Shown piece after piece: positions 1-36,517 of a DNA stretch of 36,517 nt (the stretch's first letter is position 1; the number at the start of each line of letters is the position of its first letter). The notes under the pieces are model-generated. The model was not told where the DNA came from, ran no database searches, and worked only from the letters and a program-made list of their open reading frames with translations. Made by a program: the position numbers and the translations under genes. Source of the DNA: a virus; IMG/VR virus record IMGVR_UViG_3300021139_000056, positions 1-36,517 of that record, one strand, 5' to 3'.

Positions 1-242
1 GTGATGCTACCGTTGAGGGATGCTTTAAGTATGCTATCCTGCTCACTAGTAGCACTTAGCAAACTAGGGATGCTCATAACATCTTCTATGCTTGCCTGTT
101 TGCTTGCCTGCTTATTTAGTTCCAGTTTAGCAAGCTTGAGCCTAATTGCTGCACTGGTAAGACTTTGGGCATCTCGAAGAAGTAGCGAGTTTAAATACTC
201 GAGTTCTTTGTTTGATAGGTTAACTCTTAATGACTTACTCAT
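1..242 (-). CDS. Partial ribbon-helix-helix-like small protein
   Basis: The frame is open from an ATG at 242 down to the window edge (80 codons visible, C-terminus missing). The N-terminus begins MSKSLRVNLSNKELEYLNSL. A short strand (KSLRVNL) is followed by two helices (about residues 11-24 and 28-40, ending SAAIRLKLAKLE), the pattern of a ribbon-helix-helix (CopG/Arc-like) DNA-binding protein. The rest is Ser/Gln-rich and may form a coiled region. Its start overlaps the end of the upstream gene (ATGAGTAA), so it is translationally coupled to it. Role as a phage regulator is inference from the fold pattern only. Confidence 0.6.
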   Translation of the reverse strand, partial: MSKSLRVNLSNKELEYLNSLLLRDAQSLTSAAIRLKLAKLELNKQASKQASIEDVMSIPSLLSATSEQDSILKASLNGSI

Positions 243-591
243 AACTAACTGCCCAGAATCTTGTGCGAGAACTTTCTTTGGTAATACTTTCTCCAAGTAA
301 AATACCTATTAATAAGTCAAGATCATGTAAGTAACCTTTATTAAAAGTCGCCCTATTAATGGGTAGTGGAATCTCTAGGACTATCGGAACAGTACTAAAG
401 ATATTCCCAGTTAGTCCACGCTTAACAAAATTATTATCTCCATTGCTACCTAACATGTTTAGTTTATATAACAAGATTAAATCACTTCTAAGCCTGTTAT
501 AAGCTGCTATCTCATCAGCATCAGATGAGGCTAACTCCATTACTAGAGTTAAGTTAAGTTTTATATGCCTAATGTTTTTATTCATACTCAT
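235..591 (-). CDS. Hypothetical protein, 118 aa
   Basis: Begins MSMNKNIRHIKLNLTLVMEL, with AGGA about ten bases upstream of the ATG. No recognisable domain; there is no signal peptide or membrane segment. The protein is mixed alpha/beta in appearance and ends FWAVSYE. It is the second gene of a three-gene minus-strand operon (929 to the left edge) driven by the promoter at 985-1013. Its leader shares a 23-bp sequence with the leader of the gene before it. Function unknown. Confidence 0.65.
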   Translation of the reverse strand: MSMNKNIRHIKLNLTLVMELASSDADEIAAYNRLRSDLILLYKLNMLGSNGDNNFVKRGLTGNIFSTVPIVLEIPLPINRATFNKGYLHDLDLLIGILLGESITKESSRTRFWAVSYE

Positions 592-604
592 GATTATAAT
601 CCTA

Positions 605-627
605 TCTAAGTTGATTGCTTGTTGTTT
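605..627 (-). repeat. Leader repeat copy 1 (23 bp)
   Basis: The block starting TCTAAGTTGATTGCTTGTTG on the plus strand lies just upstream of the ATG at 591 on the minus strand. The same 23 bases, with one C/T difference, lie upstream of the next gene (944-966). This may be a shared translation leader or the product of a local duplication. Confidence 0.7.
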
Positions 628-929
628 TAGTTACTAGGTGCTAACTCTAATCTAATATTAAAGTATTGACCTAGAGTGCTACCAAAAGGTTGAAACAGTT
701 CATTAATAAGAGTTTCATTCATATCAGGTTCCCCCCTTTTTACTAATAGATACAAAGTTCTTATTTCGATAGTGTCGAATACTTGTAGGTCATTTTTTAC
801 TTTATACTTAACCCTTACATCTATTGTAGGGTTAAAAACCTGAGATACTCTAAGAATTTCTTCAATTCTTATTTGAGCTACATCACTCAGAGTTTTAGTA
901 GCTGTAAATGTATGTATTATTTTTGCCAT
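627..929 (-). CDS. Hypothetical protein, 100 aa
   Basis: Begins MAKIIHTFTATKTLSDVAQI. The purine-rich stretch GAGAGAGTAAG stands in front of the ATG as a weak ribosome site. No motif is recognised: a predicted helix (LSDVAQIRIEEILRVSQ) followed by beta-rich sequence (IDVRVKYKV, IEIRTLYLLVKR). First gene after the minus-strand promoter at 985-1013, so probably an early-expressed phage protein. Function unknown. Confidence 0.65.
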   Translation of the reverse strand: MAKIIHTFTATKTLSDVAQIRIEEILRVSQVFNPTIDVRVKYKVKNDLQVFDTIEIRTLYLLVKRGEPDMNETLINELFQPFGSTLGQYFNIRLELAPSN

Positions 930-943
930 GGTCTTACTCTCTC

Positions 944-966
944 TCTAAGTTGATTGTTTGTTGTTT
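944..966 (-). repeat. Leader repeat copy 2 (23 bp)
   Basis: Near-identical to 605-627 (one mismatch, TTGATTGTTTG versus TTGATTGCTTG). It sits directly upstream of the ATG at 929, in the same relative position as copy 1 for its gene. Confidence 0.7.
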
Positions 967-984
967 ACTGCTGATTGAGCATAT

Positions 985-1013
985 AGTCTAGCAGTAAAAT
1001 TAAATTGTGTCAA
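985..1013 (-). promoter_or_regulatory. Sigma70-like promoter for the left minus-strand operon
   Basis: On the minus strand TTGACA (1013-1008) is followed after 17 bases by TAGACT (990-985). The -35 is a perfect consensus and the -10 matches four of six positions. The half-site TGCCAT (1020-1015) touches the upstream edge of the -35, so the promoter is placed to be controlled by whatever binds the ATGGCA/TGCCAT sites. The first start codon is at 929. Confidence 0.6.
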
Positions 1014-1014
1014 T

Positions 1015-1512
1015 ATGGCATTTTTTGCCTATTTTCACTTTTTTCGCGCTTTTTTGGTTGTTGATGGCATTTGTGCCATTATGCCACGCCCTACATTCCC
1101 TATTTTCCCCTTTTTTCCCTCGATTCCTGCTATTACCTATTCCTAGCGCCCCTTACTGCTATCTAAGTCTACTACCATAATCCACTACCCACCAAACCCT
1201 ACCTAATACCCCCTATATAGTGGGTATTTCCAGACCTGGGAGGATATCTGATTCTAAACCCTAACTAAAAAATTAAGTAATTAATTACTTAATTATACCC
1301 CCTACCCATGCCCTAGAAGCTCACTACTAAGGACTGCTACTACTAGAGCAGGTAGGTGATAGGGTAGGTAGTAGCAAGCGTGTGAAAAGGGGCATAAAAT
1401 GGGAATATACCCCGTGCCATCATGGCACTTATGCCACCAACAGCCATTTTCACCCATTTTATGCCATTTTATGAGTTTTTTGGCTGTGAATGGCATAATT
1501 GCCATTTTGGCA
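1015..1512. promoter_or_regulatory. Cluster of ATGGCA/TGCCAT palindromic operators or iterons
   Basis: About ten TGGCA/TGCCA half-sites occur in two groups. Perfect inverted sites are ATGGCA-TTTG-TGCCAT (1064-1079), ATGGCA-TAAT-TGCCAT (1490-1505), TGGCA-CTTA-TGCCA (1423-1436) and GTGCCAT-C-ATGGCAC (1414-1428). GGCA-N5-TGCC also occurs at about 1017-1029. The heptamer CCATTTT is repeated at exactly 10-bp steps (1444, 1454, 1464), i.e. on one face of the helix. The region lies between two minus-strand gene groups and has no convincing gene. A repressor-operator region or an iteron-type replication origin would both fit. Confidence 0.65.
1271..1294. repeat. Perfect 24-bp AT-rich palindrome
   Basis: AATTAAGTAATT is followed immediately by its own reverse complement with no spacer and no mismatch. 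The flanking bases do not extend the symmetry. It lies between the two groups of ATGGCA sites. There is no T-tract suggestive of a terminator beyond the palindrome itself. Possible dimer-binding site or origin element. Confidence 0.8.
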
Positions 1513-1534
1513 CAATTCACACTACTAGCAAGTT

Positions 1535-1723
1535 TTAAGGTTTCTTCATCCAGCGACTGTTAGCACTGTTATGGTTATCCCTTAGATACAGATGCTTATA
1601 GTCCTGCATCATGTGAGGGTTATTAGCAATATGTTTCTTGGCTTGCCTCACACTATCAAATGATAGTAACCTCTCGCCACTTGCGAGTAGATCAAAGTTA
1701 TACCTAAATGTAATAGTATTCAT
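1535..1723 (-). CDS. Hypothetical protein, 62 aa
   Basis: ATG at 1723 is chosen because GGAGG stands eight bases upstream; a TTG five codons earlier lies inside that ribosome site. The protein begins MNTITFRYNFDLLASGERLL and is basic and polar, ending SRWMKKP. The form recalls small phage proteins of unknown function. It follows the 87-residue gene by 15 bases and is probably in the same transcript. Confidence 0.6.
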   Translation of the reverse strand: MNTITFRYNFDLLASGERLLSFDSVRQAKKHIANNPHMMQDYKHLYLRDNHNSANSRWMKKP

Positions 1724-1738
1724 GTTAGTGTCCTCCAA

Positions 1739-2002
1739 TTAAAATAACTGTATGTTATACAGTGTGATAAGGATGTCCCTATCACTGCTGTGACAAAAGA
1801 CCTCATAACCTAGTAGCGTGAGAACTTGTCGTAGAGCATTACAATCCTTTGTAAGATCCTTTATACTCCTATCAGTGCGCAAGGTAATAGAGTGATCATT
1901 GTATTCAATAGTGAACAAGTCACATAAGCAGTAGCAAGTTAGTTGAATAAGCTCTTTCAGTGCATCAGGGGAAAGTCTAAGAGTAGTAGTGGGTGTGGTC
2001 AT
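1739..2002 (-). CDS. Hypothetical protein, 87 aa
   Basis: Begins MTTPTTTLRLSPDALKELIQ, with GAGG eight bases upstream of the ATG. It contains CYCLCDLF and later FCHSSD, but no regular zinc-binding spacing. No domain recognised. First gene of the small two-gene minus-strand group that reads away from the late operon. Function unknown. Confidence 0.6.
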   Translation of the reverse strand: MTTPTTTLRLSPDALKELIQLTCYCLCDLFTIEYNDHSITLRTDRSIKDLTKDCNALRQVLTLLGYEVFCHSSDRDILITLYNIQLF

Positions 2003-2651
2003 GGTAGTAGCCTCAAGTAATGTGATAGTTAATTAATGGTTTCAGTTAATAAATAATGCCTTCACTATACTTATAGCATTACCTATGCCAACTTCATACC
2101 GCTTGCATACAAGTCCCATAAACCTGTTATATATCAACAGCTTACACCATACATCTCCCAAACTTATCACTCCTTACTACCATCTCACAGTACTACTATC
2201 CCCTAATAATGCACCACATCAGTGCTACTACTGCACCAAATTGGAAAACATGAACATAATCAATAGTTTATAACTACCTATTTGCACCACTCTGGAACAA
2301 AAATAATTAAAAGCAACAAAAACATAGACTTAGTAGTACTAGATACTGCTACCGATTCCCAGTACCTATTCCCAGTAACCCTTCCCAGCACTAACGCCTA
2401 CTCCCATACTGCTCCCCATACCTACTAACCAACATCCCCAGCGGCTGACAAATAGGCCGAGGGTATGAGACCTTTTTAGGGGCTGCTGCCTGTTGCCTAC
2501 CTATTGAACCACCCAAAAATTTCTAAACTTTTTTCAGTATCTCTCTTGGCAAGTACCTAAGCTTAACTCTCTCAAATGCAGCATCGTACTGCTTCTTGGA
2601 ATCTACCCTATACTGGCATCAACATCAAAAGGGCGCCTAGGGGAGGTACAG
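2003..2651. other. Non-coding region between divergent gene blocks
   Basis: About 650 bases with no supported gene. The plus strand is unusually C-rich and G-poor from about 2090 to 2430. It holds three copies of TTCCCAGYA at an exact 13-bp period (2356-2364, 2369-2377, 2382-2390) and an A-rich stretch at about 2293-2326. Promoters for the late operon should lie here, but I could not find a good consensus. A packaging (pac/cos) site is also expected near the small terminase gene but is not identifiable by eye. Confidence 0.5.
2356..2390. repeat. Three 13-bp-spaced TTCCCAGYA repeats
   Basis: TTCCCAGTA at 2356 and 2369 and TTCCCAGCA at 2382, each start exactly 13 bases after the last. Weaker C-rich relatives (CTCCCATA, CTCCCCATA) follow up to about 2420. 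Iteron-like; the function is unknown. It could be a binding array for the neighbouring small terminase or a regulator. Confidence 0.55.
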
Positions 2652-3269
2652 ATGGAGGCAGTAAGCAGTAAGCAGTATGTAGGTATGCAAGCTAAGATCC
2701 TAGGCTTCCTAGGCTCAGGTATCTCAGCAGAGAAAGTAGCAGCAGCAGTAGGATGTGATCCCAGCTATATAAGCCAGTTACTAGCGGATGAGGAGTTTGC
2801 GCTAGCAGTAAGTGATAAGAGGCTGCTCTCCTTAGGGGAAGCTACTGCTAGGGATGACAGGTTGAATCGGATAGAGGATACCATTATCTCCAGGACAGAG
2901 GAACTGATAAAGAGTCCGCTAGCATTCAAGAGTCCAATGGATGCAGTAAGGGCACTTACTATGGTGAATGGGCTTAAGAGGAGAGGCAGTGAGGGAGCTA
3001 TGCAAACTACTCAGCATTCAGTAGTAGTGCAGCTAGTATTACCTCAGATAACAGCGCAGAAGTTCACAGTAGATGTGAATAATCAAGTAATTAAAACCGG
3101 TGAGCAAAGTCTTGTAACTATTCCTAGTGGAGGTGTGCAAGAACTGGCAGCCATCCATAAGGAACTCGATAGAGAGAGTAGGAGTATAGAACATGAACAG
3201 AGTATTACACAGTACCATAAGGGTAGAGGTAGTAAGGGCAGCCCCCTTAAGCTCGAAGATTTTTCGTGA
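2652..3269 (+). CDS. terS: Putative terminase small subunit
   Basis: Protein of 205 residues with GGAGG nine bases before the ATG. Residues about 14-50 (ILGFLGSGISAEKVAAAVGC then DPSYISQLLADEEFALAV) form a helix-turn-helix as in small terminases, which recognise the packaging site and hand DNA to the large subunit. The middle is helical (RIEDTIISRTEELI), as in the oligomerisation part of such proteins, and the C-terminus is charged and probably flexible. Assignment rests on the HTH plus the position just before the large terminase; sequence alone would not prove it. Confidence 0.7.
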   Translation: MEAVSSKQYVGMQAKILGFLGSGISAEKVAAAVGCDPSYISQLLADEEFALAVSDKRLLSLGEATARDDRLNRIEDTIISRTEELIKSPLAFKSPMDAVRALTMVNGLKRRGSEGAMQTTQHSVVVQLVLPQITAQKFTVDVNNQVIKTGEQSLVTIPSGGVQELAAIHKELDRESRSIEHEQSITQYHKGRGSKGSPLKLEDFS

Positions 3270-3309
3270 TAGCCACAGACCTACTAGCAACTTGCAGGAG
3301 TCAGCAGCA

Positions 3310-3387
3310 ATGACAGCTAAGGCAGTAGCAGCTAAGAGGATGTTGGCTAGTATGGGTAGTATAGGTAGCATAGGTGCAGCATGCTAG
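3310..3387 (+). CDS. Possible 25-aa peptide between the terminase genes
   Basis: ATG at 3310 has AGGAG upstream (3296-3300, spacing 9). It encodes a short Ala/Gly/Ser-rich peptide beginning MTAKAVAAKRMLASMG and ending GAAC. It could be a genuine micro-protein or a translation bridge between the terminase genes. The only support is the ribosome site. Confidence 0.3.
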   Translation: MTAKAVAAKRMLASMGSIGSIGAAC

Positions 3388-3397
3388 TAGGTAAAGT

Positions 3398-3466
3398 CCA
3401 GGGTCGCACGAATCAGGCAAGCCTAGTAGCACACGAAGCGAAGCGAGTAGTGCGCCCTTGGCGACC
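3398..3466 (+). other. Two mutually exclusive hairpins between terminase genes
   Basis: CCAGGG-T-CGCAC (3398-3409) pairs with GTGCG-CCC-T-TGG (3450-3461), eleven pairs with single-base bulges. Alternatively GGTCGC (3402-3407) pairs with GCGACC (3461-3466). The two cannot form together. A further hairpin GGAGC/GCTCC and a CCCCAAGGGG run follow before the large terminase ATG at 3536. Possible RNA processing or translational control element. Confidence 0.5.
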
Positions 3467-3535
3467 AGATGAGGAGCACACAAGCATTAGCTCCCAGTTA
3501 GTTAGTAGCCCCAAGGGGCGAAGCGGAGCAAGCCA

Positions 3536-5050
3536 ATGGTAGAGACCTCCTTAGAACCTTCTCTAGATGCAGACTTAGCTAATGGATCCTATAACCAGCA
3601 GGATGCTTATGAGCTAGCTAAGACAGATATGGACTTCTTGGCAGGAGTGGCACTTCCTCATGTTACTGAGTATGCCTTCCCTCCTATCTTCTTAGCTATC
3701 TGGGCAATGCTTCTTACCTATGTATATCGCCTCCGAGATTTCACAAAGATAGCAATAGGCTTGCCTAGGGGTTTTGGGAAGACCTCAGTACTCAAGCTCT
3801 TCTGCCTCTTCTGTATACTGTACACCAATAAAAAGTTCCTACTGGTGTTCGGCCCAACTGCTGGACATGCTGAGAATACTCTTAGTGATATAGTGGATAT
3901 GTTGGATGAGCCTAATGTCAAGGCCATCTATGGAGATTGGAGAGTGGGTCTGGAAAAGGATACACAAGCAGTAAAGAAGTTTGGCTTTCGTGGTAGGAAC
4001 ATCATACTAGCAGCTCTTGGTCAGGGAGGTTCAGTTCGAGGGCTTAACATAAAGAACTCTAGACCTGATGTAATGATCTTTGATGATATCCAGAGTCAGG
4101 AGGATTCAGAGAGTCCCACTATTAGTGCAGCTATGGAGCGATGGATGTTAGGTACTGCTATGAAGGCTGCTAGCCATAAAGGTTGCCTCTATATTTTTGT
4201 AGCTAATATGTATGCTACTGAATGGAGCTTACTTAAGAGGCTTAAAAGAAACCCTGAATGGCTCAAGTTCATTGCTGGAGGAATACTAGCTGACGGTACT
4301 AGTTTATGGGAAGCTCTTAAACCCCTCAAGCAGTTGCTTGCTGAGTTCCGTAATGACCTCATGTCTGGCCACCCAGAGCTCTTCTATAGTGAGGTACTTA
4401 ATGATGAGAACGCTAGTGTTAATACTCACATAGCTTTGTCCAAGATGCCAGTCTACCCATATGATTCTGATGAACCTAGTGCGGGTAACTTCATAGTAAT
4501 TGACCCCTCTAATGATAAAGTCAATAGTGATGCAGTATCTATTGGCTTGTTCCATGTAATAGAGGGTAAGGCAGTAGTACGCAGGATAATAGAAGGTAGG
4601 TTCTCACCAGGAGAGACCATCAAGCAGACCCTTACACTAGCTATAGAGACTGGCACCAGTTTGATAGTTATAGAAGGTAATGCTTATCAGTACTCGCTAT
4701 GCTACTGGTTTAAATATTTCCAAGATCGACTAGGTCTTTATGAGATTAATGCAGTGCCTATATATAGCGGTACTCGCAGTAAAAATGCTAGAATCCTTGA
4801 TATGTTTAAGGCGCTACTTAGCGGGGAATTGCCTATACACCCTGAATGCCTTGCTCAGGTAGCCCATCAGATCATCCACTTCAACGCACTAAAGACTAAC
4901 AATGTAGATGGCATACTAGACTTACTTACCTATGCCACAAGAGTACTAACTGAATATCCCCACTTCATAGTAATAAACAATCCTTTTGGAGAACTAGCTA
5001 ATGGTAACATACCAGGAGTGTTAGAGATCCATGAGACGTGTTTGTTCTAA
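3536..5050 (+). CDS. terL: Terminase large subunit
   Basis: A 504-residue DNA-packaging motor: ATPase plus headful/cos nuclease, docking on the portal. Walker A is GLPRGFGKTS (75-84), Walker B VMIFDDI (179-185, with two Asp), and GGSVRG (164-169) precedes it. The RNase H-like nuclease domain shows D323 in FIVIDPSND, E380 in VIEGNAYQ and Asp residues at about 458-462 (VDGILDLL). The length is usual for the family. GGAG lies seven bases upstream of the ATG. Flanked by the small terminase and portal as expected. Confidence 0.92.
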   Translation: MVETSLEPSLDADLANGSYNQQDAYELAKTDMDFLAGVALPHVTEYAFPPIFLAIWAMLLTYVYRLRDFTKIAIGLPRGFGKTSVLKLFCLFCILYTNKKFLLVFGPTAGHAENTLSDIVDMLDEPNVKAIYGDWRVGLEKDTQAVKKFGFRGRNIILAALGQGGSVRGLNIKNSRPDVMIFDDIQSQEDSESPTISAAMERWMLGTAMKAASHKGCLYIFVANMYATEWSLLKRLKRNPEWLKFIAGGILADGTSLWEALKPLKQLLAEFRNDLMSGHPELFYSEVLNDENASVNTHIALSKMPVYPYDSDEPSAGNFIVIDPSNDKVNSDAVSIGLFHVIEGKAVVRRIIEGRFSPGETIKQTLTLAIETGTSLIVIEGNAYQYSLCYWFKYFQDRLGLYEINAVPIYSGTRSKNARILDMFKALLSGELPIHPECLAQVAHQIIHFNALKTNNVDGILDLLTYATRVLTEYPHFIVINNPFGELANGNIPGVLEIHETCLF

Positions 5051-5070
5051 TAACCCTCCAGGAGCGCAGA

Positions 5071-7119
5071 ATGGCAGCATCAACAAGCATGACCCAACTA
5101 TCTAGTAAGAGCCAAGCTGGCTTAGTAGACTTTCTAAGGAAGCAGAAGATAGGGTGGAAATCCTACTATTCCATACGTAACGCTATGGAGGTGATAGATA
5201 GGGAGTACTACAGGGAAAGCAATAAACTAAAAGATAATCAAAGAGCCGATCTAGCTAATAGAATGGGAGATGCAGACAAGTTCAGGGATATAACTGTTCC
5301 AGTAGTCATGCCTCAAGTCGAGACCTTTGTTACCTACCTTACCAGCGTCTTCTTAACAGGGGAACCCATCTTTGGTGTAGTAGCCTCTCCTGAGTATGAA
5401 GATGCAGCTCTTATGGTAGAAGCTGTAATAGCAGACCAAGCTACCTTTGGAGGTTGGAGGGCAGAGCTAATTAAGTTCTTTAGAGATAATGGCAAGTACT
5501 CGCTTGGAGCTTGTGAAGTATCTTGGGATGCAGTAACTACTGCAGTACTAGAAAGTGATGCTAAGTTCAGTCTTAAGGAAGGTAAGCCCAAGAATGTGGT
5601 ATGGGAAGGTAATCGCATCAAAAGACTTGATCTATACAATACCTTCTGGGATACTAGAGTAGCTCCAGGGGATGTAGCTAAGTTTGGGGAGTTTGCAGGT
5701 TATGACCAGATGGTATCTCGTACTCACCTTAAGCAACTTATCGCTGCACTGCCAGAAGTAATTACTGCAAATCTAGTACAAGCTTTCGAAAGTGGTACTC
5801 CTCTCGATCAGTACTATATACCCCAAATCAACCCTAATAGTTTGGTAGCCTTAGGGTATAATCCAGCAGGTGAGGAGAATTGGTTCAGTTGGGCAGGTAT
5901 AGCGGATGGTAGGGCTGATATAGCCTATCGTGGCCAGTATGTATGGACTACCTTGTATGCTCGCATTTTGCCTAGTGAGTTTGGTATTAAGGTACCTAGT
6001 CCTAATACTGCACAGGTGTGGAAATTATATATAGTGAACTATACTACCCTAGTGTATGCTGAACGCCAGACTAATGCCCATGATATGATACCTATCATCT
6101 TTTCCTGCCCGAATGATGATGGCCTTAAGTACCAGACCAAGAGTCTTGCTAGTAATGTGCAACCTTTGCAGCAAGTAGCTAGCGCTATGATGAATTCCTT
6201 GGTAGCCTCCAGAAGAAGAGCTATTAGTGATCGAGGTATCTATAACCCACTATATATTAATAAGGCAGATATAAATAGTAATAACCCTTCTGCCAAGATA
6301 CCTTGTAAACCTACTGCATATGCAGGGGTAGCTCTAAATGAGATGTACTATAGTATACCTTTTAATGATGACCAAGCTAGCACTCTTATGCAAGGTATTA
6401 GTACCATGCTTAACTTTGCAGATACAGTTTCCGGCCAGAATAAAGCACAGCAAGGTCAGTTTGTTAAGGGTAACAAGACTCTACATGAGTATGATGATAT
6501 CATGGGTAATGCTGATGGTAGGTCTCGCTTAGCAGCTATAGTAATGGAAGATCAATTCTTTAGTGTTGCTAAGCAGATACTAAAGATTAATATCTTGCAG
6601 TTCCAAAGTACTAGCGATCTATATCATGAAGTACAGGATAAGACAGTAACTATCGACCCGCTAGTGTTACGTAATGCCAGCTTCAAGTTTAAGATCAGTG
6701 ACGGCCTAGTACCTTCAGATAAGTTAATTAATGAAGGTGCTTGGCAGTCTGCACTGCAGGTAATAGGTAGTAGCCCCCAGATAGGCAGCGCCTACAATCT
6801 CGGCCCGATGTTCTCGTACTTGATGAAGACCCAAGGTGCAGATATTCGAGACTTCGAAAAGCCAGCACAGCAGATCCAATACGAGCAGGCTATACAATCT
6901 TGGCAGCAAACTGTTATGAGTATCCTCAAGCAGAATCCAGAAGCTACTGCTAAGCAGTTCCCTCCTCAGCCTATGCCAGTACAGTTTGGCCTAGGTACAG
7001 ACGGCAAGCCTACTGGCCAGCCTGCTCCTGGAGATGAGTCTCAAGAGAGTATTGTACAGAAGATAATGGAGGCTAGTAACCCAAATGCAGAACAACAAGA
7101 ACCTGCAAGCGAGGCATAA
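5071..7119 (+). CDS. Portal protein
   Basis: A 682-residue protein directly after the large terminase. Start at 5071 (MAASTSMTQ) is chosen for AGGAG seven bases upstream; the frame is open further left, but only through the terminase end. The N-terminal part (about 25-110) has the long helices and charged loops seen in podovirus portals (RNAMEVIDREYYRESNKL, PQVETFVTYLTSVFLTGEP). The C-terminus is Gln/Pro-rich and disordered. It would form the dodecameric vertex ring through which DNA enters and leaves. The call rests on order, size and general sequence character. Confidence 0.85.
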   Translation: MAASTSMTQLSSKSQAGLVDFLRKQKIGWKSYYSIRNAMEVIDREYYRESNKLKDNQRADLANRMGDADKFRDITVPVVMPQVETFVTYLTSVFLTGEPIFGVVASPEYEDAALMVEAVIADQATFGGWRAELIKFFRDNGKYSLGACEVSWDAVTTAVLESDAKFSLKEGKPKNVVWEGNRIKRLDLYNTFWDTRVAPGDVAKFGEFAGYDQMVSRTHLKQLIAALPEVITANLVQAFESGTPLDQYYIPQINPNSLVALGYNPAGEENWFSWAGIADGRADIAYRGQYVWTTLYARILPSEFGIKVPSPNTAQVWKLYIVNYTTLVYAERQTNAHDMIPIIFSCPNDDGLKYQTKSLASNVQPLQQVASAMMNSLVASRRRAISDRGIYNPLYINKADINSNNPSAKIPCKPTAYAGVALNEMYYSIPFNDDQASTLMQGISTMLNFADTVSGQNKAQQGQFVKGNKTLHEYDDIMGNADGRSRLAAIVMEDQFFSVAKQILKINILQFQSTSDLYHEVQDKTVTIDPLVLRNASFKFKISDGLVPSDKLINEGAWQSALQVIGSSPQIGSAYNLGPMFSYLMKTQGADIRDFEKPAQQIQYEQAIQSWQQTVMSILKQNPEATAKQFPPQPMPVQFGLGTDGKPTGQPAPGDESQESIVQKIMEASNPNAEQQEPASEA

Positions 7120-7140
7120 TCCAGTAACTACTAGAAGCAC

Positions 7141-7193
7141 CCTTCCGAGGCCGTGAGCTAGATTTGGCAGTGGGGCGTGAGCAGAGCGGAAGG
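7141..7193 (+). other. Hairpin upstream of the structured RNA
   Basis: CCTTCCG (7141-7147) pairs perfectly with CGGAAGG (7187-7193). The loop contains CGTGAGC twice (7152-7158 and 7176-7182). It lies 21 bases after the portal stop and directly before the larger nested structure at 7195-7318; no T-tract follows, so it is not a simple terminator. Confidence 0.55.
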
Positions 7194-7194
7194 T

Positions 7195-7318
7195 TGTTTG
7201 CAAAGGTTCCAAGTCAAGGGCGAAGTAAGTAAATACCGGAGCAAGGAGCGTTAGCGACGCAGCGAGGATGATTTACGCAACTGAGAGCGAAGCGTCCCTT
7301 TACCTTGGAAAGCAAACA
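7195..7318 (+). ncRNA. Structured RNA element, copy 1
   Basis: Nested helices: TGTTTGC/GCAAACA (7195-7201 with 7312-7318), TTCCAAG/CTTGGAA (7207-7213 with 7304-7310), AAGGG/CCCTT (7216-7220 with 7296-7300), GTAAAT/ATTTAC (7229-7234 with 7271-7276), and an inner hairpin GCGT-TAGCG-ACGC (7248-7260). A related element on the opposite strand (31730-31847) shares AGTCAAGG, AATACC, GCAGCGAGG and GCAAC blocks and keeps the same helices with compensatory changes. It ends 79 bases before the next start codon. It may be a cis-acting leader, an RNase III processing site, a stand-alone small RNA or a mobile RNA. I do not recognise a known family. Confidence 0.7.
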
Positions 7319-7397
7319 TGCCTTACGATATTGCCGCGCTCCCTGCTCTAGCTCTTAGGCCGAACCTCTATTCATATTAACTACTAGGAGTACCTTA

Positions 7398-7679
7398 ATG
7401 CAATTACAACAAAATACCTTTGCTTCCTGGCATCTAACCAAGTCAGAGTATACATCAGGAGTAATCTTATCTCCTCAACAACAAGCAGTAATACAGAATG
7501 ATATAGCCCAAGCTGCAGAACAAAAGTTAGGGCTTAAACTTAATACTACCAATGTAATGGAGTATGCTCAAGCTGAAGCAGAACTCCAAGGTAGAATACT
7601 AATATTGCAACTTCTGCTTGCTAGATCAGAAGATGCTTTGACTTCTTTACAAACTACTAGCGAAGAAGACTCTTTATAA
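7398..7679 (+). CDS. Hypothetical protein, 93 aa
   Basis: Begins MQLQQNTFASWHLTKSEYTS, with AGGAG eight bases upstream. The second half is helical (AEAELQGRILILQLLLARSE), probably coiled coil, and the end is acidic. It lies between portal and scaffold, a usual place for small head-assembly factors. There is no recognised domain; a head assembly role is inference. Confidence 0.65.
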   Translation: MQLQQNTFASWHLTKSEYTSGVILSPQQQAVIQNDIAQAAEQKLGLKLNTTNVMEYAQAEAELQGRILILQLLLARSEDALTSLQTTSEEDSL

Positions 7680-7698
7680 CTAACCTAAGGAAATACCC

Positions 7699-8463
7699 AT
7701 GAGCTTTATAGACTCCATATTTGGCAAAACTTCTCCTGCTCCTACCTCTACTACTGAAGGTAACCCAGCTACAGCTCAACTACCTACTGCTGACCCTATT
7801 AACATACCAGGCGTATCTAACCAACAGCAACAACAGCAAACAGTGCCTGTAACTGCTGCAACCCCAATTCAACCTTTGGATGAATTTAAGGGATTATGGG
7901 ATACTGACCCTAATGCATTACAGCCAGTAGCACCACTTAACTTTAATATTACTCCACAGCAAATGCAGGAGATATCAGCTAAACTAGATTTCTCTGGAGT
8001 AGTATCTAATGATATACAGCAACGTATAGCTGCTGGCGGTCAAGATGCTATTGCTGCTATGCAGGAAGCTAACAACAATCTAGCTAGAGCTATTTATGAA
8101 CAAAGCGCATTAACCACTACTAAGTTAGTGCAAACTGCAGTTGAACACTCAACAAAGAACTTAGAGGATCTAATAGCCACTAAGTTCAAAACAATGGGAT
8201 TAGCAGAGTCCACTGCTACATTAAACCCAGCTTTAAACCACCCAGCTGTACAGCCTTTAGTTAAAGATGCGCAGCAAAGAATTATTCAGAAGTATCCTAA
8301 TGCTACACAGGCAGAGATAGCTTCTATGACTAACAAATACTTTGAGCAGGTAGGCGCAGCTTTTAACCCTAAGATGGCAACTAAAGCTAATGCTCCAACT
8401 CCAGTAGGTATGCAAAGTTATCAACCTCAAGAAGAGACTGACTGGCTTGCATTTCTCTCATAA
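7699..8463 (+). CDS. Putative scaffolding protein
   Basis: 254 residues, directly before the major capsid gene. The N-terminus is Pro/Thr/Gln-rich and disordered (including a run of six Gln at about 42-47). The middle is helical (about 90-165, QQRIAAGGQDAIAAMQEANN then long Ala/Lys/Glu helices), and the C-terminus ends DWLAFLS. This helical, low-complexity, soluble composition together with its position matches scaffolding proteins that template procapsid assembly and leave before packaging. AAGGAA precedes the ATG. Confidence 0.7.
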   Translation: MSFIDSIFGKTSPAPTSTTEGNPATAQLPTADPINIPGVSNQQQQQQTVPVTAATPIQPLDEFKGLWDTDPNALQPVAPLNFNITPQQMQEISAKLDFSGVVSNDIQQRIAAGGQDAIAAMQEANNNLARAIYEQSALTTTKLVQTAVEHSTKNLEDLIATKFKTMGLAESTATLNPALNHPAVQPLVKDAQQRIIQKYPNATQAEIASMTNKYFEQVGAAFNPKMATKANAPTPVGMQSYQPQEETDWLAFLS

Positions 8464-8491
8464 CTTACTCAATCTAATATAGGAGCCTAAT

Positions 8492-9886
8492 ATGGCTGGC
8501 GTAGTAATAACTGGTACACAACAACTTCCACTAGATATTAGTGGTTTACCCAACTTTAATACTGACACTGGAGCGGTATCTCCATTAATTAATACAGAAA
8601 TTGTAAAGAAGTCTTTCCCTTCTATGGTTAACTACTTGTTACCTAAAGGTGATGCTTCTTTATTTGGCCTAACTGCTAAGATGCAGGAGGAAGTTGCACT
8701 ACAAATTGAGCACGGTTTCTTTGCTAAGATCATGATCTTTCCAAGTTTCATACTCTCTACTGCAGATGCTACCACTACTAACCAAACTTGGACAGTAGTG
8801 GATTCTTCTCAAGTTATTCCTAATGGTTTGTATAAGCAAGTAGGTACTACTCCTGGCGGTACTGGAGCACTTACTCCTAACACTACTTATGCCTCTGAAG
8901 TTGCTTTAGTAACAGGCGTAACTGATGCTACTCACGTAGTAGTAACTCGCGGTATTGGCTCTTCTGCTACTACTCAAGTACAGTACGCAACTTTTGTGCA
9001 TATAGGTAATGCTTTTCCTGATGCTTCCTTGCGACCTAACTCATTCCTTACTAAGGAAATCCGTATAATTAACTATACGCAGATTTTCCGTAATGCTTGG
9101 GCTGTATCTGGTACAGTAGCTGCTATTCAGAATCTGATTGGTGATACTAATCCAGCTAAGTCTAAACGTGAGTGTGCTCAGTACCATGCAATGGATATGG
9201 AGAAGTCTATGTTCTTTGGTCTACGATCTAACGTACCTGGTGTGCAAGGTACCTCTAATGCTTTGCGTACTATGAATGGTATTGTTGCCCAGATCAGTGA
9301 TGGTCAGGCTGCTAACTTGTTCTTACCAGGACAAACCTTCAGTAGCAATATCGTAGTAGCTAACTCTAAAGTATCTGGTACTCCTACTGCTGGTGTACTA
9401 AGTATTGATGATTTAGAAAACTGGGTTGATGCCCTGGTCAATATGAGTTACTCTCCTGAGTCTGGCATGGAACGAGTAGTATTCGTAGGTAAAACTGCAC
9501 ATAAAGTATTTAACCGACTGGCTCGTTTGAATACTACTTACTATGTTACACAAGGAGCTACTGAGTGGGGATTGCGCTTCAGTCGAATTAAGTTAGCTCG
9601 TGTTGATTTAGTGTTAATTGAACACCCTTTATTCAATACTAACTTAGCTTGGGCAGCAATGGCAGTGGGTGTTGATTTAGCTTCTTTGCAGCTTGCTTAT
9701 TTAATAGGACGTAAAACTAAGTCAGAAGAGTACAACCAAAATGGTATAGCAGTAGACTCTGCTGTAGATGCTTTAGGTGGCTCTATCTTGACCGAACTTA
9801 CCCTCTTATGTAAGAACCCTTCAGGTTGTGGAATCCTCACTAACGTACTGCAAGCAGTAGACGCAAGCGGTACAATACTCCACTAA
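8492..9886 (+). CDS. Major capsid protein (SU10/phiEco32-like)
   Basis: 464 residues; AGGAG seven bases before the ATG. The N-terminus contains DASLFGLTAKM. The central part, with KEIRIINYTQIFRNAWAVSG, then AMDMEKSMFFGL and RTMNGIV, followed by a receptor-like stretch SGMERVVFVGKTAHKVFNRL, resembles the DUF5309 major head proteins of SU10- and phiEco32-like podoviruses (HK97 fold). Residues about 105-165, rich in Thr/Val with DATHVVVTRG, look like an added beta domain. The sequence becomes less CTAG-rich and more regular in codon use here, as expected for a highly expressed gene. A terminator follows at once. Confidence 0.85.
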   Translation: MAGVVITGTQQLPLDISGLPNFNTDTGAVSPLINTEIVKKSFPSMVNYLLPKGDASLFGLTAKMQEEVALQIEHGFFAKIMIFPSFILSTADATTTNQTWTVVDSSQVIPNGLYKQVGTTPGGTGALTPNTTYASEVALVTGVTDATHVVVTRGIGSSATTQVQYATFVHIGNAFPDASLRPNSFLTKEIRIINYTQIFRNAWAVSGTVAAIQNLIGDTNPAKSKRECAQYHAMDMEKSMFFGLRSNVPGVQGTSNALRTMNGIVAQISDGQAANLFLPGQTFSSNIVVANSKVSGTPTAGVLSIDDLENWVDALVNMSYSPESGMERVVFVGKTAHKVFNRLARLNTTYYVTQGATEWGLRFSRIKLARVDLVLIEHPLFNTNLAWAAMAVGVDLASLQLAYLIGRKTKSEEYNQNGIAVDSAVDALGGSILTELTLLCKNPSGCGILTNVLQAVDASGTILH

Positions 9887-9906
9887 ATTTTATTCCTCTA
9901 CTATAT

Positions 9907-9939
9907 AGCCGTAGGTAGTAAGTACTGCGGCTCTTTTTT
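9907..9939 (+). terminator. Intrinsic terminator after the capsid gene
   Basis: AGCCGTAG (9907-9914) pairs with CTGCGGCT (9925-9932), eight pairs including one G-U, with a ten-base loop, followed by CTTTTTT. It begins 21 bases past the capsid stop codon. It would let capsid mRNA accumulate above that of the downstream tail genes. Confidence 0.8.
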
Positions 9940-9961
9940 ATCTTTTATATAGGATACTAAC

Positions 9962-10414
9962 ATGCCTGAAATTAGTGCACTAAACCCAGATTTTCCTGAT
10001 CGAGTAGTTTTTGATACAGGTAATAGTCATGATAACTTTTCAATATCTGAATTACCTGTAACTCTAGGTATTATCATTACAGATCATCCAGACGATACAG
10101 ACTTAATCCGTAACTACATCAAACAAACTCGTAATACAGTTTGGCAAGAAGTAGCTTATGACCCTACTAATCCAAGACATAATAGATTGTTATTGGTACA
10201 ACCAGGACAAGGGCCAGTAATTACCGGTATCCAGGATTCTAGTTCTTATTCGCGACAACCTTTAGTAGCAGACAACCCTTTAGCGGCTGCTATTATTGAT
10301 GGGACTCTAACAACTGCCCAAACCGGTCAAGCAATAGCTGCTGCAGAAGCTCAGTTAGCCCAACCTAACCTTGCAATAACTGCAGACTTAGCTTCTCTTT
10401 TAAAGAGTAAGTAA
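9962..10414 (+). CDS. Hypothetical protein, 150 aa
   Basis: Begins MPEISALNPDFPDRVVFDTG; AGGA is seven to eight bases upstream. The N-terminal half is mixed alpha/beta. The C-terminal part is a long Ala-rich helix (ADNPLAAAIIDGTLTTAQTG, then AIAAAEAQLAQ). Located between capsid and connector genes; probably a virion or head-completion protein, but no family is recognised. Confidence 0.65.
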   Translation: MPEISALNPDFPDRVVFDTGNSHDNFSISELPVTLGIIITDHPDDTDLIRNYIKQTRNTVWQEVAYDPTNPRHNRLLLVQPGQGPVITGIQDSSSYSRQPLVADNPLAAAIIDGTLTTAQTGQAIAAAEAQLAQPNLAITADLASLLKSK

Positions 10415-10416
10415 CT

Positions 10417-10557
10417 ATGAAAGGTGCACTTAGAGTAGTTATTTTAACTGGGGTATTCCTGTTAGGGCTTCTGGGTGCACCTCCTAGTAAAGCCTTAACC
10501 CCTTATTTTCCGGTATTAGAGGTAAGTGGTATTATCTTTTCTTGGAGTCCTTTATGA
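10417..10557 (+). CDS. Small secreted or membrane protein, 46 aa
   Basis: ATG at 10417 opens MKGALRVVILTGVFLLGLLG, a typical signal/anchor segment. A possible signal-peptidase site PSKA-L follows, then a short hydrophobic tail ending FSWSPL. The stop overlaps the next start (ATGA), showing translational coupling to the adaptor gene. No good Shine-Dalgarno is visible, so it may depend on the upstream gene. No Cys, so not a lipoprotein. Function unknown. Confidence 0.5.
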   Translation: MKGALRVVILTGVFLLGLLGAPPSKALTPYFPVLEVSGIIFSWSPL

Positions 10558-11189
10558 CTACAACAGCTATAACAGATCTAGCTACTGCAGTATATGCTAT
10601 AACTAATAGACCTGACCTATCTGCACTTACTACTTTAGCTATCAAGAGAGCTACAATTAAGGAGCATGCAGCTATGGATTATCCAAGAGACTTAGTACTT
10701 ACTGCCCCTATAGCTTTAGATAACTCTAATGGTCTTAATCGCTATAGTCTTAATGAGGTAACTCTTGGGCTATATGGTATGATCCGTAAGATTAAGTTCA
10801 TTAAAGAGCTTAATAATACTCAGTATTCCTCGACATACTATAGTCAAGGTTATTGGGGTGAATTAGATTTTAAGGAGCGGGCTACCGATAACTTATTTGA
10901 TGAATATAATATGGAGTATATCTCCTATTATTTTCGTCAGGGTACTAGCATTAATATAGTAGCGGTCAGAGCTGTTAATTATATCGGTATCCAATACTAC
11001 CAACAACCTAATATAGGGGATCTTACTTATGCTTCTTGGATAGCTGATATGTATCCTTATGTAATCTACGAGGCTGCTGCTGCTAATGTCTTTCAAGCCA
11101 TAGGTAAGAATGATGAAGCAGGAGTTTATAGAAGTAAACTAATGGATAATAGACTTGATTTAATTAAAGCAGAGATAGGAGATATCTAA
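10554..11189 (+). CDS. Putative head-tail adaptor (gp4-like) protein
   Basis: 211 residues starting MTTTAITDLATAVYAITNRP, with GGAG six bases before the ATG at 10554. It looks like the helical adaptor/connector proteins that bind below the portal in podoviruses: a conserved-looking N-terminal helix with DLSALTTLAIKRA, aromatic loops (YYSQGYWGELDF) and a C-terminal helix (AAAANVFQAIGKNDEAGVY). The stop overlaps the next gene by one base. The call comes from size, position and character. Confidence 0.6.
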   Translation: MTTTAITDLATAVYAITNRPDLSALTTLAIKRATIKEHAAMDYPRDLVLTAPIALDNSNGLNRYSLNEVTLGLYGMIRKIKFIKELNNTQYSSTYYSQGYWGELDFKERATDNLFDEYNMEYISYYFRQGTSINIVAVRAVNYIGIQYYQQPNIGDLTYASWIADMYPYVIYEAAAANVFQAIGKNDEAGVYRSKLMDNRLDLIKAEIGDI

Positions 11190-11950
11190 TGCCGTACACA
11201 GCTGATGCTACAAACGTACTAACTCCTGCTGATGGTGATTATGTAGTTAACGGCCCTGCAGAGATTCGGGCAATTAAGGTATTACTTGCTACAGCAACAC
11301 CCCTTACTCAAACACTTTATATAACAGCTAATACCACGTTAACAGCTGCGCAATCAGGCTTAACTGTCTTACTCAGTACGGGTTTGCTTACATTACCTGC
11401 GCCATCATCTCCGTATATTAGGTTTAGAGTTGTTGGAACAGGATTAGGTGTTGGATCGTTTCAAACGCCATCTGGATCAATTTATTATCCAGATACTAAC
11501 CCTGTCGCTGCAAATACTCCAATAAGTGCGGGACAGGTATCAACAGTAGACCTTTTGTCTGATGGTACAAACTGGATAGTTACATCTCAAGCTGGGGACA
11601 TAATTGTTAAATCATCAACTACTGCTAATCGTCCGGCGCGGATAGATCAAGTGTTAGGTATTGGACAAACTTATCAAGACATGACAGCTAGTAGATTCTC
11701 AGGCACACCTTACTATAACGGTTCCACTAAACCCATTTTAGTTGTGGCACAAACTAATAATGGAGCTTATTATGATGCAACTATTACTGCCACGGTTGGA
11801 GGAGTGTCTTTTGTAGTAGGGAGGGACAATAATAGTAATGGGGGTACAACGGGAGTTGGGTCGGTATTAGTTCCAGCAGGTACTTGGTATTCCCTAGTGG
11901 CTAGTGGGCCGAGTGTTTCTGGATTTGCTAAGTGGATGGAGTTAAGATAA
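11189..11950 (+). CDS. Tail fibre protein with receptor-binding C-terminus
   Basis: 253 residues, start overlapping the previous stop (TAATG). N-terminus MPYTADATNVLTPADGDYVV and a Gly/Thr/Ser beta-rich body. C-terminal domain GQTYQDMTASRF, then YYNGSTKPILVVA, GGVSFVVGRDN and VPAGTWYSL, ending KWMELR, resembles the C-terminal tip found in many phage fibres (GQTWQ...WxELR). It is probably a virion adhesin, with the following small gene as its assembly helper. Confidence 0.7.
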   Translation: MPYTADATNVLTPADGDYVVNGPAEIRAIKVLLATATPLTQTLYITANTTLTAAQSGLTVLLSTGLLTLPAPSSPYIRFRVVGTGLGVGSFQTPSGSIYYPDTNPVAANTPISAGQVSTVDLLSDGTNWIVTSQAGDIIVKSSTTANRPARIDQVLGIGQTYQDMTASRFSGTPYYNGSTKPILVVAQTNNGAYYDATITATVGGVSFVVGRDNNSNGGTTGVGSVLVPAGTWYSLVASGPSVSGFAKWMELR

Positions 11951-12345
11951 TGCCTTATTACTTAAATAATACAACTAATCAATTATATGGGTTGGATTCA
12001 GTAGATCACGAGTACGCTTTACCTGATGGTGTTACACCTATCACCGATGAGCAGGCGCAAGCGATACACGACGCTAATGCAGCCGCTCAAGCAGCTCTCA
12101 ATGCAAGCCTTCCCAACCCAACTGCTTTTACTCAAGCTATTAAATTAGAGCTAGGTGGCATTGTATCTGTTAATGCTCTAGCGGTTGCATACCCTTTATT
12201 TTTTGACGCTATAGCAACTCAGCAATGGTCTGATGTTAAGGCGCTTGTCCTTGATGCTCAGTCAAAAAATGTAATCAGTATTATACAGTATGCTGCAATT
12301 AAGGCAGCTGCTTTATCTTTTAATATACCCTTAAACTTGGAGTAA
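11950..12345 (+). CDS. Putative tail fibre assembly chaperone
   Basis: 131 residues from the ATG at 11950, which overlaps the fibre stop by one base and has GGAG eight bases upstream. Begins MPYYLNNTTNQLYGLDSVDH and has DGVTPITDEQAQAIHDANAA, typical of fibre-assembly (Tfa/DUF4376-like) proteins, then a helical C-terminal half. Position after the fibre and before the Mtd-like gene suggests it helps fold one of them. Confidence 0.6.
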   Translation: MPYYLNNTTNQLYGLDSVDHEYALPDGVTPITDEQAQAIHDANAAAQAALNASLPNPTAFTQAIKLELGGIVSVNALAVAYPLFFDAIATQQWSDVKALVLDAQSKNVISIIQYAAIKAAALSFNIPLNLE

Positions 12346-12347
12346 AT

Positions 12348-13388
12348 ATGTCAACTAGCAAACCTTTGATATCACCTAAAGGGCAAGCCTTAACTTGGAC
12401 AGAGTTAGACTCTGATATAGCTACCCTCTCATTAGGTAGTAATAGAATGTTCAATAAAAGTGACTCTACTAAAGTAGCCTTCACTACTACTGGACAGAAT
12501 GTAAGTACTCAAATAACCTTAGCTGTAGACGTAGGGGGGATTACAGTATTACTGCCTAATAATACTGTAGTTAATTTACCCTCTCTAACCGCGGGGACAG
12601 ATTATGCTATCTGGGCACAGCAGGATGGAACCCTAACAGCATCAACTAACTTCATCAGCGCCCCCAGTGCTGGAGCCAGGAAAATAGGTGGTTTTCATTA
12701 CGCACCAGGTGGCAATGCAGCGGCTAGGGCAGGCGGAGATACTAACCCTCAAATCAATACCTACTCTTTCTGGGATTTAAAATGGAAGCCCAAATGCCCA
12801 GACCCACGCGGCATGACACTGGTAGCTAATAACTTCTGGGCTGATATTTATCCATTAAATAATAATCCTGATGTTAATGGTACTAGCAAGTATGGGGCGC
12901 AAATCTGTGACGGAGGAAGCCCAGCTATTATACCTATCGCTTTTGGCGGTAATGGATCAAATAGTTATAGCAGTCTTACATGGTGGGAAGCTAATGAAAT
13001 ATTAGCAGCATACGGTAAACGGTCGGCATCGTATCAGGAATATGCTACATTGGCTTATGGCACTACAGAAGCATCGGCTATAGGCACTGATCCAATTACA
13101 ACCCAGTTAAATGCTGCATATACTTCTAAATGGGGTATTATACAATCAACGGGAGTGATGGGTATTTGGGGTAAAGACTTTGGCGGTGGAGCTGGGACAG
13201 CAGCATGGACAGCTAACACAGGTGGTAGAGGGAATACTTATCAGTTATGCAATGTCGTAATGTTTGGGGGAAGCTGGTCAGACACTACAAACGCCGGTTC
13301 GCGTTACTCTACTTGGGCCTATTCCCCCACACTCTCGAATAGCTACGTCTCAGCACGTGGCATAACAGATCACCTAATTATCGAGTAA
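12348..13388 (+). CDS. mtd: Mtd-like receptor-binding protein (C-type lectin fold)
   Basis: 346 residues, GGAG six bases upstream. Closely resembles the major tropism determinant of Bordetella phage BPP-1 as I recall it: FTTTGQNVST and LTAGTDYAIWAQQDGTL in the N-terminal part, ARKIGGFHYAPGGNAAA, DPRGMTLVANNFWADIY, TKWG/NTGGRG and the C-terminal FGGSW...AGSR...ARGITDHLIIE. Mtd forms pyramidal trimers at fibre tips, and its C-type-lectin end binds the bacterial receptor. In BPP-1 this end is diversified by a retroelement. No reverse transcriptase or template repeat is visible here. Confidence 0.9.
   Translation: MSTSKPLISPKGQALTWTELDSDIATLSLGSNRMFNKSDSTKVAFTTTGQNVSTQITLAVDVGGITVLLPNNTVVNLPSLTAGTDYAIWAQQDGTLTASTNFISAPSAGARKIGGFHYAPGGNAAARAGGDTNPQINTYSFWDLKWKPKCPDPRGMTLVANNFWADIYPLNNNPDVNGTSKYGAQICDGGSPAIIPIAFGGNGSNSYSSLTWWEANEILAAYGKRSASYQEYATLAYGTTEASAIGTDPITTQLNAAYTSKWGIIQSTGVMGIWGKDFGGGAGTAAWTANTGGRGNTYQLCNVVMFGGSWSDTTNAGSRYSTWAYSPTLSNSYVSARGITDHLIIE
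13269..13361 (+). other. Variable-region-like 3' segment of the Mtd gene
   Basis: In-frame segment encoding GGSWSDTTNAGSRYSTW through SARG. It aligns with the diversified region of Mtd. It is GC-rich (52 of 93 bases) in an AT-rich genome, and many codons at the variable positions end in C or T (GAC, ACT, TAC, GCC, TAT, CTC, TAC, GTC), as expected if they derived from AAC/AAT template codons. No matching adenine-rich template is seen elsewhere in the window. Confidence 0.55.
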
Positions 13389-13393
13389 ACACT

Positions 13394-13630
13394 ATGATAA
13401 ACACAAGACAAGACCTAGACGCTCTAATTGGCACCCAAGCACATACTGATTTTATTGTACTACTAAAAGGCTCAATGACACGCAAGCAGGACATGCAAAA
13501 CTATCCATCTGGCTACGGTCTACCAGACTACACAGGCCCAATACTTGAACCTGTTTGGCAAGATGTTGAGGACTTAAGCACTATTACACGCTTTGGCTTT
13601 ACCAAAGATCAAATTAACGCACTACTTTAA
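13394..13630 (+). CDS. Small tail-associated protein, 78 aa
   Basis: Begins MINTRQDLDALIGTQAHTDF, with only a weak GAG upstream; five bases after the Mtd-like gene. It contains LKGSMTRKQDMQNYP and ends TRFGFTKDQINALL. Similar short proteins occur next to fibre genes in other phages, possibly as chaperones. Not an Avd protein by length or sequence. Function inferred from position only. Confidence 0.55.
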   Translation: MINTRQDLDALIGTQAHTDFIVLLKGSMTRKQDMQNYPSGYGLPDYTGPILEPVWQDVEDLSTITRFGFTKDQINALL

Positions 13631-13644
13631 TTTAAGGCTTCTAT

Positions 13645-15306
13645 ATGTCCTACAGAAAATTCAGGCTTAACTTAACAGCTGTAGGGTTTCCTTTGCTATC
13701 TGAATTCTCTGGTAGGACGATAGTAATACCCTTACTTGATGAGAACGATCAGACATCTATTAATTCTGGGCTAGTGCAAGCTAACCCAGAAAAGAGAAAT
13801 GCTGCTATGTATTATTGCGAGAATGTAATGCCTACAGCTCAAGGCTTACAGAGTATTGCTTACGATGTTAAGGTAGCGGCAGTAGGAGGAGGAGTTGCCT
13901 TAACGCAGATATTAGAAGTACGAGATTCTCTTCGTAACCTTACCTATATAGGAGTATCTACTACAGGTACTATATATATTAAAAGTATTGTTACTAACAA
14001 CTGGATAGCCATGACTACACCTAGTTGGACAATTTCTTTAGTGCCTAGTATAGCAGTACTTATGACCAGTGCAGGGGTAAAATCCTTAATATGTTTACCA
14101 GGTTCTGGTATTTATATTGTAGATTGTGTAGCTAATACTCTTACCTTGGCTACCCTTTCTGGCAGTATTACTATGGCTACTATTAAAGGAATTTGTGCTG
14201 CTAGTAATTACCTCATACTTAACACTGATAACTATATCTATTGGTCATCAGCTTTTGATCCTTTCGATTTTAATGTTGCTAACTCTTTAATAACAGGTAC
14301 TGGTTATGGTGTGCCTACTGGTATAGTAGGCTCTATAGTAGGAACTCTTTCTGGTAACTCAGGTTTTATTGTGGTAGCTACAGGTAATGCAGTGTTAGCT
14401 TCGCTTAATAGCGGTAATATATTATATCCTTGGACTTTCACTGTAGTACCTAATAGTTCTGGTAGCCTTAACAATAGAGAATTCACACCTGCACCAGATG
14501 GTAATATGTACCAATGGTCTAGTGCTGGATTAGTAAAACTTACTCCTCAAGGTACTGTTATGGAGTATCCAGAAGTAACAGATTTTTTAGCTGGTAAAAA
14601 GTTAGAGACCTACAATCAAACTACCGATATACTTAGTACTACTGTGCTAAGTTTTGATATGCCAGTTTTAGTAAAGATGTTGGGACATAGGTATTTAGTT
14701 ATATCCTATGGTAGTAGTACTGCTTACTTTGATTACGCTTTAGTACTAGATACCTCTTTAGGGCGTTGGGGTAAGTTAAAGGTTCAGCATGTAGATATAA
14801 TAGATTTTAACCTTAATACCCAAGCAGCAGTTCTTGGAGCTACTTGGAATGGGGTAGGCTTACTTACTTGGAACTCCAATCCAGCAGTTAATACTTGGGG
14901 TAATTTAATAAGTAATGTGACTATTGCTGGTAGCCCTAAAAGAACTCTAGGCTTTCTTCAATATGATGGTACTGTACAAGTACTTAACTTTGATACCTCC
15001 AATCACACATCTGCAGCAGTAGCTCTTATAGGTAAGCTGGCTTTAGATAGGCAGAATATGGTTAAGTTAATGGAAGTGGAACTGGATAATATAGATTCCG
15101 ATGCTACCTTCTCACTCCAAATCGGCCCTTCTTATAATGGTAAGGATATTACCTATCCTCTAGTAACTCCTTATCTATTCTCTAAGACTGCAAAGTCTAG
15201 AGATTTTACTTGCCTTGTTACAGCTGAGAATCATACTCTATTTCTTAAAGGTTCTTTCAATCTAAACTCTACTATAGTAACACTGATGGATAATGGGAGC
15301 TTCTAA
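13645..15306 (+). CDS. Putative tail nozzle/hub protein (P22 gp10-like)
   Basis: 553 residues; AAGG eight bases upstream of the ATG. Beta-rich throughout, with repeats that suggest a propeller. YWSSAFDPFDFNVANS recalls the 'FSDPLDP' segment of P22 gp10 and other podovirus tail-hub proteins. Middle and end contain GRWGKLKVQHVD and GPSYNGKDITYP. It would form the hexameric tube extending the tail below the adaptor. The assignment comes from size, composition and gene order. Confidence 0.65.
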   Translation: MSYRKFRLNLTAVGFPLLSEFSGRTIVIPLLDENDQTSINSGLVQANPEKRNAAMYYCENVMPTAQGLQSIAYDVKVAAVGGGVALTQILEVRDSLRNLTYIGVSTTGTIYIKSIVTNNWIAMTTPSWTISLVPSIAVLMTSAGVKSLICLPGSGIYIVDCVANTLTLATLSGSITMATIKGICAASNYLILNTDNYIYWSSAFDPFDFNVANSLITGTGYGVPTGIVGSIVGTLSGNSGFIVVATGNAVLASLNSGNILYPWTFTVVPNSSGSLNNREFTPAPDGNMYQWSSAGLVKLTPQGTVMEYPEVTDFLAGKKLETYNQTTDILSTTVLSFDMPVLVKMLGHRYLVISYGSSTAYFDYALVLDTSLGRWGKLKVQHVDIIDFNLNTQAAVLGATWNGVGLLTWNSNPAVNTWGNLISNVTIAGSPKRTLGFLQYDGTVQVLNFDTSNHTSAAVALIGKLALDRQNMVKLMEVELDNIDSDATFSLQIGPSYNGKDITYPLVTPYLFSKTAKSRDFTCLVTAENHTLFLKGSFNLNSTIVTLMDNGSF

Positions 15307-15309
15307 TTT

Positions 15310-15579
15310 ATGATGAATTCAGTATATAAAGTACAAGTACCTAATGTTGCTAGTACAGGATTACCCTATGTAGATGTAGTACTTAATGCTTTACTGGTAG
15401 CTGTTACTACTTTAGGACAAGGTAGTAATTCCTTACCTTCCTACACTACTGCTAAAAGACCTGCAGCTAGTTCTCTACCAGAAGGCACTTTAATTTATGA
15501 CTCAACCCTAAGACTCCCTATCTATAATAAGGTAGGTTCTGGGGTTGGTTGGTATAACTTTGCAGGAGTAGCAGTATGA
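15310..15579 (+). CDS. Small structural-like protein, 89 aa
   Basis: Begins MMNSVYKVQVPNVASTGLPY, with GGGAGC before two successive ATG codons. The C-terminal half, SYTTAKRPAASSLPEGTLIY then DSTLRLPIYNK and GWYNFAGVAV, is the short motif common at the ends of phage fibre and tail proteins (RP...GT.IYDSTL..P...). Overlaps the SET-domain gene by four bases (ATGA). Probably a minor virion protein. Confidence 0.6.
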   Translation: MMNSVYKVQVPNVASTGLPYVDVVLNALLVAVTTLGQGSNSLPSYTTAKRPAASSLPEGTLIYDSTLRLPIYNKVGSGVGWYNFAGVAV

Positions 15580-16499
15580 ATAAAGATTTACAGCTTATAC
15601 AAAATGCTAGAGATGACTTTAATAGATTCCTAGATGAGGTAGAACTTACTGACTCTCAAGTCTGGGTACTTACTAGCAGAACAGATGATCGTATGCCTAT
15701 GCCAGAAGATGTGGAGTTGGTACAGGTAAAACCTAGTCGTATACACGGTCTTGGTATGTTTGTAGTTGAGGCGGTATCTGCAGGACAATTACTAGCGCCT
15801 ATGAACCTTAATGGGCTTAGAACTCCAGCAGGTAGGTTTGTCAATCATAGTGATGCACCTAACTGCATAGCAGTGCCTAAGGATGAGAACTTATATCTTG
15901 TGGCTGCAAGGGATTTAGAGCGAGATGAGGAATTGTTACTTAACTATCGCCAACCTATAGCTGCACTAGGAGAAAGAAGCTTACTATGGGAACGCTATCA
16001 GGGGGGTTCTGTACCTTTAGTTCAACTAGCTAATAAACATCGTATCAATACTGAAGGTATGTCTAACAGACAGAAGGTAGAAGTTATAGAATGGATTCTT
16101 ACCCACTACTATGAAGATATACTACCTACCTTTAAACTAGAGCATCATATCTCTGAAGGTGTATACACTCGTAGTCTTACTATACCTAAAGGAGTAATGC
16201 TTACAGGTAAGATACATAAGAAAGCCTGCACTACTATCTTGTTAAAGGGGGATATCACTGTCATGACAGATGAAGGTATGCAGCGAATAAAAGCTCCTTA
16301 CATAGCTACCAGTAAAGCAGGGATTAAGCGGGCTGGGTATACACATGAAGAGTCTATCTTTGTTACTGTGCATGCTACTGAACTTACTGAGGTAGCAGAT
16401 ATAGAGGCAGAGTTGTTTCAAGAAAGTGATATAACTTGGGTAGATGAGTTACTTCTCGCTCTTAACCCTCCTTCCACTCAACCCACTTTAGAGGTATAA
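15576..16499 (+). CDS. SET-domain protein with C-terminal cupin-like domain
   Basis: 307 residues, AGGAG eight bases before the ATG, start overlapping the previous stop. SET (protein lysine methyltransferase) motifs: SRIHGLGMFV (54-63), GRFVNHSDAPN (86-96) and RDEELLLNYRQ (116-126) with the terminal Tyr at 124. The SET core is compact, with a short insert between the first two motifs. After a linker, residues about 195-275 (TIPKGVMLTGKIHKKACTTI, LLKGDITVM) look like a cupin beta barrel. Unusual in a virion gene block: it may modify a virion or host protein, or be a non-catalytic structural reuse of the fold. Confidence 0.75.
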   Translation: MNKDLQLIQNARDDFNRFLDEVELTDSQVWVLTSRTDDRMPMPEDVELVQVKPSRIHGLGMFVVEAVSAGQLLAPMNLNGLRTPAGRFVNHSDAPNCIAVPKDENLYLVAARDLERDEELLLNYRQPIAALGERSLLWERYQGGSVPLVQLANKHRINTEGMSNRQKVEVIEWILTHYYEDILPTFKLEHHISEGVYTRSLTIPKGVMLTGKIHKKACTTILLKGDITVMTDEGMQRIKAPYIATSKAGIKRAGYTHEESIFVTVHATELTEVADIEAELFQESDITWVDELLLALNPPSTQPTLEV

Positions 16500-16502
16500 A
16501 TT

Positions 16503-17453
16503 ATGTCATCAGGTATGATAGCAGCAGGTGTATCAGCTTTAGGTGCAGCAGGTATAACAGCTGGAGGAGTAACAGCTGCTGCATCAGGAGCTACAGCTAT
16601 AGGTAGTCTAGGTTCTGCGATTAGTAGTAGTAAGTCTGTAAATACTAGTCAGAATGGTACCCAGGTACTTAAAGGTACGCAAACAACTAAAGGGACAGTT
16701 ACCACCAGTACACTAAACCCTGAAGTACTTTCCATGTTGCAAGGACTTGTTACTAATGGCTCTTTTTCTAAGCAGGCAGCTATTACAGATTCTGCTAATG
16801 CTGTAAAAGGTGCTATTCAAACCACTATGCAGCAGTATATGCCAAGTATAGCAGGAGAAGCAAAAGGTTCTGGTATGTCTGGAGATAGTATGACTCAGAT
16901 ACTAGCTAACCAAACTGCAGTACAGGCAGCTGTGCAGGGTGCAGGTGTGCAAATGAATTCCATTAATAACTATGGTAGTGTCTTTACTAACCTTATAAAT
17001 GCCCTTACTGCAGGTTCTCCTCAGACACAAACTACAGATCAGACCCAAACTACAAATAATACCCAAACTGATACCACTACTAGCCAACAAGCCTCTTCTA
17101 GTGGCATGAGTGTTATCTGCACTAAGTTTTGGAAGGTAGGTTTAATAGATTACTACACCTGGCTGGCAGATGAAGAGCATGGTATAGAACTTAAGTTTCG
17201 TAACCCAGAGTTGTTCGCTTGGTACATGAGTTGGGCACCTAAGGTAGTAGCAGTAATGGACAAGTATCCTAGTACTGTACTACCTATCTGGTATTTATTT
17301 GGTAAGGCTTGGGTACAAGATATGGCATGGAAGCAAGTAGGTTGGGGTAGACCTTCCTACTATGGTAGAGGTATCTATGCAGTAGGTAAAGGTATTTTCT
17401 CAACACTTAAATTTTTGGAGTCTAAAGTATGGCTAACATCTCAGATATCTTAA
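16503..17453 (+). CDS. Putative internal virion protein, 316 aa
   Basis: GAGG nine bases upstream. The N-terminus (MSSGMIAAGVSALGAAGITA then GGVTAAASG) is a Gly/Ala hydrophobic stretch able to insert into membranes. A Ser/Thr/Gln-rich central part (about 165-200) and an aromatic C-terminal domain (DYYTWLADEEHGIELKF, WYMSWAPK, LPIWYLFGKAW) follow. It is the first of three consecutive ejection-type genes, and its end overlaps the next by 25 bases. Such proteins leave the head with the DNA and form a trans-envelope channel. Confidence 0.6.
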   Translation: MSSGMIAAGVSALGAAGITAGGVTAAASGATAIGSLGSAISSSKSVNTSQNGTQVLKGTQTTKGTVTTSTLNPEVLSMLQGLVTNGSFSKQAAITDSANAVKGAIQTTMQQYMPSIAGEAKGSGMSGDSMTQILANQTAVQAAVQGAGVQMNSINNYGSVFTNLINALTAGSPQTQTTDQTQTTNNTQTDTTTSQQASSSGMSVICTKFWKVGLIDYYTWLADEEHGIELKFRNPELFAWYMSWAPKVVAVMDKYPSTVLPIWYLFGKAWVQDMAWKQVGWGRPSYYGRGIYAVGKGIFSTLKFLESKVWLTSQIS

Positions 17454-19348
17454 TGCAGCAAGCAGAAACCTCTAGCAGGTCTAAAGGTATAGCTGATGAG
17501 CAAGGTAAGTTAGGTACTGCTTATACTGAACTTGCTGATATAGTAGGTCAAACTAAGGCTGCAGTAGAGGCAGAGGATGCTAAAGCTGCTAAGATTGCTT
17601 CCGAACAGAGATATAAATTAGCAGACTCCTATGATAGCAATCCTAGCAATGCTAATAATATACTTAATACTCTTGGGCAAAGTATTGCTAGTAATGTAAA
17701 AGTTGTTAAAAGTACTAGAGATGCTATGGATGCTATAACTAATGAGAGCTTCTTAGATGATCCTCTTAAAAAGCTAGCTGATGTATTCCTAATACGTCCA
17801 GGTTTATACAGTAAAAACTATGAGGCTAAGAATAATATAGAAGAGGATCTCAAACTTTCTCAAGCTGTTAACTTAGCTCAACAACAAGGCTACCAAACTT
17901 ATGCAGCAATAGGTAGTGCTATCTCTGATGAGCAACTTAAGAATAAACTTGAGTATATTGGAGCTAAAGCTGGACAAGAAGCTATGAGCGATAAGTTTAA
18001 GGGTCTAGCATGGCAGAGTTCCGCCCTTGAGTTAGTAGATAAGTCCACAGCTTCTGAACTCAAAGGGTTGGAAGCTTATTTTAACCAAGGTCAAGCAGAG
18101 CAGCTATTCAAACTTAACCAAGATAAATTTGCTAATGAACAGGACTACCAAGCCAAGACTTTAGATAATGCAGCTAAGAACTTAGAGCTTTCTACTGAAA
18201 CTGTTAACAGACAAAATGCTCAGTTCGATAGGGTACTAGAGCAGGATACTATTAAAGCTAACTCAGAAGCTAGGGCGGCAGAGTCTCTTCGTATGGCTGC
18301 AACTAAGTTAGGGCTAAAATTGAATCTAGCTTCTCCAGTAATTCCACCTAACGCTACACCGGAAGAGATTGCTACCCTTACTAGAATAGCCAATGCACAA
18401 GTAGTGTCAGATATAAAAGAGATGAAAAAGAATCCTAACCTTAAGTTAAGGTTAGACGCTTTAGAGGCTGTAGCTGATAGTTATACAGGTCAAAGTCTAG
18501 CAGGAGTTCCTGAAAAGCTATTTGTTAATGTATGGGGTACTAATCCTTGGGGGGCTTACAATACAGTCAACGCTTTAGGGGGTTTACCTGAAACTACTTT
18601 GCCTCAGGAGCGAGACCTTAATGCCTTCTATAGAGAGAACTATGCTGAGTTAAGTACTAAACAACTAGGCTTACTACATAGTAAGAAAGAAACTGTTGCA
18701 GGGTCTGAAAGTACTTCTGTTAACTCCAAATATATTACCCCTATCAACGCTCAAAACTCCGCTGTTGAGAATGGTGCAGTCTTCGATGAGGCTATTATAG
18801 ACAAAGCTATTGATATGGGTAGTAATGTAGAGTCAGGAGGTAGGAACTTCTACGGTATGCGACCAGTAGCTGAGTGGGAACAAATCAAGGCTATACGAGA
18901 TAGCATGCTGTATAAAGAAGTGCTAGCTCCCCTAATAGCTGGCGGAGCTACTGGGTTTACCTCTGCTCAATTAGTACAACGAGCACTAGATGCAGTAGAT
19001 AGCAAGACTCTAAAGCGCGACGATGTAGCGCCTATTCTAGCTCAGTTCTACCAAAGTATGGCATTACAGAATAACTTAGTGCATAACTTTGCAGGTCACG
19101 GCTTTCCAGCCCAACAGTCTTGGGTAGTAAAGCAGGAAGATCCTGTTACTGGTGCTTATGCTTCCTACAACTTGATGGATAAAGGTAGTCTTAGTAACTT
19201 CATTTCTGTGCAAGAGTACTTAAGGAATAGAGGTACTGTAAAAAGGGTTCTAGATTCTTCAGGGCTTAGTAATATGGGCAAATCTTATATGGATCTAGTA
19301 GAAGAACGTAAACGCACTGTACGACACTTTGTAACAGGTAGGGAGTAA
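17429..19348 (+). CDS. Putative internal virion protein, 639 aa
   Basis: Start at 17429 (MANISDILMQQAETSSRS) has GGAG seven bases upstream inside the end of the preceding gene. Mostly long Ala/Gln/Lys/Glu helices (about 20-100, 130-300: QEAMSDKF, YQAKTLDNAAKNLELS), typical of podovirus core proteins, followed by a more folded C-terminal third (WGTNPWGAYNTVNALGG; VESGGRNFYGM). No peptidase or lysozyme motif is seen. It probably builds the internal core or DNA-ejection conduit together with its neighbours. Confidence 0.6.
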   Translation: MANISDILMQQAETSSRSKGIADEQGKLGTAYTELADIVGQTKAAVEAEDAKAAKIASEQRYKLADSYDSNPSNANNILNTLGQSIASNVKVVKSTRDAMDAITNESFLDDPLKKLADVFLIRPGLYSKNYEAKNNIEEDLKLSQAVNLAQQQGYQTYAAIGSAISDEQLKNKLEYIGAKAGQEAMSDKFKGLAWQSSALELVDKSTASELKGLEAYFNQGQAEQLFKLNQDKFANEQDYQAKTLDNAAKNLELSTETVNRQNAQFDRVLEQDTIKANSEARAAESLRMAATKLGLKLNLASPVIPPNATPEEIATLTRIANAQVVSDIKEMKKNPNLKLRLDALEAVADSYTGQSLAGVPEKLFVNVWGTNPWGAYNTVNALGGLPETTLPQERDLNAFYRENYAELSTKQLGLLHSKKETVAGSESTSVNSKYITPINAQNSAVENGAVFDEAIIDKAIDMGSNVESGGRNFYGMRPVAEWEQIKAIRDSMLYKEVLAPLIAGGATGFTSAQLVQRALDAVDSKTLKRDDVAPILAQFYQSMALQNNLVHNFAGHGFPAQQSWVVKQEDPVTGAYASYNLMDKGSLSNFISVQEYLRNRGTVKRVLDSSGLSNMGKSYMDLVEERKRTVRHFVTGRE

Positions 19349-19351
19349 GCT

Positions 19352-22300
19352 ATGGATAATCGACAAATATTAACCCCTGAGTACCTACTTGCTGCAGCTA
19401 ACCATGCCATACCTAACGGTGATCTTAGTGTAGCAGATAGCACTCCTCTTATATCTGGGCCAGCAGGTCTAGTTGCTGGCGCTGTGGCAGGGGCAGAACT
19501 TGGCTCGGCTGCGGGTCCAGTGGGTACTGTAGTAGGAGCTTTGGTAGGTGCAGCGACTGGATATGATTGGCGCTTCACTGCCACAGCTGCAATCTCTGGA
19601 GTAACTCAGGTAACTAACAGTGTAGCAAGTATTGCTAATCTAATACCAGGAGCACACTTCGAACAGACCGCTATACAAGACCGCATTACTGGACTTGATG
19701 ATAACTTGGGTCAGTACTATACTGAACACCAAGATGCTGTGGATGCTGCTGGCTTTATTGCTGGTAGTATCCTTCCTGGCTTAGCTGGACTTAAATCCTA
19801 TAACATGGCTAGCCTTGCTATAGATCGAGCTACTCAAGGACTTATTGGTCGCAATATGGGGGAAGCTACTGGCTTGCTGGTAGGCACTCAGAGATACCAT
19901 CTAGCGGAAGCTGCTGCTACTATGGAGACTTCTGGGCAAGCTTTCTCTTTTCTTAATCAAAGTATTATCCGAAGTATAGCAGCAGGAGCAGGAGAGCAAG
20001 CTCTACAAGGTATGGCTTTTGAAGGAGGAGTACAGCTTATGATGAACTCCTCTCCCTTACTATCCGACCAAGATCATTCTGATATAGCTATGAATGTACT
20101 AAAAGCGGGTATGTTAGGAGGTGCACTTGGAGGAACTTTCGAGGCAGCTAAGGTAGGCTTCTCTATGAAGAACTATCTCGGTAAAGTAGATAGTGAACTT
20201 AATTCCAATAGATGGCAACGAGGTAATGCAGATGGCACACCTACCGATATCAAGATTCTTTCCAGAGTTGAAGATGCGGAAAATTTGGCTACTACTGCAG
20301 CTCGGCCTGAACTTGCTGGCGTTGCTGCACAGACCCAAGTTGCAGCAAAGAACAAGATGTACGATGAAGTAGGTCAGCTCTTCCAAACTCTTGCGCATGA
20401 TGATGCTTTTGTAGCTAATGCTGCACATGAGATCATGCGTACTGAACCTGATTTACTAGGAGCCTCTAAGGTTACTCTTGGCCTAGAGGAACTTTCTAGG
20501 GTGGGAGAAAGAACTGCACTAGAGAAAAAGATTATTGATGCTACTACTAAGCAAGAACTAGGAGGAACTCTTACTACTGAAGAACTCAAGCTTCTAGACC
20601 TAAGTACTAAGTACATCAAGGTCTGGGGAGAAGGTGCTGCTGAAGGGGCAGTCATGCCTGAGAAAGAAGGTTTCATTAGCTTATGGGATACTCTAGGTAA
20701 GGGTCAAGTTATACAAGTACTTAAGGGAGCAATCAAGGCTGGCAAGCAGGAGTTTAAAATCGAGCCAGCTAAAATATTCGATATCCGTTCAGCCAAGACT
20801 GTAGCAGAAGCTAATGCTAGAGATGTATGGGCTGAACTTACTACTACCTCTCTGCCAGACAATACACTCATCGGGGCTTATGATCCTGCTTTGTTGCGTA
20901 AGGCTGCTAAGGATCTAGCTGATCCAGAGAGTGGGGTTACTGTAGTAAGGGTAAAGGATGCAGAAGGTGAGGGCTTTCAAACTATTACTAACCAAGCTGA
21001 TATGCACGCACTTCTACAGGAGAATCTGCGAGAGTTACAAGGTCAGTTTCTTGCTAGAAGTGTATTAGCTAAAGAAGGTAGTGCAGCTAAGTTAGGCGAT
21101 ACTGCTATAGCTAGTATGCTTAATGTAAAGGTGGACTATATGAAGAACGCCTTGGTCAATATAGCTAACCCAGCATCGGATTTTCATGCTATCCAAAGCT
21201 ATGCTGAGGAGTATGCAACCAAGCTAGCAGGTAAGGTTAAGCCTAGTCTTGAGGATAGCATACTGCTACACCCTCAGACTGTCAAAGCTATTTATGATAC
21301 CAGTAGGATTGATGCTTTCGAGGCTACTGCCCTACCTTTCACTGTGTACATGAAGCAACAGCAGAAACTATTCCAACTTACTGCAGCTAGAGCTAGTGCA
21401 ACTATTACTGGTAAGTATGATGCTATGCTTCCTATGCCAGAAGAACTAGATATGCAACGTATCACTCGTAATGCTGGTGGAGCAGGTAAGTTCAGTTCTG
21501 CTGCTGGTAAACTGGGTAGTGAGGAAAGTAAGTTTGAGCGGATAGGTCATGTATTCAACCAGATGAAGGCTGAGGTGGAAAGTAAGGTAGCTGCTATGCT
21601 TGATCCAGTAGTTTGGAAACTTCATGGGGATATAGAGGCTAGTGCTGAGTTTGGAGGTATACAGTCTCTTGTACGTAGTACTCCTGAAAGGTATGTATTG
21701 GATAGGGCTAATAGTCGCCTTGTAATGAAGCAAATACTAGATTATGAAAATGCTATAGCTGCTGGAGAAGTAGGAGTACAAGCTCCTAAGATAATTGACG
21801 CAACCGCTGCAGAAAGTATACCTATTACTAGCCCTAAGGTACTTGATATACTAGAACAGCATATAGCCTTGCGGGATACTAGACTTGGTAAGTTCAATGC
21901 TATAAGAAGTGTATCTGGTGTAGGAGATTCTAGAGAAGCAGGTATAGTATATTTTCCTCCTCCTGATACTAAGAACTACCCTTTCTTTGCCTTAGTAACT
22001 GATCCGCAGATTACCAGTACTGGGCATATTAAGATGCTTCATGCTGCTAGCCCTGAGAAGTTGGAAGAGTTGTTAGCTAAGGTTCCTGAGGATTTCCAAG
22101 CAGGTATCATTCGAGCACCTAAGACTAAACTTAAGGAAGATATAGAAAGGTGGCACAAGGCTATAGGTGATTACAAAGCTCAGGAAACTATGAGTGATAG
22201 CTACTTCGATGCTGCCTTGCATAGATCGGGGGCAGCGAGTCCTTACCTGCCTAAGACCGATGCAAGTGTACTGATAGATGAACTTCGAAACTACCATTTG

Positions 22301-24328
22301 GCTGAGGAGAAGTTGTTACTAAGAGAGGCTGTATCTTTACGTTACTCTGCTCAATTTGAGGAGCTTAAGAACTTAGGAGATAGGGATGCTAGTATACGTT
22401 TATCTTCCTTCTCCTCTAAAAGTGCTGGTCGGTACGCTAAGGAGCAAGGAGATAATCCCTACCTCTCTCATATTCGTACAGCTCTTGACTTAGGTAATAC
22501 TGAGAAGATTCCTGCAAGAACTACTCAGAATAACCTAGATGAGCAGCTTAGCAAAGTTTGGGATTTAGCCACTCGTACCTTTAAACAGAGTACCAGTGTA
22601 GAGGATTTGGACAAGATTAATAAGGTTTGGAAGGATCTGGGTATTAAGACTATAGATTATGATGCTTCAGTAGTAGCTCTTGCTAATCATACCTACAGTC
22701 GGGGCGCCTTAAGCACCTTTACTAGAAGGGCTAATGCTATTCTTACCAGTACCATCCTTAAACCTAGCGTGCTTAATGCAGTGAACAATACTGTAGGTAT
22801 GGTAGTGATGCTTTCTCCTGAGGTGCACTCCTTAGTCGAAGGTATCAAACTAGGAGATACTGGACTGGCTGGCAAACTTGCAGAGATATCCCATGTAGGT
22901 ATTCCTGGTACTGAGAACTCCTTTCTAAGTACTGCTAAGTTAATACATCAAGGTATGCAGGATTTCATGCAACCTGAGAATAGAGCTTGGCTATTGCAGC
23001 AAGGTTTCTCTGTAAGGCACTCTCAAGAAGTCAGTGGGATATTGGATCATATTAGTCTTAATGGGCTTGGTGGAGATATGGACTTGAACTCTCGTATTAC
23101 TATGGCCTATAACAAAGCTATGGAGTATGGGAAGGTTGCTGAGAAGTACACTGGTAACTCTTATGCTGAGGAGTTCACTAGAGGTACTACTGCTATGATT
23201 ATGAAGCGCCTTACTGATGCTGTAGTGGCAGAAGGTAAGATGTCTCAAGCCCTAGCAGATTCCTACATCCAGACTACCGTTAATCGAGTTAATGGTAACT
23301 ATCTTGCTAGTCAACGGCCTATGATGTTTAATGGGCCAGTAGGTCAGTCAGTAGGACTATTCCAGACCTACATGGTTAATATGATACAGCAGACTATGAG
23401 GCATATGGTTGAAGGTAGTACTAAGTCTGTAGCCCTTATGATGGCAGCTCAAGGTACTATCTATGGCATGGCTTCCTTGCCAGGATTTCAGCAGCTTAAT
23501 ACTGCACTGGTAGGGAACTTTGCTGGCAATACTGACCACAAGGATCTATACTATGCAGCCTACAATGCTATGGATAAGAACACAGCAGATTGGGCAATGT
23601 ATGGTAGTCTTAGTAACTGCTTAGGGTTCTTCTCTCCTGCACTTAAGAACAACATGTATGTGCGAGGTGATATCAATCCTAGACAAGTAAGTATTATTCC
23701 TATAACTCCTATGGATGTACCTATTGCTATGGCCGGAGCTAAATTTTTCGGTAATCTAGCAGATACTTTCAATAAGATATACATAGAAGGTGCTAGTCCT
23801 GGTACTGCGTTCCTAAGAGGTCTTGAGCATAATGGTATTAGTCGGGAGCTATCTGGACTGGCTCAGGTACTGGAAGCTTTTACTAACTCCCAAGGTAAGA
23901 GCTACTCTACTGATAATGCAGGCAAATTGATAGGCGCTAACGACTTCTTTAGTCTTATGAATCTTACCCGCCTTTCTGGTGCGAAACCTTTAGATGAAGC
24001 TAAGGCACTAGATGCTTCCTATAGGCAGGTAGTATACAATGCTAAGGAGCATGATAGCATTGCTAGATTAGGGGAAGTATTGAGATCTAAGTTGGTAGGG
24101 TTGGAAAGTACGGATGAGCTTAGCCCAGAAGATGTACGTAAGTTCATGACTGAGTATGTAAAGATGGGAGGTAAACAGGAGAACTTTAATCGCTATATGA
24201 TTAAGCTTCAGAAGGAGGCTAATACTAGCAAGGCTAATCAACTCATACAACATCTTGGCAGTCCAGAAGGTCAGGCTATGCAAGAGTTAATGGGAGGTAG
24301 GCCAGCTAATGATATCGGTGATGAGTAA
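19352..24328 (+). CDS. Very large internal virion (ejection) protein, 1658 aa
   Basis: Longest gene in the window, last of the late operon, GGAG six bases before the ATG. Near the N-terminus a glycine-zipper-like hydrophobic stretch (about 33-72; AGLVAGAVAGAELGSAAGPV) could insert into membranes. Another hydrophobic part lies at about 130-160 (AGFIAGSILPGLAGL). The remainder is long alternating helices, as in T7 gp16-type proteins. I see no lytic transglycosylase or lysozyme motif (no clear ES/GLMQ signature). Size and position match the large ejection proteins that cross the envelope ahead of phage DNA. Confidence 0.65.
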   Translation: MDNRQILTPEYLLAAANHAIPNGDLSVADSTPLISGPAGLVAGAVAGAELGSAAGPVGTVVGALVGAATGYDWRFTATAAISGVTQVTNSVASIANLIPGAHFEQTAIQDRITGLDDNLGQYYTEHQDAVDAAGFIAGSILPGLAGLKSYNMASLAIDRATQGLIGRNMGEATGLLVGTQRYHLAEAAATMETSGQAFSFLNQSIIRSIAAGAGEQALQGMAFEGGVQLMMNSSPLLSDQDHSDIAMNVLKAGMLGGALGGTFEAAKVGFSMKNYLGKVDSELNSNRWQRGNADGTPTDIKILSRVEDAENLATTAARPELAGVAAQTQVAAKNKMYDEVGQLFQTLAHDDAFVANAAHEIMRTEPDLLGASKVTLGLEELSRVGERTALEKKIIDATTKQELGGTLTTEELKLLDLSTKYIKVWGEGAAEGAVMPEKEGFISLWDTLGKGQVIQVLKGAIKAGKQEFKIEPAKIFDIRSAKTVAEANARDVWAELTTTSLPDNTLIGAYDPALLRKAAKDLADPESGVTVVRVKDAEGEGFQTITNQADMHALLQENLRELQGQFLARSVLAKEGSAAKLGDTAIASMLNVKVDYMKNALVNIANPASDFHAIQSYAEEYATKLAGKVKPSLEDSILLHPQTVKAIYDTSRIDAFEATALPFTVYMKQQQKLFQLTAARASATITGKYDAMLPMPEELDMQRITRNAGGAGKFSSAAGKLGSEESKFERIGHVFNQMKAEVESKVAAMLDPVVWKLHGDIEASAEFGGIQSLVRSTPERYVLDRANSRLVMKQILDYENAIAAGEVGVQAPKIIDATAAESIPITSPKVLDILEQHIALRDTRLGKFNAIRSVSGVGDSREAGIVYFPPPDTKNYPFFALVTDPQITSTGHIKMLHAASPEKLEELLAKVPEDFQAGIIRAPKTKLKEDIERWHKAIGDYKAQETMSDSYFDAALHRSGAASPYLPKTDASVLIDELRNYHLAEEKLLLREAVSLRYSAQFEELKNLGDRDASIRLSSFSSKSAGRYAKEQGDNPYLSHIRTALDLGNTEKIPARTTQNNLDEQLSKVWDLATRTFKQSTSVEDLDKINKVWKDLGIKTIDYDASVVALANHTYSRGALSTFTRRANAILTSTILKPSVLNAVNNTVGMVVMLSPEVHSLVEGIKLGDTGLAGKLAEISHVGIPGTENSFLSTAKLIHQGMQDFMQPENRAWLLQQGFSVRHSQEVSGILDHISLNGLGGDMDLNSRITMAYNKAMEYGKVAEKYTGNSYAEEFTRGTTAMIMKRLTDAVVAEGKMSQALADSYIQTTVNRVNGNYLASQRPMMFNGPVGQSVGLFQTYMVNMIQQTMRHMVEGSTKSVALMMAAQGTIYGMASLPGFQQLNTALVGNFAGNTDHKDLYYAAYNAMDKNTADWAMYGSLSNCLGFFSPALKNNMYVRGDINPRQVSIIPITPMDVPIAMAGAKFFGNLADTFNKIYIEGASPGTAFLRGLEHNGISRELSGLAQVLEAFTNSQGKSYSTDNAGKLIGANDFFSLMNLTRLSGAKPLDEAKALDASYRQVVYNAKEHDSIARLGEVLRSKLVGLESTDELSPEDVRKFMTEYVKMGGKQENFNRYMIKLQKEANTSKANQLIQHLGSPEGQAMQELMGGRPANDIGDE

Positions 24329-24351
24329 TTTGGTGAAGTAGTAGACAAAAG

Positions 24352-24389
24352 AAAGCCTAGGTAGGGATTGCTCTCTGCCTAGGCTTTTT
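24352..24389. terminator. Strong terminator between convergent operons
   Basis: AAAGCCTAGGTAG (24352-24364) pairs with CTGCCTAGGCTTT (24375-24387), 13 pairs including one G-U, with a ten-base loop. TTTTT ends the plus-strand copy. On the minus strand the run CTTTCTTTTG follows, so it may also work in reverse for the minus operon, whose last stop codon is two bases away. Confidence 0.88.
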
Positions 24390-24390
24390 G

Positions 24391-24738
24391 TTATTGCAAC
24401 AATACTTTAGCTACTTTGACTGTATCTGCACCAAGAGTAGCTACCACTAAAGTAGTTCTTTTAGCTATTAGAGCCTTGCTTAACTGCTCTATCAGATACT
24501 CTTGGTTATAAGCACCTTCTAGTACTATACCGCAGTAAGCAGCGATAGTACCATAGTAGATATCTGGTTCGAAGTTATTAACCTTAAGGTTTTCATTCAA
24601 TAATTTAATCAACTCAGGATGATGAGATGCTATCTCAATATTGAACTCAATTACTGCTTTAGGTAGCATCTCAATACGCATACCGTTTACTTCGGTTATA
24701 CCATCAAGTTGGCTGATATCGAACTGTGCGCCACTCAT
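24391..24738 (-). CDS. Hypothetical protein, 115 aa
   Basis: Begins MSGAQFDISQLDGITEVNGM and shares a GAGGTAGAGTC leader and ATGA overlap with the gene before it. Mixed alpha/beta: KAVIEFNIEIASHHPELIKL, then ALIAKRTTLVVATLGADTVK. Last gene of the lysis-side minus operon, ending at the terminator. No domain is recognised. Confidence 0.65.
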   Translation of the reverse strand: MSGAQFDISQLDGITEVNGMRIEMLPKAVIEFNIEIASHHPELIKLLNENLKVNNFEPDIYYGTIAAYCGIVLEGAYNQEYLIEQLSKALIAKRTTLVVATLGADTVKVAKVLLQ

Positions 24739-24956
24739 GACTCTACCTCGTTAGGAACTAATTCATAGTTAGTTAAGAAGAACTCTTTAGCTACATACCA
24801 CTTATCCAAGTGATTGTTAGTATTGATAGCTATCATACCCCCTAGTTCTGGAGTATCCTGCTCACTTACAGATATACCTTCTAAGGATTCCCCTGGTATA
24901 TAAGGTCTTAATAGTTGAACACCCTTTTTTCTGTATGCTTTATAAGTACTGGTCAT
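24735..24956 (-). CDS. Conserved-type phage protein, 73 aa
   Basis: Begins MTSTYKAYRKKGVQLLRPYI and continues PGESLEGISVSEQDTPELGG, MIAINTNNHLDKWYVAKEFF. This pattern (RPYxPGE...ISVS...DTPxxGGMIAxNxxNHxDxWYV) is one I recognise from small proteins in many phages, where it has no firm function. It ends EVES, and both its start and its stop overlap neighbouring genes by four bases (ATGA). Lies next to the endolysin gene. Confidence 0.7.
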   Translation of the reverse strand: MTSTYKAYRKKGVQLLRPYIPGESLEGISVSEQDTPELGGMIAINTNNHLDKWYVAKEFFLTNYELVPNEVES

Positions 24957-25444
24957 GACTCTACCTCTTTCAGTCTAGCTATCTCAGCAGCTCTTCTTCT
25001 CTTTAAGCCAAGTTCTTCTTTACCCTGCGCACCATGATCGTACTGTGCCAGTATCTTCTCTACCTCTGCCCACTCGCCACGATCTACATAAGTCTTGAGA
25101 TGAGTACTATGTGCATATGTTCCAATACCACAGTTATATACAAAATCCAGTATAGCAGCTTGTCGCTTGAAGTGCTCTAGTACTAACTTAGGGGAGTAAT
25201 GCACAAGACTGCTATAGGCATCTGCAAGTCTCTTACTTAGTTCCAGATCAGCTTTAGTCTGGTTCCAAGTCAACCCTTTATGAATTTCTGAACCAGTGCA
25301 GCCCCACCCAATAGTCCACTTCTTACCTATATTATCCCAATAACTGCTAAGTTTGCACTTCTCAAAGGGACATAGTATCTGCTTAGTACACTCTAGTACA
25401 TCAGTTGGAATAGCTGCTAGTATGCTTGGTTTAACTTGTGCCAT
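24953..25444 (-). CDS. Endolysin, GH24 lysozyme
   Basis: 163 residues from the ATG at 25444, chosen because GGAGG lies six bases upstream; a longer frame exists but lacks a ribosome site. The GH24 signature runs FEKCKLSSYWDNIGKKWTIG: catalytic Glu28, Asp37 and Thr44, with one residue more between Asp and Thr than in T4 or P22 enzymes. IGWGCTG and a C-terminal NCGIGTYAHST follow. It cuts cell-wall glycan. There is no signal peptide or SAR segment, so it needs a holin. The start overlaps the lipase end by 14 bases. Confidence 0.9.
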   Translation of the reverse strand: MAQVKPSILAAIPTDVLECTKQILCPFEKCKLSSYWDNIGKKWTIGWGCTGSEIHKGLTWNQTKADLELSKRLADAYSSLVHYSPKLVLEHFKRQAAILDFVYNCGIGTYAHSTHLKTYVDRGEWAEVEKILAQYDHGAQGKEELGLKRRRAAEIARLKEVES

Positions 25445-26273
25445 CTTTGGCCTCCTTAATAGCCTGTCTACCTTGTTCGGTACCAACACCTATACCATAG
25501 GTATTCATACTATGATTACCTGATAGTGTACCAGTGTTTAGAGTGAATAGTACTACTGTACCGGCATGACTATATACTACTTTGCCCATTACAGGTAGTG
25601 GTCCAGTAGGTACAATATCTTCTGTGTTCACTATTCTGAGAGTATCTGGTACTAATCTGGCATGTACCTTAGCTGCCTCAATACTTAAAGCTCTAGGAGC
25701 TGCCCATAGAATAGCTACTACTCTCCAACCTTGCAGTGCTAGCAAACTAGATAGTATGTAGCCTACTCCACCGCCAAGACTATGCCCATGAATCTGTAGT
25801 ACTGGTCGTTCAGCTATAGGAAAGGCTATAAAGAACTTCTCGATATCATCTGCTAACTGTGCAGCAATATCATAGAACCCTTTATGTACTAATCCAATAG
25901 GACTATCTATTTGCTCTACTTCCCCATCAGTCCACCACTCACTTGCATTACGGGTGCCTCGAAGTACTATATCAAAAGTTTCCACTGCTGAATGACTCTT
26001 GACTATATACCCAAAGGGTTCCTCTTCTGGAACAACATACAGCAGCTGCCATGCACTATCTGGCCTAGCCCATAGTACTGTATTAACATAAGGTTCATCT
26101 TCCCAAGGTTCCTTATCTTTCCAAGCCTCATATTGCTCATAGGCTCTATCAATGTAGTCTTGGCTAATACTTAGCACATCAGCTAGAGATAGTTGTTTAC
26201 CCTCTGCTGCTATAGCTGTACCGCTTTCTTCACTTAACTTATCTATTGCTTCTTGTGTATTACTTTGTGGCAT
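25431..26273 (-). CDS. Class 3 lipase (alpha/beta hydrolase)
   Basis: 280 residues; AGAGGAA upstream of the ATG. Full class-3 lipase pattern: IVLRGTRNASEWWTDG (102-117), VHKGFYD (129-135), nucleophile elbow GHSLGG (163-168, Ser165), NTEDIVPTGP with Asp219, and His254 in GNHSMNTYG as the likely third member of the triad. No signal peptide. Being inside the lysis cassette and overlapping the endolysin gene, it may attack membrane lipids at lysis. A host lipid-modifying role earlier in infection is also possible. Lipase genes in this position are uncommon. Confidence 0.88.
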   Translation of the reverse strand: MPQSNTQEAIDKLSEESGTAIAAEGKQLSLADVLSISQDYIDRAYEQYEAWKDKEPWEDEPYVNTVLWARPDSAWQLLYVVPEEEPFGYIVKSHSAVETFDIVLRGTRNASEWWTDGEVEQIDSPIGLVHKGFYDIAAQLADDIEKFFIAFPIAERPVLQIHGHSLGGGVGYILSSLLALQGWRVVAILWAAPRALSIEAAKVHARLVPDTLRIVNTEDIVPTGPLPVMGKVVYSHAGTVVLFTLNTGTLSGNHSMNTYGIGVGTEQGRQAIKEAKDGTS

Positions 26274-26285
26274 ATCATTTCCTCT

Positions 26286-26468
26286 TTAGTAAAGATTATC
26301 GCAACTTATACTGATAGTTGCACCATCTATTTTAGATGTAGTTAGAGTAGCGCCTGTTACTATAGGAGCTATGCTAGAACTACATTTGGTACTACTTGTA
26401 CAACTGGGTAGAACTGCTAACAATAAAAAAGCCAGCAGGCTAATAAGTATAGCATACTGGCTTTTCAT
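26286..26468 (-). CDS. Small lipoprotein, candidate outer-membrane spanin
   Basis: 60 residues. Signal peptide MKSQYAILISLLAFLLLAVL is followed by the lipobox LPSC, so the mature protein starts at Cys23 and is about 38 residues (CTSSTKCSSSIAPIVTGATL and on). Small lipoproteins in lysis cassettes often act as the outer spanin subunit that fuses membranes at the end of infection. This one is not proline-rich like Rz1, and no typical inner spanin partner is obvious, so the role is inferred. Confidence 0.65.
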   Translation of the reverse strand: MKSQYAILISLLAFLLLAVLPSCTSSTKCSSSIAPIVTGATLTTSKIDGATISISCDNLY

Positions 26469-26481
26469 AAATACTTCTTAC

Positions 26482-26865
26482 TTAGACAGTAGTAGCAGCA
26501 AGTTCTTTGGCTTTAATGCCCGCTTCGAGACCGCTAGCAATATGGCCAGCTAAAGCCGCAGCACTGGATACTTCTGGATGTCCAAGACCTAGACCAACAG
26601 CTTCTGCGATAGGTGCAAGTTCAGCAATAGATGTAATAGAAGCTTCTAAGATAGTTCGCAGCTTGGCTTCGAAAGCTGTTCGATCAAACTTGCGGGCTTG
26701 AGTAACTGCTGGATGCTCAAGTGGCGGCTGTGACGGCTCAGGATCTGCAATAGGCGCAGGTGTAGGAGAAATACTACCAACAGCTTCCGCTGTATCGACC
26801 ACCGCAAAGTAAGCAAAAGACAGTAATAGATTAACTAAGAAGTTAGTTCTAATAAGTTTTAACAT
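26482..26865 (-). CDS. Secreted or anchored helical protein in the lysis cassette
   Basis: 127 residues; AGGA eight bases upstream. Signal/anchor MLKLIRTNFLVNLLLSFAYF, possible cleavage after TAEA, a Pro-rich linker (PTPAPIADPEPSQPPLEHP, about 35-53) and an Ala-rich helical domain (IASGLEAGIKAKELAATTV at the end). Could be an inner spanin-like or other periplasmic lysis factor. A predicted RNA pseudoknot (26893-26947) sits just upstream of its ribosome site and may control its translation. Confidence 0.6.
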   Translation of the reverse strand: MLKLIRTNFLVNLLLSFAYFAVVDTAEAVGSISPTPAPIADPEPSQPPLEHPAVTQARKFDRTAFEAKLRTILEASITSIAELAPIAEAVGLGLGHPEVSSAAALAGHIASGLEAGIKAKELAATTV

Positions 26866-26892
26866 ATTGTGTTTCCTTTATTGTAATACTAT

Positions 26893-26947
26893 TAGCAGGT
26901 AAGATAAGTGGGTAGTAGTTAGTACCTGCTATTAACTAACTACTACC
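26893..26947 (-). promoter_or_regulatory. Predicted H-type RNA pseudoknot upstream of the 127-aa gene
   Basis: On the minus strand GGTAGTAGTTAGT (26947-26935) pairs perfectly with ACTAACTACTACC (26923-26911), 13 pairs. The loop between them contains TAGCAGGT (26931-26924), which is complementary to ACCTGCTA (26900-26893) downstream of the stem. The second helix is eight pairs (nine if it competes with the first stem). This loop-to-downstream pairing is the geometry of an H-type pseudoknot. AGGA and the ATG at 26865 follow within 28 bases. No T-tract, so not a plain terminator. Confidence 0.6.
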
Positions 26948-26971
26948 AAGGTGCTTCGGAACCGGTAAAGA

Positions 26972-27202
26972 TTAAGGTTGCTTGATGTACTGTAGGTGAG
27001 ATAATCCCCACTCCAATACATCAGGTACTTTAAATATGGTAAGTACTGCAAAGACCATACCTAATAAGAGCTTAGCAGACTTACTTAGACTCGCAAGTCT
27101 TTTCAGCTCTACTAACTCTTCTCTGGTAAGGATATAAGAGGTATCTACTATTCGTAACTCCTCTCCTGCATCTTCTCTATCCTGCTGGCTGTCATGGTGC
27201 AT
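26972..27202 (-). CDS. Holin-like single-membrane-segment protein
   Basis: 76 residues from the ATG at 27202, which overlaps the upstream stop (TAATG) and has GAGGA about eight bases before it. The N-terminal half is polar and charged (MHHDSQQDREDAGEELRIVD); one membrane segment at about residues 46-62 (KLLLGMVFAVLTIFKV) and a short tail ending QYIKQP. Holins make the inner-membrane holes that release the endolysin. This is the best holin candidate in a cassette that has a signal-less endolysin, but other small membrane roles are possible. Confidence 0.55.
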   Translation of the reverse strand: MHHDSQQDREDAGEELRIVDTSYILTREELVELKRLASLSKSAKLLLGMVFAVLTIFKVPDVLEWGLSHLQYIKQP

Positions 27203-27759
27203 TAGTTCAAATCCTCTGTCCATTCAAGAAAGATACCCATAGTTAGACCTGCTGGCAGTGCTACTCCACCTAAGTTAATAGCAAATAGCATATTAGCGTT
27301 ATTCACTATTGCTGGAGGAGCACTAGCAATAGGGCTAAAATCCCATATACGAGACTCGTTAAACGATGGAGTAGCTATAGCAGGAGAGTACAAGCCGCCT
27401 CCATGAATGTTGGTAATACCAGAACCTAATCCAGTAGGGTTAACAGTGTACTGATTAAGTGTAGCTACTGGTGCACTATCCCCATTCATAGCTACATCTA
27501 CTGAGGAGTTAAGCGCTGTAATAGTACCGCCAGTATTTAGTGCAGCTCTACGGAGTAGTAAGGTTTGTACTATTGCAGCTGCAGTACTGCTACATTGAAT
27601 ATGTATTTCAGTAAGTCTGATAGTATACCCTGCTGCACCGCTGAGGGTAAGTAAGTCAGTACAGTTAGCTGCTGGGGTTATAGCATTGCCTCTCCAGCGA
27701 TAAGTTTTTCTTTCAGGTAACATTGCCTGAATAACAGGTAAGTTGTTTCTATTTTGCAT
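27202..27759 (-). CDS. Putative virion decoration or minor structural protein
   Basis: 185 residues; AGGA about ten bases before the ATG. Begins MQNRNNLPVIQAMLPERKTY and continues with YRWRGNAITPAANCTDLLTL, SGAAGYTIRLTEIHIQCSST and a C-terminal INLGGVALPAGLTMGIFLEW. Beta-rich, resembling small beta-sandwich proteins of unknown function encoded near fibre or lysis genes in other phages. Its location on the minus strand, away from the late operon, is odd for a virion protein. Confidence 0.55.
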   Translation of the reverse strand: MQNRNNLPVIQAMLPERKTYRWRGNAITPAANCTDLLTLSGAAGYTIRLTEIHIQCSSTAAAIVQTLLLRRAALNTGGTITALNSSVDVAMNGDSAPVATLNQYTVNPTGLGSGITNIHGGGLYSPAIATPSFNESRIWDFSPIASAPPAIVNNANMLFAINLGGVALPAGLTMGIFLEWTEDLN

Positions 27760-27780
27760 GGTAGGTAAGTCCTATATAAA

Positions 27781-29064
27781 TCACATTGATAATCTTTCTT
27801 CTGGCAATAGCCAGCTAGGTTTTATTAAGTTAGTATCCTTGAAAGCCCTTACTAACTTCTTAGGTAAGAAAGCCCCATCTACTATTTGTATCTTATCTGC
27901 CATCTGCAAGCCGCGTACTATATCAGTTATCGCAGATAGGTTGTCCACATCACTGTGTACATGTTTGATTATGTCTGAGATAGTGAGTGGTGCTTCAGAC
28001 TTGTTAAGTATCTCAAGTATTTTATGAGCTACTGCTGAGTTTCTACCCTTACCGAATTCCCCCATAGCATCAGGCATTTCGTATTCAGCAAAGGTTAGGA
28101 TAGTATTAGCTAGTAACACATCCTCAGGCATTATATGAGTAGCTATTCGCATTGCTGCACATATAATAGCTAGCTTTAGTAAATGAGTGTGACGCCTACC
28201 AGTGTAGTGCTCAAAACGGTGATCTGGTATTGGCTGCCAAGAGTAATAGATTTCCTCTATTAGAGTATAAGCTTCTGGGTGCAATGTTACTTCCCCTATG
28301 CACAGGGTTTTTATCTTTGTAAGATAGTCTAGCATCTTTGATGTAGCTTCTTCACTAGCTGCTTTTGGCCAAGCTACTTTTCTTCCACTAGGTTTAGTAT
28401 TGATTAGTAGCATCCTAGAGAAGAAGCCTTGCCCTTGGATTTCAGCAGGGAAGGCAGCATTAAAGCCAGTAGGTGTGTTACCTGCTATGATGTTAATGGT
28501 AGGTTCGTTAATGATTACTGGTTTCGAGTTCTTAAGTTTGTAATCATAGACACCTCTATAGTCCCAGAAAGTACCTAGCAATGATATGAAGTCTAAGTTG
28601 TTTCTACCTATGAAGTCAACAAACTCATCACTGGCTACATACAGTTCTGCTACTGGCATATCCTTAGCCCGCTCTTTCATGTTCACACTACCGAATAGAT
28701 TCTCTTCTAAGTCAGTAGTTTGTTCTTCTTCATCACTATCGCTGCCCCAAGTCTTTTCATGTAGCTCTAGTAAGAACTGAGACATACTTAGTTTTTGTGG
28801 GGCAAAGTTATCATAACCCCACATTTTAAGTAATGTATTACTTATCTTTATTGCGGTACTTTTTCTTGTAGCTGGCACACCTATTAGTTGTATGTACTGG
28901 TTAGGGGTAAGAGCGCTATGGCCAAAGGGTAAATATAACTGCCTACCCAGTAACGCACCCACCATTCCTATTGCTGCCCACCTATGCGCATTGGCTGGAG
29001 CTTCTCCAGAGTCAATACTAGCATAGTCAAAGTAGCTAGAAAAGAAGTTATCAGGTGCAAGCAT
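27781..29064 (-). CDS. P-loop ATPase, DUF3987-like (putative replication helicase)
   Basis: 427 residues; AAGGAA upstream. A modified Walker A GVPATRKSTAI (62-72) has Arg where Gly is usual before Lys. ELYVASDEF (about 136-144) acts as Walker B, and PTINIIAGNTPTGF as a sensor-like strand. The order and spacing recall DUF3987 proteins, which sit beside primases and helicases. A C-terminal winged-helix-like region (LTISDIIKHVHSDVDNL) may bind DNA. Follows the DNA polymerase gene, supporting a replication role; helicase activity is not proven by the sequence. Confidence 0.65.
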   Translation of the reverse strand: MLAPDNFFSSYFDYASIDSGEAPANAHRWAAIGMVGALLGRQLYLPFGHSALTPNQYIQLIGVPATRKSTAIKISNTLLKMWGYDNFAPQKLSMSQFLLELHEKTWGSDSDEEEQTTDLEENLFGSVNMKERAKDMPVAELYVASDEFVDFIGRNNLDFISLLGTFWDYRGVYDYKLKNSKPVIINEPTINIIAGNTPTGFNAAFPAEIQGQGFFSRMLLINTKPSGRKVAWPKAASEEATSKMLDYLTKIKTLCIGEVTLHPEAYTLIEEIYYSWQPIPDHRFEHYTGRRHTHLLKLAIICAAMRIATHIMPEDVLLANTILTFAEYEMPDAMGEFGKGRNSAVAHKILEILNKSEAPLTISDIIKHVHSDVDNLSAITDIVRGLQMADKIQIVDGAFLPKKLVRAFKDTNLIKPSWLLPEERLSM

Positions 29065-29075
29065 AGTATTCCTTG

Positions 29076-29393
29076 TTAAGTTATAGCTATCAATTTCTTA
29101 CTTATACTGGTGTGACGACAATTCAAAGGTCTAAGTATTCTATTATCCTCAGTATCTCTATGCATAAGATTACGGTATATAGCTAGAGCATCCTTTAAGT
29201 GCTGTTGTTCTGCACTGGTAAGTAACTCACTCCCCGTCCATAAAGGAATAAGTTGGCTTTGTAAGTTAGGGTATTCCTTCTTTTGTATAGAAAAGTACTT
29301 CTCTGCATTACTTTCATTGGTGAAGAATAAAGGTACTCTACCTTCTACACTTACTTCCCAAGCTCTAGGTTTGAAGTCTTTTGTTACTGCCAT
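29076..29393 (-). CDS. Hypothetical protein, 105 aa
   Basis: AGGAGG stands six to seven bases before the ATG, one of the strongest ribosome sites in the window. Begins MAVTKDFKPRAWEVSVEGRV and is basic towards the end (RPLNCRHTSISKKLIAIT). Lies between DNA polymerase and the P-loop protein, eight bases after the polymerase stop. No domain recognised; possibly a replication accessory. Confidence 0.65.
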   Translation of the reverse strand: MAVTKDFKPRAWEVSVEGRVPLFFTNESNAEKYFSIQKKEYPNLQSQLIPLWTGSELLTSAEQQHLKDALAIYRNLMHRDTEDNRILRPLNCRHTSISKKLIAIT

Positions 29394-29401
29394 GCCGCCT
29401 C

Positions 29402-31636
29402 CTAATGCTCTTTACTATCTTGCCAGTTCTGGCCACCTAAACTAAGGTCTACTGGAACCAAAAGATTCCTAGTGACCCCACCTATATCTGTTACTGGCAC
29501 TTCAAATTCCATACATTGTTTCACCTCTTGTGCTAAATACTCATAATCTTCCCTATACTGGAATAGTATAGAGTCATGAATCTGTGCTACCAGTTTGAAG
29601 TTCTGATAGTTATGCCACCATACATTATAGAACACTTTAACGAAAGCTTTGTTAAGAGTCATTGCATTAAGGCTTTGTGGTGGATGTGCTATATAAGCGT
29701 TTAAATCTCTTTTGTTCTTAGCAGGGTTACCAAAACAGTAGCGAGTCCAGCCGGTAGCTCCTACCAATACATGAGCAGAATTAACTTGCTTGATTATCCA
29801 AGCTGGATATATCTTGGCTACTACCTTATAAGTAGTCTCGAAGCACTTACCTAAGTATGCTGCTATCTGTAGGGCTGCATAGTGCTTAGGTAATCCGAGC
29901 CTTGCTGCTGCCTTGAAGATATTTGCTAATCCCATAGTATCTACTAGAACTGAATCTCCCATGTTATAGTTCTTACCGTGATTGACTGGTTTGCTTAACT
30001 GGCGAATTTCCTTATCTAGTATAGTATGGCTGCCATCAGGATTATTAATACAGATTTCTTCATAGGGTATACCAAAGAAAGCACTAGCATTAAAAGAGTG
30101 AAAATCGTTATCTCCATCTACTGCCGCGATTAGTTTAGTATCTCCAGTAATGTATCCAGTATCCCGACTTTCTGCTTGAGCATAGTCAGCCTCACCTATT
30201 AGAAAGCCTTCATCTGCTTTAAGAAAAGCTTTGATACCGCCTTGCCTAGGTATGTTCTGCATATTTTGCCCACACCAGAAGGCATGACTTTCACTAGCTA
30301 GCCTACCTGTCTTAGTACCATAAGGAGTAAGGCTAGTAAGGAGTCTACCGAAGAAGAACTTATCTTCCACTAGGTAGGTACTTACTAGCTTGGCTGCTTT
30401 GCGATACTCGAAGATTTTATCTATCAGCCAAGTATTGTAGGGATGTCTAAAGGCTGCCTTCTTTAAGTCCTTTTCTTCCGTACTCTTTATATCCTTGCAA
30501 CCTATAATATGCAGTAAGGTCTTTACCTGCTTAGGACTAGCAGGGTTGAAGTGAGGTGTAGCTAAGTTGATACCTAGGCTAGCTCTTGCTTCATCCCGTA
30601 TAGCTTCTTGTTTAGTCTTGATCTTCTCAAACATAGGAAAGTCTACAGCCATACCAGTAGCTTCTGCAAGTACTGCTGGAGCTATTACTGGGAACTGCTG
30701 CTTATAGTTTTCTCTAGCCCATCTGGGAGCTTCCTGCAACCAAGCAAGAAAGGCCCAAGCTGTGTACCAAGTATCCCTAGCATTGTACTCGTATAAGTCC
30801 ATAGCATTACCAGTACTTCCTTCGTTCTTCCAAAAGAGGGACTCATGGATATAGAAAGCAGCTAGTCTGCCAAGATCTTTTTTTAGTTCACAGTACCAAG
30901 AATGATGAGCTACTGCTGTATCAAAGAAGTAATTGACTAATGGGCATCCGAAGCGGTTCAGATAGGCTATATCATACTTACCATTCTGTAGTAGCTTAGG
31001 TGCAATAGATGCATTGAACTTAGCTATCCAAGTAAAGCGATACTCATACTCCTCCACTTCGAGACCAAAAGGTAAGGGCACTACATAAGTTCTAGTTGCT
31101 AGTTGCCTAGTTACTATAGTATAAGATATGCTGGAAATACTTAAAGGTTCTTTATGAGTTTCTATGTCTACCGCTGCTAACAAAGTATTAGGATTTTGTA
31201 ACTCACTAAAGAGTTGCTCATACTTTTCTCCTTCTACTAGACTCCAAGAGAATTTATCTGGCTTCATCCATTTACTAGGTTCTGTAATCTTACTTACATA
31301 GCGTTCCAATAAGAACTGCCCATAAGACAAAGTAATAGTCTGCTTGAGATTAGGTACTATAAGAAACCAAAGATCATGCTTAGCATTGTATATGTAGGAG
31401 CCAGCATAATTCTCTACTGTCTGCTCCTTCTCACTTGCAGTATTGCATAGCTTAGGTATGAGTCCTGACTGTGTAGTAATGACGTGTCGATATTTGTCCC
31501 TCTTGCATATCATAGCTACTTCTGCTAGAGTTTCCATATAAGTAAGATTGACCCGTACTGTATGGCCTCTAGTTGCTACCTTAAGTGAGCCAAGATAAGG
31601 CTTATCGTATTGGGAACCTATGAATAGTATGTTCAT
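29402..31636 (-). CDS. Family A DNA polymerase with 3'-5' exonuclease
   Basis: 744 residues. Exonuclease motifs: DIET (157-160), NGKYD (218-222) and YNARD (284-288). Polymerase: TKTGRLASE (441-449), NMQNIPR (458-464), motif A EADYAQAESRD (482-492, Asp484), motif B RQLSKPVNHGKNY (545-557) with His in place of Phe, motif C QIHDSI (685-690) with Ser instead of the usual Glu after the catalytic Asp688. Replicates the phage genome. No Shine-Dalgarno is visible before the ATG; the leader is C/T-rich and preceded by structured RNA (31730-31847), hinting at unusual translation control. Confidence 0.93.
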   Translation of the reverse strand: MNILFIGSQYDKPYLGSLKVATRGHTVRVNLTYMETLAEVAMICKRDKYRHVITTQSGLIPKLCNTASEKEQTVENYAGSYIYNAKHDLWFLIVPNLKQTITLSYGQFLLERYVSKITEPSKWMKPDKFSWSLVEGEKYEQLFSELQNPNTLLAAVDIETHKEPLSISSISYTIVTRQLATRTYVVPLPFGLEVEEYEYRFTWIAKFNASIAPKLLQNGKYDIAYLNRFGCPLVNYFFDTAVAHHSWYCELKKDLGRLAAFYIHESLFWKNEGSTGNAMDLYEYNARDTWYTAWAFLAWLQEAPRWARENYKQQFPVIAPAVLAEATGMAVDFPMFEKIKTKQEAIRDEARASLGINLATPHFNPASPKQVKTLLHIIGCKDIKSTEEKDLKKAAFRHPYNTWLIDKIFEYRKAAKLVSTYLVEDKFFFGRLLTSLTPYGTKTGRLASESHAFWCGQNMQNIPRQGGIKAFLKADEGFLIGEADYAQAESRDTGYITGDTKLIAAVDGDNDFHSFNASAFFGIPYEEICINNPDGSHTILDKEIRQLSKPVNHGKNYNMGDSVLVDTMGLANIFKAAARLGLPKHYAALQIAAYLGKCFETTYKVVAKIYPAWIIKQVNSAHVLVGATGWTRYCFGNPAKNKRDLNAYIAHPPQSLNAMTLNKAFVKVFYNVWWHNYQNFKLVAQIHDSILFQYREDYEYLAQEVKQCMEFEVPVTDIGGVTRNLLVPVDLSLGGQNWQDSKEH

Positions 31637-31694
31637 TATAGTAGTGAGTAGTAGGTGATAGGTAGGGTGTAGTTACTAAATAGTCGCAGCTGCC

Positions 31695-31715
31695 TGCCTA
31701 ACAGCGGAGCTGGCA
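31695..31715 (-). other. Hairpin in the DNA polymerase leader
   Basis: CAGC-GGA-GCTG (31702-31712) is extended by TGC/GCA across a small bulge. It lies between the structured RNA copy 2 and the polymerase start. Not followed by a T-tract. Possible part of the same leader structure. Confidence 0.45.
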
Positions 31716-31729
31716 ATAGCGTATCATGG

Positions 31730-31847
31730 GGCGCATCTCCCAGCAAGGCACTGCTGCGCACTCGGTTGCGACAATCTTCCCTCGCTGCGCTACGCTTGCT
31801 GCGGGTATTCTCTTACCTCGGCCTTGACTGTGAGCCTCTTAAGCGCC
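31730..31847 (-). ncRNA. Structured RNA element, copy 2
   Basis: Read on the minus strand, helices are GGCGC/GCGCC (31847-31843 with 31734-31730), CTCACAG/CTGGGAG (31834-31828 with 31743-31737, one mismatch), AAGGC/GCCTT (31825-31821 with 31749-31745) and GAGAAT/ATTGTC (31812-31807 with 31775-31770, one mismatch). Against copy 1 (7195-7318) the shared blocks are AGTCAAGG, GTAAG, AATACC, GCAGCGAGG, GATT and CGCAAC. Helix bases change in pairs: G-C to C-G in the third helix, T-A to C-G and A-T to C-G in the second, T-A to A-T in the fourth. It ends 93 bases before the polymerase ATG. Confidence 0.7.
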
Positions 31848-31901
31848 TATCCATGCTAGCCATCGCTCAAAGCTCCTTGTTAAACATGGCATACATCTGC
31901 T

Positions 31902-32042
31902 TTATCCTGCCGGAAACTTAGGCTTTACTAGATGCCTGAAGATTATCTTAGCTTTAGGGCTGCTATTGCTATCTTGCTTGCTAGTGCAGGCTATCAGTGT
32001 GAGTAGTATTAATAGTAACGTACTTGCTAGTATGTATCTCAT
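31902..32042 (-). CDS. Small lipoprotein, 46 aa
   Basis: ATG at 32042 with AGGA seven to eight bases upstream. Signal peptide MRYILASTLLLILLTLIAC ends in a good lipobox LIAC (Cys19), leaving a mature lipoprotein of 28 residues that is Ser/Lys-rich (CTSKQDSNSSPKAKIIF) and ends KPKFPAG. Lies alone between the SSB-like gene and DNA polymerase, not in the lysis block. Could be an outer spanin or a superinfection-exclusion-type lipoprotein; both are inference. Confidence 0.6.
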   Translation of the reverse strand: MRYILASTLLLILLTLIACTSKQDSNSSPKAKIIFRHLVKPKFPAG

Positions 32043-32085
32043 AGTATAATCCTTGGCAGTCCTTGTGCAAATGCTTCGAGCGAGC

Positions 32086-32109
32086 GGGTTAGTGGGTTAG
32101 TGGGTTAGT
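32086..32109 (+). repeat. Tandem repeat, GGGTTAGT x3
   Basis: Three exact head-to-tail copies of an 8-bp unit (32086-32093, 32094-32101, 32102-32109) followed directly by the nested hairpin at 32112. Other short tandem runs near start codons in this genome (TTACTTGC around 32720-32743, ACCT around 36205-36225) suggest slippage-prone spacers. Confidence 0.75.
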
Positions 32110-32111
32110 TA

Positions 32112-32189
32112 TTAAAGGAAAGGACTCTAGCAGTAGATACGAGTGAAAGCTTCAGGTATCTTATCTACTACCAAAGTCCAGACCTTTAA
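32112..32189. other. Nested stem structure downstream of the SSB-like gene
   Basis: Three stacked helices with small internal loops: TTAAAGG/CCTTTAA (32112-32118 with 32183-32189), GGACT/AGTCC (32122-32126 with 32175-32179) and AGTAGATA/TATCTACT (32132-32139 with 32162-32169). An alternative inner pairing AGATAC/GTATCT (32135-32140 with 32156-32161) competes with the third helix. On the minus strand it lies 21 bases after the SSB-like stop codon and could be a processing or attenuation site. Confidence 0.6.
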
Positions 32190-32210
32190 ACGCTAAGGCG
32201 GCTTAGATGT

Positions 32211-32678
32211 TTATGCTGTGATAACTGTCTTGATGTTAGCACTAACCCCATCTTCACCTTCTTTAGTTTTAAACTTGCGGTTGGTAATGACCAGACCGAA
32301 CTGAGTACCAGGGAACTTCTCTGCCAGCTCAGCAAAGGTAGTTACTTGATAGGCTTCTTTCAAGGCATGGGTAACTTTACGAATGTTATCTACCGCTGCT
32401 TTGATCCAGAACAAATCTTCTGGGTTAGCCATTGGTGCTTCCCAAGAGATTTCAGTGCCATCAGCTAAAGGTATTGCATCATCTTTAGCCAGCTCACTGG
32501 TAGCAAGGACAATCATACGCACTCGCATCTTGCGACCTTTTTCTTCATCTACCAGTTGCTCTAAGGCAACCCCTTCTACTAGATAGCTGCCAGCTGGGGG
32601 TACTACTATACCAGGTAGGGCTTCTAACTCGTCTAAGTCAAAGTCCAATAAGTCATTTTGATCTACTACTTTAGCCAT
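32211..32678 (-). CDS. Putative single-stranded DNA-binding-like protein
   Basis: 155 residues. Begins MAKVVDQNDLLDFDLDELEA, an acidic N-terminus. PPAGSYLVEGVALEQLVDEE then GRKMRVRMIVLATSE is the strand pattern of OB-fold phage proteins (DUF669-like/SSB-like), and the end GVSANIKTVITA is beta. It shares an operon with a Sak4-like ATPase and a polymerase, the usual company of phage SSB proteins. Evidence is pattern and context, so moderate confidence. Confidence 0.5.
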   Translation of the reverse strand: MAKVVDQNDLLDFDLDELEALPGIVVPPAGSYLVEGVALEQLVDEEKGRKMRVRMIVLATSELAKDDAIPLADGTEISWEAPMANPEDLFWIKAAVDNIRKVTHALKEAYQVTTFAELAEKFPGTQFGLVITNRKFKTKEGEDGVSANIKTVITA

Positions 32679-32746
32679 GATATTTCTCTCTTATATAAAT
32701 GAATGAATGATTAATACTACTTACTTGCTTACTTGCTTACTGCTAT

Positions 32747-33940
32747 CTACTTATTCTGTTTCTTAGCTCTCTCCATTAGTTCATTAAAAAATACATCTAT
32801 ACTGTCTGACTTAAAAGCATCAGCAAGCAGTGTCAGTTCCAGTATGGTATCTATCAGTTCTTGCTGGCTACCAGGATACTTACCCTTAGTGTACTTCAAG
32901 TAAGTTTCTAAAGCCTCCTCACTGCCGCAATACTCTACTAGCTGATGTGCTACATGTATCAGTCTAGCTCTATCGAATTGTGATGGATCAGTAGCGTTAG
33001 TAGCTAAGCCTTTACCTGCCAGCATATTGCGTACACCATTAAGAGTGAACTTATCTAGCTGGTCATGTAGCTCCTCAAGAGTACTATGCATCCTTGCTGA
33101 CCACTCTTTATCTCTGATAAATCCTATGATGGCCTTACCTTCCTTGTAAACCATTGCAGTAACTACTGAATTATCTACACACTTAGGGCAGTCACACTCC
33201 TTTATGGAATAGTCTTCTAAAGGTTGGCTACTAGAAGTAGCAAGCTTGACCTTTACCCCAAACTTATCTCCTATATCATACAAGGTATCTAGCGAGTCTT
33301 GAGAAACTGCATCATCTGTAGGAACAGATATACACTCTAAGGGTACTATAGTATCCATTGGAACTATAGTACCATCAGTAACACCTGATACAGATATGTA
33401 ACCTATTCTAATGGATTTGGGTTCATTACCTGCACCTAGGACTAGAGTTAATTTATCTCCACTGGTACGATGCCAAATTACTGGCCTACCTATCCAGTAC
33501 TCTTCTGGTAATTTCCATAGGCACTCTAAAGGGGGTGCACCAGTTGCAAGGCTGCCAGTATATATAAGGGTATCTACATCATTGCCTTGATCTATAGTAG
33601 TAACTTTCCCTTCATCTGCTTCCAATTCATCTACTATCAGCTGGGCATAGCCTATTATATCTATCCAGCTGTCAGCATAGTAAGGGTTGCCATTGATGAT
33701 GCGCCCTATCTTATGGGCTATCATAGCTAAAGCTTCCTGCTGACTAGCGTTACTAGCTATCTTATGTGGGGTTGGGTCATACTTACGCAACGAGTCCAGC
33801 AAACTTTGCAAAGATTCCCAATCTCTAGTCATTACTAACTTAATACCTTGAGTAATTACTGCGTGTCCATCAAAGGAACCATAATTACTACCACGTTCTG
33901 CTAGTATTGCTTTAATGTTACTTGCTTCATTCTTATTCAT
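32747..33940 (-). CDS. DUF6378 protein with C-terminal MazG-like region
   Basis: 397 residues; AGAGGAA before the ATG. Residues about 10-110 match the DUF6378 phage domain (ERGSNYGSFDGHAVITQGIK then ALAMIAHKIGRIINGNPYY, ADSWIDIIGYAQL). The middle (about 140-215) is beta-rich. A CDCPKC segment (about 250-255) may bind metal. The last 80 residues (VAHQLVEYCGSEEALETYL then QELIDTILELTLLADAF) look like an all-alpha MazG-type nucleotide pyrophosphohydrolase, but the acidic metal ligands are not all clear. Could adjust nucleotide pools; the fusion itself is unusual. Confidence 0.6.
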   Translation of the reverse strand: MNKNEASNIKAILAERGSNYGSFDGHAVITQGIKLVMTRDWESLQSLLDSLRKYDPTPHKIASNASQQEALAMIAHKIGRIINGNPYYADSWIDIIGYAQLIVDELEADEGKVTTIDQGNDVDTLIYTGSLATGAPPLECLWKLPEEYWIGRPVIWHRTSGDKLTLVLGAGNEPKSIRIGYISVSGVTDGTIVPMDTIVPLECISVPTDDAVSQDSLDTLYDIGDKFGVKVKLATSSSQPLEDYSIKECDCPKCVDNSVVTAMVYKEGKAIIGFIRDKEWSARMHSTLEELHDQLDKFTLNGVRNMLAGKGLATNATDPSQFDRARLIHVAHQLVEYCGSEEALETYLKYTKGKYPGSQQELIDTILELTLLADAFKSDSIDVFFNELMERAKKQNK

Positions 33941-33991
33941 TGTCTTTCCTCTACTTGTTATGATTGATGTTATCTTAGGTTGCCACTTACT

Positions 33992-34906
33992 CTACTTATC
34001 TCTAAGGGTATATCCTGCTGCGTGCTTATGCCCGCCACCACCTAATGCCTTAGCTATTACTTCCACATCTACCTCCCCTACACTACGTAGGCTTACCTGC
34101 TTTATAGTATCTACTACATCTGGGCGAGCTGTTTTCTGCCAGACCATACCTATACCGCTAATAGACCTAAGAGCTAGGCGATTACCTAACTCGCTAGCAT
34201 ACCAAGCAGGGGCATTACAAGCTAGTACATATACTGTAGTAGTGACTGCACCTATAGTATATGTGATCTGGTAGGGATAAGCTGTTTCTTCTAATGCAGC
34301 TAAGTGCTGCTCTTGCTGTCTTAATAGTACTTCCCCTTCAAAACATAGTCTATCTAACTTGTTCTGACTCACCAGACACGAGTGCCAAGATTCAAAATTT
34401 CTGGGGACTAGGGCTAAGGCTGCACAGTAGCGTTTAGTTTTTGGGTTATCAAACTTCCAAAGGTCTCTATCTTCTATCAACTGTAAACCATAAGGCATGT
34501 AGTCCTCATCAGGATGGAAGTAGTTCCAAGCTAGTACTGCACCGCTATGCTCTATATCCAGCACCCACTCAAAAGTATTTGCTAGCTCTTCTGGCCAGTC
34601 AAACTGGGCTACTGCTTCTATAGCAGTCTTATGGTGGTCTATTACTACCACCTTAGTATTTTTTACATAAGCTAAGTAGCCTATTTCTACCATCTGCTTT
34701 GGAGGGTAACAGAAGTCCACTAGATATATAGTACCTTGCAACTCACCCCAAGGTACTGACTGTCCATACTGTACTGGCAAGTACTTAGCCTTACCTTTAA
34801 AAGCCTCCCATGCTGACCATGCTGCACCAAAACCATCTAGGCAATTCGCATGGTATAGCACTGTTGCATCTAATTCTTTTTCTACTGCTGGCTGTACTGT
34901 ATTCAT
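33992..34906 (-). CDS. DHH-family phosphoesterase (NrnA/RecJ-like)
   Basis: 304 residues; AGAGGA upstream and a four-base overlap with the preceding stop. DHH domain: YHANCLDGFGAAW (Asp24), YLVDFCYPP (Asp64), VVVIDHHKTA (DHH at 90-92), DIEHSGAVLAW. DHHA1 domain near the C-terminus with GGGGHKHAAGY (289-299). The family uses manganese to degrade short oligonucleotides or single-stranded DNA. In phages it may recycle nucleotides or process recombination intermediates; it sits with recombination genes here. Confidence 0.9.
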   Translation of the reverse strand: MNTVQPAVEKELDATVLYHANCLDGFGAAWSAWEAFKGKAKYLPVQYGQSVPWGELQGTIYLVDFCYPPKQMVEIGYLAYVKNTKVVVIDHHKTAIEAVAQFDWPEELANTFEWVLDIEHSGAVLAWNYFHPDEDYMPYGLQLIEDRDLWKFDNPKTKRYCAALALVPRNFESWHSCLVSQNKLDRLCFEGEVLLRQQEQHLAALEETAYPYQITYTIGAVTTTVYVLACNAPAWYASELGNRLALRSISGIGMVWQKTARPDVVDTIKQVSLRSVGEVDVEVIAKALGGGGHKHAAGYTLRDK

Positions 34907-35229
34907 CTCAAATCCTCTTCACTTGTTATAGGTATATATCTTTTTAGCACTACATACTGAGTTGCTCCTGCATGGATCGTGCCATGCACTGCCATAAGAT
35001 TTGGAATAGTAAGGGGTACAGCGGTCTGTACTTCTGCTACTATTACTTCCACTACCTGTTTAACCCTATCCACATAGTCAAGATAGTATAGCTCATAACT
35101 ACAATCTGGATTCATGTGTACACATATTAAATCTGCTGCACCCTCATTATCCAGTATAGTGCTCTGACTGATTACTCCATCTAGCCAAGGTGCAGCACTT
35201 ACTGACATTTGCTTAATCATACCTGCCAT
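34903..35229 (-). CDS. Hypothetical protein, 108 aa
   Basis: Begins MAGMIKQMSVSAAPWLDGVI, with a strong AGGAGG seven bases upstream. One base separates it from the Sak4-like gene and its end overlaps the DHH gene by four bases (ATGA). Mixed alpha/beta (LICVHMNPDCSYELYYLDYV, VKQVVEVIVAEVQTAVPL, ATQYVVLKRYIPI). Function unknown, but its tight coupling suggests a partner of the ATPase or phosphoesterase. Confidence 0.65.
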   Translation of the reverse strand: MAGMIKQMSVSAAPWLDGVISQSTILDNEGAADLICVHMNPDCSYELYYLDYVDRVKQVVEVIVAEVQTAVPLTIPNLMAVHGTIHAGATQYVVLKRYIPITSEEDLR

Positions 35230-35230
35230 A

Positions 35231-36178
35231 CTAACCTCCTAGTTTCTTAGCTGCTAGTAACTCAGCCATTGATTGTTTACCTGCAGTACTTGTTATACCT
35301 GCCAAGGTCTGCTCTGCTTGCACTACTTTACTTGGTGCAGTACCTGCTGTCTTTGCTGCCTTACCTGTAAGTAGTTCCGCTAGACTAGCTTCCTGCATAT
35401 CTTCTATTCGCACTCCTAACCTACTGCCAGTAAGTACTGTGTTACTATAGTCTGTACTGCTATAAGCTTTGTGCTTGTTATTAACTTTATCCAAGTACAC
35501 TAGATGATCGAAGAACTTACCGCAAGTGATAGCGTAGTTTCTACTACCTAAGCTTGGTACTATTCGCAACTTAGCATCTTCCCGTTCTGCTTCTATCTCA
35601 TGAGCGGTCATGATAACATGAAAAGGCGCTTGCTGTAAATAGGTCATGATTCTATTAAGATAGTTACCTTGATTTCTAAAGTCATGCAAGGTCTCCTGAT
35701 AGTCCACATCCTTACCTTTAAGCAAGGTGTTGGTAATACTCATACTCAACTGGGTTCCACTATCTATTACCATTACCCAATCGTACCATTCCGGCCCCCA
35801 AGTCTTAGGTACTACTACCTCTTGGAACTCTGCCTTCTCACGCTTGCATACTGGGCAATCAACTCTACCATGCTCCTCACATAGCTGAAAGGTTTCTCCT
35901 CCACGTATCAGCTTATCTATTGTAGCGTGAGCTATAGGTTCCGGCCTAGTATCCTTGATACCTACATACTGGATATTATCCAAATCTTCTCTGCTAAGAT
36001 GCCCTGCAAGCAGGGTACTTACTCCTTTCTCTAGGTCTAGCCAAAGCAGTTTGAAACCTTGCTTAGCTAAGTTGCCTACAATAGTTGTCTTGCCACTCTT
36101 AGGTGGGCCATATACCATGATGTGCTGAGGTTCCAGCACCCTACCTGTACTACTGAGTCTACTACTTAATAATGCCAT
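35231..36178 (-). CDS. Sak4-like RecA-fold ATPase (recombination)
   Basis: 315 residues; AGGAG upstream. Walker A YGPPKSGKTT (23-32), LLWLDLEKG (44-52), Walker B WVMVIDSGTQL (134-144), and IMTAHE as sensor. This is the AAA_24/Sak4 family, a single-strand annealing-type phage recombinase that works with SSB-like proteins. Residues 100-111 (CEEHGRVDCPVC) form a possible zinc-binding insertion between the ATPase core motifs. Together with the SSB-like protein and polymerase it forms the replication/recombination block. Confidence 0.82.
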   Translation of the reverse strand: MALLSSRLSSTGRVLEPQHIMVYGPPKSGKTTIVGNLAKQGFKLLWLDLEKGVSTLLAGHLSREDLDNIQYVGIKDTRPEPIAHATIDKLIRGGETFQLCEEHGRVDCPVCKREKAEFQEVVVPKTWGPEWYDWVMVIDSGTQLSMSITNTLLKGKDVDYQETLHDFRNQGNYLNRIMTYLQQAPFHVIMTAHEIEAEREDAKLRIVPSLGSRNYAITCGKFFDHLVYLDKVNNKHKAYSSTDYSNTVLTGSRLGVRIEDMQEASLAELLTGKAAKTAGTAPSKVVQAEQTLAGITSTAGKQSMAELLAAKKLGG

Positions 36179-36220
36179 TACACTTTCTCCTAAAAATTAC
36201 TGTTGTACCTACCTACCTGC

Positions 36221-36334
36221 TTACCTACCTGCTATAACTACCAACTTAGCTACCAGTAAACACACTAGAGCGATACTTGCAAACTTAAGCGCCAATGTTA
36301 CTACTTCACATATTTCTATAAGAACTTTCTTCAT
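36221..36334 (-). CDS. Small membrane protein, 37 aa
   Basis: ATG at 36334 has GAGGAG eight to nine bases upstream; a longer frame in the same phase overlaps the preceding gene and lacks this ribosome site. Begins MKKVLIEICEVVTLALKFAS, followed by one membrane segment through IALVCLLVAKLVVIAG. No domain. Five bases after the Cys-rich gene. Confidence 0.55.
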   Translation of the reverse strand: MKKVLIEICEVVTLALKFASIALVCLLVAKLVVIAGR

Positions 36335-36338
36335 TACC

Positions 36339-36517
36339 TTACTCCTCTTTCTCTTTGTATATAAGATTTTCATGGCTACAACCCTTACCAGAAGGCCAAG
36401 GTTCTTTAAGGCAACTAACACAACTTGCCTCCTCCTTATAAAAGAAGCACCCCTTACATCTATAGGGTACTATACAGGACACCAACTCTGTTGGTACAAG
36501 ATTCTTACTTACTATCT
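36339..36517 (-). CDS. Partial Cys-rich protein (putative zinc-binding)
   Basis: The frame is open from the window edge to a TAA at 36341-36339, so the N-terminus is missing. Visible part includes VSCIVPYRCKGCFFYKEEAS then CVSCLKEPWPSGKGCSHENL, ending YKEKEE. Two CxxC pairs plus Cys and His give a plausible zinc-binding mini-domain as in small phage regulators or nucleic-acid-binding proteins. The stop overlaps the ribosome site of the next gene. Confidence 0.6.
   Translation of the reverse strand, partial: IVSKNLVPTELVSCIVPYRCKGCFFYKEEASCVSCLKEPWPSGKGCSHENLIYKEKEE

Follow-up and report, generated by a model that had tools for sequence, protein, structure and literature searches.

The window, the whole stretch of DNA analysed here (36,517 nt), is the complete IMG/VR record IMGVR_UViG_3300021139_000056. 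By its terminase, its portal and head proteins, its primase and its DNA polymerase, the phage lies near Pseudomonas phage PaP2, EBPR podovirus 3, Polaromonas phage Tiera and Aeromonas phage P5. Judged from sequence, the genome is that of a PaP2-like podovirus, with late genes on the plus strand and early genes on the minus strand. One of the late genes (15576-16499) encodes a SET-domain (PF00856) protein. The portal gene (phrog_15554; 5038-7119, +) is followed by a conserved gene for about 90 amino acids (7398-7679, +), whose orthologue lies directly 3' of the portal gene in most relatives. The DNA polymerase I gene (29402-31636, -) is preceded by a 46-aa lipoprotein-like ORF (31902-32042, -). 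Each of these two gaps contains a structured element, one in the late operon and one before DNA polymerase. The elements lie on opposite strands, where a sequence-only reading of the window had placed them, and each is in the sense orientation of its own operon, on both window strands. That reading described cores of about 120 nt: copy 1 at 7195-7318 (+), 75 nt after the portal gene and 79 nt before the next gene, and copy 2 at 31730-31847 (-), with 54 and 93 nt on the corresponding sides, distances which agree with those claimed. The size was underestimated: pairing runs on outwards, and the elements are 205-215 nt long (copy 1, 7149-7361, +; copy 2, 31685-31890, -). Another very stable fold, rich in ATGGCA/TGCCAT repeats, was found at 1299-1538 (-; -101 kcal/mol per 240 nt) and is unrelated to copies 1 and 2.

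Copy 1 has about 54 arm pairs. Its outer stem (GGCC-GAGCTAGA/TCTAGCTC-GGCC) reaches up to the tip, and its core consists of P1 (TGTTTGC/GCAAACA), a purine bulge (AAAGG), P2 (TTCCA/TGGAA) and P3 (GTCAAGGG/CCCTTTAC). A 59-nt inner domain (7223-7281, +) comprises P4 with a small hairpin and, by comparison with the tips of two phage relatives (L064 and L069) and of Holosporales copies, is apparently an insertion in the family tip CAAGGGCG / TGAGAGCGAAGCGTCCCTT. Copy 2 has about 56 arm pairs with TAACA/TGTTA outermost, and its core has the outer helix GGCGC/GCGCC, the purine bulge TTAAGAGG, P2 (CTCAC/GGGAG, with a single A-G mismatch), P3 (GTCAAGGC/GCCTTG-C) and a 54-nt inner domain (31765-31818, -) homologous to 7223-7281. 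In both copies the inner domain looks inserted into a shorter tip that relatives have as well. Both copies are unique in the genome. They share an 18-nt block, AGTCAAGGSCGARGTAAG, which occurs just twice at up to three mismatches, with 0.1 occurrences expected by chance. Both show the long imperfect stem, the P3 helix GUCAAGG/CCUUGAC at the tip and the variable head that characterize what we call GUCAAGG-tip long hairpins.

The full-length sense strands fold more stably than their shuffles (z -5.6 for copy 1 and -3.6 for copy 2). On their own, the 120-nt cores are no more stable than shuffled sequence (z -1.3 and -0.5), and the unconstrained MFE structure of the copy-2 core is not the shared one (-41.3 kcal/mol, versus -29.6 kcal/mol for the shared fold). 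In an alignment of the two copies made by hand with N padding, 97% of the pair cells hold standard pairs, and 7 of 35 pairs are changed on both sides; shuffles gave 3.5 ± 1.3 such pairs and slid controls 0-1, and sliding the partners destroyed the pairing. The observation is confirmed, with corrections: paired double changes exceed the controls, but two of the proposed helices, CTCACAG/CTGGGAG (A-G) and GAGAAT/ATTGTC (G-G), each have a mismatch in copy 2. Ordinary intrinsic terminators or chance hairpins might be expected at such intercistronic positions. However, no terminator-like site (a short GC hairpin with a T-run) and no U-tract was found at either copy, and the z values and the covariation also speak against this explanation, which is refuted as a full account and which we regard as very improbable. 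No promoter-like site was found near copy 1 and three, at chance level, near copy 2; the phage's own promoters may differ.

A covariance model built from the two copies, a search proposed with the original observation, was run on 80 portal loci and gave weak matches. Three of the four (L012, L064 and L065) lie just downstream of the portal gene and have the same P1-P2-P3; the order of these helices in copy 1 was also found in L012, L064 and L063. No member was detected near DNA polymerase in the 80 loci, so the position of copy 2 is not common to relatives. In most relatives the portal gene and the next gene are tightly packed (about -40 to +45 nt). In a scattered minority the gap is about 175-315 nt and is filled by one long hairpin of about 180-250 nt, whose tip, GUCAAGG...CCUUGAC, is that of the window copies. 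About fifteen further hairpins carry, close to the tip, the GUCAAGG..CCUUGAC stem or an evident variant of it; besides the two window copies, about a dozen phage loci have the features of the family. As a control, 60 random palindromic 5-mers were put in place of CAAGG..CCTTG: they yielded on average 3.0 non-coding hairpins with the 5-mer in the stem and at most 10, against 14 for CAAGG..CCTTG. In PaP2 (L009, 7114-7289), a 170-nt hairpin with a different tip and unrelated sequence lies at nearly the same place, 3' of portal/gp09 (sense z -8.1, antisense -3.1), as in other PaP2-type records.

Five members carry the AAAGG bulge (copy 1, copy 2, L012, L064 and L063). Their alignment has 7 pairs changed on both sides, compared with 3.1 ± 1.2 in shuffles, and 96% of its cells are paired, versus 30-49% when slid; its covariation score was reached by none of 500 shuffles. 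Because the alignments are small and hand-made, we treat the covariation as strong, not final. Exact DNA patterns from both copies found no relative in IMG/VR (the sole match sits in a coding region and was rejected), and blastn of the two gaps found no match among phage records. A pattern scan of viral contigs returned many long hairpins and was not used as proof, because such a scan selects palindromes; a reversed-pattern control and arm pairing outside the pattern were used in its place. Several hairpins with the GTCAAGGG tip were seen together in other viral contigs, for example L200 (8629-8695 and 9108-9174) and L221 (3 copies). Those of L200 are alike over the central ~100 nt, and their outer arms differ and are still paired.

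Aeromonas phage P5 has five copies. Every one has the same 8-bp stem around two triloop hairpins; the letters vary and the pairing is always kept, with 9 pairs changed on both sides and both inner helices 100% paired. Four copies are located in gene gaps and the fifth in the 3' part of ORF P5_0037, which reads through it.

Of 20 phage elements, 17 have a sense strand whose fold is more stable than that of the complement, and when G-U pairs were left out of the folding, single mismatches in the stems came to 17 G-T and 5 A-C. The transcribed RNA therefore appears to be under selection; the signal is weaker in P5. Together with the five-member alignment and the P5 copies, this bias supports the earlier claim of selection on RNA structure more strongly than the two copies do by themselves. 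We also considered that the element acts as DNA, the palindrome serving as a single strand or cruciform in replication, packaging or recombination (a module linker) and RNA folding being a by-product. The palindrome itself, the presence of GNA triloops, which are stable in DNA, and the absence of orientation bias relative to genes among the Holosporales copies described below would agree with this, as would the portal junction being also an insertion hot spot, with unrelated extra ORFs at the hairpin site in L010, L011 and L087. Against it stand the excess of G-U over A-C, the greater stability of the sense strand and an orientation that tracks transcription on both window strands, and we hold it to be quite unlikely.

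When the presence of the hairpin was mapped as a label on the portal tree, 8 changes were required, of which no fewer than 7 fall on supported branches, and none of 500 shuffles needed as few as 8; the label is therefore clustered, yet repeatedly gained or lost. The best pair of empty and filled sites is L021 (6-nt gap) and L069 (193-nt gap with hairpin), which have 78% portal identity and the same next gene. Positions vary as well: elements lie after the portal gene, after the next gene, before portal, before the polymerase, in other P5 gaps and inside P5_0037. Presence is patchy between relatives, and copies are multiple and at unrelated sites within a genome (two in the window and five in P5), as in MITEs and dispersed palindromic elements. 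A 10-bp direct repeat, TAACTACTAG, lies on either side of copy 1, at 7125-7134 and 7378-7387 (both +), with the right-hand repeat ending shortly before the next gene begins; these are the only two exact occurrences in the window. The repeat may be a target-site duplication, although a weak candidate: p is 0.007 for copy 1 alone and is not significant across the 14 elements tested, at which no other flanking direct repeat was found. Of the window proteins compared with PHROGs or Pfam, none was recognised as a transposase, HUH nuclease or RAYT. The suggestion that the RNA is mobile thus gains indirect backing from its scattered presence, its several positions, multi-copy genomes and the copy within an ORF; transposition itself we infer from this distribution.

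Bacterial genomes were scanned with the pattern TGTCAAGGGC..CCCTTGACA, exact and palindromic. Most of the bacterial matches listed are long hairpins in which arm pairing extends well beyond the pattern, and their tips carry two small hairpins, as in P5. Whole-genome counts reached 60 copies in a Hyphomicrobiales bin, 62 in a Holosporales bin, 25 in a Streptomyces and 18 in a Lachnospiraceae strain, with 0 copies of the reversed pattern in these four genomes. Carriers are rare: within the respective class or families they number 1/190, 1/81 and 2/80 genomes, and each of these counts includes the seed genome. The 62 copies of the Holosporales bin (Hm464_bin42, G021; L419-L438) are about 150 nt long, end in TTTTGG..CCAAAA and lie in a 1.0-Mb genome. 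In the Hyphomicrobiales bin (S144_35; L326, L327, L338, L341, L348, L360 and L366) the copies have common outer arms, GCATTTTC..GAAAATGC, and the next ~8 nt vary between copies and are perfectly complementary within each. In Streptomyces sp. NBC_00249 (G019; L298, L408-L418) the hairpins mostly form inverted pairs 1-3.7 kb apart, and what lies between them (GntR regulators, NUDIX, aminoglycoside-phosphotransferase-like, NmrA-like, lipase and one DDE transposase) makes them look like hairpin-bounded gene cassettes.

A profile of the Holosporales tip placed L012, L015, copy 1, L064, L065 and L069 in its top 8 matches of 2.2 Mb of phage loci, all six on the sense strand; by a rough estimate the hairpins make up about 0.2% of this DNA. 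Single nhmmer E-values were weak (0.2-9), and the reversed profile gave nothing comparable. The tips compared are TGAGAGCGAAGCGTCCCTT in copy 1 and TGAGAGCGAgcaaagCGAAGCGTCCCTT in Holosporales, with the 59-nt inner domain added in copy 1. On this resemblance the phage and Holosporales elements are probably kin, which would give them one ancestor, though this is not proven; convergence on a stable palindrome is a possible alternative. The bacterial copies come from the matches listed for a pattern that was exact and palindromic, so homology across phyla is not proven.

A phage-specific small RNA, as first supposed, does not sit well with the greater length of the element or with same-tip look-alikes in bacterial genomes. 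On such an account, a cis-regulatory or small non-coding RNA would be inherited vertically, often lost and immobile, and its head would bind a phage or host protein and tune the downstream gene (on the scaffold/capsid side, or DNA polymerase). It would explain the sense-strand bias in phages, the conserved unpaired motifs (e.g. the purine bulge AAAGG, and CGCAAC-GAG) and the recurrence near the portal gene in several lineages. It has more difficulty with the variety of downstream genes (a small virion-side gene, DNA polymerase, portal and others), with five copies in P5 including one within an ORF, with the scatter on the portal tree and with bacterial repeats that have the same tip core, and we rate it as rather unlikely. 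Given the length of the element and the bacterial hairpins that share its tip core, we prefer a dispersed palindromic element that passes through an RNA phase to a dedicated phage riboregulator.

We therefore consider it probable, with moderate confidence, that the two copies are old copies of a non-autonomous, dispersed palindromic element that was carried by an enzyme into gene junctions and now forms an intercistronic hairpin in mRNA. An unknown (borrowed) enzyme would carry the element, here about 205-215 bp, into junctions between phage genes. Transcribed within the operon mRNAs, it would fold into a very long imperfect hairpin, in which the conserved near-tip stem (U/A-GUCAAGG..CCUUGAC) holds a head that varies and consists of one to three small hairpins. 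The hairpin may shield or separate the mRNA of the flanking genes, as a barrier to 3' exonuclease or a site of processing or degradation; such an effect is suggested by the strand bias and by analogy with known REP RNAs. As the phage keeps the transcribed strand foldable, an intercistronic RNA hairpin is the most likely present role. More tentatively, and in our view less likely than not, all these elements may belong to one ancient hairpin mobile family with a (T)GTCAAGGG..CCCTTGAC(A) core and covarying arms, which, lacking a transposase of its own, would move among phages and bacteria of many phyla, bound small gene cassettes as inverted pairs in Streptomyces and be kept as an mRNA element in phages.

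In the compact genomes of phages, an unannotated structured element of 200 nt that comes and goes between genes is a cost that needs explanation. The recognisable core offers a handle on the spread of palindromic repeats without a transposase, on their possible carriage between hosts by phages, and on a possible influence of long intercistronic hairpins on the ratio of neighbouring phage proteins. Annotation is warranted: the element occurs in Aeromonas phage P5, whose genome is sequenced, and Rfam does not contain it.

The fold had not been recognised from sequence, and the Rfam 15 covariance models likewise gave no match for either copy, even at E<=5. At gathering threshold, 18 family-member loci gave nothing but one tRNA, and one bacterial copy gave only long-hairpin miRNA noise below cut-off. 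We found no prior description of the family in Rfam or in openly searchable papers (subscription literature lay outside the search): searches of papers for the core motif and allied terms turned up nothing of relevance, and none of the titles returned dealt with long structured RNAs between genes of PaP2-type phages. These palindromic elements of about 150-220 nt, scattered in related phages and with look-alikes in some bacteria, are apparently an undescribed family. Group I/II, hammerhead/twister, HEARO and pRNA were judged by eye and set aside, having no Rfam support. Like HEARO, GOLLD, ROOL, RAGATH and skipping-rope, the element is a structured RNA of phages and mobile elements; the window copies match none of these Rfam families at gathering or relaxed thresholds. 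The PeSL cassettes of T4-type phages, reportedly described by Arbiol et al. 2010, are said to be mobile intergenic stem-loops with an early promoter and a short terminator-like stem-loop. In contrast, neither promoter nor terminator was found at copy 1 and no terminator at copy 2, where the promoter-like sites are at chance level, with the caveat that the phage's promoters may be of another type.

REPs are dispersed palindromes, mostly intergenic and sometimes in genes, plausibly transcribed and with G-T pairs in their stems (PMC3733652). GTAG- and CGTC-tagged REPs include Rickettsia RPE-4/RPE-6 and Neisseria dRS3 (Di Nocera et al. 2013, PMC3733652). A unit is 20-40 bp with an unpaired GTAG or CGTC (TGTC, CCTC) tag at one end; dimers can form larger hairpins and can sit in longer palindromes, and the CGTC class has no known transposase (PMC3733652). 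Like REPs and RPEs, the phage element is dispersed, patchy, located between genes and sometimes in genes, and probably transcribed. In contrast to the 20-40 bp of a REP, GUCAAGG-tip elements are 150-220 nt long (205-215 nt here), with the conserved core paired at the tip side and the outer arms variable; the TGTC/GTC is central and paired with GAC(A). MITEs such as ERIC and NEMIS are non-autonomous, about 100-200 bp long and form long RNA hairpins that affect mRNA stability (PMC3733652, PMC1590033). The phage element resembles them in kind, size and folding and would do so in its effect on mRNA, but in the phage copies no terminal repeats or target duplication are established and the conserved part is central rather than terminal. 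In its behaviour the element is REP/MITE-like, while its size and its paired, central tag place it outside the REP definition applied here.
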